From: Planctomycetota bacterium
GTDB lineage: Bacteria; Planctomycetota; UBA8742; UBA2392
Length of the DNA: 64,000 bases
Direction of reading: 5' to 3'
Assembly: GCA_019636195.1 (NCBI GenBank)
Contig: JAHBYA010000003.1
Span: 248,001-312,000, forward strand
The translations under genes were made by a program, and so were the position numbers. Numbering within the stretch: the stretch's first letter is position 1; every line of letters starts with the position of its first letter. Of the stretch, positions 1 to 64,000 are shown piece by piece. Below the pieces are notes generated by a model. That model was not told the DNA's origin. It saw only the letters and a program-made list of their open reading frames with translations, and did not search any database.

Positions 1-167
1 TGCGGGAATGGCTGGCGTACAAGAAAGAGAAACACCAGAAGTGCCCACTGGAAGAGTTGATCCAGGCCGCGCGCGCGCTTGGGCCGAACCTGCCGTCCGC
101 GATCGATTTCAGCATGGGCAACAATTACAACGTGTTAGTCGAAGAGCCTAAGCGGCGCAAAGGATGA
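1..167 (+). CDS. C-terminal fragment of an element-borne protein, 5' end outside the window
   Basis: An open frame enters from the left edge (codons begin at base 3) and stops at TGA 165-167, giving about 54 residues. The pattern W-x-x-YK-x-E near the start, a short helix, and then S-M-x-N-N-Y followed by a basic tail resembles the small C-terminal module found at the end of many phage and plasmid replication proteins (W-YK-E ... A-x-x-S-x-x-N-x-Y). That resemblance is by eye only. Its position at the far end of the integrative element from the integrases would fit a replication or helper gene. No function is assigned. Confidence 0.55.
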   Translation, partial: REWLAYKKEKHQKCPLEELIQAARALGPNLPSAIDFSMGNNYNVLVEEPKRRKG

Positions 168-482
168 CCGCAAACCCGTGCCACAGGCGGGCCGGCGCTG
201 CTTGGGGATGCCGAATTACGTTCCCACAGAAAGGGGGGTCGCTGGTTGGTAGCGCAAGCAGGACTCGAACTCGACCCGCCGGACAGAAAGTTGTCCTCGA
301 ATCGTTCACGGAAGTTGCAATGCCGCAGTTTGCGAAGTACCCATGAGAGCAGAGCTTTACAGGCGGCCAGCCTAGCGAAATCAAGACGCCGCGACGTGCG
401 CCTGGCCGCCCACGACCGCGGACTTCAAGCCCGGCCCGCCCGCGCAAAGCTGGCGGGCCGGGGCAGGCCCCAGGAGGCCAAG
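168..482. other. Non-coding stretch inside the integrative element
   Basis: No frame here has a convincing start, ribosome-binding site or protein-like composition. On the minus strand around 246-300 there is a small hairpin followed by a T-arm-like stretch ending in CTACCA. It recalls a decayed tRNA 3' end, but the T-stem and the acceptor stem do not pair properly. The last 20 bases carry a strong AGGAGG ribosome-binding site for the next gene. Confidence 0.4.
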
Positions 483-689
483 ATGTCTTGCGATTGCACT
501 TCTACCCGCCGGATGGAGCTGGAGGCGCAGGCGCGCCGCTTTGACGAGGCGGACCTTCGGCGGGACTACTTCGCGAACGAAAGCTACTGGCAAAAGCTGG
601 GTGTGTCGGTGGAAGCCTTCATTGCCCGCGCCGCCGCGCGCCGGGCCGAAGAGCGCTTGAAATCGCGGCTGGCGAGCCGCCTGGCCTGA
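483..689 (+). CDS. Small hypothetical protein (68 aa) of the integrative element
   Basis: The ATG at 483 is preceded by AGGAGG at ideal spacing, so this start is preferred over in-frame upstream codons. The product is a soluble, charged, mostly helical protein: a Cys-Asp-Cys near the N-terminus, a Glu/Arg-rich helix, an aromatic F-x-N-E-x-Y-W patch in the middle, and an Ala/Arg-rich C-terminal helix. No family is recognised. It lies 14 bp upstream of another small gene with its own good ribosome-binding site, suggesting one transcript. Confidence 0.6.
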   Translation: MSCDCTSTRRMELEAQARRFDEADLRRDYFANESYWQKLGVSVEAFIARAAARRAEERLKSRLASRLA

Positions 690-703
690 CCGGAGGAAGC
701 GAC

Positions 704-1189
704 ATGCTGCTGGATGAATTGGTGTACGGCACTTCGCCGCGCGACCTGCAAGGCACATTCACAGGCGAGTACTTGACCGCCGACGTCGCCTGGCTGGAGG
801 CAAACTTTCTGGCCGAGGTGTTCTCCGGCAAGCCCGGGTCCGACATTCACGGGCCGGACGGCAAGTGGACCGCCTGGCGCGCGCCGACAGAGCAGGACCT
901 CGACCGGCTGACGGAGCTGGCCGCGGCCGGCAACCAGCTCGCGCAGCACGTGCTCGCGGACCACGCCGGCCACTCGTTGATCGCCGCGCGCACGGAGCGT
1001 CTGCGGGCAGAGCATGCCACGCAGTACAGCGCGGAGCTGGCCCGCAAGGACTCCGAGCGCGAAGAGCGCCGGCGATCGGAAGTCGTCGAGGAGCGCGAGG
1101 CCTGGTTTACGCTGATGCGCGACGCGTTCCTGGCCGCGCTTGAGGAACACGACCGGCGAAAGGCCGGCAAGCGCAAGAAGTCCGAATGA
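704..1189 (+). CDS. Hypothetical protein with charged coiled-coil C-terminus (161 aa)
   Basis: The ATG follows GGAGGAAG, a clear ribosome-binding site. Residues 1-60 look globular with aromatic residues. From about residue 95 to the end the sequence is an extended Glu/Arg/Lys-rich helix, likely a coiled coil, ending in a basic KRKK tail. There is no signal peptide, membrane segment or known motif. It probably belongs to the same accessory operon as the small gene before it. No function is proposed. Confidence 0.6.
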   Translation: MLLDELVYGTSPRDLQGTFTGEYLTADVAWLEANFLAEVFSGKPGSDIHGPDGKWTAWRAPTEQDLDRLTELAAAGNQLAQHVLADHAGHSLIAARTERLRAEHATQYSAELARKDSEREERRRSEVVEEREAWFTLMRDAFLAALEEHDRRKAGKRKKSE

Positions 1190-1369
1190 ACAAGGCGGGC
1201 GGCGGAGCCGGCGACGTGGGTCGGCTTAGGGTCTAGGAATCCTTGCTGTCGCCCGCCAGCAGTATTGCAACAGCGCGTGCTTGGACGAGTAACAAGCGTA
1301 AGTTGCGGCCTTGCGGCCCGCACAGCTTGAGCTCCCCCGCGGCGCGCGCTGTCCTACCCAGGAGCGCGG

Positions 1370-1582
1370 ATGCGGCTTGACCTGGACAACTGCGAGATCG
1401 ACGACGTCCGCGGCGTGCTGACGCTGCCGGACGGGGAAGAAGTGACCGCGCCGGCGGCACTCTGGCTGCACTACGAGCTATGCCCCGAATACCGGCGCAC
1501 CCGGCGCCGAAGGCCCAAGGTCCTGTTTTTCATCCTGCGCCGCGCGGGACACCGGGAAGTTGGTTGCGCGGACAGGACTTGA
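1370..1582 (+). CDS. Small hypothetical protein (70 aa)
   Basis: The ATG is preceded by CAGGAG at suitable spacing. The N-terminal half is acidic (D/E-rich, with a DLDNCEIDD stretch). The second half turns strongly basic with a run of arginines around residue 43. Its stop is two bases before the next start codon, so the genes are likely co-translated. No family is recognised, and the basic C-terminal part could also reflect an overlong frame. Confidence 0.45.
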   Translation: MRLDLDNCEIDDVRGVLTLPDGEEVTAPAALWLHYELCPEYRRTRRRRPKVLFFILRRAGHREVGCADRT

Positions 1583-1584
1583 AC

Positions 1585-1791
1585 ATGGGCCACACCAGCG
1601 AGCAGCCCGAAGAAGATCCAGTCTCGCCCGAGCTGCGGCGCGAGCTGCTGGAGGCTGAGGCCCTTGCGGCGTTCGCCGAGATGCTGCTGGACCAGCTCGG
1701 CCCGCACCACCCCGACACCATGCTTGCGGTCCAGGAGGCGAACAGCGCCACCCGCAAGTTGCGCAAGCACTACGACAACCAGGAGGGCTAG
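1585..1791 (+). CDS. Small acidic helical protein (68 aa)
   Basis: The start at 1585 was chosen over an in-frame codon at 1480 because an AGGAC ribosome-binding-like sequence precedes it and it immediately follows the upstream stop. The protein is acidic at the N-terminus and then a continuous helix rich in Leu, Glu and Ala. It overlaps nothing and ends three bases before the ATG of the 415-residue gene downstream. No family is recognised. Confidence 0.55.
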   Translation: MGHTSEQPEEDPVSPELRRELLEAEALAAFAEMLLDQLGPHHPDTMLAVQEANSATRKLRKHYDNQEG

Positions 1792-1794
1792 ACC

Positions 1795-3042
1795 ATGGCC
1801 GTGCGCATCGAGATTCGCCCGAGCACTGTCGCCTTTGAAGCTGTGCTGACCAGGATCGAGGCCCGCCTTGCGGCCGCAAACGCGAACCTTGCCCGGCTTG
1901 CCAGCGCAACGAGCGGACTGGGCCCTGGTCGGTTGACCATCAACACCGGCGCCTCGGCGACGGCCGCACTGCCGGTGCAGGACTTGCACCGCGTCTCGCA
2001 GCAGGCCGGCGCCATGAGGCGAGCCAACATCGAGACGCTGCTGGACCGGCCGCGCCTGCCTGGTCCAGTGGCGCCCCCCGGCGACGGTCCGCCGATCGTG
2101 ATCCGGCCTGACCAGGCGCGCTACCACGACTCGTACAACCTGCGCAGCGCCGGCACTCCCGGGAGTCATCGCGCACGGATTGACACAGGGCAGGGAGCCC
2201 CCTTCGTGCAGCCGCCTGCGCCGACGGTTCCCGGCATAACAACGCCTCCGCGGCCGATGACGATCAACACGATGCCCGTAGCGCGCCCAACGGCGTTTAC
2301 AGCTCCCGCCAACCACGTGAACCTGCTGCCGCGCTTCGGCAAAGGGACGGCGCGTGCCAGTGGCGCCGAGTCGGCACTGGCGAATAAGCCCCTTACGATG
2401 AGGCCCGGCGCCTTTGTCTCGGCCGCAGTCGTGACGGCCGGCATGCTCGCCGTAGCGAAGACGGGGAGCGATGAACGGCAAGCGTACCTGCAACACATGC
2501 TCGAACACGGCACACTTCCCGATCCCGACCACGGGCCGAAGTTCATGGTCGCCGCCCTCAAGAGCGGCGTGGAGAGCGTGGCCGAGAAAATCCGCGGAGG
2601 CCTGGCCGCCGGCTTTGAAGTGTTGACGGGGATTGCCAGCGCCATGAACGCCGCCATCCACGAGCCACTGCTGGGACACACGAAGTCCGACTATCACGGC
2701 GCCGCGGTGCGCATGGCGTTTGAAGAGGCCAACCGGGAGGTGCGCGACACACTCCTGCCCAAACAGGCGCACGAGCGCCGAATGCAGAAGTGGCGCGAAG
2801 AAGAAGACCGCTTCGAAGCGGAGGCAACCGCCCTGAGGCTCCAGAACGCCGCAAGGGACGACGCGGCGGGTTCTATCGCGGACCACATGACGCGGGGCAT
2901 GTGGGGAGGCGCAGAAACACAACAGTTGCGAGCGATGACCGAAGAGTACTTCAAGCAATACCTCAAGAACGGGCGGGTCGAGGGAACAAGCGCCGCGCCG
3001 CTCGACGACGGCATCGCGCGCATGGCCGGCAGGTCCGGCTAG
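1795..3042 (+). CDS. Hypothetical element protein with long Ala-rich helices (415 aa)
   Basis: The ATG lies three bases after the previous stop. Residues 1-45 predict a helix. Residues 45-200 are low-complexity, Pro/Thr/Ala-rich and probably extended. A hydrophobic stretch near residues 205-222 could be a membrane segment. Residues 240-400 form charged helices. The layout (helical head, disordered linker, short hydrophobic segment, coiled tail) recalls tail-tape-measure-like or minor structural proteins of phages, but it is much shorter than a tape measure and no motif proves this. Confidence 0.55.
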   Translation: MAVRIEIRPSTVAFEAVLTRIEARLAAANANLARLASATSGLGPGRLTINTGASATAALPVQDLHRVSQQAGAMRRANIETLLDRPRLPGPVAPPGDGPPIVIRPDQARYHDSYNLRSAGTPGSHRARIDTGQGAPFVQPPAPTVPGITTPPRPMTINTMPVARPTAFTAPANHVNLLPRFGKGTARASGAESALANKPLTMRPGAFVSAAVVTAGMLAVAKTGSDERQAYLQHMLEHGTLPDPDHGPKFMVAALKSGVESVAEKIRGGLAAGFEVLTGIASAMNAAIHEPLLGHTKSDYHGAAVRMAFEEANREVRDTLLPKQAHERRMQKWREEEDRFEAEATALRLQNAARDDAAGSIADHMTRGMWGGAETQQLRAMTEEYFKQYLKNGRVEGTSAAPLDDGIARMAGRSG

Positions 3043-3412
3043 TCCCGACCGCTTCAAAACACCCCGCCAGACCGCATTAGCGCCCCGCTGGACGCGATCT
3101 GCCCGCCTGGTCGAGTCCTTTTGCGTGCTTGCCGCCATGTGCGGGAAAACGGGCGATGTGTTCGGCAGGTAAAAAAGGGGCCGGGGGCCGATTTTGTAGG
3201 CAGGTAAAAAAGGGCTGCCGACGCCAAGCAGCGCGCCAAGCATGCCGGCCAACCCGCACCATCCCGCGATTGCCAAGGGTGATTGACTCCCCTGCAGGCC
3301 AGGCCGCAGGGGAATTGTCTTGACCCACGCCCGCCAAGTGCCGAAATAGGCGGAGCCGGCGTGGTGCGGAAACACCAGCCGGCCCCTGACCACGAACGCC
3401 GCGGAGGGCGCC
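3043..3412. other. Intergenic control region ahead of the first integrase
   Basis: This 370-bp gap holds no convincing gene. It contains two exact 16-bp direct repeats (listed separately) and several G/C-rich tracts. It ends with a ribosome-binding site (GGAGGGCG) for the integrase ATG at 3413. It is the natural place for the integrase promoter and for arm-type binding sites. Confidence 0.5.
3164..3214 (+). repeat. Pair of 16-bp direct repeats upstream of integrase
   Basis: The sequence GGCAGGTAAAAAAGGG occurs at 3164-3179 and again, identically, at 3199-3214, a spacing of 35 bp. Each A-tract unit lies on roughly the same helical face (about 3.3 turns apart). Such short A-tract direct repeats next to an integrase gene are typical of arm-type integrase or excisionase sites, or of iterons. 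Which of these applies cannot be decided from sequence. Confidence 0.6.
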
Positions 3413-4663
3413 ATGGCTGATCCCGTTCTATCCCTGACATCGAATGACGCAAGCACTGTTGGCCCGCAGTGGGCTTTCACGCTCGCCGGCGTGTCGCCGG
3501 CAACACCCGCGCCGGCCCGGCCGCCCGCCGCAAGGCGCAAGGCCCCGAGCTGGCTTGCCGACAACCTGCGCGCGTACACCGCCCGCGTGCATGAGCGGTA
3601 CCCGTGCGTCGGCACGCGCCGCGTGAAGATCTCGAGGGTGCAAGCCTTCCTGGCCTGGTACGCCGGCCACACCGGGCATGAGCTGCAGGACTGGCGCGAC
3701 GTGACCCCGCTTGTGCTTGACCAGTACGTCGCGCACCGCAAGGCAGACGACGGCAGCGGCCGCCACCGCAAGGGACCGGCGCGCGCGCTGAAACCCGACA
3801 CGATCATGCGCGCTTTGCAGGACCTGCGCCTGTGGATCGAGTTCAACGAAGAGCGCGAGCTGACGGGCGCGATCCGTAGCCAGTACCTGCGCGGCCGCGT
3901 GCGCGAGACCCGCACGCCGGACCAGTTTGCATTGTCGCCGGCGCAGACCGCCCGCGTGCTGGAGCTCGCGCTGCTGGCGCACCGCGACAACGACGGCCCG
4001 GACCGCTTGCGCTTCACGGAAGGCGACAAGCGCAAAGCCGCCTGGTGCGTGCACTTTGCCCCGCGCGCGTTCTGGCTGCTGTGCCGGCTGGGCCTGTCCC
4101 TGGGCCTGCGGCCGCGCGAGTTGTTCTGGCTTGCCTGGGACGACTTCACGCCGCGCGGTACCGGCGCCGTGCTGGAGGTGCGTGACCACAGCATCGAGCG
4201 CGACGGCCGCCTGGTCCACGTGAACACGATCAAGACGCCGCAAAGCCGGCGCAAGCTGTTGGTGCCGGCCGAGCTGTGGGCGGAGCTGCGCGCGTACCAG
4301 GCCCGGCAGGAAAGCGAGCGGCTGGCAGGCGAGACGCCGGCGCCGTTCCTGTTCGCGGTGCGCGACGATCGGCAGGCCTGCGGCTGGGCAAAGCCGGAAG
4401 TGAGCTTCATTGTGCGGGCGATGAAAGAGGCCTTGGGCGAGCCCCGCTTTCGCCTGAACACGCTGCGAAAGACCTGCGGCACCAACATGCGGCGCGACAA
4501 GTCCCTGGACTACTTCGCGGTGGCGCAGTTTCTCGGGCACTCGCCGGCGACAACGCTCAAGCATTACGTGAAAGACGCGGCGGACGACCAGGCGATGGAC
4601 CCTGCCACGGGCAAGCCGGTGGACCTGGTTGCCGAGCTGGGCCCGGACCTGGACGACGAATAA
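3413..4663 (+). CDS. Tyrosine recombinase / phage-type integrase (416 aa)
   Basis: This would catalyse site-specific DNA strand exchange. A core-binding SAM-like domain covers about residues 45-150, and the catalytic domain about 175-400. The first catalytic Arg lies in GLRPREL, the beta-hairpin Lys in NTIKTPQSRR, the second Arg in NTLRKTCGT, the His in FLGHS, and the nucleophilic Tyr in KHYV. The usual HxxR box reads N-T-L-R, so the His is replaced by Asn, a variation seen in some active members. It sits 136 bp upstream of a second recombinase on the same strand. The ATG at 3413 follows a GGAGGG ribosome-binding site. Confidence 0.88.
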   Translation: MADPVLSLTSNDASTVGPQWAFTLAGVSPATPAPARPPAARRKAPSWLADNLRAYTARVHERYPCVGTRRVKISRVQAFLAWYAGHTGHELQDWRDVTPLVLDQYVAHRKADDGSGRHRKGPARALKPDTIMRALQDLRLWIEFNEERELTGAIRSQYLRGRVRETRTPDQFALSPAQTARVLELALLAHRDNDGPDRLRFTEGDKRKAAWCVHFAPRAFWLLCRLGLSLGLRPRELFWLAWDDFTPRGTGAVLEVRDHSIERDGRLVHVNTIKTPQSRRKLLVPAELWAELRAYQARQESERLAGETPAPFLFAVRDDRQACGWAKPEVSFIVRAMKEALGEPRFRLNTLRKTCGTNMRRDKSLDYFAVAQFLGHSPATTLKHYVKDAADDQAMDPATGKPVDLVAELGPDLDDE

Positions 4664-4665
4664 AC

Positions 4666-4727
4666 GCGGGCGGGATTGGTAGCGGCGACTGGATCAAAAC
4701 CCGGGGCCGGCCGCTACCACCGCCCGC
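4666..4727. repeat. Long inverted repeat between the two integrase genes
   Basis: The left arm 4666-4686 and right arm 4710-4727 pair over 18 bp, with one three-base bulge (GAT) in the left arm and a loop of about 23 bases. It starts two bases after the stop of the first integrase. It has no following T-run, so it may be a processing or attenuation hairpin, a terminator without a U-tract, or a recombinase binding site. Confidence 0.65.
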
Positions 4728-4798
4728 AAACCCGCTTGAAACCGTCGAGTCCGGCAAGCGGGTACACTGTCACCAGGCCAGGCACACAGGAGAAAACC

Positions 4799-6412
4799 AT
4801 GAGCAGCAAAACCGGCAGGTTCAGCCTGCGCGTGTTCAAGGCGACGTACAGGGACCGCGCGGGGAAGCCCCGCGAGAGCGAGCTGTGGTACATCGAATTC
4901 CGGGACCACGTCGGCCGGCGCCGGCGCATGCCAGCGGCGGAAAGCCGCGGCGCCGCGGAGGCCTTCGGCGCGCAAGTCGGCCGCCTGGTGCAACAGATGC
5001 GCGACGGCCTGCGCCTCACGGCGGATCGGCAGCCCGAGGATCTCCGGTTCTGGCTGGAGCGTCTGCCATCGGGCGCGCGCGACTACCTGTGCCGGATCGG
5101 CCTGCTGGACCAGGCGCAGGAAGCCGCGATCCTGACGCTGCGCGAGCACCTGGAGGCATTCCACCAGGCCATGCTGGACGGCACCGCCTCGCGGCGGCGT
5201 GCCAAACGGGGCACAGCTATCCGCCACGCGGACAAGACCGTCGCGCGCATTACGGCCGCGCTGACTGGCGCGGGCTTCGCGCCCGATGCCAGCCATTGGC
5301 CGGAGATCGACGGGGACAGAGTCGCCGAGTGGCTGCGCGAGCAACGCCGGCAAGGGCTGTCCGCCAGCACAGCGGAGTCCTATCGCCGCACGCTGCTGTA
5401 CTTCGGCGAGTGGATGGTCAACCGCGAGCGCGCGACACGCCACCCGTTCCGCAACCTGCCGCGGTTCAGCGGCCCGGCTGCGCGTGAGCGGCGAGCGCTT
5501 GCGCTGCACGAGATCTCCGCGCTGCTGCAGGCGGCGGAAGCCGGACCGCGCCGCACGAGGCTGACGGGGCCGGCGCGCGCGCTGCTGTACCGCCTGGCGC
5601 TGGAGACGGGTTTGCGCGCGAGCGAGCTGCAATCACTGACCCGCGCGAGTTTCGACCTGGACGGGGCAACCGTCACGGTCAACGCCGAGCACACCAAGAA
5701 CCACCAGCGCGCGGACCTGCCGTTGCGGGCGCCCCTGGTGGCGCTGCTGCGGGCACACCTGGCGAACAAGCTGCCAACGGCGCAGGCCTTCGCGCTGGGC
5801 TATGGCGAGTGGCGATCGGCCGAGATGCTTCGAGCTGACCTGAAAGCGGCCGGCGTGCCTTACCAGGATGACTCAGGCCGGGTCGCGGACTTCCACGCGC
5901 TGCGGCACACGTTTGTGTCGAACCTGGCGCGGTCCGGCGTGCACCCGAAAACGGCGCAGGTTCTCGCGCGGCATTCGACAATCGAGTTGACCATGGGCAC
6001 GTACACGCACCTGCGCCGTGACGACGAAGTGCGCGCCATCGAGAGCCTGCCTGACCTGGACGCGCCGGCGCGCAGAGAGGCCGCCACCGGCACGCACGGC
6101 CGGCCCGAAGTGCTTGGACAGTTGCTTGGCCAGAATCAGCCTAACACGGCGGATTTCCACGGACTTTCCCCGACAGGGCGCCAAGGCGAAAGCCCCAGAA
6201 ATGCGGCATTCGCCGCCAAAGCAGGGCCAGACCAAAAAAACTCAGACTCCTTAAAATCCCCTGAAGGGCAACCTTCATGTGGGTTCGACCCCCACCTCGG
6301 CCACCACAAGTCGCTTCGCCGTCCCGGCGATGGCCATGCCCCCCGCCATGGGCGCAACGTCATTGCTGCGTCAGCGCCGCCTTCAGGCCCTCTTCAATCG
6401 TGGGCTGCTTGA
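4799..6412 (+). CDS. Tyrosine recombinase / integrase reading through the attachment site (537 aa)
   Basis: The ATG at 4799 with GGAG upstream is preferred over upstream in-frame codons. The catalytic domain shows Arg in GLRASEL, Lys in TKNHQ, the HxxR box in HALRHTFV, His in LARHS and Tyr in GTYTH, a complete R-K-H-R-H-Y set. The N-terminal 160 residues are an extended DNA-binding region. After about residue 440 the family domain ends. The last roughly 100 codons cross a tRNA-Leu 3' fragment at 6250-6306 and run on into flanking chromosomal DNA. The extreme C-terminus is therefore specific to this insertion site, and it overlaps the end of the convergent downstream gene by 53 bp. Confidence 0.9.
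   Translation: MSSKTGRFSLRVFKATYRDRAGKPRESELWYIEFRDHVGRRRRMPAAESRGAAEAFGAQVGRLVQQMRDGLRLTADRQPEDLRFWLERLPSGARDYLCRIGLLDQAQEAAILTLREHLEAFHQAMLDGTASRRRAKRGTAIRHADKTVARITAALTGAGFAPDASHWPEIDGDRVAEWLREQRRQGLSASTAESYRRTLLYFGEWMVNRERATRHPFRNLPRFSGPAARERRALALHEISALLQAAEAGPRRTRLTGPARALLYRLALETGLRASELQSLTRASFDLDGATVTVNAEHTKNHQRADLPLRAPLVALLRAHLANKLPTAQAFALGYGEWRSAEMLRADLKAAGVPYQDDSGRVADFHALRHTFVSNLARSGVHPKTAQVLARHSTIELTMGTYTHLRRDDEVRAIESLPDLDAPARREAATGTHGRPEVLGQLLGQNQPNTADFHGLSPTGRQGESPRNAAFAAKAGPDQKNSDSLKSPEGQPSCGFDPHLGHHKSLRRPGDGHAPRHGRNVIAASAPPSGPLQSWAA
6250..6306 (+). other. Attachment site: 3' fragment of tRNA-Leu(UAA)
   Basis: From 6250 the sequence reads as the 3' half of a class II tRNA. It has a CTTAAAA anticodon loop (anticodon UAA), a variable-arm hairpin GAAGG/CCTTC, a T-arm with GTGGG and CCCAC stems around TTCGACC (6279-6295), an acceptor strand CTCGGCC, the discriminator A, and CCA (6304-6306). 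The bases before the loop do not complete the anticodon stem, and no matching D-arm or 5' acceptor is present upstream. It is therefore a fragment, as left at one end of an element integrated into a tRNA gene. The intact tRNA should lie at the other end, outside the window to the left. Confidence 0.8.
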
Positions 6413-7223
6413 ACTGATAGCCCAGCTCCTGGGTGCGCGCGGGCAATGCCCGCTGGCTGGCCCACACGACCTGCGCGGCTTTACCCATCAGGATGTGCAG
6501 CGCGAACCTTGGCACCGGGAACAGCGTGGGCCGGTGCAACAGCTTGCCGAGCACTCTTGTAAACTCGCGGTTGGTGACGGGCCCCGGCGCCGTAGCGTTG
6601 ATTGGGCCGCGGACCTGCTCATTCTCGAGTGCATGGCGATAAATGCCCGCGATGTCGACCAGCGAGACCCAGCTCCACCAGAAGCGACCGTGGCTGATGC
6701 GCCCGCCCAGTCCCAGCCGAAAGGGAAGCAGCATCTGCTTCAGCGCGCCGCCGGTCTTGTGCATGACCAGGCCGGCACGCACGACGGTCACGCGCATCCT
6801 GTCGCTCTGGGCGGCGGCCTCCCAGTCAACGCTGAGCTTGGCCAGGAAGTCGTCACCCGCGCTGCTTTGCTCGGTGAGTACCTCGTCGCCGCGGTCGCCA
6901 TAGTAGCCAACGGCTGAAGTGCTGACGAATGTTCGCGCGCCGCGTTTCTCGGCTTCTTCGCGCAGTCTGGCCGTCAGGTCCACCCGGCTTTCGCGAATCG
7001 CGCGCAGGTGCCTCTGCGTCCAGCGTTTGTTGATCGGCGCACCGGTCAGCGTGATGACGCCCTCGAGCCGTTCCGGCAGCGTTTCGATGGTGCACACGCG
7101 CGCACCCTGAACGCGTGCCCCGGCATCGCGCGAGAGCACAGTCACGTCGTGCCCGGCCCGGATCAGTTCAGGCACCAGCGCGCTACCGACAAATCCTGTT
7201 CCCCCCGCCACAAGAACTTGCAT
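6360..7223 (-). CDS. TIGR01777-family SDR epimerase-like protein (287 aa)
   Basis: This is an extended short-chain dehydrogenase/reductase-type NAD(P)-binding protein of the YfcH/TIGR01777 family; its substrate is unknown. The N-terminus has the GGTGFVGS Rossmann motif. Family blocks visible further on are TLTGAPINKRWT, the STSAVGYYG active-site region, and a C-terminal DUF1731-like part with VWASQRALP and a Gly-Tyr-x-Phe-x-x-Pro motif. The start at 7223 (MQVLVAGGTG) was chosen over a longer frame because it begins at the Rossmann strand. Its 3' end is overlapped by the integrase readthrough. It is the first host gene beyond the element. Confidence 0.85.
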   Translation of the reverse strand: MQVLVAGGTGFVGSALVPELIRAGHDVTVLSRDAGARVQGARVCTIETLPERLEGVITLTGAPINKRWTQRHLRAIRESRVDLTARLREEAEKRGARTFVSTSAVGYYGDRGDEVLTEQSSAGDDFLAKLSVDWEAAAQSDRMRVTVVRAGLVMHKTGGALKQMLLPFRLGLGGRISHGRFWWSWVSLVDIAGIYRHALENEQVRGPINATAPGPVTNREFTRVLGKLLHRPTLFPVPRFALHILMGKAAQVVWASQRALPARTQELGYQFKQPTIEEGLKAALTQQ

Positions 7224-7282
7224 GGATGACTCCGCAAACGCTGCGCGTTTTCTACCATGCCCCGGCAAGACAAGGAGAACCC

Positions 7283-8140
7283 GTGAGAGGATTGCCACTG
7301 CTTTTGCTCGCCCTGCTGCTGGCCGGCTGCCTTGGCTCAGCCAGTGAACGCCTGAACAGCGAAGGCAGCCGCGTCGTCGATGACTGGCGCACACTGGACT
7401 ATCGCGTGTGGCTGCCCGACGGCTACGACAAGGATACGACTCGCAGCTACCCGCTGCTGGTGTGGTTCCATGGCGGCGGCGAGACCGAGTGGGGCTGGGG
7501 CCGCCAGGGCAAGATCGGCGAGCTCGTCGCGCAGCGCACGGAGAAGGGCGAGCTTCAACCGTTCATCGTCGTCAGCCCAAGCGCCGGTTTGTTCAAGCCG
7601 GTCATGAAGGCCTATGAGCGTATGCTGCTGCAGCAACTTCTGCCCGAGGTGCGGCGCAAGTACCGCGTGAACGGTGTGACCGTGGCTTTCGGGCACAGCA
7701 TGGGCGGCCTGGCGGCATTGATGGTCACCATGCGCCACCCGGAGCAGTTTGACGCGGTGGTGGCAGCCAGCCCGTTTCTGTTCGACACCTCGCCTTGGCA
7801 CAGCGAAGCCGAGATCGCGGCGTTTGACGCCAAGTATGGTCATCGCTTCACCAGCCGCTGGCGCCAGAACGTGGCGGATGCCTTCCGCAAGGAAAGTGAG
7901 TACCGGGCGCACGATCCGTTCAGCATCGCTCGCAACGGCTTCAGGGGCGGGCTCAAGATCCTGCTGACCAGCAGCGAAGACGACGGGCTGGGGTTATTCC
8001 CGCACAATCGCATGCTTCACGAGACGTTCGCACAGGCCGGCGTCGAGCACGAGTGGATTGTCCAGAACGGAGTAGGCCACGGCACGGTTGAGGACCCGCG
8101 CAACATGGACTGGCTGAACAGGCAGGCCCATGGCGGATAG
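7283..8140 (+). CDS. Lipoprotein alpha/beta-hydrolase, putative esterase/peptidase (285 aa)
   Basis: The GTG at 7283 follows AAGGAG and starts a signal peptide ending in a lipobox (LLAGC), predicting a lipid-anchored envelope protein. The core is an esterase-type alpha/beta hydrolase: an oxyanion-type HGGGE segment, the nucleophile elbow GHSMGG (Ser), an Asp in SSEDDGL, and a His near the C-terminus in GVGHGT. This matches the esterase D/feruloyl-esterase-like fold (PF00756 type). The substrate is not predictable. It overlaps the downstream Nudix gene by 11 bp, so the two are probably co-transcribed. Confidence 0.82.
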   Translation: MRGLPLLLLALLLAGCLGSASERLNSEGSRVVDDWRTLDYRVWLPDGYDKDTTRSYPLLVWFHGGGETEWGWGRQGKIGELVAQRTEKGELQPFIVVSPSAGLFKPVMKAYERMLLQQLLPEVRRKYRVNGVTVAFGHSMGGLAALMVTMRHPEQFDAVVAASPFLFDTSPWHSEAEIAAFDAKYGHRFTSRWRQNVADAFRKESEYRAHDPFSIARNGFRGGLKILLTSSEDDGLGLFPHNRMLHETFAQAGVEHEWIVQNGVGHGTVEDPRNMDWLNRQAHGG

Positions 8141-8624
8141 GCCGCTGGTTGGAGCCCGCGCCATTGTACTGCACCGCGGGTACGTGCTGCTGCTGCGCGG
8201 CGAAGAACCGGGGCGTGTGTACTGGTTTCTGCCCGGCGGGATGGTGCGCCACGGCGAAAGTTTGCGTCAAGCCTGCGAGCGCGAAGTACTGGAAGAGACC
8301 GGCGTGCGCGTGAGGGCCGGGCCGATGGTCTATCTGCGCGAGTTCATCGCCTCGCGGCACAAGCGTATCACGCGGGGCATGCCCCCGAATCATCACGTAG
8401 TTGCCGGAGTGTTTCTGTGCGAGGTGACGGGCGACGGGGCAGACCGTGAACCGGGACAGCTCGGCACATTTGTGGCTGACCGAAACGCAAAGGGCGTCAC
8501 CGGCATGGCATGGGTGAAACTAGCCGAAGTGGAGGGGCTGGAGATTCATCCGCCACAGTTGAAATCCGCCCTGCTGGCAGGCCTTGCCGGCGACACTCCG
8601 CTGCAATTCTGGCCCGAAGAGTAA
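8130..8624 (+). CDS. Nudix hydrolase (164 aa)
   Basis: The Nudix box is complete at about residues 34-56: GG, then Glu, then REVLEETG. The family hydrolyses nucleoside diphosphates linked to another moiety, and the Glu residues of the box bind the metal. An extended insertion with two His (NHH) lies in the middle. The start codon overlaps the end of the esterase gene. A house-cleaning role is the usual default; the exact substrate is unknown. Confidence 0.87.
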   Translation: MADRPLVGARAIVLHRGYVLLLRGEEPGRVYWFLPGGMVRHGESLRQACEREVLEETGVRVRAGPMVYLREFIASRHKRITRGMPPNHHVVAGVFLCEVTGDGADREPGQLGTFVADRNAKGVTGMAWVKLAEVEGLEIHPPQLKSALLAGLAGDTPLQFWPEE

Positions 8625-8668
8625 CGACGCGGGCCCGCGCCGCTGATAAAACCGACGCGGGGGTAAAC

Positions 8669-10300
8669 ATGCGAAGTGTGCTTCTGCTGCTGGCGCTGGC
8701 TGTGCCGCTGTGCGCGCAGTCCAACGCCGACCTGCGTGCGGCGTTTGACAAGCTGGCCGCCGACAACGCTGCGCTGGCGCGTGTCACCGACATGCGGGCG
8801 GGGCTTTATGCGGTGAGCCTCGGCAATCGCGAGAAGCCCGCGGTGCTGGTGCTGGGCAGCCTGCGCGGCGACGAAGCCAGCCCCGCGACGGGATGTCTTG
8901 AACTCGCGCGCGCATTGCTGGCTGACGCCGAGACCCGCAAACTGCTTGAAAGCACGGAAGTCATCATTGTGCCTGTGCCCAACCCGCGCGGGCGCGACCG
9001 CCTGTCCGGCAAGCCCGCGCTGGCCATGCCTGGCGCGGCTATGCCCCACGATGACGACCGCGACGGCGTTTCCGACGAAGACGGACCCGCCGACATCAAC
9101 GGCGATGGCGTAATCACCCAGATGCGCGTGCGTCGTGCCGGCGGCAAGTATGTCGTCGGCGAGAAGGACCCGCGCCTGCTGGTGCCGGTCAAGCCGGGCC
9201 AAGTGGGCGAGTACGACCTGTATTGGGAAGGCGTGGATGACGATGGCGACGGTCGCATCAACGAAGACCCCCCGGGCACGATCACGCTCAGCAACGATTG
9301 GTCGATTCGCTTCAGCGACAGCCAGCCGGGCGCCGCGCGCTTTGCGATGCAGCAGCCTGAAACGCGGGCATTGGCCGAGTTCGCGCTCGGCAACCCGCGC
9401 ATTTATGCGGCGTTTCAGGTTGGGGCCGTGGGCGGCGCCGTGAGCTTTGCCAAGGGCCCGCCCGCGCGGGGAGCAAACCCTTACAAGCGCGATGGCGAGC
9501 TTGCCGCCGCGCTAACCAAGGCGTTCGGTGATGGCAAGAGCGCGGTCATGCCTGAGGCCGATGGCGCCGGCAACGTTGTGGATTGGCTGTACGAGTGCGG
9601 GGGTGTGCTGGCGGCAAGCGTGTATTTGGCTTCGATCCCGGCGGCGAAGAAGCCGGACGACAAAGACGAAGACGAAGAGCACGATTCGCCTGAAATGGGC
9701 ACCGAGAGTTCTCCGCGCGGCGAGCGCGGCAGCGCGACCGACGCCGGCAGCGCCGACCTGGCATGGCTGGCGTACTCGCCCGAGAGCTTCAGGGAGTGGA
9801 AGCCCTTCAAGCATGCGCAACTGGGCGACGTGGAAATCGGGGGCTGGGCCATCGCCTCGCGCCGTGACGCAAAAGCCGCAGAACTGGCCGAAGGGGCAAG
9901 CCGTCTGACCGAATTGGTGCGCAAGACGCTCAACTCGGCGCCGCGCAGCGCCGTAAGCAAGCTAGAAGTTCAGGACCGCGGCGGCGGCGTGTACCGCGTG
10001 CGTGCAACGTTGCACAACGCGGGGGCGCTCGATTACCGCAGCGCGTTTGCGACGGAAAACAGGATCGGCCTGCCGTTGTTTGTATCACTGGGCGACGCCA
10101 AGGGCATTGAGCTGTTCAGCGGCGAGCGGCGCCAGCGCTTTGAAAACATTGCAGGCGGCGCGACCGCGACTTGTGAGTGGGTGGTGCGAACATCGGATCC
10201 CAAGCTGAACCTGGACATTCTCATCGAGGCACGCCGCTCCGGCAGCGTTCGCCACAGCCAAGCCATCGAAAAGTGCGAAAAACTCAGCGAGGAGGAATGA
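8669..10300 (+). CDS. Secreted M14 carboxypeptidase-like protein lacking zinc ligands (543 aa)
   Basis: A signal peptide covers residues 1-18. The protein aligns along its whole length with the next gene. Both share two aspartate-rich calcium-loop-like segments (DDDRDG...NGDG and DDDGDGRINED) and the WKPF-H-LG-EIGG block. The zinc-binding HxxE of M14 peptidases is R66-G-D-E69 here, the conserved NRNFP block is missing, and the region of the third ligand and catalytic Glu is altered. It is therefore predicted to be catalytically dead and may bind substrate or regulate its active neighbour. An acidic Asp/Glu-rich insertion lies near residues 330-345. Its stop codon overlaps the start of the active paralogue. 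Confidence 0.8.
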   Translation: MRSVLLLLALAVPLCAQSNADLRAAFDKLAADNAALARVTDMRAGLYAVSLGNREKPAVLVLGSLRGDEASPATGCLELARALLADAETRKLLESTEVIIVPVPNPRGRDRLSGKPALAMPGAAMPHDDDRDGVSDEDGPADINGDGVITQMRVRRAGGKYVVGEKDPRLLVPVKPGQVGEYDLYWEGVDDDGDGRINEDPPGTITLSNDWSIRFSDSQPGAARFAMQQPETRALAEFALGNPRIYAAFQVGAVGGAVSFAKGPPARGANPYKRDGELAAALTKAFGDGKSAVMPEADGAGNVVDWLYECGGVLAASVYLASIPAAKKPDDKDEDEEHDSPEMGTESSPRGERGSATDAGSADLAWLAYSPESFREWKPFKHAQLGDVEIGGWAIASRRDAKAAELAEGASRLTELVRKTLNSAPRSAVSKLEVQDRGGGVYRVRATLHNAGALDYRSAFATENRIGLPLFVSLGDAKGIELFSGERRQRFENIAGGATATCEWVVRTSDPKLNLDILIEARRSGSVRHSQAIEKCEKLSEEE

Positions 10301-12054
10301 TGCGCGGCAGCCTTCGCATACTCGTTTGCGCGCTGGTGCTGCTGGCAGCCGGCATCACCGAGCACGCGCAGCAGGCGCCTGAGCGCAAGCACGACCCCTT
10401 TCCGGGCTGGAACGGGCGCGTGGATGAGACGGTGTTTGACTTCACGCGCTATTGGCCTCTTGAGCAGTGTGACGAGGCGGCAACGCTGCTGGCAAAGCGC
10501 TTTCCGGAGCTGGTAAGCCTGCGCGAGATCGGCCGCAGCCTGGGCGGGCGCCCGCTGTATTGCCTGACCCTGAACAACGACAAAACCGGCCCGCATACGG
10601 CAAAGCCGGCGATGTACATCGACAGCAACATCCACGGCAACGAAACGCAGGGCACCGAGATCATTTTCCTGACGATTCACTTCTTGCTCAAGAACTATGG
10701 GCACGAACCGTGGGTCACGAGGCTGATTGACACTCGCGCGTTTTACTTCGTGCCTGTGGTCAACCCCGACGCGCGCTTTCTATGGTTCGGCACGCCCAAC
10801 AACCCGCACCGCCTGCGGCACAACTTGCGGCCCTTTGATGACGACCGCGACGGCCGCATCGACGAAGACGGGCCGGAAGATTTGAACGGCGACGGCCGAA
10901 TCACACAAATGCGCAAGCGCGACCCCAACGGCGATTGGGTGCTGGCCCAGGACAAGCGCGTACTGGTGCGCAAGCGCCCCGGCCAGCAGGGCGAGTACCG
11001 CTTGTGGCAGACGGAGGGCATCGACAACGACGGTGACGGCTTGATCAATGAAGACGACATCGGCGGCGTTGACTTGAACCGCAACTTTCCCAGCGAGTGG
11101 CGGCCCCGGCACGTGCAGTACGGCGCGGGCGACTACCCGTGCAGCGAACCTGAAGTGCGGGCGTGCGTTGATTTCATACTCGCGCACTCCAACATTGCGG
11201 GCATGCAGTTTTACCACAACGCCGCGCGCATGATTCTGCGGCCGCCCGGCAGCAGCAGTGACGCCGGCGTTACGCCCCGCGAAGATGTTGCGACCTATGA
11301 CCGCCTTGGCAGACGCGGCGAGCGCATCATTCCCGGTTATCGCTATTTGCAGACGCACGACGGCTTGTACCGCGCCTACGGCACGCAGATTGACTTCGGC
11401 TATCTTGGCCTGGGCCGGTTTGTGTTCACCAACGAGCTCTGGGGCCGCACCGGCCACGAAATCGACGGCAACCCCGGCATCAGCCCGGAGGACATCCACG
11501 ACTGGTACGAAGAGTTCGGGGGCGGGCGCGCGTGGATTGACTGGAAGCCCTTCAATCACCCGCAGCTCGGCGAAATCGAAATCGGCGGCTGGGACCAGTT
11601 TGCGACTCGCATGCCGCCGTCGCAGTTGTTCCTTGAAGAAGGCTGGCGCAACGCGTTGTTTACGCTGCGCCACGCCGAAAGCTTTGCCGAACTCGCGCTC
11701 GAAAACCTGCGCGTCGAAAACCTGGGCGGCGAGTTGTACCGGCTGCGCTTTGCCGTGCGCAACAACGGCGCGTTTCCGACCGACAGTGTCAAAGCCGTCG
11801 AGCGCCAGTTTGACGAGCCTGTGCGCGTGAGCATTGCCGGCGGCGAGATCGTGAGCAGCGCGTTGTGCGACGAAATGTTCGCACGGCCCCAGTTGCAGCG
11901 CGGCAAACCCGCGCCGCTGCGCATCGCCCGCATTCGCAGCGAAGACGCGCAGCATTGCGAGCTGGTGGTGCGCGCAAAGCCGGGCGTGTCATTGCGGCTT
12001 ACGGCAACGCACCCGCGCTCGGAGAACGCGGGTGCCGACGTCAAACTGCCTTAG
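10300..12054 (+). CDS. Secreted M14-family zinc carboxypeptidase (584 aa)
   Basis: Signal peptide residues 1-24. The zinc site is intact: His112 and Glu115 in HGNET, and His306 in YHN. The substrate Arg and Asn are in LNRNFP (around 260) and the general base is Glu379 in TNELWG. A C-terminal beta-sandwich (CARDB/transthyretin-like) follows after about residue 480. Two EF-hand-like aspartate loops (DDDRDGRIDED, NGDGRITQ) insert in the catalytic domain and probably bind calcium. Two adjacent ATGs (10297, 10300) exist; the second has the better spacing from GGAGG. It is translationally coupled to the inactive paralogue upstream. Confidence 0.88.
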   Translation: MRGSLRILVCALVLLAAGITEHAQQAPERKHDPFPGWNGRVDETVFDFTRYWPLEQCDEAATLLAKRFPELVSLREIGRSLGGRPLYCLTLNNDKTGPHTAKPAMYIDSNIHGNETQGTEIIFLTIHFLLKNYGHEPWVTRLIDTRAFYFVPVVNPDARFLWFGTPNNPHRLRHNLRPFDDDRDGRIDEDGPEDLNGDGRITQMRKRDPNGDWVLAQDKRVLVRKRPGQQGEYRLWQTEGIDNDGDGLINEDDIGGVDLNRNFPSEWRPRHVQYGAGDYPCSEPEVRACVDFILAHSNIAGMQFYHNAARMILRPPGSSSDAGVTPREDVATYDRLGRRGERIIPGYRYLQTHDGLYRAYGTQIDFGYLGLGRFVFTNELWGRTGHEIDGNPGISPEDIHDWYEEFGGGRAWIDWKPFNHPQLGEIEIGGWDQFATRMPPSQLFLEEGWRNALFTLRHAESFAELALENLRVENLGGELYRLRFAVRNNGAFPTDSVKAVERQFDEPVRVSIAGGEIVSSALCDEMFARPQLQRGKPAPLRIARIRSEDAQHCELVVRAKPGVSLRLTATHPRSENAGADVKLP

Positions 12055-12259
12055 CGCCGGGCTTCATTTCGTACCAGACCGTTACATGGGCAAACGGTTG
12101 GGTCAGCCCGTTTGACATGTGCTTGACGTTGATCTCGTGCGCATACTGGTTCATCCATTGCGCGGCGTCGTGAGTGGCTTTTTCAAGTGCCGCGGTGGCT
12201 GCACCCGCGCCAAGGGCTATGCGAATCTCTTCGCGCTTGAAAATGTGAAAGTGCAGCAT
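12041..12259 (-). CDS. Small conserved-looking hypothetical protein (72 aa)
   Basis: The frame from the ATG at 12259 has a protein-like pattern: an N-terminal beta strand (MLHFHIFK), an amphipathic helix, then N-x-K-H-M-S and a final strand with VTVWYEM. This alternation suggests a small alpha/beta (ferredoxin-like) fold similar to short uncharacterised proteins that end in VTIWYE. It converges on the M14 gene and overlaps it by 14 bp. A longer upstream frame exists, but its translation looks non-coding. Confidence 0.55.
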   Translation of the reverse strand: MLHFHIFKREEIRIALGAGAATAALEKATHDAAQWMNQYAHEINVKHMSNGLTQPFAHVTVWYEMKPGAKAV

Positions 12260-12429
12260 GCCGGCATCCGGGACCACTCTGCCCGGGCAGCGCCTGCAGG
12301 CCATTCCAAGATGTGATAGTGCTTGGAGTGCAGTAGCTTGTGCGGCCCGCGCCTGGCGTTGCCGTTGGCCTTTGGCCGGAGGCATATGGCCCGGAGGGTC
12401 ATGTGTACGAAGCCGCCGGGACGGCGATG

Positions 12430-13992
12430 CTACTTCCGGCGGCGCCAATTTGTTGCGGCAAAGGCGAGCAGCAGCAGCGGCAACGCGCCGGCAGACACCA
12501 GCGAGCATCCGCCGCCGCTGCCCTTCTCTTTGCTTCCGCCGCTGCCTCCGCCGCCGCCCCCGGTGCCGGTTGCGACGTTGATTGTCGTCTGCGCCGTGTC
12601 CTGGCCTGTGCCGCCGTCGGTTACTGTCAGTGTCACCATCCAGTTGCCGGCTGCGAAGACGTGTTGCGGGTTCTGTTGGGTTGAAGTGCCGCCGTCGCCG
12701 AAGTCCCAGCTCCAGCTTGCGGCGCCGGTGCTTGTGTCCGTGAACTGCACATTCAGGGGCGCGGTACCGCTTGAGGGGGTGGCGTGAAAGGCCGCGTTCA
12801 GTGTTACCGTGCCCGTGTAGCGGATGCGCCCGATGATATAGCCCGTGCCCGCGCTGGTGCCGTTGGTGGCTTGCGTGAAGTACAGGTGCCCGTCAGGGCC
12901 GAATTTAAGGCTTATCCCGTACACGCCCGTGACCCAGCGCGCGCCGCCGTCGGCGGCAATGGGCGTGGCGGTGTCCAGATTTGTGCCGGTCAGGCGAAAG
13001 CGGCTGATGCTGCCGCTGCTGTTGGGCCGCAGCCAGTTGGAAATGTAGATCACGCTTGCGCCGGGGTTGGCAGGGTCGCCGAACACCCCGCCGTTAGCCA
13101 CGGCCACGCCGATGTGGCTGCTCTGGTCGCGGTGCATCACGATGCACTCCTGTCCTGCTGGGTTGACGGGGTTGTAAAACTCGCCGCTGCTGCCGCCGGT
13201 GCTGCTGCTGGTGTTCCAGCCGCCGTTGCAGCCCGCGCGGTTGAAGGTCAGGCGGTCCTGCAGGCTTACGCCGCCGGGTCCGCCATTTTCGGACGTATAG
13301 AGCGCGTTGCTCAGAGTCGGGTGAAACGCAAAGCGAAACGGGTTGCGAAACCCGTAGGCCCAGATGCGCGACCGCACTGTCGCTGTGCTGCTTGTATAGA
13401 AGGGATTGGTCGTCAGGCCTTCGCCGTTGGACTTGTTGATGCGTAGCAGCTTGCCGTGGTACTGGTCAAGGTTGTCGGCTTGGCCGATGTTGGCGTCGTC
13501 GCCGAGCATAACGTACAGGTTGTTCGGCTCGCCGGGCCGAAAGCCGATGTCGCCCGCGTTGTGGTTGCCGGCCGCGCGCGGCAGGCCGGTGAGGATGCTG
13601 GTTTGGGTGGTGGTCCAGGCGTCGAAGGTGGCGTTGGCTTGAATGCGCATCACGCGCTGGTCGGTGGGCGTGGTGTAGCAAAGGTAGATGTAGCGGTTGG
13701 TGGCGTAGTCGGGGTCAAGGGCAAGGCCCAGCAGGCCGCATTCAAAGGTGTCTTCAACAAAGCTGATCAGGTCGGCAAACACGGTGGGGGCATTGAAGCC
13801 GCCGCTGCCGTTGGGCGTAAGCTGCAAAATACGCCCGCGTTTTTCGGTGACGTACATGCGGCCCGCATGGTCAAAGTCCAGCGCGATGGTGCCGTAGCCG
13901 GGCGTGGCCACGGTTTCGACCGAGAAGTCCGGTACAGCAAACGTCTGCGCGCCAAGGGCGCCGCAAAGGCACAAGGCAAGTATCCAGCGCAT
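12430..13992 (-). CDS. Secreted PQQ-type sugar dehydrogenase with PKD domain and C-terminal sorting tail (520 aa)
   Basis: Signal peptide residues 1-15. Residues 20-370 form the six-bladed soluble glucose/sorbosone dehydrogenase propeller, recognisable by VTEKRGRI, ECGLLGLALDPDY, NHNAGDIGF and YGFRNPFRF. PQQ dependence is inferred from the family. A PKD domain follows at about 395-480 (SWDFGDGGTSTQQNPQH, ending VTLTVTD). The C-terminus is a Gly-rich linker, Gly-Gly-Gly-Cys-Ser, a hydrophobic helix and RRRK, the same tail as two later proteins. It probably oxidises sugars at the cell surface. It is transcribed alone, divergent from the sigma factor gene. Confidence 0.86.
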   Translation of the reverse strand: MRWILALCLCGALGAQTFAVPDFSVETVATPGYGTIALDFDHAGRMYVTEKRGRILQLTPNGSGGFNAPTVFADLISFVEDTFECGLLGLALDPDYATNRYIYLCYTTPTDQRVMRIQANATFDAWTTTQTSILTGLPRAAGNHNAGDIGFRPGEPNNLYVMLGDDANIGQADNLDQYHGKLLRINKSNGEGLTTNPFYTSSTATVRSRIWAYGFRNPFRFAFHPTLSNALYTSENGGPGGVSLQDRLTFNRAGCNGGWNTSSSTGGSSGEFYNPVNPAGQECIVMHRDQSSHIGVAVANGGVFGDPANPGASVIYISNWLRPNSSGSISRFRLTGTNLDTATPIAADGGARWVTGVYGISLKFGPDGHLYFTQATNGTSAGTGYIIGRIRYTGTVTLNAAFHATPSSGTAPLNVQFTDTSTGAASWSWDFGDGGTSTQQNPQHVFAAGNWMVTLTVTDGGTGQDTAQTTINVATGTGGGGGGSGGSKEKGSGGGCSLVSAGALPLLLLAFAATNWRRRK

Positions 13993-14122
13993 GAGAGCCT
14001 CGGGTCAGGAGTTCGGCATTGTAGGACACATGGACTTCACGGCAGCATGAAACTGGAATGGATTGTGTGGCCAATGGCCGTGGGCACGGAATTTCGCGAA
14101 TTTTGAACCGGTTGCACTGTGT

Positions 14123-14680
14123 ATGGCATTTCGGGAGTGGATGCTGGTGGCTTCGCTTGACCGCAGGGCTGTCTTTGAGCGCATCATCCGGGACCATCAA
14201 GCCGGTGTCTGGAGGTATTTGCGCTTTCTGGGTTGCAGCACCGCCGAGGCCGACGACCTGACGCAGGAGACATTCCTGGCCGCCTGGAAAAGCGACTTCG
14301 ATGAAATCAACGACGCTGCAACCGCCGGGTTCCTGCGCACAGTCGCCAAGAGCCGCTTTCTGATGGCGGTGCGCACTAAAGGCCGCCGCATCATGGAGGC
14401 TGAGCTGGATGTCGAAGCCGACTGGGTGCAACTGACGAACGACGGCACAGGCTGGGACGAAGGGGTGGTTGCGCTGGAGCAGTGCCTGCAACACGTCAGC
14501 GGCAAGGCGGCAACAGTGCTGGACATGGTTTATCGCGACGAACTGACACAAACCGAAGTCGCCGCGAAGCTGGACATGAAACCTGAAGGCGTGCGGACAC
14601 TGCTTAAACGCGTTTTGGCAAAGCTGCGCGAGTGCATGGAAGGAAAGCTGGATTGGCCAACGAGCGCAAAGAACGATTGA
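14123..14680 (+). CDS. ECF-type RNA polymerase sigma factor (185 aa)
   Basis: Region 2 is visible as YLRFLGCSTAEADDLTQETFLAAW (read in two overlapping pieces), with the DDLTQETF -10-recognition helix. Region 4 is TQTEVAAKLDMKPEGVRTLLKRVLAKLRE, the typical -35 helix-turn-helix. The start could be 14123 or 14141; neither has a strong ribosome-binding site. It overlaps the downstream membrane protein gene by 28 bp, the usual arrangement of a sigma factor with its regulator. Confidence 0.87.
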   Translation: MAFREWMLVASLDRRAVFERIIRDHQAGVWRYLRFLGCSTAEADDLTQETFLAAWKSDFDEINDAATAGFLRTVAKSRFLMAVRTKGRRIMEAELDVEADWVQLTNDGTGWDEGVVALEQCLQHVSGKAATVLDMVYRDELTQTEVAAKLDMKPEGVRTLLKRVLAKLRECMEGKLDWPTSAKND

Positions 14681-16197
14681 TCGAGCAGATGCTCAGAGAG
14701 CGTCTGGGCGGCCACAAGCCGCCGGACCTTTCGCGCAGCATCCTGGACCGCCTTGAAGGGGAAGGTACCGGCCCGCAGTTGCGCGTTGTACGGGGCGACC
14801 GGGCAGCCCCGCGCCGGTCGCACATGGGTGCGAAGCCGGCAAATTGGCGCAGCGTGGCGGCGGCTGTAGCCTTGATCGGCGCAGTCGGCATTGCCGCCGC
14901 AGCATTTCTGCTGAACATGCCGCGGCACCCGCAAACGCCAGTGGCAGGCGGCAACGGGGCCACAAAGGAACAAACCAAGCCGGGCCCGTCAGGGCAGGCT
15001 GTGAACGACAATCCCGTTCGTGCCAATCAGGAGCCAGCACCGCAACAGCCGGACAACGAGATTGCTCCCTACTATGAAACCGGCCCGTCAAGGCCAAGTG
15101 GGGACGATGCACCTGAACCCAAGCCCGAACCAAAACCCGGAACTGAACCCGGGCGTGAGCCCCAACCCGAAAAGCCGCGCGAGGAAGTGGAAGCGCCTCA
15201 AACCCCGGAGTCTGCGCGGCCGCCGACAGAAGTTCCTGCTGCGCCCGCGCCAAAGGCCTTAGTGCTGGCAACCCTGTTGCAAGCCACCGAAGGCGCCAGG
15301 CTCGCGTTCAAGCGCGCCGAAGCCGCCCGCTACGAGGACTGGACCGCCGACGCGCGCATCGAAAGCGGCATGTGGCTGCGCGCCCGCAAGCCGGTGGCGT
15401 TGGCGGTGGGGGACGCGCGGGTGTACTTCGATGGCGAGGTGATGCTGGCTGGTGATGACGCGACGCTGCGCATCGAGGTTGCCGGCGATTCGGTTTACAT
15501 AGAGGCCTATGGCGAGCGTGTGTTTACGGTCGCCCGGGGCGATGCGGCGTTCACGTTCACGCAAGCTGAGGTTGTTGCCGAGAAGTCAGGCTTGCGCCTG
15601 AACGTAAGCTGCCTCGCGGGAGAGGTTGCATCCGGCGGCGCGACGCTCACTGCCGGGAGCTCAGCTTCGCTCAGTGAAAAGGGTTTTGGCAGGCCCAAGG
15701 CCGAAGGCGCGAAGTTGCGCTCGCATCCGCTTGTGCACGCGGTTGATACAATCTTCCGGCTTGTGCGTGACGACCTTGACGACGAAGGCGCGGCAAGCCG
15801 CGTGTATCTGGGCGTAGTTGACAAGGGTGTAGCGACCGGCAAGGGCAAACAGGCCTTCGGCGTGAAGCTGCGCGAGCCGCTGACCGTGCGCGACAACGCT
15901 TACGTGCGCATTCGGCTTCGCGTGCGCAACAGCCAGGGCATCAGCATCGGCGTCAAGGGCGAAGAAAACGCCGACTGGCAGTACTTTCAGCACCACACCA
16001 ACTACGTCATCAACGACAAGTGGATCACGCTGACCGTGCCGCTGCATGAGCTGCGATCTGAAGGCAAGGGTGAAGGCAAGGACAAGCCCCTGTTTTCGGG
16101 TGCGATCATCAGCGCGTTTCAGGTGATTTCGTGGGATGACAAGTCAACCATTGAGATAGACTGGATTGAGTTCGGGATCGACCCTAAGTGGAAGTAG
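14653..16197 (+). CDS. Membrane-anchored FecR-like / anti-sigma-type protein with C-terminal sugar-binding-like domain (514 aa)
   Basis: The TTG at 14653 has GGAAGG upstream and lies inside the end of the sigma gene. A cytoplasmic N-terminus of about 70 residues precedes one membrane helix (around 70-90), then a Pro/Glu-rich linker (about 95-205) with repeated PEPKPEP-like units. A FecR-like beta domain (about 205-340) contains VARGDAAFTF and GGATLTAGS. The last roughly 170 residues are a beta-sandwich resembling a carbohydrate-binding module (WITLTVPLHEL, EIDWIEFGI). It is likely the sensor/regulator of the adjacent sigma factor; the ligand is unknown. Confidence 0.72.
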   Translation: MANERKERLIEQMLRERLGGHKPPDLSRSILDRLEGEGTGPQLRVVRGDRAAPRRSHMGAKPANWRSVAAAVALIGAVGIAAAAFLLNMPRHPQTPVAGGNGATKEQTKPGPSGQAVNDNPVRANQEPAPQQPDNEIAPYYETGPSRPSGDDAPEPKPEPKPGTEPGREPQPEKPREEVEAPQTPESARPPTEVPAAPAPKALVLATLLQATEGARLAFKRAEAARYEDWTADARIESGMWLRARKPVALAVGDARVYFDGEVMLAGDDATLRIEVAGDSVYIEAYGERVFTVARGDAAFTFTQAEVVAEKSGLRLNVSCLAGEVASGGATLTAGSSASLSEKGFGRPKAEGAKLRSHPLVHAVDTIFRLVRDDLDDEGAASRVYLGVVDKGVATGKGKQAFGVKLREPLTVRDNAYVRIRLRVRNSQGISIGVKGEENADWQYFQHHTNYVINDKWITLTVPLHELRSEGKGEGKDKPLFSGAIISAFQVISWDDKSTIEIDWIEFGIDPKWK

Positions 16198-16207
16198 GGG
16201 GCTGCTC

Positions 16208-17407
16208 ATGAAACGAACCGCGATTGCCTTGCTGCTGCTGCTGCCGCTGGCGGCCATCAGCAGCGCCAACGAGCTGACCGACGCCAGCTACGAAAGAGTG
16301 CGCAAGCACGTCCTGCCCAGCGCCGAAGAAGAGGCCTGGCGCAAGAACGCGTGGCGCACCACCTTCTGGCAGGGCGTGATCGACGCCAACAAGGAGGACA
16401 AGCCCGTCATGCTGTTCGCCATGAACGGCCACCCGTTCGGCTGTACGTGAAACAACGGTGTCATAGCCAGACAGTCTGTCTGGAACGATCCTGAGGTAAT
16501 GAAACTGCTGGAAAGCTTCGTGCCCTGCGCCGACGAAGTGTGGCGCCTGCACAACCTGCGCGAGCCCGACTGCCTGCACTTCCAAAAGTGGTGCGACGAA
16601 GGCGGCACGCTCAACGGCGACGGCCGCACAGCCACACGCCAGGGCACATATTGCTGCACGCCCAGCGGCCAGTTTCTGGGCAGCGCCAACCATCGCGACC
16701 CGCGGCGCATTGCGGCCATGCTGAAAGAGGCGCTGCGCAAGTGGAAAGAAATCAAGAAGGAAGATCGCCTGCTGAAGGAAGACCCGGTCAAGACATGGGA
16801 GCAGATCGACCGCAGCGAGAAGAAGTATCCCGCTGACGGAATGGTGCTGCGCGTCAACAGCCGGGACATGCCGCGCACCGGCCTTGACCCCAATGACTGG
16901 CGCACACACGCCTGGAACTTTGATTACGCTTGGTTCAAGAAAGACGAAGTGGCCCGCATGCTGCCCAAGACGCTGGGCAAAAAGACGGAGTGGAGGCTGC
17001 CCGACGACCTGGTGCGCCGCCTGGTGCGCATCCACCTCGTGGACAACGTGCGCGGCCAGACCGGAGGCTATCGCCCTGAGGCAGTCGAAGATGCCGAGAT
17101 CAATTGCGAAGTCACGCGCATCAAGAAGAACATTGTAACCATCAAGTTGACCGGCAAGGTCAAGCAGCAGCAGGACGGCCGCGGCGTTGAAGGCACGATG
17201 CTGGGCGAGGCGCTGTACAACACGAAGGACGAAAAGTTCGACAAGTTCGAGATCGTGGTGCTGGGCACGCGCTGGGGGGCCACCCAGTACAACCGACGCG
17301 AAGACGACCGCGAACGCAGCCCGATCGGGTATGTACTGCACCTTGCCAGCGACCACCCGACCGAAAAGATCGCGCCAGCCGAATTCGGGAGCTACGGCTG
17401 GAGGTGA
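16208..17407 (+). CDS. Candidate selenoprotein: secreted thioredoxin-fold protein with in-frame UGA (399 aa)
   Basis: A signal peptide (residues 1-20) is followed by a thioredoxin-like region in the style of the DUF255/thiol-redox folds (DKPVMLFAMNG..., then WNDPEVMKLLESFVP). The redox site reads G-C79-T80-U81, where residue 81 is a TGA at 16448-16450. The reading frame continues without other stops to 17407 with clear protein-like sequence. A 7-bp hairpin with a GUC loop begins 16 bases after the UGA, fitting a bacterial SECIS. If TGA were a stop, the two halves (16208-16450 and 16499-17407) would be a truncated redox domain and an orphan C-terminal domain. Whether the genome has selA/B/C/D cannot be seen here. 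Alternatives are a nonsense mutation or sequencing error. Confidence 0.7.
16467..16483 (+). promoter_or_regulatory. Putative bacterial SECIS hairpin
   Basis: CCAGACA (16467-16473) pairs perfectly with TGTCTGG (16477-16483) around a three-base GTC loop. The loop starts 23 bases after the in-frame TGA (16448-16450). Known bacterial SECIS elements are small stem-loops just downstream of UGA with the loop roughly 16-37 nt away, a G in the first loop positions and usually a GU. All of these hold here. The surrounding codons remain in frame. Confidence 0.65.
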
Positions 17408-17431
17408 AGGCGGGGCGGAAGCCCCCTGTTG

Positions 17432-17459
17432 AAAGGGCGCTCCGGTGCGGGCGCCCTTT
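17432..17459 (+). terminator. Terminator-like hairpin after the selenoprotein candidate
   Basis: AAAGGGCGC (17432-17440) pairs with GCGCCCTTT (17451-17459) over a 10-base loop, 24 bp after the stop codon. The A/T ends of the stem supply a short U-run. It could act in both directions. Confidence 0.6.
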
Positions 17460-17498
17460 GCATTGACCGCTACGAAGCCGCGATCAAAACTGCGGGCC

Positions 17499-18245
17499 AT
17501 GGCCAACCGAGATATGAAGCTACTGTGGCAAGCGCCGGCAGAAGTGCCGCGCTTCTTTGAGCCTGCCGGCATCGCATCCTTGCCCGAGCCCGCCCGACGC
17601 TATTTGCTGCACTCGATCGCGCCGGGCACGCCGCTTGTCACCGCCTTCAAGTTGCGCATGCGCGGTGAAATCAAGCTTAAGGGCACGTGGTGTCCCTTCA
17701 CAGCCGAACAGGTGACACGGGCTTGGGACGGTTTTGTCTGGCGCGCCCGTGTTGTAATGAAGGGCCTGCCTGTGTTCGGGTCTGACCGCTGGATCAAGGG
17801 CACGGGCGCCATGAAGTGGAAACTGCTGGGTTTGCTGTCCGTTGCCTCCGGCGACGGCCCTGACATTTCGCGCTCTGCCCTTGGCCGCATGCAAGGCGAG
17901 ATGATCTGGTTGCCGACGGCGTTGCTCCAGCCGCAAGTGAAGTGGTCGTCGCGTGCGGACGATCATGTGCGCGCAGAGTTTGAAAGCGGAGGAAGCTTTG
18001 TGGCGCTGGATCTGTCTATCGACGCCGACGGCCGCGTTCATTCACTCGCTTACCTGCGCTGGGGAAACCCGGGCGTGGAGCGCTTCGGCGAGCACCCCTT
18101 CGGAGGCGAGTTTGACAGCGAGAGTACGTTTCAAGGAGTCACCATTCCCAACGGCATGCACATCGGGTGGAACAATCATCCGGGGCGACCCCGCCAGGAG
18201 TGGGAGGGCTTCCGGGCTACAATCGAGTACATCGAGTTCAGGTAG
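17499..18245 (+). CDS. DUF6544-like protein (248 aa)
   Basis: The ATG at 17499 starts a soluble protein with the blocks RYLLHSIAPGTPL, MRGEIKLKGTW, a GDGPDISRSALGRMQGEMIWLPTALL segment (read as two pieces), and a C-terminal GVTIPNGMHIGW. These are recognisable features of the DUF6544 family, of unknown function. A second in-frame ATG lies at 17514. The next gene starts 11 bp downstream and is probably co-transcribed. Confidence 0.7.
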   Translation: MANRDMKLLWQAPAEVPRFFEPAGIASLPEPARRYLLHSIAPGTPLVTAFKLRMRGEIKLKGTWCPFTAEQVTRAWDGFVWRARVVMKGLPVFGSDRWIKGTGAMKWKLLGLLSVASGDGPDISRSALGRMQGEMIWLPTALLQPQVKWSSRADDHVRAEFESGGSFVALDLSIDADGRVHSLAYLRWGNPGVERFGEHPFGGEFDSESTFQGVTIPNGMHIGWNNHPGRPRQEWEGFRATIEYIEFR

Positions 18246-18255
18246 CGGCCGCCCC

Positions 18256-18636
18256 ATGTCGTCAACACCATCGAATCAGGCAGTGCCCGGGCCGGCCGAA
18301 CAGCGCAAGCTTCGCATCGTCAAGGCACTGCACACAGCCATCTGGGCATTCTTCGTAGCCTGTATCTTCATGATCCACCTGGCTGCTTTGATGCAGTGGT
18401 ACGCGGTCGCGCTGGTGTTCGTGGGTGTGGTGTTGATCGAGGTGCTGATTCTGGTTGTCAACGGGATGCGGTGCCCGTTGACCGACGTGGCGGGCAGGTA
18501 CACGCAGCACCGGGAGGCCAACTTTGACATCTATCTGCCGCGCTGGCTGGCGCAGAACAACAAAGTCATTTTCGGCACCCTGTATCTGGCAGGCATAGGG
18601 CTGACCGCAGCGAGTTGGTGGCTGGCGCGCGGTTAG
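18256..18636 (+). CDS. Conserved three-helix membrane protein (126 aa)
   Basis: Three hydrophobic helices lie at about residues 28-48, 52-72 and 104-122. Between the second and third is the conserved-looking sequence NGMRCPLTDVAGRYT, then NFDIYLPRWLAQNNK. This pattern is shared by small membrane proteins of unknown function in many bacteria. No catalytic motif is evident. Confidence 0.65.
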   Translation: MSSTPSNQAVPGPAEQRKLRIVKALHTAIWAFFVACIFMIHLAALMQWYAVALVFVGVVLIEVLILVVNGMRCPLTDVAGRYTQHREANFDIYLPRWLAQNNKVIFGTLYLAGIGLTAASWWLARG

Positions 18637-18691
18637 CATCGCAGCAGCCGGCACTGGCCCATCCGGCCGGGCGCGATAGACTCACGAAAGC

Positions 18692-18781
<90 letters not shown>

Positions 18782-18938
18782 TCACTTTTTTCTGACGTTC
18801 GTGGTTCCGCGATCTCTTGCGGGACCGCTTCGCTTACGCCCGGCGTCGCCCGCCTTTTGGCGGGTTTTGGCCGGTCTGCTACGCGGTCAAAACAGTCCAC
18901 CGGACTGTTTTGAGGTTCGAATCCCTCCTCCTCCGCCA
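18782..18938 (+). repeat. 157-bp unit ending in a duplicated tRNA-Ser 3' end, with a perfect palindrome
   Basis: The last 25 bases of the tRNA (18757-18781) recur exactly at 18914-18938, 157 bp downstream. Immediately before the copy, TCAAAACAGTCC (18887-18898) and GGACTGTTTTGA (18902-18913) form a perfect 12-bp hairpin with a 3-base loop. Further upstream GCCCGCC/GGCGGGT form a smaller hairpin. No gene is evident. The direct repeat of a tRNA 3' end is the footprint expected from integration at the tRNA, here enclosing only 157 bp. Confidence 0.75.
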
Positions 18939-19014
18939 CTCAACTTTCCGATTGCCGAAGCTATGGTTTTGTTGAATCCCGCTCCCTTCGCGGCGGGTCT
19001 TTGCGTACAACTGT

Positions 19015-22000
19015 TTGCGGAGACTTGCTTTGAGCGACAGTTCACCTGCGAAGCCCAGCCGGTTTTTCCAGATTGTCACCACGCGGCCCGTGGCTGTGCT
19101 TTGCGTTGTCGCTGCGTTTGTAGTTTTCGGCGGTGTTGCATTCGGCAAGCTCAAGACGACGCTGATGCCGAACCTTGAGTACCCGCAGCTCACAATCCGC
19201 ACCAGCTATCCCGCGGCGGCGCCCAGTGAAGTCGAGGAGAAGGTCAGCCAGCGTATCGAAGAGCGGCTGGGCAACGTTCCCGGCTTGCTGGGGCGCAGCA
19301 GCATTTCGCGGGCCGAGAGCAGCGATGTGCTGCTGAAGTTCGGGTGGGGCACCGACATGCTGGCCGCGACAGCGGACGTGCGCGACCGGCTTGACCGCAT
19401 TAACTTCGACGACGACGACGTGCAGCGCCCGCAGATCCTGCGCTACGACCCTGCCCAGGACCCGACCATGCGCCTGATGCTGTATGCGTCGGATCGGCGG
19501 GTTGACCTGCTGGAGTTGCGCAGTTTCGCCGAAGACATCCTGAAGCCCGAACTATCCAAAATCGAGGGCGTGGCGGCGGTGCGGGTGTCGGGCGGGCAGG
19601 AGCGGCAGATCCGCATCAGCCTGTCTGAAGCGCGCCTGAACCAGTACGGGCTGACCTCGGCGCAGGTGCAGTCCCGCATACGCCAAGCCCGCGTGGACAG
19701 CAGCGCGGGGCTGATCGAGCTGGCGGGGCGCGACGTGATTCTGCGCGTCGTGAGCACCTATGAGTCGCTGGAAGTACTGCGCGACCTCGAGATCGCCACG
19801 GGAGAAGCTGGCCGCGTAACGCTCAGCCAGCTCGCGACCGAGATCGACTACATGCCCCGCGAACGCGAAACGATCACGCGCTTCGTCGGCGCGGAGACGG
19901 GCTATGAGGCGCGCGAAGGCGTGCTGCTGGAAGTCCTGAAAGAAGGCGACGCCAACATCGTCGAGACCTCGCGGCGCGTATGGGTGGCCCTGTACGGGGA
20001 AAGCAAATACAAGGAGATTCGCACCAAGCGTGGCGAGGTTGACCCCAACGAGGTGCGCGGCGGCACGACCCAGGCACGCCAGGGCGGGGCACGAGGCGGC
20101 ATGCGGGGCGGCGGGCGCGGCGGGGCGGCGGGCGCTTTCCGCGGCGGCGGTGGCAGCTTCTTCTCCGGCCAGCGTTCATTGGTGGACCAGTTGCCCGAAG
20201 GCTTCGGCCTTCAGGTCATCAGCGACCAGAGCTATTTCATTGAAGATGCGGTTGAAGACGTTACCGCCAGCGCTGTGCTGGGCGCGATTCTGGCTGTGCT
20301 GGTGCTGTTTTTGTTCCTGCGGTCATTGAAGGCAACGGTGCTGATTGCGGCGGCAATCCCGCTCAGCATCGTGACGACGTTCATCCCGATGCAGCTTTCG
20401 AGCGTCTCTTTGAACCTGATGTCGCTGGGCGGGCTGGCGCTGGGCATCGGCATGCTGGTCGATAACAGCGTCGTGGTGATCGAAAGCATCGCCAGATGCC
20501 GCGAAGAGGGCGACAACCCGCTGCAGGCAGCGATCCGCGGTATCAGTGAAGTCGGCGGGGCGATCCTGGCCAGTACCATGACCACCATCGCGGTGTTTCT
20601 GCCGATCGTGTTTGTCGAAGGCGTGGCGGGGCAGATTTTCCGGGACCTCAGCCTGACCGTCGTGTTCAGCCTGCTGGCTTCGCTGATTGTCGCGCAGTTT
20701 GTGGTGCCGGCGCTGTTCGGCGTCGGGTTTGGCGCGCTGGGCAGCGGTGGCGCGTTTGCGGTAACCCGCAAGATTTTCGGCTATCCGTTCCGGACGGGGG
20801 AAGCGAAAGGTATTCGGCGCGCGCTTGTCGTGCTGCGCCGTGTCGCACACATGGGCCTAGTGCTGCTGCTGGTCTGTGCCCCGCTTGGCTACGTCATGTA
20901 CCGGGGCGCATCAGCCGCGCAAGCCGGCGACGGCGAAGAGGTCGCGCAGACTTTTGACCTTTGGGCGACCGTGACCGGGACACTGCTTTACACGCTGCCG
21001 GTGATGCCGGTGCCGCTGATCTTGCTTGCGCTGGCGGATGCCTTCGTTTGGGTCGGGCGCTGGGTGTTCAAGGGCGTTGCATTCGTGTTCAAGGTGATCT
21101 TCAAGCCGATCGCGCTGCTGTTTGACGGCGCCTGGAAGGTGCTGGACGCGACCTATCCGCTTGTGCTGCGCGCGGCGGTGGCACAGCCGTTGATTGTGCT
21201 GGCGGGCGTGGCGCTCGCGGCGGCCATGGCGCTGGGGGTGGGCAGCAGCCTTGAGACGGAGCTGTTGCCGCGCTTTCAGCAAGACGAGTACTATCTTGAT
21301 GTTGCAGCGCCCGACGGCACGCAGATCAGCGACACCGACAAGGGGGCGTTGCAGGTCGCGCAGGATGCATTTGCCGGCGAGGAGTTCCGGGCCGGCGTTT
21401 CGCGCATCACCATTGAAGTCGGCGGCGAAGAACAGGCGGGCGACTCACGGCCGGTCGGCAGCCACCGGGTGCGGATGGTGATTACGCTGCGGCACGCCAG
21501 TGACGTTGCGACTGCCCTGCCTGCGACGCAGGCGACTCTGCGCGAGACTGCGGACGACAGCACGCTGTTTCAGTCCACCAGCGAGTTTGGCGCGCCCGCG
21601 CTGGTCAAGATCGACACCGGGCTCGAGATCGAGTTGCGCGGCGAGAACAACACCGAGCTTGGTGAAGCCGCAGAGCGGCTGGTGCGCGCCCTGCGCCGAC
21701 TGGAGCACCGCGGCAGGCCACTTTTGAAGGACGTGCGCAGCAGCCTGCAGGCAGGGCGCCCGCAGGTGCAGCTGAAGTACGATCGTGTCAGCCTGCAGCG
21801 CTACGGCCTGAGCGCCGAGGCGGTGACCAACGAGGTGCGTAACAAAATCGGCGGCGCGATCAGCACGCAGTTCAGCAGCGGCGGCGAGGCGCTGGACGTG
21901 TTTGTCGAGTTGTCCAAGGGCGACAAGAAGACACTTGAGCAGGTGCGCGACATTGAGGTTGCCCGCGGGGTGCGCCTGCGCCATGTGCTGGTCAACGACG

Positions 22001-22887
22001 GCGCGGACCTGCGCGTGGTGGAAGGCCCGAGCGAGATCCGGCGCGTGGGCAACCAGCGCGCAGTTGTGGTTTTCGCGGAGCCCGACAGCGTTGCGCTGTC
22101 CGCCGCCGCGGCGCAAGTGCGTGAAATGCTTGAGGGCGGCGGGGTTGACCTGGGTGGCGCGCAGGTTGCGTTTGCCGGGCAAGTCGAGGAAATGGAAAGC
22201 AGCATTACCGGCCTGGTGCTGGCGCTGCTGCTGGCGGTGTTTCTCGTGTATGTGGTGATGGCCGTTCAATTCGAGAGCCTGCTGGACCCGCTGGTGATCA
22301 TGTTTGCGGTGCCGTTTGCAGGCGTTGGCGTGGTGCTGGCGCTGGGCATGTTCGGGTTGCCGGTCAGCGTCATGGTAATGCTGGGGAGCATTGTGCTGGC
22401 GGGCATTGTCGTGAACAACGCGATCGTGCTCGTCAACTACGCCAACCAGTTGCGCAGCCGCGGGCAAAGCGCGCGCGAAGCGGCGGTCAACGCGTCGCGC
22501 ATCCGTCTGCGCCCGATTGCGATCACTACCCTGACCACGCTGCTCGGGCTACTGCCGATGACCGGTTGGCTTGACCCGGTCATGCCCGCGGCGCAGGCGG
22601 TCGCCGGGGGCATCGACCGCTTGATCGCCGGAGTCGTGGAAGGCATGGGCCGGTCGTTGACCGCGCCCGGCGAGTGGCCGTTGATCGGCGGCTGGAAGTT
22701 CGGGTTCGGGCAGGGCCTCGCGAAGCTGGCCGGCGGCGGTGAGGGCGCGGAAGTGCGCAAGCCGCTGGCGATTACGGTGATTGCGGGCCTTGCCAGCAGC
22801 ACGTTGTTGACATTGATCGTGATTCCGACGTTGTGGGCCTGGGTCAATGAGCTTAAGGGCCGCGCCAGAATGCGCCGGGAGAATTAG
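19015..22887 (+). CDS. RND-family efflux permease (AcrB/SwrC-like, 1290 aa)
   Basis: An inner-membrane proton-driven exporter. N-terminal helix near residues 23-45, then porter domains, then the helix cluster containing GLALGIGMLVDNSVVVIESI (around residue 475) typical of the SwrC/HAE1-like branch, and a second half ending with VNNAIVLVNYANQLR and LTLLVIPTLW-like helices. At about 1290 residues it is longer than the usual 1000-1050. Extra sequence includes a Gly/Arg-rich insertion (about residues 355-385) and an amphipathic or hydrophobic insert in mid-protein (about 600-720). No periplasmic adaptor or outer-membrane channel gene is adjacent. The start is TTG (19015 or 19030). The downstream gene start overlaps its stop (TAGTG). 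Confidence 0.88.
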   Translation: MRRLALSDSSPAKPSRFFQIVTTRPVAVLCVVAAFVVFGGVAFGKLKTTLMPNLEYPQLTIRTSYPAAAPSEVEEKVSQRIEERLGNVPGLLGRSSISRAESSDVLLKFGWGTDMLAATADVRDRLDRINFDDDDVQRPQILRYDPAQDPTMRLMLYASDRRVDLLELRSFAEDILKPELSKIEGVAAVRVSGGQERQIRISLSEARLNQYGLTSAQVQSRIRQARVDSSAGLIELAGRDVILRVVSTYESLEVLRDLEIATGEAGRVTLSQLATEIDYMPRERETITRFVGAETGYEAREGVLLEVLKEGDANIVETSRRVWVALYGESKYKEIRTKRGEVDPNEVRGGTTQARQGGARGGMRGGGRGGAAGAFRGGGGSFFSGQRSLVDQLPEGFGLQVISDQSYFIEDAVEDVTASAVLGAILAVLVLFLFLRSLKATVLIAAAIPLSIVTTFIPMQLSSVSLNLMSLGGLALGIGMLVDNSVVVIESIARCREEGDNPLQAAIRGISEVGGAILASTMTTIAVFLPIVFVEGVAGQIFRDLSLTVVFSLLASLIVAQFVVPALFGVGFGALGSGGAFAVTRKIFGYPFRTGEAKGIRRALVVLRRVAHMGLVLLLVCAPLGYVMYRGASAAQAGDGEEVAQTFDLWATVTGTLLYTLPVMPVPLILLALADAFVWVGRWVFKGVAFVFKVIFKPIALLFDGAWKVLDATYPLVLRAAVAQPLIVLAGVALAAAMALGVGSSLETELLPRFQQDEYYLDVAAPDGTQISDTDKGALQVAQDAFAGEEFRAGVSRITIEVGGEEQAGDSRPVGSHRVRMVITLRHASDVATALPATQATLRETADDSTLFQSTSEFGAPALVKIDTGLEIELRGENNTELGEAAERLVRALRRLEHRGRPLLKDVRSSLQAGRPQVQLKYDRVSLQRYGLSAEAVTNEVRNKIGGAISTQFSSGGEALDVFVELSKGDKKTLEQVRDIEVARGVRLRHVLVNDGADLRVVEGPSEIRRVGNQRAVVVFAEPDSVALSAAAAQVREMLEGGGVDLGGAQVAFAGQVEEMESSITGLVLALLLAVFLVYVVMAVQFESLLDPLVIMFAVPFAGVGVVLALGMFGLPVSVMVMLGSIVLAGIVVNNAIVLVNYANQLRSRGQSAREAAVNASRIRLRPIAITTLTTLLGLLPMTGWLDPVMPAAQAVAGGIDRLIAGVVEGMGRSLTAPGEWPLIGGWKFGFGQGLAKLAGGGEGAEVRKPLAITVIAGLASSTLLTLIVIPTLWAWVNELKGRARMRREN

Positions 22888-23369
22888 TGGAAGCCGCCGT
22901 GCAAAGCCCTGAGCAACTGGCTGAGCGCTATCTTGCCGCGGTGGAGTCATTCATTGACGCGATGCGCGCCGTGCCCCCGGAACTGCTGGACTGGCGCGAG
23001 CGGCAGGACACCTGGTCGGCGCGGGATGTCGCGTTTCATGTCGCGGACATTGATCAGATGCTGGGCCTTCGCCTGCGCCGAATTCTGGGCGAAGACTATC
23101 CTGAGCTGGCGGGCGTGAACACGCAGTCCGGCGTCGCGCTGTTCCGGCGCGCGCATCTGGATTACGGCCTGGCGCTGGATGCGCTGCAGTCAAACGGCGC
23201 CTTAAGCACTGCGCTGATTGAGTCACTGACACCGGAAACCATGGCCCGCAAGGGGCGCCACTCGGGTGGCCACGATGTTACAGCCGCCGGGCTGGCGGCA
23301 TTCATGGCCATGCACATCGAAGCGCATGTACGCCAGATCAAGCGCATCGTGGTTGCAGCCGGCGGCTAA
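22887..23369 (+). CDS. DinB-like protein (160 aa)
   Basis: A four-helix-bundle DinB/YfiT-type protein. Three His at the family's metal positions are visible: His51 (AFHVADID) and His143/His147 (MHIEAHVRQIKRI). DWRERQDTWSARDV is the typical N-terminal block. The family includes thiol transferases and damage-inducible proteins; the substrate is unknown. The GTG start overlaps the RND stop codon, and the stop overlaps the stop of the convergent RDD gene by 4 bp. Confidence 0.8.
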   Translation: MEAAVQSPEQLAERYLAAVESFIDAMRAVPPELLDWRERQDTWSARDVAFHVADIDQMLGLRLRRILGEDYPELAGVNTQSGVALFRRAHLDYGLALDALQSNGALSTALIESLTPETMARKGRHSGGHDVTAAGLAAFMAMHIEAHVRQIKRIVVAAGG

Positions 23370-24055
23370 GCCTGCGCGGCCTGCTGCGGGTTGACGTACT
23401 CTTTGCGAATGACCCAGGTGCCGGCAATGATGTCGTGCAGCGAGCGCTTCTGGCCGTGGAAGCCCGCCATGATGTAGCCGATCGCGCAGATGACGCCGGA
23501 AATGATGGTGGAGAAGTAGCGCCCGGTCGCGCGAGCAAAGCTTGGGTACATGCCGTTTTCATCGACCACACGCAGGCCCAGCGCCAGTTTGCCGACGGTC
23601 GCGCCCTTCCTGCTGTGCATCAGCGCGTAATAGGGCCATGCCAACAGCATCTGGAACACGGTCGAAACGTTGTTGGCAAGCTGATACTCAGGCGTGGTCG
23701 TAACTTGCGGGTTCATCATGGAGCCGGGCGCAAACCCGAACACAGCCAGCACCACAAACGAAACCAGCATCGATGGAATCATCAGTACCAAGCCGTCAAT
23801 GATGATCGCGACGAACCTGATCCAGAAGCCGCCAAAATACTCGGTGGTCAGGTACGGCGGCGGCGCCCACGCGCCATAGGCCGGCTGCTGCACGTAGGCC
23901 TGACCGTAGGGCTGATACTGTTGCGGCTGGGCGTAACCCTGTTGAGGCTGCTGCGGGTAGCCTTGTTGCGGTTGCTGCGGATAGCCCTGCTGGGGCTGCT
24001 GGTTGTAGCCGCCCTGTTGCGGCCCGCGCTGCTGGTAAAAGTTGCCGCCGCTCAC
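23366..24055 (-). CDS. RDD-family membrane protein with Gln/Pro/Tyr-rich N-terminal tail (229 aa)
   Basis: Residues 1-70 are low-complexity, built from imperfect QPQQGYP units. The RDD domain follows: GFWIRFVAIIIDGLVLMIP (with the Arg and Asp that name the family), a second helix, KGATVGKLALGLRVVDENG, and a last helix pair ending with SLHDIIAGTWVIRK. The function of RDD proteins is mostly unknown; some have been linked to Na+/H+ exchange. It is the last gene of the atpD-TM2-TM2-atpC run, 15 bp after atpC. Confidence 0.85.
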   Translation of the reverse strand: MSGGNFYQQRGPQQGGYNQQPQQGYPQQPQQGYPQQPQQGYAQPQQYQPYGQAYVQQPAYGAWAPPPYLTTEYFGGFWIRFVAIIIDGLVLMIPSMLVSFVVLAVFGFAPGSMMNPQVTTTPEYQLANNVSTVFQMLLAWPYYALMHSRKGATVGKLALGLRVVDENGMYPSFARATGRYFSTIISGVICAIGYIMAGFHGQKRSLHDIIAGTWVIRKEYVNPQQAAQA

Positions 24056-24070
24056 GACTGCCCCTTGTGA

Positions 24071-24490
24071 CTAAACGCCCTTGAGCAGTTTATCGCTTGC
24101 CTTAAGCCACTCAAGGTCGGCTTGAAGTTTTGCACGCTCTTCGGGGTCTTTGGCTTCGCTGATCTCTTTCTGCAGCCGGGCAATGTCTTCCGGGTTGACG
24201 CCCTTGAGGTCGGCAATCGCCTTGGCGTCTTCACTCAGGATCACGACGTGGTTGTTGCTGACTTCAAGGTAGCCCTGCTTGATGGCAAAGCGGTCAACGA
24301 CCTTGTTGGCAAGCGTGCCGCGCGTGACGCGGACTTCGCCGATGCCCAGTTTCGTCACCAGCGGGGCGTGGCCGGGCAGTATGCCCATTTCGCCGTCGTG
24401 GGCGCGGGCGGTAATCGACAGCGCGTCGCCTGAGTACACCGGGCGCTCGGGGCTGATGATGTCAACGTGCAGGGTGTTCTTGTCGCTCAT
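24071..24490 (-). CDS. atpC: F-type ATP synthase epsilon subunit
   Basis: The N-terminal beta-sandwich shows the family blocks LHVDIISPERPVYSG, GEMGILPGHAPLVT and IGEVRV, and VDRFAIKQGYLEVSNNHVVILSEDA follows. The C-terminal helical hairpin (residues 95-139) is present. It belongs to the F1 central stalk and regulates ATP hydrolysis. It is separated from atpD by two TM2-domain genes, which is not the usual arrangement. Confidence 0.93.
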   Translation of the reverse strand: MSDKNTLHVDIISPERPVYSGDALSITARAHDGEMGILPGHAPLVTKLGIGEVRVTRGTLANKVVDRFAIKQGYLEVSNNHVVILSEDAKAIADLKGVNPEDIARLQKEISEAKDPEERAKLQADLEWLKASDKLLKGV

Positions 24491-24493
24491 GGT

Positions 24494-24919
24494 TTAGTTC
24501 GGTCGAAGAGGCAATCCGTTGGAGTCCGTTTCCTGGTCATTAGTCAGGATCATGATGCCGTCAATCAGCGGCCAGATTCCGCCCAGTCCGCAGGTAAGCC
24601 ATGTCACCACAATCTGCCATACCGCGGTGCTGGTGTGGCCGGTGTAAAACCGCCCGGCGCCGAAGCCGCCGAGGAACAGCTGCAACAGGCCCGCGACAAT
24701 TTTCTGTTTGTCAGAGTACGGGAGGCCGCTGCGCGGGTCCACGCCGTACGGGGCATTCGGGTTGTACGTCGGCTGCTGATACTGGCCCGGCGGCGGATAG
24801 TGTGCCGGCTGCGGTGCGTGCCCCGGCTGCGCGTAGCCGTGCTGCGGCTGGGGCGGATAGTCGCCTTGCGGGGGATACTGTTGCTGGTTGTAACTTCCGC
24901 CTGGCGGGCCGCCTGCCAT
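24494..24919 (-). CDS. TM2-domain protein with Pro/Gln/Tyr-rich tail (141 aa)
   Basis: Residues 1-75 are Pro/Gln/Tyr/Gly-rich. Residues 85-130 are a TM2 domain: SDKQKIVAGLLQLFLGGFGAGRFYTGH, then a second helix with CGLGGIWPLIDGIMIL. The C-terminus ends in NGLPLRPN, as in its neighbour. It probably arose by tandem duplication and lies between atpD and atpC, three bases before the atpC start codon. Confidence 0.85.
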   Translation of the reverse strand: MAGGPPGGSYNQQQYPPQGDYPPQPQHGYAQPGHAPQPAHYPPPGQYQQPTYNPNAPYGVDPRSGLPYSDKQKIVAGLLQLFLGGFGAGRFYTGHTSTAVWQIVVTWLTCGLGGIWPLIDGIMILTNDQETDSNGLPLRPN

Positions 24920-24927
24920 GACTTCTC

Positions 24928-25248
24928 CTAGTTCGGGCGCAGCGGCAAGCCGTTGCCGTCCGTGGTGGTGTCGGAAGTCAGGATGATGAAGCCGTCAATA
25001 ATCGACCAGATCTGGCCAATGCCCGTGCAACTGAGCAGCAGCTGGGCCACGCCGGTGCCGGTGTGGCCGGCATACAGCCGCCCGATGCCGCCGATGCCAA
25101 ACCACCCGATCAACTGCAGCAGCGCCACCATCATCTTCTGTTTGTCCGAATAGGGCATACCGGTGCGCGGGTCCACGCCGTACGGAGCTTGCGGGTTCGC
25201 GCCGTGCGGCTGCTGCGGGTAGCCTTGCGGTGGGGGGCTTCCAGCCAT
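24928..25248 (-). CDS. TM2-domain protein (106 aa), paralogue of the next gene
   Basis: A short Pro/Gln/Gly tail (residues 1-25) precedes the TM2 domain: SDKQKMMVALLQLIGWFGIGGIGRLYAGH, then GQIWSIIDGFIIL. The end, DGNGLPLRPN, is almost the same as in the following TM2 gene. The ribosome-binding site (AGGAGAG) overlaps the stop of atpD, so translation is probably coupled to the beta subunit. Confidence 0.85.
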   Translation of the reverse strand: MAGSPPPQGYPQQPHGANPQAPYGVDPRTGMPYSDKQKMMVALLQLIGWFGIGGIGRLYAGHTGTGVAQLLLSCTGIGQIWSIIDGFIILTSDTTTDGNGLPLRPN

Positions 25249-25258
25249 CTTGCTCTCC

Positions 25259-27969
<2,711 letters not shown>

Positions 27970-27983
27970 GGACCACAGGGTAG

Positions 27984-28028
27984 CATGGCCGTCCCGGCCA
28001 TGTCGTCTGCATCGACCTCCGGTCGATG
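27984..28028. repeat. Two tandem 8-bp hairpins with identical loops
   Basis: CATGGCCG/CGGCCATG (27984-28002) and CATCGACC/GGTCGATG (28010-28028) are both perfect 8-bp stems with a TCC loop (GGA in the minus-strand transcript), separated by seven bases. They fill the gap between the chain-length-factor gene and the UbiA gene. They could be a transcription-processing or termination device, or a REP-like element. No U-tract follows. Confidence 0.6.
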
Positions 28029-29099
28029 TTACTTTGCCAGCACATACCCAGCGTGATTGCCGCTAATGCTGCGCGCGTCGTGCAGGATGCTTGCGGGCGG
28101 CGGGGGAGCCGATTGCTGCCCTCCGTTGGTGAGCGGGGCGTAACCTTCCCTATGCTGCAGCATCAGCACGTTGGCCGCGAACTGCAACGCACCGGCGGCT
28201 GGAAAGTCGCCAAAGTTGCCGCGATGGCTCAAGCCTTTGCGTCCTCCATAACCTAGTGCGCCGCGTGAAGTTCCGTTGGCGCAGGTTGTCACCAGCTCGA
28301 CAGCGGGCAGGTCCTGTCGGCACCCAGCGTCATGCCTGCCGACCCGCGTATCAAGCAGCTTTGCCAGCGGCTTGCGCGGCGTGTCTTCACGTTCGAGCAC
28401 GAACACCGCCGCGCCGTCACCGGGGATCGTTGTTGTTTCGCGGGCGCCGGGATCCAGGCCGCGCCGCGCCAGATCCAGCGTCACGAGATGCAAGCCGCTG
28501 GCGATTTCGTGCAGCAGGTCGGTCAGCTCATCCGCGCCGCCGACCAGAACAAGATCGGCGCGGTCCTGCTCGAGCATTGCCCGGGCTGTGTCCAACGCGA
28601 CTTCAAAGCACACGTCCCGTTGGGCCGTGGTCAGGTTCACGCCGGTCGCGCCGATGTCCAGCGCGACCTGGCTGGCCAGAATGCCGTGCACACTGTTCAT
28701 GAAGTTCAACGGCGAAGCGTGTTGCTCGCCCTGGTCCAGCCACGAGTCCACGAACTTCTGGGTGATCTCGATTGCGCCCAGGCTGGTGCCGAAGACCACG
28801 CCGATGCGGGATGGGTCAAGGCCCGCGACGTCAACTTGCGCATCTGCCAGCGCCTGCCTGGCTGCCACCGCCGCCATGCGCACTACGCGGAACATGCGGC
28901 GCAGCTTGCGCGGCTCGATCAACCCGTGTGCCTCGGCGGGGCGCGCGGTGTATGCGGGTGCGGTCACGACGCTGCCGTCCATGCGCGTGAACGCGCGCGG
29001 CATGCAGCCGCACGTGCCGTCCAGCAGTGCGCGGCGGAACTCGGCCACGTCCGCGCCGATGCTGCTGACCACGCCCATGCCGGTGACGACTGCGCCCAT
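28029..29099 (-). CDS. Ketosynthase-like chain-length-factor homologue, catalytic Cys replaced by Gln (356 aa)
   Basis: A thiolase-fold ketosynthase relative with MGAVVTGMGVVSSIG at the N-terminus. The active-site block reads NLTTAQRDVC, so Gln160 replaces the nucleophilic Cys. Gln at this position is the hallmark of KSbeta/chain-length factors in type II PKS systems. The two catalytic His blocks are also altered: the NAHGT region reads TCANGTSRG, and the second His region and the terminal FGFGG are absent. At 356 residues it is shorter than the usual 400-420. It likely forms a heterodimer with the intact ketosynthase encoded two genes upstream. Confidence 0.8.
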   Translation of the reverse strand: MGAVVTGMGVVSSIGADVAEFRRALLDGTCGCMPRAFTRMDGSVVTAPAYTARPAEAHGLIEPRKLRRMFRVVRMAAVAARQALADAQVDVAGLDPSRIGVVFGTSLGAIEITQKFVDSWLDQGEQHASPLNFMNSVHGILASQVALDIGATGVNLTTAQRDVCFEVALDTARAMLEQDRADLVLVGGADELTDLLHEIASGLHLVTLDLARRGLDPGARETTTIPGDGAAVFVLEREDTPRKPLAKLLDTRVGRHDAGCRQDLPAVELVTTCANGTSRGALGYGGRKGLSHRGNFGDFPAAGALQFAANVLMLQHREGYAPLTNGGQQSAPPPPASILHDARSISGNHAGYVLAK

Positions 29100-29100
29100 G

Positions 29101-29505
29101 TCAGATCCTTGGGGCCGGGTTCAAAACACGCCGCATTCCTCCACGGATGCTGGGCGCGGAAAAGTTCAGCACGATCGACATGGGCAGGCCCGACACGCGT
29201 AACTGTGCCTGCGCGCGGATATCGTGTTCAGGGGTCAACGAACTTTCGCTGTACGCGGTTACAACGGCAACGCCGTTCACGACCAGCGGCAGCACCAGCG
29301 CATCGGGCACCTTCAGGTCGCGATACAGCACGGGGACCGCCACGTCGCGCTGCACGGTGGCCGCATTCAGCTCAAGCTCGCGGGCCAGGCACTTCATGTA
29401 GAACTTCGGGTCCAGCCCGCGCCCCAGCGCGGCGTGCACGGCGTCCGCAGCCACGAACACCGCTTCATAGGCTGTGTCCAGCTCGGCTTTCAGTTGTGGG
29501 TCCAT
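29101..29505 (-). CDS. GxxExxY-family (PD-(D/E)XK-like) protein with degenerate active site (134 aa)
   Basis: The overall order matches the GxxExxY family: an N-terminal helix, then G30-L-D-P33-K-F-Y36, then a beta sheet, and finally LRVSGLPMSIVLNFSAP followed by a GGMRRVLNP end (family: TGLxxGLLINFxxP...IRRxVN). The signature Glu is Pro33, and the nuclease E-x-K dyad is replaced by V-T-A (VAVVTAYSES). It is therefore unlikely to cut DNA. It lies between two ketosynthase genes; its start codon overlaps the upstream stop (TAATG) and its stop is one base before the next start, so it is clearly part of the operon. Its role there is unknown. Confidence 0.75.
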   Translation of the reverse strand: MDPQLKAELDTAYEAVFVAADAVHAALGRGLDPKFYMKCLARELELNAATVQRDVAVPVLYRDLKVPDALVLPLVVNGVAVVTAYSESSLTPEHDIRAQAQLRVSGLPMSIVLNFSAPSIRGGMRRVLNPAPRI

Positions 29506-30680
29506 TACTCGTTCCTTGTAAACACAAGCGCCGCGTTGTTGCCGCCGAAACCGAAACTGTTGCTCAGCGCATGCTTCACTTGCGCCTGGCGGTTCTCGCG
29601 CAGTACTTCAATTCCCGGCTCGGGATCCCGAACACCCAGATTGGCGGGCAGTACACCCGTCTGCAATGCGCGAACGCAGACCGCTGCTTCAATACCTCCC
29701 GCAGCCGCCAGCGTGTGCCCGAAGAAGCGCTTGGTGCTGCTGACCGGCACCTTGTCGCCGAAGACGGTGTTGATCGCCTGCGCTTCCGTGCTGTCGTTGT
29801 CGCGCGTGGCTGTGCCGTGCGCGTTGATGTAGCCGATTTCGCCGGGCGAAAGCCCCGCGCGCTCAAGGGCCTGCCTCATGGCGGCGATTGCGCCTTTGCC
29901 CTCCGGGTGCGGCGCCGTAAGGTGGTGGGCGTCGCAACTGTGGCCCCAGCCGACCAGCCATGCCAGCACCTTTGCGCCGCGCGCTTTGGCGTGTTCGGCG
30001 CTTTCCAGCACCAGTACGCCTGCGCCTTCGCCGACCATCATGCCTTGGCGGTTGACATCAAAGGGGCGCGGACCGTCAGGGCTTACGACCTTCAGCGAGC
30101 AGAAGCCGTTGAACGCAATCGCCGAAAGGCTGTCCGCGCCGCCCGCCAGCATCACGGGGCAGCGCCCGGACAGGATTGTCTCGCCGGCGAGCCCGATCGC
30201 GTTGGCAGCGCTGCTGCACGCGGTCATCACGTTGTACGTCGGGCCGCACAGGCCGAATTCGCGGGCAAGCGCATCCAGCGTGTTCGCGCCCTCGTGGACC
30301 AGCAAGCCCGCGAAGTCCCGTCGCTTCACGCCGGCCTTGGCGCGTTCGCGCGCGCCTATGTACACGGCCTCGCTGGTCAGTGTGCCGCACACGCTTTGGC
30401 CCATGATCGCGCCGCCGTGCGTGATGTCCGCAAGTTTCGCTTGCGCGACGGCCTCGCGCGCGGCTGCCAGCGCCATCAGGTCAGAGCGTGATAGCGGTCG
30501 GTCGCCGTTGGCGGGCAACTCGTCGCGGAGTTGGCCGACCGGGAAACTGAGGCTGCTTTGCCAAAGGGTCAGCGGACCCACGCCGTCGCGGCCCGCGGCA
30601 ATCGCTGCGTCCATCGCGGGCACGCCGATGCCGGTCGCGCCGACGACACCCAGGCCGGTAATGGCGACGGGGTTAGCCAT
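29505..30680 (-). CDS. Beta-ketoacyl-ACP synthase (KASII/FabF-like, 391 aa)
   Basis: The complete Cys-His-His triad is present: Cys155 in MTACSSAAN, His in NAHGTATRDND, and His in FFGHTLAAAGG. The end is NSFGFGGNNAALVF. It catalyses decarboxylative condensation of malonyl-ACP with an acyl chain. Together with the Gln160 homologue encoded downstream it would form a KSalpha/KSbeta-type pair. The start codon lies 5 bp after the acyl carrier protein stop. Confidence 0.9.
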   Translation of the reverse strand: MANPVAITGLGVVGATGIGVPAMDAAIAAGRDGVGPLTLWQSSLSFPVGQLRDELPANGDRPLSRSDLMALAAAREAVAQAKLADITHGGAIMGQSVCGTLTSEAVYIGARERAKAGVKRRDFAGLLVHEGANTLDALAREFGLCGPTYNVMTACSSAANAIGLAGETILSGRCPVMLAGGADSLSAIAFNGFCSLKVVSPDGPRPFDVNRQGMMVGEGAGVLVLESAEHAKARGAKVLAWLVGWGHSCDAHHLTAPHPEGKGAIAAMRQALERAGLSPGEIGYINAHGTATRDNDSTEAQAINTVFGDKVPVSSTKRFFGHTLAAAGGIEAAVCVRALQTGVLPANLGVRDPEPGIEVLRENRQAQVKHALSNSFGFGGNNAALVFTRNE

Positions 30681-30685
30681 GCCGC

Positions 30686-30943
30686 CTACTTTGTGCGATG
30701 TTCGCGGACAAAGCCAGCCAGAGTCTCAAGTGTTGCGAATGCCTGACGGCCGACTTCGCTGGTGCTGATCTTGGCGCCGTACGTTGTCTCCATCAGCATC
30801 ACCAGCTCAAGGGCATCCACGCTGTCGAGTCCAAGCCCTTCCCCGAACAGCGGCGCCTTCGGATCAACGGCCGTCGGGTCAACGTCTTCAAGGTTCAGAT
30901 GCTGGATGATGAGTGTCTTGATCTCTTCGATGAGTGCGTCCAC
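30686..30943 (-). CDS. Acyl carrier protein (85 aa)
   Basis: The phosphopantetheine site is G-L-D-S in LGLDSVDALELVMLME, preceded by the helix ALIEEIKTLIIQHLN. The GTG at 30943, with AAGG upstream, gives a normal 85-residue ACP; an ATG much further upstream (31060) would add an unrelated extension. It carries growing acyl chains for the cluster. It heads the minus-strand operon (ACP, KS, GxxExxY, chain-length factor), divergent from the ketoreductase gene. Confidence 0.88.
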   Translation of the reverse strand: MDALIEEIKTLIIQHLNLEDVDPTAVDPKAPLFGEGLGLDSVDALELVMLMETTYGAKISTSEVGRQAFATLETLAGFVREHRTK

Positions 30944-31044
30944 CTTCGAATCCTTGCCCTTCGGCCCCTGCTGTTGATGTGCGGCTTGGGGGCTAATATA
31001 CGGAGGACTATCAGCCGGTAAAGCATCGGCATCGGAGACTGTCC

Positions 31045-31770
31045 TTGTCCAGAATTGCACTTGTCACCGGCGCCTCCCGCGGGATTGGCCGCGCCATCGC
31101 CCTGCGCCTGGCCCGCGAGGGATGCCGTGTCTGGGCGAATTACTCCGGCAGCAAGGAAGCGGCGGAAGGCCTGTGTGCGGAGATCGAGTCCGCCGGCGGC
31201 AGCGCCAGGCCCGCGCAGTTCAACGTCGCAGACGGCGAAGCCACCGCGCTGGCGATTGAGACGCTGATTGATGAGGAAGGCGGGCCCGATGTCGTCGTGA
31301 GCAACGCCGGAATCACACGCGACGGCCTGATGGCCATGATGTCAGGCGACGACTGGAGCAGTGTGATCAACACCAACCTGGGTGGATTCTTTCATGTGGT
31401 GAAGCCCTGCCTGAGGCCCATGCTGCGCAAACGGGCAGGACGGATTATCGGTATCAGCAGCCTCAGCGGCGAAGCCGGCAACGCCGGGCAGGTCAATTAC
31501 GCCGCCAGCAAGGCGGGATTGATCGGCGCGTGCAAGGCGCTGGCCAAAGAGATTGCCAGCCGCAACGTGACCGTGAACGTGGTGGCGCCCGGCTTCATTG
31601 AAACCGACATGGTGAAAGACCTGCCGAAAGACGAGCTGGAGAAGCTTGTGCCGCTGAAGCGCTTCGGCAAGCCTGAGGAAGTTGCAGCGGCAGTAAGTTT
31701 TCTGGCAAGCGAAGAAGCTGCCTACATCACCGGCCACGTGCTGAGCGTGAACGGCGGGATGTATATGTGA
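31045..31770 (+). CDS. fabG: 3-oxoacyl-ACP reductase, SDR family (241 aa)
   Basis: A classical SDR: cofactor motif TGASRGIG at residues 8-15, the NAG motif (VVSNAGITRDG), catalytic Ser (IGISSLSG), Tyr and Lys in YAASKAGL, and a C-terminal GGMYM end as in FabG. It reduces 3-ketoacyl-ACP with NADPH. The start is TTG; the 101 bp between it and the divergent ACP start should hold promoters for both directions. The gene symbol reflects family only; this copy probably serves the cluster rather than primary fatty acid synthesis. Confidence 0.9.
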   Translation: MSRIALVTGASRGIGRAIALRLAREGCRVWANYSGSKEAAEGLCAEIESAGGSARPAQFNVADGEATALAIETLIDEEGGPDVVVSNAGITRDGLMAMMSGDDWSSVINTNLGGFFHVVKPCLRPMLRKRAGRIIGISSLSGEAGNAGQVNYAASKAGLIGACKALAKEIASRNVTVNVVAPGFIETDMVKDLPKDELEKLVPLKRFGKPEEVAAAVSFLASEEAAYITGHVLSVNGGMYM

Positions 31771-31771
31771 A

Positions 31772-31845
31772 CGGCAGGTTTCAGGAAACCGCCCTTTCCG
31801 CAACCTGCCGCTTGAAGCCTGCAACCTGAAACCTGTTTCCTGTGT
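31772..31845 (+). repeat. Heptameric repeats and nested inverted repeats before a ketosynthase start
   Basis: CCTGCAA, CCTGAAA, CCTGTTT and CCTGTGT run in tandem with a 7-bp period at 31818-31845, reaching into the GTG start at 31842. The region also holds three alternative pairings: CGGCAGGTT (31772-31780) with AACCTGCCG (31802-31810); GGTTTCAGG (31777-31785) with CCTGAAACC (31825-31833); and CAGGAAAC (31782-31789) with GTTTCCTG (31835-31842). The pairings are mutually exclusive, so the leader could switch between structures that do or do not hide the start codon. Confidence 0.65.
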
Positions 31846-33062
31846 CTGAACGCGTCTTCATAACCGGTCTTGCCGCTGTCTCCTGCCTGGGCAACACCCT
31901 TGCGGAGATTGATGCCAGTCTGCGCGCCGGGCGCAGCGGCATCGTGCTGGACCAGCGTCGCCGCGAGCTGGGGTTTCGTTCCTCGCTGACCGGCGCGGTG
32001 CCGGCCTTTGACCCCAAGGCGCGGCTTGACCGCAAGGCCCGCAAGACGATGCACGAAAGCACCCAGTGGCAGGCCTTTGCCGCCCTGGAAGCGATTGAGC
32101 AGGCCGGCTTGAAGCCCGTGCACCTGCGTACGCCGCGCACCGGCCTGATCATCGGCAATGACAGCACCAGCGCGCCGAATGTCGAAATCGCTGACGCGGT
32201 CCGGCGCGACGGCACAACCCAGCAGTTGGGCAGCGGCTACATTTTTCAGGCCATGAACAGCAGCCCGACCATGAACCTGAACACGTTGCTCGGTACCCAA
32301 GGTGCGGCATGGACGCTGGCGGCGGCGTGCGCCAGCGGGGCGCACGCGGTGGGCCAGGGTTTCATGCTGATCCGCGCCGGCATGCAGGACGTCGTGATCA
32401 CAGGCGGCATGCAGGAGATCACGTGGGAAAGCATGGCCAGCTTTGACGCGCTGGGCACATTCAGCAAGCGCGAAGAAGAGCCGCAACAGGCCAGCCGGCC
32501 GTTTGACCGCGCACGCGACGGGCTGGTGCCCAGCGGCGGCGCGGCGGCTGTGATTCTGGAAAGTGAAAGCCACCTCAAGGCGCGCAGCGGAGTGCCATTG
32601 GTCGAAGTACGCGGCTACGCGTTTTCCAGCGACGGCGAGCACCTGACGCTGCCCAGCGGCGAAGGCGCCATGCGCGCCATGCGCGGTGCGCTGCACAACT
32701 CGAGTCTTGACCCGTCAAGCATAGACTACATCAACGCCCACGCAACCAGCACGCCGATCGGCGACGCAAAGGAAGCTGGGGCAATCCGTGAGGTTTTCGG
32801 CGAGCGCACGCCTGTCAGCAGCACCAAGTCGATGACGGGCCATGAATGCTGGATGAGCGGGGCTTCTGAAGTGCTGTACACGGCGCTGATGTTGCGCGGC
32901 GGCTTCATCGCGCCCAACATCAACTTCGAAGCGCAGGAGGATGAGGCTCCAAAGATCAATGTCGCAGCCCGCACCATTGAGCGCCCGCTGCGCAACGCGC
33001 TGGTTAACAGCTTCGGCTTCGGCGGCACCAACGCCAGCATTGTCCTCAGTTCGGTGTTCTAA
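31842..33062 (+). CDS. Beta-ketoacyl-ACP synthase (second intact KS, 406 aa)
   Basis: Cys163 in AAACASGAHAVG, His in INAHATSTPIGD and His in SMTGHECWMSG complete the triad; the end FGFGGTNASIVL is canonical. NAHAT instead of NAHGT and the GHECW segment resemble FabB/KAS I-like and APE-type ketosynthases. GTG start at 31842. The C-terminal codons contain one arm of an inverted repeat shared with the next gene's start region. Confidence 0.9.
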   Translation: MSERVFITGLAAVSCLGNTLAEIDASLRAGRSGIVLDQRRRELGFRSSLTGAVPAFDPKARLDRKARKTMHESTQWQAFAALEAIEQAGLKPVHLRTPRTGLIIGNDSTSAPNVEIADAVRRDGTTQQLGSGYIFQAMNSSPTMNLNTLLGTQGAAWTLAAACASGAHAVGQGFMLIRAGMQDVVITGGMQEITWESMASFDALGTFSKREEEPQQASRPFDRARDGLVPSGGAAAVILESESHLKARSGVPLVEVRGYAFSSDGEHLTLPSGEGAMRAMRGALHNSSLDPSSIDYINAHATSTPIGDAKEAGAIREVFGERTPVSSTKSMTGHECWMSGASEVLYTALMLRGGFIAPNINFEAQEDEAPKINVAARTIERPLRNALVNSFGFGGTNASIVLSSVF

Positions 33063-33118
33063 GGTTGGAGTTGCCGGGCCCTTCCATGACGCCGAACACC
33101 GAACACCGAACACCGAAC
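33049..33118 (+). repeat. Heptamer repeat forming a hairpin across the oxidoreductase start
   Basis: CCGAACA repeats four times, the last unit imperfect, at 33092-33119. GTTCGGTGTTC at 33049-33059, in the last codons of the ketosynthase, is the exact complement of GAACACCGAAC, which occurs in three registers (33094, 33101, 33108). Any of these 11-bp stems would enclose the ribosome-binding region and the ATG at 33086. Confidence 0.7.
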
Positions 33119-34591
33119 GTCATTGTTGTCGGCAGCGGCATCAGCGGCCTTAGCGCGGCGATTGTGCTGGCGCTGCACGGGCGCAGGCCGCTGGTGCTTG
33201 AGGCGCACAACATAGCCGGCGGCTGCATGCAGATGTTCGCGCGCCGCGCGCCCGGCGGTGAACTGTGCCGCTTTGACACCGGCGTGCATTACGTGGGCTC
33301 GCTGTACCCCGGCCAGTTGATGTGGCGGCTGTTCCGCTACCTGGGCATCGACGTGCCGACGCAGCCCCTGCGGCGCGAATGCCTTGACCGCATCAGCCTG
33401 CCCGGCGGCGACTTTAAAGTTCCCGTGGGCTGGGATGCCGTTGGCGCGGCGATGCGCGGGCAATGCCCCGCCGAAGGTGCGGCGATTGACGGCTACATCG
33501 CGACCATGAAGCGTGTCGAAGGCTCGCTTAACTGGCACGCGCTGGACCCCGACGTGGAAGGCGCGTACGACCGCGAACTTTACGACCTGACCATCGACGG
33601 CCTGTTGCAGCGGCTTGGCGCAAGCCCGCGGTTGCGCTCGCTGGCGCTGGCGCAGTCGTCGTTGTACGGCGCGCCCGCAGATCGCACGCCCCTTGCCATT
33701 CACGCGCCCGTCGTCGGCAGCGCGATTGAGGGCCCGCACTATGTCGTCGGCGGCGGAGACGCCATCACAAAGCCGCTGGTGGCCCGCCTGCGCGAACTTG
33801 GCGGCGAGCTGCGCGCGCGCGCGGACGTGGCCCGAGTACTGGTCGAGGGCGGGCGCGTCAGCGGCGTTGAACTGGCCGACGGCGAAGTGCTGCATGCCGA
33901 CGAAGTGATTCTGGCCCTGCATCCGCACGCGGCAGCCAGGCTCATGCCCGACGACGCATGGCGCAGCGAGTTGCGCAGACGGCTTGAGCGCGCACCCGAG
34001 TGCGTTGGCCTGTTTTGTGTGTACGGCATTGCGCAAGGGCATGAAGCCTATGCCGGCAGCAACCACTACCTGCTGCGCGACGATGACCCGGACTGCTTTT
34101 ATCGGCCGGGGTTGGATGGCCCAGCCGACGCGATTGTCAACTTGCCCCCGGGCAACCCCCAACTGATCAGCGCCATGAGCAGTGCGCGCATGGAGTGGTT
34201 TGACAAGTGGCAAGGTACGCACACCCCCCGCAAAGACCCCGAGTACCGCGCCCTCAAGCAGCGCCTGACCGACAATGTTTTGGCAATGATCGCGCAGCGC
34301 ATGCCCGGCCTGCGCGTGACCGTAGTAGAGTCCGCCACGCCGCTGACTTTACGCGACTACGCCCGCTATCCCGGCGGCGGAATCTACGGGCTTGAGCCGG
34401 GCATCGACGCTCAAGGACGCAACGGCGTGCGTCGCCGCACACGCTATGCGGGATTGTACGTCACGGGCGCGGGGACAGGCACGCCCGGGATACTTGGCGC
34501 GTGCGTAACCGGCTTTGCTGTGGCGGGCTCAATTCTGGGTACGCAGGCCCTGATCCGCGAAGTGCGCACAGCCACGGACCCCACTGCCTGA
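33086..34591 (+). CDS. FAD-dependent oxidoreductase, CrtI / retinol-saturase-like (501 aa)
   Basis: An N-terminal dinucleotide-binding motif VVGSGISGLSAAIVLA, then LEAHNIAGGCMQMF, and FDTGVHYVGSLYPG, which is close to the pattern of all-trans-retinol 13,14-reductases and carotenoid isomerases. The C-terminal FAD motif GLYVTGAGTGTPGILGACVTGF is present. Such enzymes saturate, desaturate or isomerise polyenes. The ATG at 33086 lies inside the heptamer repeat region, and the first ten residues are encoded by the repeat. A TTG at 33065 is an alternative start. It lies between a ketosynthase and an exporter gene, so it should act on the polyene product. Confidence 0.85.
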   Translation: MTPNTEHRTPNVIVVGSGISGLSAAIVLALHGRRPLVLEAHNIAGGCMQMFARRAPGGELCRFDTGVHYVGSLYPGQLMWRLFRYLGIDVPTQPLRRECLDRISLPGGDFKVPVGWDAVGAAMRGQCPAEGAAIDGYIATMKRVEGSLNWHALDPDVEGAYDRELYDLTIDGLLQRLGASPRLRSLALAQSSLYGAPADRTPLAIHAPVVGSAIEGPHYVVGGGDAITKPLVARLRELGGELRARADVARVLVEGGRVSGVELADGEVLHADEVILALHPHAAARLMPDDAWRSELRRRLERAPECVGLFCVYGIAQGHEAYAGSNHYLLRDDDPDCFYRPGLDGPADAIVNLPPGNPQLISAMSSARMEWFDKWQGTHTPRKDPEYRALKQRLTDNVLAMIAQRMPGLRVTVVESATPLTLRDYARYPGGGIYGLEPGIDAQGRNGVRRRTRYAGLYVTGAGTGTPGILGACVTGFAVAGSILGTQALIREVRTATDPTA

Positions 34592-34645
34592 AAATTGGCA
34601 CTTCTTCATCGGGCGCCCGACGGTACATTCCGTGGTCTTTTGATC

Positions 34646-37159
34646 ATGGGGCCATTCGAGCGCAGCTTTCACTTCCTGGCACGGCGTCGCGGCATCCTGC
34701 CCGTTGCGCTGGCGGTGCTGCTTGGCTTGGCTGTTGCGGGTGCCGTGCAGGTCAGCCTGGCTGAAGACATTTTCGCGCTGCTGCCCGCCGATGAGCCGCG
34801 TGTGGCGGAGACGCGCCTGGCGCTGGACCGCTATCGCGGCCTTGAGCGCATCGTGATCGCCCTTGAGGCAGACAGTGAAGGCACGCTGGCTGCCGCTGTT
34901 GACGAAGCTGACGAGTCATTGCGTAAACTGCATGGCGTCAAGTCCGTTGTGTCGCGGGTTGACCGCGCGGCGCAGGAGGACTTTTTCAACGAGTACGCGG
35001 GAAAGGCGCCGCTGCTGTTTGACGCTGACCTGGAGCGGCAATTGGCGCCACGACTGAACCGTGCGTACTTCGCGGGGCAGTTGCAGCGTTATCTTGATGA
35101 GCAGGCGGGCAGTGAAGGCATCAGTGTCGCAAGCCGCTTTCGGCAGGATCCGTTCGGGTTGGACGAACTGGTGTACCAGCGTGTGGCACATCTCAATGGC
35201 GGCTTTCGCGGGCGTATCGACGGCAAAGGCCGGATTCTCAGCGATGACGGTCGCTTTGCGGTACTGTTTGTCGAGGCCGACTTTGCCAGCAGCGACACCG
35301 GCCGCGGCCGCGAGTTCATGGAGGAACTGGCGCAGGCTCTGCCGGGCAACGTCACGTGTCATGTGATCGGCGCGCACCGCAGCAGCGTCGATAATGCTGT
35401 GGTGCTGCGCCGCGACATGCACCTGACCATCGCCACCAGCATCGTTGCCATCACACTGCTGTTCCTGGTTGTGTTTCGCAGCCTGACGCCGATTGTCCTG
35501 CCGCTGCTGAGCGTGGGCTTCGGGTTTCTGATGGCGCTGGGCGCGCAAGGCTGGCTGCGCGGTGAGCTCAGTGCAATCACCATGGGCTTTTCAGCGGTGC
35601 TGCTGGGCATTGCCGTTGACTACAGCATTCACCTGATTGCCACTTTTGGCAGCGAGAGCGGTGAGCGACCCGAGCGCGCCCGCGCCGCCATTGCCCACGT
35701 GGGCAGGCCGGCGTTCGTGGCAGCGCTGACTACGATTGCGGCTGTGTTCATGCTGCGATTTTCAAACTTTGACGGGCTGCACCAACTGGCGGAGATGGCG
35801 ATTGCGGGCATCGCGGGCGCGCTGGTGTTTGCGTTGCTGGCAGGCCCGCAGTTGTTGCGCGTTGCGGGGCCCAAGGCGCGCGCCGCTCATGCACTGCGCA
35901 GCGCGCTGCAGGTCGTCAGCGCATGGCGACGGGCGGTCGGGCGCGGGATGATCGTGATTCCGCTTTTGCTGACAATCGGCCTTTTCATGTTCGCCCGCAA
36001 CGTTGCGTTTGACGGCGACGTGATGAACCTTGACGGCAAGAGCGCGCAGACCCGCGAGTCTGAAACCCTTGTACAGCAGGCCTTCGGGCAGGAGACGTTG
36101 TCGCGCACGCTGTTGGTCAGCGGCGGCGACAACCTTGAAGCAGCCCTGCGCGAGAACGACCTGAATGCCCGCGTGCTGCAGCGCGTGAACATTCCTCACG
36201 AGGGCCTGTCGTGGGTGCTACCGGCCCGCAGCACGCAGCGCGAGAATCTGGCGCGCTGGCGCTCCTTCTGGTCTGACACGCGCATTGGCTCCCTGAAGAC
36301 GGAAATGGCGGCGGCCCGCGCCAAACGACCCGACACCGGCGACGAAATCGGCTTCAGTGAAGACATGATTGAACAACGCTTTGCCGAACTGTTTGCAGCC
36401 GTTCGCGTCGCAACGCCCCCCGCCGAGCTAGACGCAGGCTCCCTCAAAAAGAAGCCGATGTGGGCGCTGCTTTCCAGCTACGTCAGTGAGGGCGAGCGCA
36501 CGTACGTTGGATCAACCGCAACGCTGGAGCCCGCGCGCGTGCCTGAGTTGCGCGCTGCCGCGACTTCGGCAATCGTGTTGAACAAGGGCGGATTTGTCGC
36601 GCGCATGGTGCAGTTTATCCAGGGCGACCTGCTGCTGATGGGCGGCCTTTCGCTGACGCTGGTGGTGCTAGTGCTGGCTTTGACGTTCCGGAGTGCCCGC
36701 GACGTGCTTATCGCGCTGGTGCCGGTGGCCGGCGGCATGATCTGGACGCTTGGCCTGATGAGCCTGCTCGGCATTTCGTTCAACATCATTAATACGCTGG
36801 TCACGGTGTTCATTGCCGGGCTGGGTATCGACTATGGCATCTTCTTTGTGCAGACGTGGCGCGGAAGCAAGGACGCCCCCGAGGCGGACAGGCGCCTCAG
36901 CCATGCGGGCGCGGGCGTGGTGGTGGCGGCGCTGACCACACTGTTCGGCTTCGGCAGCCTGGCGTTGGCAAACCACCCGGCGCTGTTCAGTGTTGGCGTG
37001 ACCACGGCGATCGGCGTAAGCTCAGCGTTGCTGCTCACGCTGTTCGTCGTGCCCACGCTGCTTGAGATGACCGCGCCCAAGAAGCCGGAACCCGACGCGC
37101 CGGCAAGGGCAACGCGGGATACTGCGGTCTCGCCGGAGGCAGGCAATGATGAGGCTTAG
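34646..37159 (+). CDS. MMPL/RND-superfamily exporter (837 aa)
   Basis: Two homologous halves, each with a large extracytoplasmic loop followed by a helix bundle. The TM4-type motifs are GIAVDYSIHLIA (first half) and GLGIDYGIFFVQTW (second half), with the conserved Asp-Tyr pairs of MMPL lipid transporters. About twelve membrane helices are predicted. The ATG at 34646 (MGPFERSFHFLARRR) is preferred; a TTG at 34595 would add 17 residues. Members of this family export lipids such as mycolates, hopanoids or aryl polyenes. It overlaps the following lipoprotein gene by 14 bp. Confidence 0.88.
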   Translation: MGPFERSFHFLARRRGILPVALAVLLGLAVAGAVQVSLAEDIFALLPADEPRVAETRLALDRYRGLERIVIALEADSEGTLAAAVDEADESLRKLHGVKSVVSRVDRAAQEDFFNEYAGKAPLLFDADLERQLAPRLNRAYFAGQLQRYLDEQAGSEGISVASRFRQDPFGLDELVYQRVAHLNGGFRGRIDGKGRILSDDGRFAVLFVEADFASSDTGRGREFMEELAQALPGNVTCHVIGAHRSSVDNAVVLRRDMHLTIATSIVAITLLFLVVFRSLTPIVLPLLSVGFGFLMALGAQGWLRGELSAITMGFSAVLLGIAVDYSIHLIATFGSESGERPERARAAIAHVGRPAFVAALTTIAAVFMLRFSNFDGLHQLAEMAIAGIAGALVFALLAGPQLLRVAGPKARAAHALRSALQVVSAWRRAVGRGMIVIPLLLTIGLFMFARNVAFDGDVMNLDGKSAQTRESETLVQQAFGQETLSRTLLVSGGDNLEAALRENDLNARVLQRVNIPHEGLSWVLPARSTQRENLARWRSFWSDTRIGSLKTEMAAARAKRPDTGDEIGFSEDMIEQRFAELFAAVRVATPPAELDAGSLKKKPMWALLSSYVSEGERTYVGSTATLEPARVPELRAAATSAIVLNKGGFVARMVQFIQGDLLLMGGLSLTLVVLVLALTFRSARDVLIALVPVAGGMIWTLGLMSLLGISFNIINTLVTVFIAGLGIDYGIFFVQTWRGSKDAPEADRRLSHAGAGVVVAALTTLFGFGSLALANHPALFSVGVTTAIGVSSALLLTLFVVPTLLEMTAPKKPEPDAPARATRDTAVSPEAGNDEA

Positions 37160-37913
37160 CGCAATGCTGTTGCTGGCACTGCTGGCGGCCTGTGCGCAGA
37201 CCGACCCGTACAAGCGACTTGACCCGGCGCCGACCGATGACGCAACCGGCGCGCACGGTGCGTTCAACTATCGCTGGCCGGTGCAGTTCAAGGCGGTGCA
37301 GACCGTCACCATCGACTTCCGTGTCACCACGCGCTCCCTGGTCGGCTATCTGGTGGTGCAGCAGCCGGGGCGCTTTCGATTGCAGGGCATGTCTGAGCAG
37401 GGCCTGAAGCTGTTCGACATCGTCGGTGATGCGGGACAGACGCGGGTGATCTTCGCCGCCGAGGAGTTTGACGGACAGGTGATCGAGAACATCGCCCGCG
37501 ACATCCGGCGGGTGTTCCTGCTACAGACCGGGGATGTCGGCTCGATGGTGCGCTACCGCACAACATTGGGGGATATGGGTGATGCGCAGGTCGCGCTGCC
37601 GCCGCGAGTGCTGGCCCAAGGCCAGGCGGGCACAACCGTCGAATTCAGCGGCCGCCACGGGCAGTTGCGCAGCCATCTTGTCGGCAAGCCAGCACGTGTG
37701 GACTGGTATGCCCTTCGCCGCGACGACCGCAACCTGTACCGGGTTGACCACTACGAGTGGGCCGAGCTTGGCGGCCTGACTGTGCCCACCACCATCGTAC
37801 TGCGTGAGCCCGGCGTGCAATCGCGCGGGCCAGCGTACATGCTGACGATCAAGCTGACAGACCTCGCGGTGCGCGACGAACCCTGGCCTGAGGCTGTGTT
37901 TGACCCCGAATAG
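37146..37913 (+). CDS. Outer-membrane lipoprotein, DUF3261/LolA-like (255 aa)
   Basis: A signal peptide ends in the lipobox LLAAC. The mature part is beta-rich: VDFRV-type strands, GYLVVQQPGRFRLQGMSEQGLKLFDIVGD (shown in parts), and a long C-terminal sheet. This recalls DUF3261 and LolA-like proteins that accompany MMPL exporters in aryl-polyene clusters. It likely shuttles or receives the lipid product at the outer membrane. Two ATGs (37146, 37149) exist. Confidence 0.72.
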   Translation: MMRLSAMLLLALLAACAQTDPYKRLDPAPTDDATGAHGAFNYRWPVQFKAVQTVTIDFRVTTRSLVGYLVVQQPGRFRLQGMSEQGLKLFDIVGDAGQTRVIFAAEEFDGQVIENIARDIRRVFLLQTGDVGSMVRYRTTLGDMGDAQVALPPRVLAQGQAGTTVEFSGRHGQLRSHLVGKPARVDWYALRRDDRNLYRVDHYEWAELGGLTVPTTIVLREPGVQSRGPAYMLTIKLTDLAVRDEPWPEAVFDPE

Positions 37914-37951
37914 TGCTTGCCGTTCGGCCGTGGATTGCTTGCTTAAGCGCT

Positions 37952-38314
37952 ATGACGCTTGCTGAAGACATCGCCCGCGCGACCATCGCCTTTGAAGCCC
38001 GCGCAAACGAAGGCACGGCCCGCCTGCGCTTTGCCGGTGACGAGGTCTTTTTCAAGGGACACTTTCCGGAACAGCCGGTTCTGCCTGCTGTCGTGCAGGT
38101 CGCCGCCGCCGTGGACTTTGCTTCGCGCATTGCCGGGCAGCCGCTGCGCTTGTCCGAAGTCACGCGCGCCAAATTCACCAACCCGACCGGGCCGGGCCGC
38201 GAGCTGGTGCTGCAAGTCAGCATTGAGCCGGTGCAAGAGGGCAAGCGCCGCGTCAAAGCGCTGCTGCGCGACGGTGAGTTGGACGTGGCGGAACTGAACC
38301 TGCGCGTGGTCTGA
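37952..38314 (+). CDS. 3-hydroxyacyl-ACP dehydratase, hotdog fold (120 aa)
   Basis: The active-site block FFKGHFPEQPVLPAVVQV carries the catalytic His, as in FabZ/FabA-type dehydratases; VTRAKFTNPTGPGREL follows. At 120 residues it is slightly short, like ApeI-type dehydratases. The ATG at 37952 was chosen over the GTG at 37913, which overlaps the lipoprotein stop, because the hotdog helix begins just after it. It would introduce double bonds during chain elongation. Confidence 0.85.
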   Translation: MTLAEDIARATIAFEARANEGTARLRFAGDEVFFKGHFPEQPVLPAVVQVAAAVDFASRIAGQPLRLSEVTRAKFTNPTGPGRELVLQVSIEPVQEGKRRVKALLRDGELDVAELNLRVV

Positions 38315-38317
38315 CGC

Positions 38318-38563
38318 CTAGGCCGCGACACGTTCTTCGACAAACTGGTAAAGTTGCTCAACGCGGCGGATCTTGCGCGCCGCGCCTTCTTCGACCTTGA
38401 AGCCGAACGCGCGCTCCAGCGCCACGACCAGGTCGATTGCGTCCAGGCTGTCCAGGCCAAGGTCTTCATACAGGTCTTTGTCGGGCGTGATGTCGCCAGC
38501 CACGAGCTCAAACTCGCGCGCGACGATTTCTTGCACCTGACTGCGGATAGATGCGGTTGCCAT
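38318..38563 (-). CDS. Acyl carrier protein, second copy (81 aa)
   Basis: The phosphopantetheine Ser is in DLGLDSLDAIDLVVALE, preceded by QVQEIVAREF. The start at 38563 (MATASIRSQ) gives a normal ACP; a longer frame upstream is not protein-like. It is convergent with the dehydratase gene, 3 bp apart, and divergent from the acyltransferase fusion. The two ACPs differ clearly in sequence, which suggests different partners. Confidence 0.88.
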   Translation of the reverse strand: MATASIRSQVQEIVAREFELVAGDITPDKDLYEDLGLDSLDAIDLVVALERAFGFKVEEGAARKIRRVEQLYQFVEERVAA

Positions 38564-38639
38564 ACCTATACTGCCGCCCCCAAGGGGAAAAAGGGCTGAC
38601 CCACATCTGTATTGTCCGGCATAATCGGGATACGCGCAA

Positions 38640-41186
38640 GTGCAACAAGCAACCGACACCCAGGAATCTGCCACGGCTTACCCGCCGCCCAGCAACGCGG
38701 TGATCAACCTGTTTCGAACCGCCGCGGCGTACAGCCTGCTGGCTGTGCAACTGGCGTTTGTGCTGTTTATCCTTGAGATACCGTACTGGCTGGCAGACCG
38801 CTTTCTGGCCCGCCATCGCGGCGATGCCTTTTACTCGGCGCAACGCGCGATTGCCCGCTGGTTTTTCCGCCTGTACCCGTTCGGGTGGCAGCGACGCATC
38901 AACTGCCGGCGTGACGCCTTTCCTGTGCCGTGCGTGATTGTTTGCAATCACCAGAGCATGCTCGACATCCTAATGGCGCTGATGCTGCCGGTCAACGCGC
39001 GCTGGTTCATCAAGCCGTGGACGGTGAAGATTCCGCTGATGGGCGAGCTCAACAAGCTGGCAAAGCACATCCGCGTTGATGACACCGAGGCTGGCGACCC
39101 GCAGCGCCCGCAGGGTTTTGACACCGCGCTGGGCTGGCTCAAGGATGGCGTCAGCATCCTGTTTTTTCCTGAGGGCTCGCGCAGCCCCGACGGCAAGCTC
39201 AAGCGCTTCAAGAACGGCGCGTTCATGCTGGCCGTTGAGGCGCAGGTGCCGGTGGTGCCGGTTGTGCTTGAGGGCACCGGCGCGTGTGTGCGCAAAGGTA
39301 GCCCGGTCGTGCATCACCCCGACGTGGTGATGAAGGTGCTGCCGCCGGTTTCGACCAAGGGCCTCAGCGGCGAAATGGACGCCGCCCGCCTGAAAGCCGA
39401 TGTACATGAGAGGATGGCCGCAGAAATCGCCGCTTTGCGTACAGCCAAGGCCAAGCCCGGCGTGCGCAGCATTCACGGCTGGCTTACGCGCCTGGGCATG
39501 TTCGGGGCGGCCAGCGTGCTTGCGTTGCTGGTGGGCCTGTCGCTGTACGTCAAGAATTTCTGCATTGCCGAGCCACCGGCGTTTGACGGCGATCGCACTC
39601 TCGCGAAAGAAGAACTGCGCGAAGTCAGCTTTGACAACCGCGTCGTCACGCGCCTGGGCAACAACTGGCGCCGCCGCCGCGAAGACGTGAACGAAATCGC
39701 ACTCACGGGCACGCCATGGCAGCGCGGCTACGCCAACGCAAAGCTCACGCCTGAGCTGCTGGAAGCACAGGAAAAGCACCTGCTTTACACAGCCCGTGAA
39801 TTTCTGCCCAACAGCGCGAGTTTCTGGCTGGTCAAGCAGTTGATCGCCGTCAACAACCGGCGCCTGCCTGAGCATGTCAACGAGCGCGAGCAACTTGAGG
39901 TGCTGGGGCTGGTCGAGGGCAGTGTCGATCACTACCCCGACGAAGGCGTGCCGCTGTACCACCGCGTGCTGAACTACCACGCTGCCCACGACATCAGCCA
40001 CATGCTGATCGACAACCCGCTGGTCACGCGCAAAGAGCTGGTAGGTTGCAGCGCCATCGCTGCGTGGGGCGAAGCCAGTGAAAACGGCGACATCTGGGTG
40101 ACGCGCAACTTCGACTGGGAAGCAGGCGAGATCTTCGATCGCGAGAAGTGCATCATTTACGTCTGGCCCGACGCGGGCCTGGCCTATGTGCATGTTGCAT
40201 GGGCCGGCATGGCGGGCGCCGTCACCGGCATGAACGAAGCCGGCATCAGCATTCACCTGAACGCCGCCCGCACCAACGAAACCGGCTTTGGCCGCATCGG
40301 CACGCCGGTCAGCATGCTGGTCAAGCGCGTGCTGGAAAACGCCCGCAGCATTGAAGACGCGCACCGCATACTGCGCGAGGCCACGGTCTTTGTCGCCGAC
40401 TCGTACATGGTCGCCAGCCGCGACGAGAAACGCGCCGTGGTGATTGAAAAATCGCCAAACCATTGCGTGCTGCGCGAGGCCAGCCAGCCCGGCATCCTGC
40501 TGCAAACCAACCATTTGCTTGGCGAGCCGTGGAAAGACGACCCGGTGCAGCGCGAACAGATTGAGCGTGCAACCACCCTGCAACGCTGGAACCGGCTGGA
40601 AGAACTGGCGGACAAGCACAAGGGCAAGTTCAACCGCGATGTGTGTGCAGCGATCGCCCGTGACCGGGGCGGGCGCGGGGGTAAAGATGTGGGCATCGGC
40701 AACCGCAACGCGATTGACGCCGGTATCTGCGCGCACAGCGTGATCATGAACGTCAGCAAGGGCGAAATGTGGGTCAGCAGCGGCCCGTGGACGTACGGGG
40801 CGTACATTCACGTGCCGGTTTTTGAGATGTTGCGCGCGGGCCCCGGCGGCGCGGTGCGCTTTCACCTGCCGCGCGGCAACGACATCCGGCGCGATGCGCG
40901 TTTCGGTGAACAGGATGACCTGCGCGAGTTTCGCAAGCAGCTCAAGGTGACGCGCGTCAACCTGGAGGCTGGGGACATTCCCGCGCTGGAAGCCAACGTG
41001 CGCACGCTGCGTAACCTGAACCCGAACGGCTTCGAAACTACATACTTTCAGGGCCGCCTTGCGTTGCTCAAGGAAAAGCCAAAGGACGCCGCGAATCACT
41101 TTGAGCGGGCCCTGGAGCAAGAGCCGCACTATGAAGAAGTCCGCGAACACATCCGCGTCTGGCTGAGCAAAGCCGAGCGCGAGTAG
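38640..41186 (+). CDS. PlsC acyltransferase fused to a C45-like Ntn-hydrolase domain and TPR tail (848 aa)
   Basis: An N-terminal membrane helix (about 25-50) precedes a PlsC/LPLAT domain: the catalytic NH-x4-D box N103-H104...D and the FFPEGSRS block at 175-182. A second membrane helix (about 286-308) follows. Residues 370-760 resemble C45 acyltransferase/peptidases, with a likely nucleophile Cys470 in LVGCSAIAAWG, then TRNFDWE, GMNEAGISIHLNA and IEKSPNHC. A TPR-like helical repeat ends the protein (FERALEQEPHYEEV). It could transfer the cluster's acyl chain to a carrier lipid and also form or cleave an amide. GTG start; the 76 bp to the divergent ACP form a shared promoter region. Confidence 0.82.
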   Translation: MQQATDTQESATAYPPPSNAVINLFRTAAAYSLLAVQLAFVLFILEIPYWLADRFLARHRGDAFYSAQRAIARWFFRLYPFGWQRRINCRRDAFPVPCVIVCNHQSMLDILMALMLPVNARWFIKPWTVKIPLMGELNKLAKHIRVDDTEAGDPQRPQGFDTALGWLKDGVSILFFPEGSRSPDGKLKRFKNGAFMLAVEAQVPVVPVVLEGTGACVRKGSPVVHHPDVVMKVLPPVSTKGLSGEMDAARLKADVHERMAAEIAALRTAKAKPGVRSIHGWLTRLGMFGAASVLALLVGLSLYVKNFCIAEPPAFDGDRTLAKEELREVSFDNRVVTRLGNNWRRRREDVNEIALTGTPWQRGYANAKLTPELLEAQEKHLLYTAREFLPNSASFWLVKQLIAVNNRRLPEHVNEREQLEVLGLVEGSVDHYPDEGVPLYHRVLNYHAAHDISHMLIDNPLVTRKELVGCSAIAAWGEASENGDIWVTRNFDWEAGEIFDREKCIIYVWPDAGLAYVHVAWAGMAGAVTGMNEAGISIHLNAARTNETGFGRIGTPVSMLVKRVLENARSIEDAHRILREATVFVADSYMVASRDEKRAVVIEKSPNHCVLREASQPGILLQTNHLLGEPWKDDPVQREQIERATTLQRWNRLEELADKHKGKFNRDVCAAIARDRGGRGGKDVGIGNRNAIDAGICAHSVIMNVSKGEMWVSSGPWTYGAYIHVPVFEMLRAGPGGAVRFHLPRGNDIRRDARFGEQDDLREFRKQLKVTRVNLEAGDIPALEANVRTLRNLNPNGFETTYFQGRLALLKEKPKDAANHFERALEQEPHYEEVREHIRVWLSKAERE

Positions 41187-41492
41187 CCGCATTTTGTCCG
41201 CGGCTCAATCCCGGAGGCAGGAGCCCAGAGCACCACCGACGGGCAGGGGATTCGCCCCGGAAACCCGCATGAAACCACGCAGGATTACTGAACCCGTAAG
41301 GCCGGGCACCCGTTAGAGATGTGTATCGGCGTAAGAATCAGCAAGTAAGGAATGCTTGCATGGCACCTTGGGAGGGGTACCATGGAAGCACGCTTGGGGA
41401 CACTTCCAAAAGTGGTTAACCAGCCCGCATGTGGGTGCGAGCGGTTGTGTATTTTAGCGCTGGGCATGGTGCGTCTTGGAGGATGGGTAAAG
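41187..41492. other. Intergenic region ahead of a large secreted protein gene
   Basis: No gene is seen in these 306 bases. GGGG-ATTC-GCCCC (41247-41260 region) forms a small hairpin, and several GGG/CCC tracts could extend it into a structured leader. It does not match a riboswitch consensus I know. The end carries GGAGG at 41478-41482, ten bases before the ATG. Confidence 0.4.
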
Positions 41493-43496
41493 ATGAAGAC
41501 ACTTGCGACAGCGGCGATTGCTTTTCTCGCCATATTGCTTTTCGGCGCAACTCTCAGTGCGCAAGCAACAGCATCAACGGGCATTCAAAACTACGGCACG
41601 TCCGGCAACTGGCTTGACGAATACTATTTCGATGTGGACTTCGGTGCAGGCGTAGCTTCCTGCGATCTGTCAATCAACATCTCCCACACTGCGGCAATGT
41701 CGGGTGGCTTCGACATGTGGATGACAGATGCCCTTACGGGTCTGCCCTTGGCTTCGGACGTTCAGAAGTACGACATCGGGATAGCCTATGGGCCGACGAC
41801 TCCGGCAGCAGCACCCGGAACGCCCGCTCCTGTCGTGATCTGGGGTCCAAACTCTGTTCTTGGAGCGCCCTTGCAGGGCAATCACCCGCTTACCGGCATC
41901 GTGCGGTTCAACTTCACGGTCCTCGTTCGAAACACTTCGACATTTCCGAATGACATCAATGTGACTTGGACGACGACTGCCGGAACGATCATCCCGAACA
42001 CGGGCTTCCCAATTCCGACCGGTACCAATCTGGGCTACAACGTGTGGACGCAGGTTGCTGCCACAACGCCGGGCATTCTTGGTGGTTATGGACGCGCGGG
42101 TGATTCCGACTATTTCCAGCGCAATCACTCGAACGTGTCTTGGGGTACGGCGCGGTTCGGCAACGCCAGCGATCAGCTCCAGTTCTACATCGACTTTGAC
42201 TTGGGTTCCGCCAGCACGACTTACAGCGTTGGCATCTCGAACTTTGCATACCAGCAGCCGGGAACCGCAACAGGCACCTGCATTGCTGAGTTGTACGACA
42301 TGGCTGTGGGGTTCAGTACTCCTGTTGCAACTGCTACCTGCAGCACTGCTTCCATTGGCTTGGCTGGCGCGGGTTACGGTACTTACACAACCAGCACGGC
42401 TCGCACTGGTCTGCAGCGATTCCGTGTGGTTGTTCGCGGCCAGAACCTGCAAAACGTCGCTTACGGGGCCACAACCTTTGCCGACTTCGGTTGGAATGTT
42501 TACTTCCCGCGCGCCGGCCAGTTGGGCGCGGTGACGAATGAGCCAGTCATCGCCCCGCCCCGCATGAGCATCACTCCTGCCAGCGGTACGCTGACGAACG
42601 GCCAGACGTTGGTAGCTTCGGGCGGCACTCCCACAGTCAACTACGCCTGGTCAGTGGTCTCCGGTACGACGGCAACCATCAACCCGACGACCGGCCAAGT
42701 TACCACGACCGGCAACGGTACTGTGACGATCCGCGTAACCAACGGCACTACCGGCGAGTTCGCTGAGGGCACGTACACCACGGGCACTGGCGGTGGCGGT
42801 GGCGGTCCTTTGGACATCACCGGCCCAGGGTCGTTGCCGAACGGCACGGTCGGCACGGCATATCCCAACACGACCATGACGGCCACCGGCGGCACCCCGC
42901 CATACACATGGAGCGACGGCGGCACTCTTCCGCCGGGCCTCTCAATCGCGCCCAGCACCGGTGTTATCAGCGGCACGCCTAACACGCCCGGCAACTACAG
43001 CCCGGTCACAATCACTGTCACTGACAGCGCTGCCGGCTCAGACAACGCCACATACGGCGTCCAGATTGTGGCGGCAGGCGGCTTGATCATCCTGACGACC
43101 TCGCTCAACAACGGCACCGTCGGCACAGGCTACAGCCAGACAATCAATGCCAGCGGCGGTACCGGGCCTTACAGCTGGTCTCGCACTGCGGGAAGCCTGC
43201 CGACGGGCTTGACGTTGGGCAGCTCAACCAGCACCACGGTTGCGATCACCGGCACCCCGTCGGTGGCCAACACCTTCAACTTTACGATCCAGATTGAAGA
43301 CAGCTTGGCCGCAACTGACACCCAGGACTTCACGGTCACCATCGCGTCGGGTGGCGGCGGCGGTGGTGGCGGCGGAATCAGCAAGGGCGGTGGCGGCGGT
43401 GGCGGCTGCAGCAATGGCGGCTCGCACTCGGCGTGGCTGATGCTCGGCCTTGCCCCGCTGGCGTTGCTGGTGCTGCGCAAGCGCCGCTCGGCGTAG
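41493..43496 (+). CDS. Secreted Ig-like repeat protein with C-terminal sorting tail (667 aa)
   Basis: Signal peptide residues 1-23 (MKTLATAAIAFLAILLFGAT...). Residues 25-350 are a Thr/Gly/Asn-rich beta domain, probably of adhesin type. Three Ig-like or putative-Ig (He_PIG-type) units follow, for example SGTLTNGQTLVASGGTP, LPNGTVGTAYPNTTMTATGG and LNNGTVGTGYSQTINASGG. The tail is a Gly-rich linker, GGGGGCSNGG, a hydrophobic helix and RKRRSA. It should end up at the cell surface and may take part in attachment. The ATG at 41493 has a good ribosome-binding site. Confidence 0.8.
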   Translation: MKTLATAAIAFLAILLFGATLSAQATASTGIQNYGTSGNWLDEYYFDVDFGAGVASCDLSINISHTAAMSGGFDMWMTDALTGLPLASDVQKYDIGIAYGPTTPAAAPGTPAPVVIWGPNSVLGAPLQGNHPLTGIVRFNFTVLVRNTSTFPNDINVTWTTTAGTIIPNTGFPIPTGTNLGYNVWTQVAATTPGILGGYGRAGDSDYFQRNHSNVSWGTARFGNASDQLQFYIDFDLGSASTTYSVGISNFAYQQPGTATGTCIAELYDMAVGFSTPVATATCSTASIGLAGAGYGTYTTSTARTGLQRFRVVVRGQNLQNVAYGATTFADFGWNVYFPRAGQLGAVTNEPVIAPPRMSITPASGTLTNGQTLVASGGTPTVNYAWSVVSGTTATINPTTGQVTTTGNGTVTIRVTNGTTGEFAEGTYTTGTGGGGGGPLDITGPGSLPNGTVGTAYPNTTMTATGGTPPYTWSDGGTLPPGLSIAPSTGVISGTPNTPGNYSPVTITVTDSAAGSDNATYGVQIVAAGGLIILTTSLNNGTVGTGYSQTINASGGTGPYSWSRTAGSLPTGLTLGSSTSTTVAITGTPSVANTFNFTIQIEDSLAATDTQDFTVTIASGGGGGGGGGISKGGGGGGGCSNGGSHSAWLMLGLAPLALLVLRKRRSA

Positions 43497-43514
43497 TCAA
43501 CCAGGCGTCAATCC

Positions 43515-43543
43515 AAAGCCCCCGCGACCACGCGGGGGCTTTT
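43515..43543 (+). terminator. Intrinsic terminator
   Basis: AAAGCCCCCGCG (43515-43526) pairs perfectly with CGCGGGGGCTTT (43531-43542) around a 4-base loop and ends in TTTT. It lies 18 bp after the stop codon of the secreted repeat protein. Confidence 0.9.
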
Positions 43544-43982
43544 CGTTCTGGTTGATGACCGGTGGCCAGACTGGGTCAAGCCCATCGCAGTCCATACCGG
43601 GAATGACGACGCGGCCCGCAGATCAACGCAAATCAGCGCAGACAATGCGCTGCGTGTCGGAGGGATTGGCCTTGGTTTGCGCAGTCCTGTCTGCATCCAC
43701 CTTCGGGAAGCCGCAGAGGGGCGCTGCTCTTTACTTTTGCAGGCCCCCCCCTCCCTACAGCACAGCGATGCAGAGGTGGCACTGGTAGTCATGTCACGGC
43801 CTAACGCGTGCAAGTCGTGCGTTTGCGGCGGCATGACAGAACTGTGAAGGCAAATGCCGTTACACAAGACAACCATTTTCTACCCAATCACGTTTGCAGT
43901 ACAACGACTGGGTGCGACGCAGCGCCGCCATGCGCTGATTTTTTCGGGTACGGCCTCTCCCGGGGCCAGGAGGACATTGGAG
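43544..43982. other. Intergenic stretch with no gene seen
   Basis: Frames here are short and lack ribosome-binding sites or protein-like composition. Base composition is less GC-rich than the genes on either side. The end (43960-43982) holds CAGGAGGAC, the ribosome-binding site of the next gene, so the promoter of that gene should lie within this stretch. Confidence 0.5.
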
Positions 43983-46772
43983 ATGCGAGGACTAAGCAGA
44001 ATTCTGGCCATAGCCGCCCTGTGCGCAACCGCGCCGCTGGCGGCCCAGATTACGCTGTCGCAATCAACGGACGGCGTGAACATTCAGCCAGCCAACACGC
44101 CGGCTTGCGGCAACAGCACGGGCACCACCGACAACAGCTACTGTCGCGCCTACAACATCGCAACGCCAATGACCGCCACAGCGGTACGCATCGGCGTCGA
44201 AAGCGATGGCGGCATCAACACCATGGAAATCAAGTTCTGGAACTACACGGGCATTGTGGGCCAAGCCAGCTTCGTCCTTGGAAGCCAGATCGGCAACACG
44301 ACCAGCTTCCTGACCAAGGGTGACGGAACGTGGGACGGCACGGTCCAGACCATTCTGCTGGATACTCCGGTCTCGTTGCCCGCCGGCAACGTACTAGTCG
44401 AAGCCAAGATCCTGAACAACCAGCTCACAGACGGACTGTTCTACTTCGGGTCAAATACCGGAGGCGAGACACCGACGAACTCAAGCTTCATCATTGCACC
44501 GGACTGCAACATTACCGTCCCAACCACAATGGCCACGGTTGGCTTTCCGACCTGCCACATCATCCTCGACATCGTCGGCTACACAGCCGCACCGCCGACG
44601 CCGGTGATCTCGGTCCGCTACCCCACGGGTACGGGCAAGCGCGTTCCGCCCACCAGCGGCAGCATCCACGCCGGTACCTACACGCCGGGCGCGGCTGGCA
44701 ACGTGGTGGTGCAGTTGCACAACCACGGGCCTACCGGCAGCATCACCGTCTCAAGTGTCAACATCGGCACCCAGACCAACTGCACCGTCGGCTCGATTAC
44801 GCTGCCGGGGGCAATCGCGGCTGGCACAAGCCAGAACTTGACCATCCCGGTCACGCCAAGCGCGGGCATCGGGACATTCTCGTTCAATGTCACGGTCAAC
44901 TCCAACGCGGCAAACCAGTCGGCATACGCGTTTACCGTAAACGGCGGGCGCGGCATGACGGGCACGTTTACCGTGATCCCGGCTGGCGGCGGCAATTACA
45001 CCGACATCGGCGCGGCGTTTGATGACCTGGAAGCATGTGGCATGGTTGGCCCGGTGATTATCGAAGTCGCAGACGGCACATACACGCCGACCATGTCCTA
45101 CGGCCTTGGCTCACAGGGCAGCCTTGCCAAGACGCCGATTTACGGCAACAGCTCGGTCAACACCATCACCATCCAGGCGGCGACGGGCGCGAACCCGATC
45201 ATCGACGGCGGTGGCTTTGGCCCGTTCATTGACGGTTTGGCCGGCAACGGCACCGGCTGCATGTCGTTCCACGGCTTGACCTCGATCACCGTGGAAGGCC
45301 TGACCTTCCGAAACGGTGCAGACTTCGGGCTGTTCGTGACCGGCAGCAAGGAAAACGGCAGCATCGCGCGCAACGCCACCATTCGGCGCTGCACCTTTCA
45401 TAACATCAGCAACGGGCCGGGACTGGCGATTGTGCACGACTACTACTCGTACAACAACGTGACCGTAGAAAACAACATGGTTTACAGCTGCGGCGCCGGC
45501 AACTCGGCATACTTGGGTGCGCTTCGCGGCGCTATTGCAGTCTGGCACCCCGGCACCAACGGCTTGTATCAGCACAACACGATCCTGCACAACGCGGCGC
45601 AGGGTACAGCTATCAGCGGCTGCCTTGGATTCACTGCGGGCAATGTGTTCCTGGCGATCAACCCGACGGTAAGCTTCAACGTGTTCTCGGTCACCAGCAA
45701 CGGCATGGCCTGCTACGTCTTCCGGCAGGCTGCCAGCGGCACACCGACCACCATGCCTTCGGTTGCTGACCGCAATGTCGTGCACTACGGCCCCGGCTGC
45801 AACGCGGCCCACGGCTACGGCACAGGTGGCACGGCGCCGATTGCTGCCGTGACGTACGCGACGTTGGCGAACTGGCGGGCTGCTTACGCCAGCCTGAACG
45901 TCAACAGCATCGACAGTGACCCCAACCTGGTCAGCAGCACCGACGTGCATTTGCAGACGACGTCGCCTGCCATTGACCTTGCCGTTGGCAGCACAGTCAC
46001 GATCGACCGCGACGGCGACACTCGCCCGATCGGTACCGCACCTGACGCCGGCGCTGACGAGCGCGCGGGCGGCGGCGCGGGCGGCAGCTTGAACATCACC
46101 ACCACCACGCTGCCCGACGCGGTTGAGCTGGTGGCGTACAGCACCCCGGTCACTGCGACCGCATCCGGCTTGGCACAGCCCTTCACGTGGTCGCTGGTCG
46201 GCGCCCCGGGCTGGCTGGGTATCACCGGCACCACACTGACGGCCACGCTCAGCGGTACGCCGCCTGCCGCAAGCGCGAACACTTACAACTTCGACCTGGT
46301 GATCACCAAGGGCACCGTCAGTGACACGCAGGCCGTTTCGCTTACGGTGCTGCCGTCCGGCACTTTGATCATCACAACGACAAGCCTGCCCAGCGGCACT
46401 GTTGGCGTCGGCTACAACCAGACGATCCAGGCCAGCGGCGGCACCGGCGGCTATGTGTGGACGCTGGACGTTGGGCCCCTGCCTGCGGGCCTCAACCTTG
46501 ACATGGCTGCAACGGGCCTGAGCACAACGCTTACGGGCACGCCGACGACGGCTGGCACGTATCCGTTTACGGTTCGCATCACCGACAGCCTGGCCGCGAC
46601 CGACCCGCAGGCTTACACGCTTGTCATCAACAACCCGCCGGGCCCAATCGGCAAGAAGAAGGGCGGCAGCGGCGGCGGCGGTTGCAGCAGCGGTGGGGGA
46701 ACTGCTCCATGGATGCTGCTTGGTTTGATCCCGCTGGCATTGCTGGCTGTTTACAGGCGGCGCTCGGCGTAG
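43983..46772 (+). CDS. Secreted beta-helix and Ig-like repeat protein with C-terminal sorting tail (929 aa)
   Basis: Signal peptide residues 1-22. A beta-rich N-terminal domain (about 25-200) and a spindle/DUF1573-like Ig unit (about 215-310) come first. A right-handed parallel beta-helix follows at about 320-650 (strings such as ITVEGLTFRNG, ATIRRCTFHNIS and NVTVENNMVYSCG). Then come two putative-Ig units with LPSGTVGVGYNQTIQASGGTGGY. The tail has GGGGCSSGGG, a hydrophobic helix and YRRRSA. It shares its last 150 residues in style with the previous gene. It may bind or cleave polysaccharide at the surface, but no catalytic residues are identifiable. Confidence 0.8.
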   Translation: MRGLSRILAIAALCATAPLAAQITLSQSTDGVNIQPANTPACGNSTGTTDNSYCRAYNIATPMTATAVRIGVESDGGINTMEIKFWNYTGIVGQASFVLGSQIGNTTSFLTKGDGTWDGTVQTILLDTPVSLPAGNVLVEAKILNNQLTDGLFYFGSNTGGETPTNSSFIIAPDCNITVPTTMATVGFPTCHIILDIVGYTAAPPTPVISVRYPTGTGKRVPPTSGSIHAGTYTPGAAGNVVVQLHNHGPTGSITVSSVNIGTQTNCTVGSITLPGAIAAGTSQNLTIPVTPSAGIGTFSFNVTVNSNAANQSAYAFTVNGGRGMTGTFTVIPAGGGNYTDIGAAFDDLEACGMVGPVIIEVADGTYTPTMSYGLGSQGSLAKTPIYGNSSVNTITIQAATGANPIIDGGGFGPFIDGLAGNGTGCMSFHGLTSITVEGLTFRNGADFGLFVTGSKENGSIARNATIRRCTFHNISNGPGLAIVHDYYSYNNVTVENNMVYSCGAGNSAYLGALRGAIAVWHPGTNGLYQHNTILHNAAQGTAISGCLGFTAGNVFLAINPTVSFNVFSVTSNGMACYVFRQAASGTPTTMPSVADRNVVHYGPGCNAAHGYGTGGTAPIAAVTYATLANWRAAYASLNVNSIDSDPNLVSSTDVHLQTTSPAIDLAVGSTVTIDRDGDTRPIGTAPDAGADERAGGGAGGSLNITTTTLPDAVELVAYSTPVTATASGLAQPFTWSLVGAPGWLGITGTTLTATLSGTPPAASANTYNFDLVITKGTVSDTQAVSLTVLPSGTLIITTTSLPSGTVGVGYNQTIQASGGTGGYVWTLDVGPLPAGLNLDMAATGLSTTLTGTPTTAGTYPFTVRITDSLAATDPQAYTLVINNPPGPIGKKKGGSGGGGCSSGGGTAPWMLLGLIPLALLAVYRRRSA

Positions 46773-46788
46773 AGCGAGGCATCACCAA

Positions 46789-46818
46789 AAGGACAGGCGC
46801 CTTGGCGCCTGTCCTTTG
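46789..46818. terminator. Bidirectional intrinsic terminator
   Basis: AAAGGACAGGCGCC (46789-46802) pairs perfectly with GGCGCCTGTCCTTT (46805-46818) across a 2-base loop. A- and T-tracts at both ends let it serve the convergent genes on either side. Confidence 0.88.
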
Positions 46819-46825
46819 CATTTGA

Positions 46826-47413
46826 CTACTGCCACGCCTCCTCAAACAGTTGCAGCAGCTCGATCGGCGACGGCACGTGCAGGTCAGCCTCGTAGCGCGG
46901 CGGCCCGGCGTTGTTCATGATCAGGCAGGTTGCCGTGCCTGCCTGCCGGCCCGCGGTCATGTCGTCCTTGAAATCGCCGACCATCAGCGCGCTCGCCGCC
47001 AATGCTCCCAGCCGCTCAAGCGCATGCAGCACGGGCTCCGGCGAGGGCTTGATCGGCCCGAACTCGCGCGTGACAAGCACGTCCACCTCTATCCCGATGG
47101 CGCGCAGGGTGGCGGCTGCGGCTTCGTGCATGTTGCGGGTGATGATCGCCATGCCGATGCCGCGGTCGCGCAGCGCAGCCACCAGCTCAAGGGCGCCGGG
47201 GTTGGGTGCGGCGCGCGCGGCGGCTTCGCGTTCTGCTTCCTCGACGACCTGCATGGCGCGAGCGCGGGCTGGTGCATCAAGCTGCTCAAGGGCGTGCATG
47301 ATCGACATTCCGCGCGGCAGTCCGAGTTTCTGGCGCAGCGCGTCAAAGTCGATGGTCGGGGCGGCCAGCGTGCCGTCCAGGTCAAACAGCACGGTGCGAA
47401 TGCGCGCCAGCAC
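46826..47413 (-). CDS. HAD-superfamily phosphatase (phosphoglycolate-phosphatase-like, 195 aa)
   Basis: The motif I aspartates are in FDLDGTL. Motif II is the Thr in AIITRNM, motif III the Lys in GPIKPSPEP, and motif IV MVGDFKDDMTAGRQAG. This is a typical soluble HAD subfamily I phosphatase; the substrate is unknown. GTG start at 47413, overlapping the stop of the upstream zinc-ribbon gene. Confidence 0.87.
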   Translation of the reverse strand: MLARIRTVLFDLDGTLAAPTIDFDALRQKLGLPRGMSIMHALEQLDAPARARAMQVVEEAEREAAARAAPNPGALELVAALRDRGIGMAIITRNMHEAAAATLRAIGIEVDVLVTREFGPIKPSPEPVLHALERLGALAASALMVGDFKDDMTAGRQAGTATCLIMNNAGPPRYEADLHVPSPIELLQLFEEAWQ

Positions 47414-47889
47414 TAGCGTGCGGTCCTGGTAATCGCGGGCCGGTCAGCGTCCGCGGTATGAAACAGGTACAGCGCCACACCGGCGGCGATGGCTGTGCCG
47501 GCGGCAATCGCGCCGATCAGCAAGCGGCTTCGTGCGCCGCGCCTCTGCTTGAGTTGTTGCCACTCAAGGTACTCGGTATCGGTGCGCACGCCGCGCACGC
47601 GGCGCAGCACTTCGCGTGCGATCGGGTGTTCGTCGGCGGCGACCTGCACCACGCCGCCGTGGCGCATCAGCAGGTTGCCGGTTTCGACGCGCACGGTCAC
47701 GCCGTTGGCCCGCAGCGCGGCGCTGGCCAGCATCGCGTCGGCATAACTGTAGGGGTGGTACACAGTGCGCCATTGTTCAATGCCGCCCGAAAGCAGCGAA
47801 TGGCCGCAGAAAATGCAGCGTTCCCACTCGCCCGCAGATGGCTTGGCGCAGGCGGGACAGTGTTCAAGACGTGTCAGGCGCGGCTGCAT
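47413..47889 (-). CDS. Zinc-ribbon / DUF2007-type protein with C-terminal membrane helix (158 aa)
   Basis: An N-terminal zinc ribbon has CPAC and CIFC pairs. A DUF2007 (putative prokaryotic signal-transducing) domain covers about residues 45-95 (ADAMLASAALRANGVTVRV, then VQVAADEHPIAREVL). A single membrane helix (about 127-147) sits near the C-terminus. The start at 47889 (MQPRLTRLEHCPAC) fits the ribbon; longer frames add unlikely sequence. It is co-transcribed with the HAD gene, and the link between the two is unknown. Confidence 0.72.
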   Translation of the reverse strand: MQPRLTRLEHCPACAKPSAGEWERCIFCGHSLLSGGIEQWRTVYHPYSYADAMLASAALRANGVTVRVETGNLLMRHGGVVQVAADEHPIAREVLRRVRGVRTDTEYLEWQQLKQRRGARSRLLIGAIAAGTAIAAGVALYLFHTADADRPAITRTAR

Positions 47890-47972
47890 GGGCAACAATC
47901 TAGTCGCGACGGTGCGCATTGAAAGGGGCGGCCGCACCTGTGCCACAGTGCCGGATGCCGTACAATGCACCC

Positions 47973-48821
47973 ATGGAGCGCACCGCACTTACAGACTCCA
48001 ACCTCGCCGGCCTGCTGCGGCTGCTCGAAGACGCCGACCCGGGGCTGACGCGCACGCTGGTTGACCGCATGGCTGGTTTTGATCCCGCCGAGCGCGACCG
48101 CATTGAAGAACAGGCCCGGAACGCGCCCACTGCTGTACGCATTGCCGTGCGCCGCGCGCGCATTCGCGCGGGCTATAACGCCGAGTTGCCGCACTGGCAA
48201 GCCGCACTGATGCGCCGCAGCCTCGACCTTGAAGGCGCGATTGTGGCGCTGGGCCGTGCAGCCGGCGCCGGCGGCATCAGCGAAGTGAGTACCCGGCTTG
48301 ACGCGCTGGCTGAGCAGGTGGGGCGGCTATTGAGCGGCGACCGCGCCTATGACACCGGCCTGTCGGCGATTGCCGAGGTGCTGCACAAACGCCATCGGCT
48401 GCGCGGCAACGAGGCAAACTATCATCACCCCGGCAACAGCTATCTGCAAACGGTGCTGGAGACAGGGCTTGGCATGCCGATCAGCCTGTGCGTGATCGCG
48501 ATGCTGGTGGGGCGGCGGCTTGAGCTGCCGGTCAACGGCGTTTCTACGCCCGGGCACTTTCTGGGCTATTATGGCGACGCGGACCTCGGCATCGGCGCGT
48601 GGTTTGACCCATTTGCCGGATTTGCGCGAATCTCGGAAGCGCAGGCCAAAGCGATAGTCGCCCGCTACAGCGACGACTTTGAATTCATCGGCCCCCGGGC
48701 GGCGCGCGACTCTGAAGTGCTGATGCGCTGGGTGAGCAACCTGGTCAACGCCTGGACTCAACTGGGCGACTTCGAGCATGCCCGGAACTTGGGCGAGTGG
48801 GCGGGGTCTATTGCGCTATAG
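47973..48821 (+). CDS. SirB1-like transglutaminase-family protein (282 aa)
   Basis: The family core is visible: GNEANYHHPGNSYLQTVLETGLGMPISLCVIAMLVGRRLELPVNGVSTPGHFL (read in parts), matching SirB1/YchA N-terminal transglutaminase-like proteins. Cys is present in SLCV and His in PGHF. N-terminal helices (about 1-100) precede it. No TPR tail longer than about 30 residues remains, so it is shorter than some homologues. Function is unknown. Confidence 0.82.
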   Translation: MERTALTDSNLAGLLRLLEDADPGLTRTLVDRMAGFDPAERDRIEEQARNAPTAVRIAVRRARIRAGYNAELPHWQAALMRRSLDLEGAIVALGRAAGAGGISEVSTRLDALAEQVGRLLSGDRAYDTGLSAIAEVLHKRHRLRGNEANYHHPGNSYLQTVLETGLGMPISLCVIAMLVGRRLELPVNGVSTPGHFLGYYGDADLGIGAWFDPFAGFARISEAQAKAIVARYSDDFEFIGPRAARDSEVLMRWVSNLVNAWTQLGDFEHARNLGEWAGSIAL

Positions 48822-48835
48822 GGCCGGTTGACTTT

Positions 48836-48857
48836 GCGCGAACCCCTGGGTTCGCGC
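48836..48857 (+). terminator. Terminator-like hairpin
   Basis: GCGCGAACCC (48836-48845) pairs perfectly with GGGTTCGCGC (48848-48857) over a two-base loop, 15 bp after the SirB1-like stop. No T-run follows, so termination is uncertain. Confidence 0.5.
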
Positions 48858-48974
48858 CATGGCAAATTCGCAGCAAAGAACGCAACCCGTGGCGGCATTT
48901 CGGGTTAACTGTAAGGCCCCAAAACCCTAGACTACTCAAGAGTGAAGGCCCGCGTGTCAAAACAGGAGGTGCGC

Positions 48975-51248
48975 ATGTCCCGGACCCGATGGGCGCTGTT
49001 TGCGCTTGTGGCCGTATTGTCGATTGTTGCCGCCGGCAGCCAGAGCCTTGCCCAGCGCGGCAAAGACAAAGGCAAGGGCGGCGGGCCGCCGGGCCCCGCA
49101 CCATGGAAAAAGGGCGGCAAGGGCGACGCCAACCGGCCCCAGCTCAAGATTGAAGACATCAAAGCCGACGGCGTTTACGAGGTGTTCAACCTGCTTCCGG
49201 CCAAGAATGACCAGCCGCGCATTGGCGTTACGGACAAAATTGCCTATCGACTGGCTTCTTACGACCCGCCATCGCACACGCTGAAATTTGTCGTGCTGGA
49301 CATCGCCAAGGGCGGGCTGTCAACCAAGTCGATCAAGCTGCCCAGCGAGTGCCCGGCGTTCAACGGCATCCCGCGCATGGCCTATGACAGCGGAGACGTT
49401 TGCATGATTTCGCAGCAGGCGGCCACGGTGTTTGTGGACGTAGTCAGCGGCAAAGTGAAGTTTGCTGCCGGCTTTGACGCTGCGGTGCCGCAAGAGGCCC
49501 CAAGGCCCAAAGGTGGCGATCGCGGCTGGCCCAAGGGCGGCGAAACGTCCATGCCAGCCAGCAGCTATCGCGTGCACGGCAGCGCAGGCGGGCGTTTTGC
49601 GCTTTCGGTGCGCGTTGACTACGATAGTAAGGCCAAGACCTACGGCAGCAACGGCGCCACCCTGCACGGCATGGACATCAAGAGCCAGCCGCTGGCGTGG
49701 GACCACAACCGATATGGTGTGCCGCCGCCGAAGCGTGACGGCGTGTTCGCGGTGACAGACAGCGAGATCGTGGTGCTGGTGACGAGGCCCAAGACGGCGG
49801 GCTCGTTCGGCAACGCGCATGAGCTGAGCTGCCTTGTGTTCGACCGCAAAGGTGCACTGAAGGAAGTGCAAACCAACACTGAAAACTGGCACGGCCGCAA
49901 CGCCGAGCGCGCGACCATAAGCCCTTGCGGGCAGTACATTGTGGCGCACCCGGAAGACGGCCTGCATCGTTTTGTGGTCAAGCGCGGCACATGGGAGCGC
50001 GGCTACAAGACCGACTACAACGACGCCTGCGTGGGCTTTGCCCCCAGCGGCGGGATAGGCGTGTTTATTGAGAACAAGACGCCTCAGCGCGCAACACTGA
50101 AGGCGATCAAGCTCGAGAACGCCGAAGTGCTGTGGGAGACCAGCGTGCTGCACGACGAGGTGCAGGGTGAGGGCGACGATGAGCCGTTCACCAGTGTTGG
50201 CCCGGGCGCGATCGTGGTCGCGGCCAAGTGGGGTATCTGCTCGGGGACGACGTCAGACACGCCAACTATGCTGTACGCGGCGCAGGCGATCGACTTTGTG
50301 CCGCTTGCCATGAGCTACGATGAAGCGGGCAAGCTGGTGGCGGTACTGGCGACCGACCGCATCTTTGTGCTCGATGCGAAGACGCGCAATGAAGTGATGA
50401 GCGTTCAGTTGCCCAAGGCGCTGCCTGCCAACGCGCTGGGCGAGTTCATCACCTTTGACACCAAGGCCCGCAAGCTTATGGCGTGCGCGCGCAACCAGGG
50501 CGCGTGGGTCGTTGATGTGGCCACCTCGACCCTTGAGGCGACCCTGCCTGCGATCCCCGGCACATTCGCCCGGGCGCTGCCCGACCTTTCCGGCATCATC
50601 TACTCACAGCCCAAGGACCAGGGCGGCAACGTCATGATCCAGAAGGCTGACGGCAGCGAAGCGCAGCGCCTGTATCGCTGTGAGTACAAGGACACGCTGG
50701 CTGTGTGCCTGTGGGTGGACGAAAAGGGCAAAGAGTTCCTGATCACCGAGCGCGAAGTCGGCGAGGGCAAGCTGTTCCTGGTGAACGAAAAGGGCGAAAA
50801 GACCGTCAAGTACAACGTGGCGGACGCCGACACCAACTACACCGGCGACACGGCGGTGGCGGGCTTTGTGACCAAGAAGAAAGAAGTTGTGCTGATCAAC
50901 GAGACCAGCCGTTGGGGCTACACCGGCATCAATTGCTCGGTGATTTTCCCCGGTGAGTCCGGCATTGACACGATCTTCACCGCGATCTTCAAGTCGGAAG
51001 ACCTGCCGGGCCGCAGCACATACGGCATGACCGCGGCCTCACCCTTCTTCGGGCAGTTGCACTGGGGCGACATCAACGTGGCGCGCTTTGCCTGCCCAGC
51101 CGGCGTGCTGGAAGCCGACATCGCCAAAGGCGCGTTCACGCTGTATGCCTGGAGTCGCGCACCGCAGGGGCTGACGACGATCAACCCCAAGGGGCGCGAG
51201 TTCTTCGTCGCGGGCACCGGGGGACTGACCACTTACAAACTGAAGTAG
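48975..51248 (+). CDS. Large secreted beta-propeller-like protein (757 aa)
   Basis: Signal peptide residues 1-26, then a Gly/Lys/Pro-rich linker (about 27-55). The rest is repeated four-stranded beta blades of WD40/PQQ-like pattern, for example ERATISPCGQYIVAHPEDG, PLAMSYDEAGKLVAVLATDRI and LACARNQGAWVVDV. No catalytic or metal motif is recognisable. The ATG at 48975 has AGGAGGT upstream. It is probably an extracytoplasmic binding protein; it stands alone between two hairpins. Confidence 0.7.
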   Translation: MSRTRWALFALVAVLSIVAAGSQSLAQRGKDKGKGGGPPGPAPWKKGGKGDANRPQLKIEDIKADGVYEVFNLLPAKNDQPRIGVTDKIAYRLASYDPPSHTLKFVVLDIAKGGLSTKSIKLPSECPAFNGIPRMAYDSGDVCMISQQAATVFVDVVSGKVKFAAGFDAAVPQEAPRPKGGDRGWPKGGETSMPASSYRVHGSAGGRFALSVRVDYDSKAKTYGSNGATLHGMDIKSQPLAWDHNRYGVPPPKRDGVFAVTDSEIVVLVTRPKTAGSFGNAHELSCLVFDRKGALKEVQTNTENWHGRNAERATISPCGQYIVAHPEDGLHRFVVKRGTWERGYKTDYNDACVGFAPSGGIGVFIENKTPQRATLKAIKLENAEVLWETSVLHDEVQGEGDDEPFTSVGPGAIVVAAKWGICSGTTSDTPTMLYAAQAIDFVPLAMSYDEAGKLVAVLATDRIFVLDAKTRNEVMSVQLPKALPANALGEFITFDTKARKLMACARNQGAWVVDVATSTLEATLPAIPGTFARALPDLSGIIYSQPKDQGGNVMIQKADGSEAQRLYRCEYKDTLAVCLWVDEKGKEFLITEREVGEGKLFLVNEKGEKTVKYNVADADTNYTGDTAVAGFVTKKKEVVLINETSRWGYTGINCSVIFPGESGIDTIFTAIFKSEDLPGRSTYGMTAASPFFGQLHWGDINVARFACPAGVLEADIAKGAFTLYAWSRAPQGLTTINPKGREFFVAGTGGLTTYKLK

Positions 51249-51267
51249 AAGCTATTGCCTGCCTGTG

Positions 51268-51293
51268 AGCCCGGCCCCGCAGGGGGCCGGGCT
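51268..51293 (+). terminator. Intrinsic terminator
   Basis: AGCCCGGCCCC (51268-51278) pairs with GGGGCCGGGCT (51283-51293), followed by TGCTT. It lies 19 bp after the propeller protein stop. Confidence 0.75.
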
Positions 51294-51412
51294 TGCTTAC
51301 GGCACGAGTGCGGCGGCCGGAACCTCTGCAATCCTGCCCGAGATTCACTATGGTGTTAGCGGCTTCATTCTGCCTGTATGTGTCCGTTTGACTGGCAAGG
51401 GTTCATGCCGAC

Positions 51413-52336
51413 ATGCGTGTAGTCTTTCTTGGCACACCCGAAATCGCCGTGCCGTCCCTGCGCGCCATTGCTGCCGCGCATGAGCTTGTCGCTGTTTTCA
51501 CGCAGCCCCCGGCGCGGCGTTCACGGCGCGGCAAACCTGAGCCGAGCCCGGTCGGGGCGGCTGCGCAGGCGCTGGGACTTGAGTGCCACGAGGTCGAGAG
51601 CGTGAACAGCGGCGAGGCGTTGGCACGAATGCAGGCGCTTGCGCCGGACGTGATCGTGGTTGTGGCATTCGGCCAACTGCTGAAAAAGGCCGTGCTCAAC
51701 CTGCCGCGATTCGGCTGCATCAACTTTCACCCCAGCCTGCTGCCGCGTTACCGGGGCGCGGCGCCCGTGCAGCGCGCGGTGCTGGACGGCGTGACAGATT
51801 CAGGCCTGACCGTGATGCGGCTGGTGCGCAAGATGGACGCTGGGCCGATCCTGTTGCAGCGACCGTGGCGCATGGACCCTGCGTTGGATGCAGCCGAGCT
51901 GCTTGAACAGGCCGGTGAGCTGGGCGCGCCGATGCTGCTTGACGTGCTGGCGCGCTTGCCCGGGATTGTGCCGCGTGAACAGGATGAATTGCAGGTGTGT
52001 TATGCGCCGCCGTTGACACGTCAAGACGGCATGCTCAGGTGTTCCGAGGCGGCGTTGGCGTTGCACAACCGGGTGCGGGCCGTGCAGCCCTGGCCCCGGG
52101 CAGAGGCGCAACTGCTGCGCACGCCCGAAGTACGACTGATCGTGCACCGCACGCGCGCCGAGGCCGGCAGCGGCCAGCCCGGCGAGATTGTCGGAATCAA
52201 CGGGGACGGCATAGCCGTTGCATGTGCAGTGGGCGTTTTGCGAATCACACAGGCACAGCTTGAGGGCAAGCCCGCACGGCCCGGGCGCGACATCGCGAAC
52301 GGGCTGAGGCTTAAGGTCGGCGAGAGGTTCCGGTAA
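51413..52336 (+). CDS. fmt: Methionyl-tRNA formyltransferase
   Basis: It formylates the initiator Met-tRNA. MRVVFLGTPEIAVPSL opens the formyl-transferase domain. The loop NFHPSLLPRYRGAAPVQRAV carries the Asn-His-Pro catalytic block, and D in VTDSGLTVM-RKMDAGPIL follows. A C-terminal OB-like domain covers about 205-305. It ends directly before the next start codon, with no spacer. Confidence 0.95.
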   Translation: MRVVFLGTPEIAVPSLRAIAAAHELVAVFTQPPARRSRRGKPEPSPVGAAAQALGLECHEVESVNSGEALARMQALAPDVIVVVAFGQLLKKAVLNLPRFGCINFHPSLLPRYRGAAPVQRAVLDGVTDSGLTVMRLVRKMDAGPILLQRPWRMDPALDAAELLEQAGELGAPMLLDVLARLPGIVPREQDELQVCYAPPLTRQDGMLRCSEAALALHNRVRAVQPWPRAEAQLLRTPEVRLIVHRTRAEAGSGQPGEIVGINGDGIAVACAVGVLRITQAQLEGKPARPGRDIANGLRLKVGERFR

Positions 52337-53779
52337 ATGGCGCGCAAGCCTGACAACGTTGAAGACACCGCGGCTCCGGCTGCCGCCGAAGCCGAGGCGC
52401 CGACGCTGGGCAGCCTGGTGCGGGCGAACCGCATGATCAACCTCAGGGGTAGCGACAAGTCGCTGGCGCTTGAGCAGTTGGTGTCAACGGCGGCGCGTGC
52501 GCTCAGCCTGAATGCCGGCGAGCAGCTTGACCTTTCCGCGGCGGTGCATGCACGCGAGGCGGCATTGAACACGCAGCTCGGGCCCGGATGGGCCGCGCCG
52601 CACGCCATGCTCGATTTCGCCGACGAGTTGACGCTTGTGATCGGGCGCAGCAAGGCGGGGATTGATTTCGGCCGCGCCGAGATGGGCCGCGTGCACCTGG
52701 TGTTTCTGCTGATCATGTCGCCGCGGCTTCATGACCACTACCTGAAAGTGCTGTCGCAGATCGCCAACGCCTTCAAGGGTGATGACCGCGCCGAGCGTAT
52801 TGAGCGCGCCCTGCGCGCCGACACGCCGCAGAAGTTGCGCTCAGCGCTAGGTGAAGCGGCACGCAAACGGGTGGTGGTCTCGCGGCGTTTGCCGCCTGTG
52901 ACGCGGGCGCTGATCCGCAACCTGTTGCGGTTTGCCGACGAGATTGACGCCGAGGCCATCCTGCTGTTCAGCGACGTATTCCGGAACCAGTCGCTGCTCA
53001 GCGGGTTCATCAGTCGCCACATGGTGCTGGCCACGCGCGGCGTGGACGTGCCGGACGCGCTGGCTGAGCGCGCGCGCGGGGTGATACGCCTTGCGCGCGG
53101 CGACTTCAGCCCTGAAAGCGCGGTGCAGCTTGCGATGCTCGCCGCCGGCGCCCGTGATCTGCTGGGCAACGGATCGCGCGTCGTCGCGGTGTGCGGTGAA
53201 AAGGGCAGCGACGTGTTTGACGCGGTGCGCATTGAGACTCCCCGCGACGTGGTTTCACGCATCTACAGCAAGGGCGGCCGCGACGGCGTGCTGCCTGAAG
53301 TGTTCGAGCGCGCCGTGCAGTTGCTGGTGGAACTGGCTGAGGAAGGCCGCGAGGGCAAGCGCATCGGCACCAGCTTCATCCTGGGCGACGAGGAGGCGGT
53401 CAAGCCCTTGACGCAACAGCTCACGATCAACCCGTTCAAGGGATACAGCGACAACGAACGCAACCTGATGGACCCGGCACTGGAAGAGACCGTCAAGGAG
53501 TTTTCCTGCCTGGACGGCGCCTTCATCATTGGCCGGACCGGCGTGATCCAGAGCGCCGGCAGCTACCTGAACCCGCCGGCGGAAGTCCGTGTTGAGCTTG
53601 TGTCCGGCCTTGGCACCCGCCACCGCGTGGCCGCAGCCATGACCAAGGCCACCAAGGCGATTGCGCTCGTGCTTTCGCAAAGCACAGGTCGTGTCACGGT
53701 TTACAAGAACGGCCGCGAAGTTCTGACAGTCGCGGCATCACGCCGGGGCATCGTCGCCAGCAGCGAAGGCGAAGCATGA
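52337..53779 (+). CDS. PTS-EIIA / diadenylate cyclase (DAC) fusion protein (480 aa)
   Basis: Residues 40-180 form a PTS-EIIA type 2 domain (REAALNTQLGPGWAAPHA with phospho-acceptor-type His89, then GIDFG and VHLVFLLIMS). A middle part (about 190-330) resembles an alpha/beta module seen in such fusions. The C-terminal DAC domain has the catalytic motifs D393-G-A395 (LDGAFIIGRTG) and G426-T-R-H-R430. It should make c-di-AMP from two ATP. The fusion suggests control by a phosphorelay or by sugar state. It overlaps the small membrane protein gene by 4 bp. Confidence 0.87.
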   Translation: MARKPDNVEDTAAPAAAEAEAPTLGSLVRANRMINLRGSDKSLALEQLVSTAARALSLNAGEQLDLSAAVHAREAALNTQLGPGWAAPHAMLDFADELTLVIGRSKAGIDFGRAEMGRVHLVFLLIMSPRLHDHYLKVLSQIANAFKGDDRAERIERALRADTPQKLRSALGEAARKRVVVSRRLPPVTRALIRNLLRFADEIDAEAILLFSDVFRNQSLLSGFISRHMVLATRGVDVPDALAERARGVIRLARGDFSPESAVQLAMLAAGARDLLGNGSRVVAVCGEKGSDVFDAVRIETPRDVVSRIYSKGGRDGVLPEVFERAVQLLVELAEEGREGKRIGTSFILGDEEAVKPLTQQLTINPFKGYSDNERNLMDPALEETVKEFSCLDGAFIIGRTGVIQSAGSYLNPPAEVRVELVSGLGTRHRVAAAMTKATKAIALVLSQSTGRVTVYKNGREVLTVAASRRGIVASSEGEA

Positions 53780-54135
53780 CCGAGCCCAGGCGCATCATTG
53801 AAGCCGAGGTTGTGCGCGATGAAACGCCCGGGCAAGCGCAACGCGTGGAGACACATCGCGCGGGTCAAATCGGGCCCATGCGCTTTGTTTCGCGCGGCGT
53901 GTATGTTTCCGGCGGCGGCATTGATGCCGCGGCGCTTGGCCGCGCACGACTGCGGCTGGCGGTCGCGGCGCTTGTCTCGCTTGCAGGCGCGGTCGGCGCA
54001 GGCTGGCTTGCCGCCACTACGCAGATTGTGTTGCTGGCGGCCTTGATGCTGGTGATGGGCGCGCTGCTTGCGCTGGCGGCTTTGCTGTTCGGGGCACTAT
54101 GGCGCCTGATGGGACGGCTGGCCCCGCCCTCGTAA
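53776..54135 (+). CDS. Small two-helix membrane protein downstream of the diadenylate cyclase (119 aa)
   Basis: A cytosolic N-terminus of about 55 residues (with MRFVSRGVYVSGGGID) precedes two hydrophobic helices at about 60-78 and 82-105. The start overlaps the cyclase stop (ATGA), implying co-translation. It could tether or regulate the otherwise soluble cyclase at the membrane, as membrane-bound CdaA/CdaR pairs do. That is inference from position only. Confidence 0.6.
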   Translation: MTEPRRIIEAEVVRDETPGQAQRVETHRAGQIGPMRFVSRGVYVSGGGIDAAALGRARLRLAVAALVSLAGAVGAGWLAATTQIVLLAALMLVMGALLALAALLFGALWRLMGRLAPPS

Positions 54136-54310
54136 TCGCACAGCCAACCCCGCGATTCGCGAATTCAAGAATCAACTCCCCTGGCTGGCCAATTCGGATT
54201 TGAGTGTAATGCCTTGTCGCGGTAAGCTACTAACCACTAACGGTGGTAAATCACTGCTGAGATAGGTCGCGGATTGATTCGACGAACGTAACTAATTACA
54301 GGGGAACAAT

Positions 54311-55366
54311 ATGCGTAACTGGGTGATTGCGGTGGCACTCGTGATGGGGGCGGTCTTTTCCGTCCTGGCACAAGATGGGCGTGGCACAGAAGCCAGAGAA
54401 AAGGCCGCTGAGAAGGCCGGTGAGGCGCAAGCGGAAAAAGCCGCGGGCGTCCAGTTCCTCGCCAGCCTTGATGACGCCAAAAAGCAGGCCAAAGCCGCCG
54501 ACAAGAAGCTCTTCATAGTCTTCAGCACCAGCTGGTGCGGGCCGTGCAAGCAGTTGCAGGCAAAGGTGTGGGACGACGACAACTTTGCCGTGGCGCTGGC
54601 AAAGACCTGCGTAGCGCTGAAGCTTGACGGCGACCTTGAACGCGAGGCCGTCAAGTCCTTTGAGGTTCGCGGTTACCCGACCGTCGTGCTGTGCGATTCC
54701 GACGGCAAGGTACTGGCCCGCCAGGTCGGCGCGGCCATGCAGACCGGAGCCGCGTGGGAGACCTGGATCTCTGAGAAGCTGGGCCACGGCAGCCAGCTTG
54801 AAGACCTGATCAAGGCTGCAACCGCGGCGCCGCAGGACCTCGCCAAGGTCAAGGGCGTTGCCGATGCGCTGTGGGACCTGGGCCGCAAGGACGAAGCGGC
54901 GCAGTGGTACGACAAGGCCGAGAAGCTCGCCGACGAAACCGCGCTGCAGATCAAGCTGCGCAAAGTCGAGGCCCTGCTGATCAAGCGCAAGGACGATCCG
55001 ACCATCCATGAAGTTATGGGCGACATCCTGCCCAGGATGATGGCGAAGAAGGACGAACGCGTGATCGACATCAGCTTCAACTTCGCGAACCTGATTGCCC
55101 GCATGGCGGAGAAGAAGGATCCCGCCAAGGCCCGCAAACTGATGCAGGACCTCGCGGCTGCGTTTCCCGAGCACAAGAAGGCGCCGGGCATGCGCTGCAT
55201 GGCCGGTATGTACGCCCACCTTGGCGGCGACAACGAAACGGCCCTGGCAGAAATGAAGAAGATCGCTGAAGACTACAAAGACAGCGACGACGCCGAGACC
55301 AAGATCTGGGTTGACCGCTGCCACCGCTTCATCAAGACGCTGGAAAGCGGCGACAAGTACCGCTAG
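54311..55366 (+). CDS. Secreted thioredoxin-fold protein with TPR-like tail (351 aa)
   Basis: Signal peptide residues 1-20, a charged Lys/Glu/Ala helix (25-45), then a thioredoxin domain with the redox motif SWCGPCKQL at about 75-83 and the cis-Pro in RGYPTVVL. From about residue 160 to the end are helical TPR-like repeats (AQWYDKAEKLADE, ARKLMQDLAAAFPEHKKAP). It would act as a periplasmic disulfide reductase or partner-binding protein. trxB lies about 900 bp downstream on the other strand. Confidence 0.85.
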   Translation: MRNWVIAVALVMGAVFSVLAQDGRGTEAREKAAEKAGEAQAEKAAGVQFLASLDDAKKQAKAADKKLFIVFSTSWCGPCKQLQAKVWDDDNFAVALAKTCVALKLDGDLEREAVKSFEVRGYPTVVLCDSDGKVLARQVGAAMQTGAAWETWISEKLGHGSQLEDLIKAATAAPQDLAKVKGVADALWDLGRKDEAAQWYDKAEKLADETALQIKLRKVEALLIKRKDDPTIHEVMGDILPRMMAKKDERVIDISFNFANLIARMAEKKDPAKARKLMQDLAAAFPEHKKAPGMRCMAGMYAHLGGDNETALAEMKKIAEDYKDSDDAETKIWVDRCHRFIKTLESGDKYR

Positions 55367-55383
55367 CCGGGTGGTGGGCAAAC

Positions 55384-55420
55384 GACGGGGCCGGCAAGCA
55401 CGCCGGTCCCGTCGGCTTTT
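55384..55420 (+). terminator. Intrinsic terminator
   Basis: GACGGGGCCGGC (55384-55395) pairs with GCCGGTCCCGTC (55402-55413), with one G-T pair, followed by GGCTTTT. It lies 18 bp after the thioredoxin gene stop. Confidence 0.75.
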
Positions 55421-55440
55421 GCGCCTGCTATCATGCCGCC

Positions 55441-56250
55441 ATGACAAACCGCAACCCTCAGGCCGCGCAGATGGCCGATGAAAGCATGGTGCGCAACCTT
55501 TCGGCGCAGGCACGCGCGATCTGGCCGCAGGAACAAGCGCTGTTTGAACGCTACCGGCTGGCTGCCGATGCGCGCGTCCTTGACCTGGCTTGCGGCACCG
55601 GCGAAATCACAGCGCGGCTGGCCGAGTTGTTGCCGGGAGCGAACTTGATCGGCGCCGACATTGAGGCCGCGCACCTCAACACCGCTGCCCGGCGCTGTGC
55701 CGAATACGGCCCGCGTGTGCAGTTCACACGCGCCGACGCCTACGAGCTGCCGTGGCAGAACGAGTTTGACCTGGTGGTGTGCCGCCACATGTTCCAGGCA
55801 GTGCCCGAGGCCCATAAGGTGCTGGCCCAGATGCACCGCGCTGCCAGGCCCGGCGGAGTCCTGCACGTGCTGGCGGAAGACTACAACATGATGCACTTCT
55901 GGCCTGTTGCCCACGACAACGACGAGTTCTGGCGGCTGGGCCCGATCAGCTATGCGCGCAACACCGGCACCGACCTGCGCAGCGGGCGCAAAGTGCTGAC
56001 CTGGATGCACGAGCTTGGCATGCACGCCGTGCGCGTTGACTACGTCACGCTTGACACTGTGCGCAGCGACCGCGAGTCATTCGCGCAGATCTGGCAGGCC
56101 TGGCGTGATGGCTACACCGACACGATTGCCGAGCACACAACCTTGACACGTCAACAGGTCTGGGACGGCTGGAACGAAATGATCGCCGCCATCCGCGACC
56201 CGCACGGCTACGGCTGCTGGCACATCCCGGTCATCTCGGGACGCAAATAG
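55441..56250 (+). CDS. SAM-dependent class I methyltransferase (269 aa)
   Basis: Motif I is VLDLACGTGEITARL (residues about 43-57). Then NLIGADIEAAHL (motif II Asp), VQFTRADAYELPW (motif III) and the post-motif FDLVVCRHMFQAVPEAHKVL are present. The C-terminal substrate-binding part (about 170-269) is not diagnostic. The substrate is unknown. It converges on trxB, 7 bp apart. Confidence 0.85.
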   Translation: MTNRNPQAAQMADESMVRNLSAQARAIWPQEQALFERYRLAADARVLDLACGTGEITARLAELLPGANLIGADIEAAHLNTAARRCAEYGPRVQFTRADAYELPWQNEFDLVVCRHMFQAVPEAHKVLAQMHRAARPGGVLHVLAEDYNMMHFWPVAHDNDEFWRLGPISYARNTGTDLRSGRKVLTWMHELGMHAVRVDYVTLDTVRSDRESFAQIWQAWRDGYTDTIAEHTTLTRQQVWDGWNEMIAAIRDPHGYGCWHIPVISGRK

Positions 56251-56257
56251 GCGCGGC

Positions 56258-57226
56258 CTACTCGCGCTCGGCCAGCCAACGCTCGGCGTCAATCGCCGCC
56301 ATGCAGCCCGTGCCGGCGGCTGTGATCGCCTGGCGATAGGTGTGGTCCTGCACGTCGCCGCATGCGAACACGCCGTGCACGCTGGTGTAGGTGTTGGGGT
56401 GGCCGGTGGGCCCGCCCGCCTCGTGGCCTGTCACAAGGTAGCCGTTGTCGTGCATTTTGAGCTGGCCCTTGAACAGGTCGGTGTTGGGGATGTGCCCAAT
56501 GGCCAGAAACACGCCGTCGGCTTTGATGTCGGTGACCTGGCCGCTTTTGGTGTTGCGGGCCTTGATGCCGCATACGGTGCCGTTTTCGCGCTTGAGGTAC
56601 TCAAGCGGTTGCTCATTCAGCGTCCAGGTGATCTTGGGGTTCTTGCGCGCGCGCTCAAGCATCGTCTTGCTGGCGCGGAACTCTTCGCGCCGGTGCACCA
56701 GGTTCACGTCGCCGAAGCGCGTCAGAAATGTCGCCTCTTCCATGGCGGTGTCGCCGCCGCCGATGACAATCATCTTCTTGTTGCGGTAAAAGGCGCCGTC
56801 GCAGGTTGCGCAAGTGTGCAGGCCGCGGGCAATCAGCTTTTCCTCGCCGTCGATGCCGAGCAGCCTTGATCGCGCGCCCGTCGAGATGATCACGGCGTCA
56901 GCCGTGTACTGTGTGTCGTCCACCCAGATCGCGAACGGGCTTTGCTTCAGTTCAACGCGCGAGACGTCAACGTCCTTGAACTCGGCGCCGAAGTCCATTG
57001 CCTGCTGGCGCATGCGGCCCATCAGTTCGGGGCCGCTGATGCCCCCGCTGGGAAAGCCGGGGAAGTTTTCAATCTCCGTGGTAAGCATCAACTGGCCGCC
57101 CGGCGGGCCGCCCGCCCCGAAACCCGCAAGCACCAGCGGCTTCAGCCCCGCGCGTGCCGTGTAGAGTGCCGCCGTGTTGCCCGCGGGACCACTGCCGATG
57201 ACGATGACCTTCCGATGCTCGCTCAT
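56258..57226 (-). CDS. trxB: Thioredoxin-disulfide reductase
   Basis: FAD-binding GSGPAGNTAALYTARA at the N-terminus, then GGQLMLTTEIENFPGFP, the redox-active HTCATCDGAF (Cys pair around 138/141), the NADPH motif GGGDTAMEEA with HRREEFRA, and the C-terminal GVFACGDVQDHTYRQAITAAGTG. At 322 residues it is the standard length. It transfers electrons from NADPH to thioredoxin. The start at 57226 (MSEHRKVIVIG) was chosen over an upstream ATG at 57274. Confidence 0.95.
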   Translation of the reverse strand: MSEHRKVIVIGSGPAGNTAALYTARAGLKPLVLAGFGAGGPPGGQLMLTTEIENFPGFPSGGISGPELMGRMRQQAMDFGAEFKDVDVSRVELKQSPFAIWVDDTQYTADAVIISTGARSRLLGIDGEEKLIARGLHTCATCDGAFYRNKKMIVIGGGDTAMEEATFLTRFGDVNLVHRREEFRASKTMLERARKNPKITWTLNEQPLEYLKRENGTVCGIKARNTKSGQVTDIKADGVFLAIGHIPNTDLFKGQLKMHDNGYLVTGHEAGGPTGHPNTYTSVHGVFACGDVQDHTYRQAITAAGTGCMAAIDAERWLAERE

Positions 57227-57349
57227 GGTCTGCTCCTTGCTTTCCGTATAAACGGCAAGCGGGCGGGTTTCCATTCCTTACTGCCCGGTCGGCGGTTCTT
57301 CCGTGCATTGACTGGCGCGCGGCCTGCCCAACCCCTAACATCCGCGCCC

Positions 57350-57781
57350 ATGAAGGGCCGGAAAATCTACTTTGCCTTGTTGCTCGCCTGGCTGGTGCCC
57401 GGCCTTGGGCACTTCTTTGTCCGGCGGCACCTGCACGGGTTGTTTTACTTCGCGGCCATCGGCGCGCTGTACGGCGCGGGCATGATCATCGCGCAGGGCA
57501 CAGCCGTGAACTACACACTGCACGAGTACTATTTTTACTGCCAGTTCTGGGCGGGCCCGGTCACGCTGGTGATTGAGGCGCTGCGCGGCAATGAGTCGAT
57601 TTATCTCGGCGAGAACATCAGCGTGATGGCGCACCAGACCGGCGTGGTGTACGCGGCCACGGCGGGGATCTTGAACCTGATCGCGATCTGTGAACTGTAC
57701 CGCCGCAACGCGCAGCCCGATGCGCCCGGCCCTGCCGACACCATGCGCGTCGGCCAGATCCCGGAGTCTGCCGATGCTTGA
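57350..57781 (+). CDS. DUF6677-like membrane protein (143 aa)
   Basis: Helices lie near residues 6-22, 30-50 and 100-118. The sequence LAWLVPGLGHFFVRRHLHGLFYFAAI and the following PVTLVIEALRG loop are typical of DUF6677, a family mostly seen in planctomycetes (recalled, not searched). Function is unknown. The next small membrane gene starts inside its last codons (8-bp overlap). Confidence 0.72.
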   Translation: MKGRKIYFALLLAWLVPGLGHFFVRRHLHGLFYFAAIGALYGAGMIIAQGTAVNYTLHEYYFYCQFWAGPVTLVIEALRGNESIYLGENISVMAHQTGVVYAATAGILNLIAICELYRRNAQPDAPGPADTMRVGQIPESADA

Positions 57782-57962
57782 CTATGTGCTGCTGTACCTG
57801 CCGCTTGCGCTGATCAGCGGCCTGGTCATGGGCGTGGCCGGCAGCCGCGAGTTCAAGCGCGGCCTGCTGCGCGGGTTGTTGAATGGTGCGCTGCTGGCAG
57901 GCGGCATGGTTGCACTGGTGTTTCTCGTGCAGCTCTCGACCGATCCGACCATCCTTTCGTAG
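57774..57962 (+). CDS. Small membrane protein (62 aa)
   Basis: Two hydrophobic helices (about residues 4-22 and 37-54) flank a basic loop with GSREFKRGLLRGLLNG. It overlaps the DUF6677-like gene by 8 bp, so translation is coupled. No family is recognised. Confidence 0.65.
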   Translation: MLDYVLLYLPLALISGLVMGVAGSREFKRGLLRGLLNGALLAGGMVALVFLVQLSTDPTILS

Positions 57963-58032
57963 CTGCGCGCACCCCGCGACGGGCCTTTCTAGCGCGCGCT
58001 CAATGTGGTGAAATACGGTCACAGGAGCAACC

Positions 58033-59214
58033 GTGGCCCAGCGGCAAGCGATAGTGCGCGAGTACGACGCCGGCGAGGTTCTGTGCCGCCAGGGCGCGGT
58101 CGCGGACCGCCTGTTTGTGCTGAAGGCCGGCGGCATTCGCGAAAGTGTCGTCCCCGACAAGGTGCTCGTGGAAGCCGACGACGCCAGGCTTGCCCGCGGC
58201 CACGACATTGCCTTCTTCAGTGAACCCGGCGCCAGCATCGGCCTTGAGGGAGCGCTGGCCGGGCATTATCAAGCCAGCCTGATCGCCGCCGAGACCAGCG
58301 TGGTCGTGGAGGTTCCCTGTGACGCGCGCGGCATCATGAACATGATCAGCGAGCAGCCGCATTTCGGCGTCTCGATGGCGCGTATGCTGGCGCGTCGGAT
58401 GATGGCCGCCAATCGCAGTCTTGGCACTTCGCAGCGCGCGGCAAGCCGCTACCTGCGCGATTTTCAGGGAATGTGTGCCGACTTTTACAATCTCGTGCAG
58501 CGCATTGGCGAAGACAGCCAGGGTGAAGACGACGTGCTTCAGGCTTTGAACGCGGCAAAGCGCAGCTGGACGTACGGTGTCGGCGAGGGCGGCGGGGCGG
58601 AGCTTGCGCGCAACACACGCGTGCTGATGGCCCGTGTGGTCGATGACAAAGTAATGTCTTCACGGCAGCACAAACTGTCGCCCGGCGACTACCTGTGCCG
58701 AAAGGGCGACCCCGGCGGCACTGTGTATCTGGTCGTGTCCGGCCGCTTGAGCGTAAGAATCGGGACAGAGCAGTTCGGCGTGATCCGGCCCGGTGAGACC
58801 GCAGGCGAAATGGGAGTGCTGCTCGGTGAAGCTGAACCCAAGCGCATGGCTGACATCGTGGCCGACGAACCCAGCATTTGCGGCGTGATCCCCAATGACC
58901 AGTTCATACCCATGGTCAGCAGCCAGCCGCGCCTGCTGATCAACCTGTGCAAAGTAATGGCCTTGCGGGTGAAGTCGTTTGAGCAACTGGCCGCGGAAAG
59001 CGACGACGTGCTGCGCGCGGTTGCGGCGCGGTTTGATGCCGACAAGCACAGCTTTGAACGCGACTGCGCGGCGCTGCGACAGAACCTTGAGACGTTGCTT
59101 GCGGACAATGACCTGCCGCTTCACCAGGAAGTCGAGGCGCTGGCCCGCCTGGAAGAGCGCTGGTCGGAGCGCATGGCCGAACTCAAAGACAAGTTATCCG
59201 CCGGCGCGCGATAG
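58033..59214 (+). CDS. Protein with two cyclic-nucleotide-binding (CNMP) domains (393 aa)
   Basis: The first Crp-type domain covers about residues 8-125 (YDAGEVLCRQGAVADRLFVLKAGG). A helical linker follows (130-215). The second domain covers about 218-330 (LSPGDYLCRKGDPGGTVYLVVSGRLSVRIGTE, then GETAGEMGVLLGEAEPKRMADIVA, where the phosphate-binding region lies). A helical coiled tail (330-393) ends it. No DNA-binding helix-turn-helix or enzymatic output is present, so it probably works through a partner. GTG start with AGGAGC upstream. Confidence 0.82.
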   Translation: MAQRQAIVREYDAGEVLCRQGAVADRLFVLKAGGIRESVVPDKVLVEADDARLARGHDIAFFSEPGASIGLEGALAGHYQASLIAAETSVVVEVPCDARGIMNMISEQPHFGVSMARMLARRMMAANRSLGTSQRAASRYLRDFQGMCADFYNLVQRIGEDSQGEDDVLQALNAAKRSWTYGVGEGGGAELARNTRVLMARVVDDKVMSSRQHKLSPGDYLCRKGDPGGTVYLVVSGRLSVRIGTEQFGVIRPGETAGEMGVLLGEAEPKRMADIVADEPSICGVIPNDQFIPMVSSQPRLLINLCKVMALRVKSFEQLAAESDDVLRAVAARFDADKHSFERDCAALRQNLETLLADNDLPLHQEVEALARLEERWSERMAELKDKLSAGAR

Positions 59215-59273
59215 CAGGCATACGCGGTTCAGGTGCCAATCTGTGTGTGCTTACGGAAACGAACTCGCGCGCG

Positions 59274-59726
59274 TCAACGCCAGGTCACATGACCGCCACC
59301 GCCGCGCCAATCAAAGCGCAGGACGGCGTCGTCGTCGTACCAGTGCTTCGGCGAGGCAAACAACTCGCCCTCGTTGTCGCCAAGAGTTGCGACCTTGTCT
59401 TGTACGACGAAGTCCCTGGTGTGCAGTTCGGCGGGTTCCACGTCGCAGCCCCCGGAATGGGCCGTGCCGGTCAGGCTCGTTGGAATGGTGCCGTTGCGCG
59501 CGTACACAACACGGGCCTGGTTTGCAAGTGAACGCAGCACATGTTCGCACTCGGCTTGGCGGGCATGAAGTGTCCCGCGGCGCGTCTGCTTGTGCCATAC
59601 AACAAATGCGCCGAAGGTGAGGGCTGGCACGAGCGCCAGCACACCCAAGATAAGAAGCAACCGAGCCCACACGGGCAGTCGGGGCTTAGCGCCGGGAGTT
59701 GGCAAGGATGACTTCGGTGCCAACAT
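59274..59726 (-). CDS. Single-membrane-helix protein, paralogue of the next gene (150 aa)
   Basis: A short cytosolic N-terminus (1-22), one membrane helix (about 23-45), then an extracytoplasmic domain with CEHVLRSLANQARVVYARNGTIP, SGGCDVEPAEL, GELFASPKHW and a final LRFDWRGGGGHVTW. The domain aligns with that of the gene at 59811-60425. The pattern of a long helix and then small Ser/Gly beta segments resembles minor-pilin-like proteins, though no prepilin cleavage site is present. Confidence 0.65.
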   Translation of the reverse strand: MLAPKSSLPTPGAKPRLPVWARLLLILGVLALVPALTFGAFVVWHKQTRRGTLHARQAECEHVLRSLANQARVVYARNGTIPTSLTGTAHSGGCDVEPAELHTRDFVVQDKVATLGDNEGELFASPKHWYDDDAVLRFDWRGGGGHVTWR

Positions 59727-59810
59727 TCAGAAAGCCAGGCAAGAAAACTCACGAGCAGGGCCGCAACCCGGCGCAACGCGCGCCGGACCCCGTCCCTTCC
59801 GCCTCTAGAC

Positions 59811-60425
59811 CTATTTCCAGCTCAGCTGCCCTTCACCGCCCAACCAATGAAACCGCAAGTTTGCGGATCGACCACGCTGGGTCGGCTGGGCGTACAGTTC
59901 GCCTTCCTGCATTGAGGGGCTGCCCACTCTGTCTTCAGCGCGATAGTACTTGCCTTCAAGTTCAGGCGGGCTTGCACCAGTGCCGCCGGAATCGATCGGG
60001 CCTGTCAGCTTGCGTGGTGCCTGGCCTGTCTTTGCAAACGCAATCCGACACTGGTTCTTAAAGCTGCCAAGAATCTGTTCGCCCTCAGACTCGCGAGCTT
60101 CTGCCGTGTTGGTCGTAATCAACGGAATGGCCGCCAGCGCCATGACCGGGATTACCAGAAACAGAAACACCGCCACAACAATCAGCGCGATCGCCCAACC
60201 CGGCATGCCCTTCTTCGGAGGCGGCATGTGGTAGCCCTGCGGCGGCATACCTTGCGGACCATACTGCGGAGGCATGCCCTGCTGTGGGGGCGGACCATAA
60301 CCCTGCGGTTGAGGCTGGGCCGGTCCGGCTGAATGTGGCGGCTGTGCCTGCGGTCGCGAGTACTGCGGGTTGGGGCGCTGCGGCTGCTGTGGTGCGCCGT
60401 AGCCCTGCGGCTGATTGATGCCCAT
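59811..60425 (-). CDS. Pro/Gln-rich single-membrane-helix protein (204 aa)
   Basis: Residues 1-75 are Pro/Gln/Gly/Tyr-rich (PQGYGAPQQPQRPNPQYS-like). One membrane helix spans about 76-100, and the extracytoplasmic domain (about 105-204) has CRIAFAKTGQAPRKLTG, SGGTGASPPELEGKYY, EGELYAQP and LRFHWLGGEGQLSW. It is the longer of a tandem paralogous pair with 59274-59726. The tail resembles that of the RDD and TM2 genes at 23-25 kb. Confidence 0.68.
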   Translation of the reverse strand: MGINQPQGYGAPQQPQRPNPQYSRPQAQPPHSAGPAQPQPQGYGPPPQQGMPPQYGPQGMPPQGYHMPPPKKGMPGWAIALIVVAVFLFLVIPVMALAAIPLITTNTAEARESEGEQILGSFKNQCRIAFAKTGQAPRKLTGPIDSGGTGASPPELEGKYYRAEDRVGSPSMQEGELYAQPTQRGRSANLRFHWLGGEGQLSWK

Positions 60426-60514
60426 GGGGAGTCTCCTTGCGCACCATGTTAGTGCTGTGAAACTGCCGTGCCAGCCAGAACTGGAAGTTCAAACTGCACA
60501 GGTGCGATGACGTC

Positions 60515-62617
60515 CTATGCAAACAGGGACTTCTGGCCCGGCGGCACCGCCCACGCCTGGCTGCCGCACACGGGGCACGCGTCGCGGTGCGCGGGAAACG
60601 CGTTGCCGCAATCGCGGCAGGTACGGCTGCTGATGCGCACGGCAAAGCGCGCCGGCCGCGGCCCGTGCTCTGACAGGCAGTTCCGCAACGCGGCGACCAC
60701 GTCCTGGGCGGTCATGGATTCATCGGCGGTGACCTCGGCGTCGCGGTCAAGCAGCGCGTGCAGCGGACTCTCCGCGTCAAGGCGTTGCGCGATGGCCGCA
60801 CTCGGCCCACCCTGTGCAGCGGCGCTCATGGGCTGCGCAAGGGCCAGCCGCAGGGGCGACTCCGGGTCCCTGGCCTGAACAAGCGCGGCGTCGAGACGTG
60901 CAAAACGCGCCGGGGCGGCTTCGTCGCAGCGCCCGCACAGCCGGCCCTGCAGGCCCTGGCGCGCCGCAAGTTCGCGAAACTTGAATGCCGCGTAGCTCAG
61001 AATCTGCTGGGCGTTGCGCTGCACCCGCGACTCGCCGTCGCCGAAGCGCGCTGCCGCAAGCCACAGGCCGACCGGCGTGACACCCACGTCACGCGAACCG
61101 CCCACCAGGGCGCGCAGCATGCGGGCGGGGGCGGGCGCGGGCTCAGGCAGGTCGCGCATGGCCACCCGCTCAAGGTAGCGCACGCGGCAGGCAAGGCCGC
61201 GCGCGGCAAGGGCCAGCAAGGCGTCCAGCCGTTCAAGCAGGTTCTCGATACTTGATGCATCCATGGCCGGGCGCAGCAGGTTGACGCAAACGCGCGACAG
61301 CAACACCCCGTGCGGGGGGCCGGCGCTGTCGTCAAACAGGCCGCCTCCGCCGCCCGTGGCCAGCGTCTCGCGCAGCCGGAATGCCGGCACACCGCACCAG
61401 GCCGCAGCGCTGGCAGCCCGGTCGATCAGCGCGCGCCGTGCCGGGTCGCCGAACGCACCGGCGCTGACGGCAAGCTCAAGCGAGACTTTGCCGCGCAGCG
61501 CGCCCTCACTGCCCGCCAGCACATCAATCAGGGTGCGCGCCACCAGGTCGCGCGCGGCACTGGCCTGCGGGCCGCACTCAATGCTCAGGCCGTGGGGGGC
61601 CATCGCCGCCAGCAGTCGCACGCCATCGCTGATCTGCCCGCGATCAAGCAGATTCGCGTCGTCACCCGCTTGCTTGGCCAGCGCGCGGTCAAGGCCCTTC
61701 AGCGTTACCGGCCCGGAGTTAATGGCGGCAGCGTCGCGGACCATCGAAGCAATGCGTGCCAATGCCGCAGCCACGCCCGCCGCTGACTCAGGCGCCATGC
61801 GCTGCATGCCGAAGCCCGCCCCCGCGCGAAGGAGCGACTCAGCGTCAAGCCGGACTGTTGCCAGGGCGGCGGGCGCGTGCAGGCCCTCAAAGTGAAGGTC
61901 GCCGCGTTCGTGCGCCTCGCGGCTGGGCGCGTCCAGGACGGATTGCAGGGTGTAGGCAGCCAGTACCCGACGACCGGCGCGGTCTGCCAGCTCGGCCTGG
62001 TCGGCGGCGGGCGGCGTATCGGTGTCGTCGCCGGGGAACAGCCACTGCTCAAGGTCGTAGCGCGGCACGGGGATGATGCTGGTTTCGCGCGCCAGCCCGC
62101 GCGACAGCAGCTCGGTGTCCGTGAGTTCACGGATCAGGCCGGTGGTTACACTTGACGCGTCAAGCCTTAGCACGCGTTGTTCCACAGCTTCTGCGACTTC
62201 GCGCGCCTGCGGCATCGTAAGGCCGTTCTCGCGCATCAGCGCTGCCGTGATCCGCGCGCGGTTCCAGCCTGCGTGCGATACACGCGGGCCGTCTGCGGCT
62301 TCGGTGTCGTCCAGCGAAGCAATCTCGCGGCGCATGCTGCGGCCGCGGATGAACGCGGCAGCGATGGCCGCCAGGTCCGGCGAGCTGAGCAATGCCTTTT
62401 CAATCGTGTCGTCAATGTCTTCGGCGGTGGGGGGCTGCGGCCGCTCGCCGTGCTGCATATCCAGAAAGTACACGACCATGTCGGCCAGCTTGTCGGCCAC
62501 CCACTCGTCTTTGCTGCCCGCCGAACGTACAGCCGCCAGAATCGCGCGCACGACGCGCGAGCGCCGGAAGGGCACAACTTCGCCGTTACGGTTGATGACC
62601 TTGGTGACGCGCGACAT
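60515..62617 (-). CDS. ATP-cone protein related to anaerobic ribonucleotide reductase NrdD, without glycyl-radical motif (700 aa)
   Basis: Residues 4-95 are an ATP-cone (VTKVINRNGEVVPFRRSRV). Further helices and a large middle region follow the anaerobic-RNR pattern (GDLHFEGLHAPAAL, AINSGPVTLKGLDR). The C-terminus ends in a zinc ribbon CRDCGNAFPAHRDACPVCGS. In NrdD the glycyl-radical motif (with RxxGYL-type sequence) follows the ribbon, but here the protein stops about 15 residues later. It thus lacks the radical Gly and is not expected to reduce ribonucleotides alone. It could be a regulatory or degenerate homologue. Confidence 0.68.
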   Translation of the reverse strand: MSRVTKVINRNGEVVPFRRSRVVRAILAAVRSAGSKDEWVADKLADMVVYFLDMQHGERPQPPTAEDIDDTIEKALLSSPDLAAIAAAFIRGRSMRREIASLDDTEAADGPRVSHAGWNRARITAALMRENGLTMPQAREVAEAVEQRVLRLDASSVTTGLIRELTDTELLSRGLARETSIIPVPRYDLEQWLFPGDDTDTPPAADQAELADRAGRRVLAAYTLQSVLDAPSREAHERGDLHFEGLHAPAALATVRLDAESLLRAGAGFGMQRMAPESAAGVAAALARIASMVRDAAAINSGPVTLKGLDRALAKQAGDDANLLDRGQISDGVRLLAAMAPHGLSIECGPQASAARDLVARTLIDVLAGSEGALRGKVSLELAVSAGAFGDPARRALIDRAASAAAWCGVPAFRLRETLATGGGGGLFDDSAGPPHGVLLSRVCVNLLRPAMDASSIENLLERLDALLALAARGLACRVRYLERVAMRDLPEPAPAPARMLRALVGGSRDVGVTPVGLWLAAARFGDGESRVQRNAQQILSYAAFKFRELAARQGLQGRLCGRCDEAAPARFARLDAALVQARDPESPLRLALAQPMSAAAQGGPSAAIAQRLDAESPLHALLDRDAEVTADESMTAQDVVAALRNCLSEHGPRPARFAVRISSRTCRDCGNAFPAHRDACPVCGSQAWAVPPGQKSLFA

Positions 62618-62766
62618 GCGTGCAGGTTTAACAAGCGGCGCGACAATGCAAGGGGCAACGCTTCAACAAAGGGCTGACAAGCCGCGCCTGTAAACAATCT
62701 GCTGACGGGGGCGCGACGCCGTGGCGTGCACTGCCTCGTGCGCGCCAATGCTGCTATCCTGACGCC

Positions 62767-63474
62767 ATGTTTCCGCTCAAGACAACCGAGCGCGTCAACT
62801 CGTGGCCGATTGTGACGTGGTTGCTGATTGCGATCAATGTGTTCGTGTTCTCTCAGCAACTGCTGGTGACAGACATTGACGCCTTTTTCCGCACCTACGG
62901 GCTGGTTCCCGGCAACTACCGCCATCTGTTCACGGCACAGGCCGGTGAGGACCTGTCCTCGGGCGCCAAGCTGCTGCCGTTTCTCAGCTGCATGTTCCTT
63001 CATGGCGGGCTTTGGCACCTGCTGGGCAACATGCTTTCGCTGTTCGTGTTCGGGCCCAATGTGGAAGACCGCTTCGGGCATGTGCGCTTTGCCGTGATCT
63101 ACCTGGCGTGCGGTTTGGCCGCGAGCATCACACAGATACCGTTTTCGGCTGGCAGCGAGATCCCGGTGGTAGGGGCCAGTGGCGCGATTGCGGGCGTAAT
63201 GGGCGGCTTTTTTGTGCTGTTTCCGAAGGCGCGCGTGATCAGCGTCGTGCCGATCATCGTGATACCGCTGATCGTGCGGGTGCCGGCTTTCTTTTATCTG
63301 CTGTTCTGGATCGGCATGAACGTGATCAACGCGCTGACCGAGATTCAACTCAGCCCGCAAGGCGCAAAGAGCGCGGGCGTGGCGTGGTGGGCGCACATTG
63401 GCGGTTTCGTCATCGGCATGGTGTACGCCGTGACGCTGGCCCGCAAGCCGCAGGCGGAGAAGAAGCAGGAGTAG
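62767..63474 (+). CDS. Rhomboid-family intramembrane serine protease (235 aa)
   Basis: Six to seven membrane helices. The catalytic Ser138 lies in GASGAIAG and the catalytic His210 in WWAHIGGFVIG. HGGLWHLLGNM in the second helix region supplies the conserved Asn/His of rhomboids. It cleaves transmembrane helices of substrate proteins. The Gly-Cys-helix-Arg tails seen on three secreted proteins in this window are possible but unproven substrates. Confidence 0.9.
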   Translation: MFPLKTTERVNSWPIVTWLLIAINVFVFSQQLLVTDIDAFFRTYGLVPGNYRHLFTAQAGEDLSSGAKLLPFLSCMFLHGGLWHLLGNMLSLFVFGPNVEDRFGHVRFAVIYLACGLAASITQIPFSAGSEIPVVGASGAIAGVMGGFFVLFPKARVISVVPIIVIPLIVRVPAFFYLLFWIGMNVINALTEIQLSPQGAKSAGVAWWAHIGGFVIGMVYAVTLARKPQAEKKQE

Positions 63475-63519
63475 GTCCAACACTCCGGGCCACACCGGAC
63501 CCAGGCACCAGGAACTGAC

Positions 63520-64000
63520 GTGTCATACCCCTGGCATCACGAACAACCGGAAGCCGTCGTCTTTGACATGGACGGCACGCTGCTCAACAGCGGCGACTTC
63601 GGCGTTGTAGCCATTACCCGCGCATTCGAGTCAATGATTGCGCAGGGGCGGTTGCCGGGCGTGGATGCCCCGCCGCCGCCCCAAGCCATCCGCGAGCAGA
63701 TCGGTAAGCCGCCCGCTGTGTTCTATCGCGAGCTGCTGCCGGACACATTCCAGCACGTGCATGCCGAGCTGCACCACCAGACCACCCTGCACGAGCGCGA
63801 GTTTCTCACCACCGGCGTGGGCAATCTGTTCGAGGGCACGCTGGAGGTGCTGCAAGCCCTTAAGGCGTCGGGTTTGCGGCTCGCCTTGGTTAGCAATTGC
63901 AGCCGGCCCTACATGGACTGCGTGGTCGAGGTCTTCGGCCTGGATCGCTGGCTTGAGCACCGTGACTGTGTGGGCGACAAGTCAATCCCCGGCCGCAACA
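63520..64000 (+). CDS. HAD-superfamily hydrolase, 3' end outside the window
   Basis: The GTG start gives MSYPWHHEQPEAVVFDMDGTLLNSG, with the motif I aspartates at DMD. The helical cap region follows, and LALVSNCSR is the motif II segment (Ser). The frame is open to the window edge, so motifs III and IV are not seen. It is probably a phosphatase of the phosphoglycolate/beta-phosphoglucomutase type. Confidence 0.82.
   Translation, partial: MSYPWHHEQPEAVVFDMDGTLLNSGDFGVVAITRAFESMIAQGRLPGVDAPPPPQAIREQIGKPPAVFYRELLPDTFQHVHAELHHQTTLHEREFLTTGVGNLFEGTLEVLQALKASGLRLALVSNCSRPYMDCVVEVFGLDRWLEHRDCVGDKSIPGRN

Follow-up and report, generated by a model that had tools for sequence, protein, structure and literature searches.

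Does the in-frame TGA at positions 16448..16450 (+ strand) of this window (the whole 64,000-nucleotide stretch of DNA that was analysed) end a short gene, or does it specify selenocysteine (Sec), and what would such a residue do? When the codon is read as a residue, a single 399-residue frame runs from the ATG at 16208 to 17404 and ends at a second TGA (17405-17407), so that the gene occupies 16208..17407 on the + strand and the internal TGA becomes residue 81, which opens the first helix of a thioredoxin fold. The earlier note had described an otherwise single 399-codon gene with a signal peptide and with Cys79-Thr80 ahead of the TGA; the frame and the order C79-T80-U81 were confirmed, and residues 1-20 (MKRTAIALLLLLPLAAISSA; 16208..16267, +) read as signal-peptide-like. 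Homologues in Marinimicrobia begin with sequences that read as lipobox-like, and the product is probably exported. Our main reading is that the gene product is a selenoprotein with a thioredoxin fold, to which, for both parts jointly, we assign a probability of about 0.88; that the TGA at 16448-16450 is a selenocysteine codon is, taken by itself, close to certain.

The full protein was predicted by AlphaFold2 with a mean pLDDT of 92.4 (Cys modelled in place of Sec). The model contains a thioredoxin-fold domain resembling AGR2, DsbD-gamma, DsbH, and Thioredoxin_7 (residues 23-187; 16274..16768, +) and an alpha/beta C-terminal domain with long antiparallel strands, for which there is no convincing solved relative (residues ~210-399; 16835..17404, +). 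A Foldseek search with the full model returned no match at an E value of ≤0.001, the top ones resembling chance beta barrels. The thioredoxin domain was then modelled and searched separately, and residues 23-187 matched AGR2, a DsbH-like Brucella domain, a Bacteroides exported domain, and DsbD-gamma at a Foldseek probability of 1.00 and TM-scores of ~0.5, which bears out the earlier description of the protein as thioredoxin-like. In the model, U81 begins the first helix, the site of the attacking Cys in CxxC and the position expected of the active residue in a thioredoxin-fold protein; hhalign placed it opposite the second (nucleophilic) Sec of the Trx7/PDZ domain. The residue at +3 is Gly (U-N-N-G). 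A nearly invariant T-R-Q-G-x-Y lies where the cis-Pro segment would be expected from the strand order, and Gln145 seems, judging from secondary structure, to replace the usual cis-Pro. With U-N-N-G lacking CxxC or UxxC and with this apparent Gln145, the protein falls outside thioredoxin (CxxC) proper; lacking a Cys at +3 and, apparently, cis-Pro, it would be an atypical oxidoreductase.

The second chalcogen of the C-x-U motif is Cys79 (codon 16442..16444, +). Among the 180 members that carry Sec, 158 have C-x-U, 12 have C-U, and 10 lack Cys both at -1 and at -2; the partner is thus usually, though not always, a nearby thiol. In the C-U members, the partner thiol seems to have moved by one position. 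Divergent members with C-U occur at loci L083, L241, L296, L297, L298, L299, L240, L249, L250, and L300.

We postulate that Sec81, in a motif that lacks the resolving Cys, stands where CxxC has its attacking Cys and that Cys79 is its likely selenenylsulfide partner. The envelope substrate attacked by Sec81 would be a disulfide, a sulfenic acid, or a peroxide, Cys79 would then resolve the product as a selenenylsulfide, and the C-terminal domain may pick the substrate or dock a partner protein. Given the predicted fold and the residue positions, we lean toward envelope thiol/disulfide or peroxide chemistry via a C79-U81 selenenylsulfide as the function, with modest confidence.

The protein might also be a selenoprotein in which Sec is a ligand, together with C79 and His75, for a metal or metalloid in the envelope (for example, Cu, Hg, or As). 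The N-G-H-P and C-x-U motifs are very strongly conserved, with His75 invariant; Gln is apparently at the cis-Pro position, and several known C-U selenoproteins handle metals (Table 1, PMC13188914). However, C79 is shifted or absent in some members, and comparison of gene contexts revealed no conserved metal-transport or metal-resistance neighbours. We consider metal binding unlikely, though not negligibly so.

What the neighbourhood does contain, in the window, is a gene adjoining upstream at a gap of 10 nt (14632..16197, +), with no Pfam match over the cut-off and with a counterpart directly upstream in eight close relatives. The first gene of the same run encodes an ECF-type sigma factor (Sigma70_r2, Sigma70_r4; 14063..14680, +). 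This gene order is shared with the home family only; the loci of other members that were compared have no common neighbourhood. In the home family, the selenoprotein gene is probably co-transcribed with the ECF sigma factor gene and the gene at 14632..16197, as judged from gene order, and this probable co-transcription suggests, for the home family only, that expression is stress controlled. Directly 3' of the selenoprotein gene lies one for a DUF6544/DUF6920 protein (17445-18245), for which no link to the family was seen in other loci.

In our main reading, SelB, Sec-tRNA-Sec, and a hairpin just 3' of UGA81 recode the codon as selenocysteine. The 5' arm of the hairpin, CCAGACA (16467..16473, +), starts 16 nt after the TGA; the apical loop is GUC (GTC in DNA; 16474..16476, +), 23 nt after the UGA and with G in the first position; and the 3' arm, TGTCTGG (16477..16483, +), forms seven pairs with the 5' arm, all exactly as the earlier note had claimed. 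The bacterial SECIS model used here allows loops of 3 to 9 nt and stems of 4 to 16 bp, with a G within the first two loop positions, the loop 16 to 37 nt after the UGA, and an energy of ≤-7.5 kcal/mol (PMC13188914). With its GUC loop, 7 bp, 23-nt distance, and -8.3 kcal/mol, the window hairpin agrees with this model throughout, and recoding the same peptide synonymously 200 times gave a mean of only -2.9 kcal/mol (p = 0.02).

The homologues show the same tendency. Across 134 sequences, the best hairpin that conforms to the model averaged -9.0 kcal/mol, versus -4.8 for synonymous recodings; 72% attained -7.5 kcal/mol and ~28% fell short in this simple hairpin test. In a window-type subgroup of 46 sequences, the seven stem pairs were 95.7% paired, versus ≤62% in slid versions, and Arg88 was encoded by AGA or AGG in 41 of the 46, codons that make up 9.5% of Arg codons gene-wide. 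In members without Trp92, the stem is displaced and closes a loop of five bases, frequently CGUGC or CGUGA, so the position of the stem has shifted between lineages; this stem was 77.9% paired, versus ≤52% when slid, and each of its seven pairs shows changes on both sides, although in both pairing statistics the sequences are related and hence are not independent events. The G is retained within the first two loop positions in the commonest loop forms of both stem types. On this comparative evidence, the window hairpin is under RNA-level selection.

The genome from which the window comes (3.93 Mb, 94.9% complete) has all of the Sec genes that the earlier note had proposed to look for. We detected selA (532 bits; C8:17253-18605), tRNA-Sec, the product of selC, ~0.9 kb from it (69.2 bits; C8:19550-19638), selB (340 bits, in a 655-aa frame), and selD (396 bits; L200, G000:C22:124213-125136, minus strand), the last with an in-frame TGA of its own in SGAGUGCK. 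A Trx7/PDZ protein, which scores 437 bits with NF041199, the model of an already known selenoprotein family (cut-off, 300), carries two in-frame TGAs, in FRUDPUADCK. This machinery, the Sec-type selD, and the further TGA-bearing proteins indicate that Sec decoding is in use in the genome.

Several side observations were made. At the Trx7/PDZ locus of this genome (L202, G000:C21:47500-52500; match at C21:50019-50231, minus strand), UDPUADC replaces the catalogued CxxU motif, and two further Trx7/PDZ copies, with UVPUASC and UVPUVSC, adjoin each other at L206. A protein that joins a thioredoxin fold to a C-terminal TPR part (L201:2190-3170, G000:C23) has an in-frame TGA that yields EWUGPC; the whole protein has no NCBIfam model above the cut-off, and it is possibly another unnamed selenoprotein. 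A tRNA at 18692-18781 was rejected as a tRNA-Sec candidate; it is a tRNA-Ser(TGA) whose score with the tRNA-Sec model, 50 bits, just exceeds the Rfam gathering score of 47 bits, so that it can mislead automatic calling of tRNA-Sec.

Homologues keep the codon. Among the matches listed, 194 distinct sequences span site 81, of which 180 have TGA, 8 Ser, 4 Asp, 1 Pro, and 1 Cys; because the listed non-TGA matches were deliberately pursued, the proportion of Sec in this count is more likely to be too low than too high. Beyond the TGA, dN/dS is ~0.16 (window gene versus a same-genus relative, 79% identical), and this constraint, with the recurrence of TGA at the same site, is far beyond chance. A selA gene was found in 73 of 75 genomes with a TGA-bearing member and in 141 of 219 others (Fisher p = 5e-10, a guide only, since the genomes are related), and selA was above the cut-off in 13 of 14 host genomes checked via named loci. 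Decoding of the UGA as some other amino acid, or low-level readthrough, in either case without selenium, would be expected to give the long product as well, and nothing specific favors it; the gene terminates at a TGA of its own, the Sec pathway of the genome is complete, the hairpin is evidently selected as RNA, and TGA-bearing members co-occur with selA, so we regard this explanation as very improbable. A pseudogene, a point mutation, or a sequencing error, as a single in-frame stop in a draft assembly might suggest, has a negligible probability and is already refuted, because the TGA recurs in 180 distinct homologues, including one on a complete isolate chromosome (Planctomycetes bacterium Pla163, CP036290.1), and selection persists beyond it. 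With the machinery, the hairpin, and the homologues in agreement, the proposal of bacterial selenocysteine insertion in the earlier note stands, and recoding of UGA81 as Sec is strongly supported by the sequence evidence.

One expectation did not hold: the alignment that the earlier note had called for was to show whether homologues carry Cys at position 81, and it returned a conserved TGA and 1 Cys in 194. That single Cys member, at L282, is divergent, with a CDDC motif and the entire C-terminal domain kept. Our initial view that there was no Cys homologue was therefore withdrawn, L282 being a true member and the proteins at L287-L289 distant Cys relatives. In these alignments Sec is almost fixed in the family, Cys being limited to one divergent member and to distant relatives of the domain. 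The non-Sec sequences have Ser, Asp, or Pro in 13 of 14 cases, and two genomes of one genus (G097 and G174), in which we found no selA match, have sole copies that carry Ser. We speculate, at slightly less than even odds, that the family is essentially Sec obligate: after Sec is installed, Cys cannot do the job, and loss leads to Ser, Asp, or Pro, in proteins that are presumably dead or repurposed. If true, this would be a rare natural case requiring Sec chemistry and not merely Sec speed. The deep-Sep authors state that Cys homologues seem to exist for every known selenoprotein (PMC12013277). Selenoprotein finders based on homology search for Cys/TGA pairs and can therefore miss a family nearly devoid of Cys members, and a gene finder that treats TGA purely as a stop would cut the product to an 80-residue fragment. 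The family suggests that more Sec-dominant families may be hidden in metagenomes, and it offers a natural way to test why Sec is retained. Tandem family copies occur at G042:C42:50022-52290, G200:C104:17653-19750, and G110:C37:8985-11895; in the G200 and G110 tandems, one copy has Sec and the other Asp or Ser, a natural pair of Sec and non-Sec paralogues.

Relatives were found in 84 of 294 sampled Planctomycetota genomes in a phylum-wide search and in 101 of 392 in a profile search, and nearly all of the site-spanning matches in these searches had one TGA at the site. Profile searches also found relatives in 59 of 291 genomes from the phylum of the Armatimonadota member and in 14 of 245 from that of the Marinimicrobia member. 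The family is thus common, occurring in about a quarter of sampled Planctomycetota and a fifth of the Armatimonadota member's sampled phylum. A scan of GTDB contigs yielded 210 relatives, with TGA in all 80 that were kept, from Planctomycetota, Armatimonadota, Marinimicrobia (Fidelibacterota), and, in a single record, Chloroflexota. A quick tree groups the Marinimicrobia members as one clade nested in planctomycete sequences, which suggests transfer. This is a large, exported thioredoxin-like family, so far unnamed, that spans at least three bacterial phyla.

The earlier note could not name the family, and the database searches gave no name either. The window protein and 57 members had no match over the cut-off in Pfam or NCBIfam (release 20, June 2026); Thioredoxin_7 (PF13899) matched 7 of the 57 below its gathering cut-off (best E value, 0.0064). 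Sequence searches of the PDB and of PLSDB plasmids gave no match, Rfam gave nothing up to an E value of 1 over window positions 16000-17600, and no entry in the table of a 2026 catalogue of 119 selenoprotein families evidently corresponds (PMC13188914). Planctomycete selenoproteins are treated in PMC4807772. We found no description of the family in the open-access literature that was searched, and an earlier mention elsewhere is possible.

Several known systems are nevertheless comparable. The Armatimonadota Cys proteins at L287, L288, and L289 match the thioredoxin domain at 33 to 35 bits, and their GHxDExxPCANA motif puts Cys in the place of Sec, but they have ~330 residues, another C-terminal part, and no Cys at -2; L287, the one of the three that was scanned, had no Pfam or NCBIfam match above the cut-off. 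AGR2/AGR3, DsbD-gamma, and DsbH (Thioredoxin_7, PF13899) share the fold and have the active residue at the same place, whereas they use Cys (CxxC or CxxS) and lack both C-x-U and a comparable C-terminal domain. The VPGUxxT proteins (NF041382/NF041383) combine a thioredoxin-like domain at the N-terminus with a long C-terminal part, and profile matches to them are weak (15 bits in a few members, 27 bits in the divergent Cys member L282), far below the curated cut-offs of 350 and 275 bits; the motif of the family described here is GCTU, and its C-terminal part is different. The Trx7/PDZ family (NF041199) also differs, in that the window protein has neither PDZ domains nor CxxC or UxxC, and the protein gave no match to NF041199 at an E value of ≤1 and so fell outside its 300-bit membership cut-off. 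The two domains nevertheless align by hhalign with an E value of 5e-5 and a probability of 68%, and they have in common an exported thioredoxin-fold domain with Sec at the place of the nucleophile and a further chalcogen upstream (UxxUxxC in the Trx7/PDZ protein of this genome).
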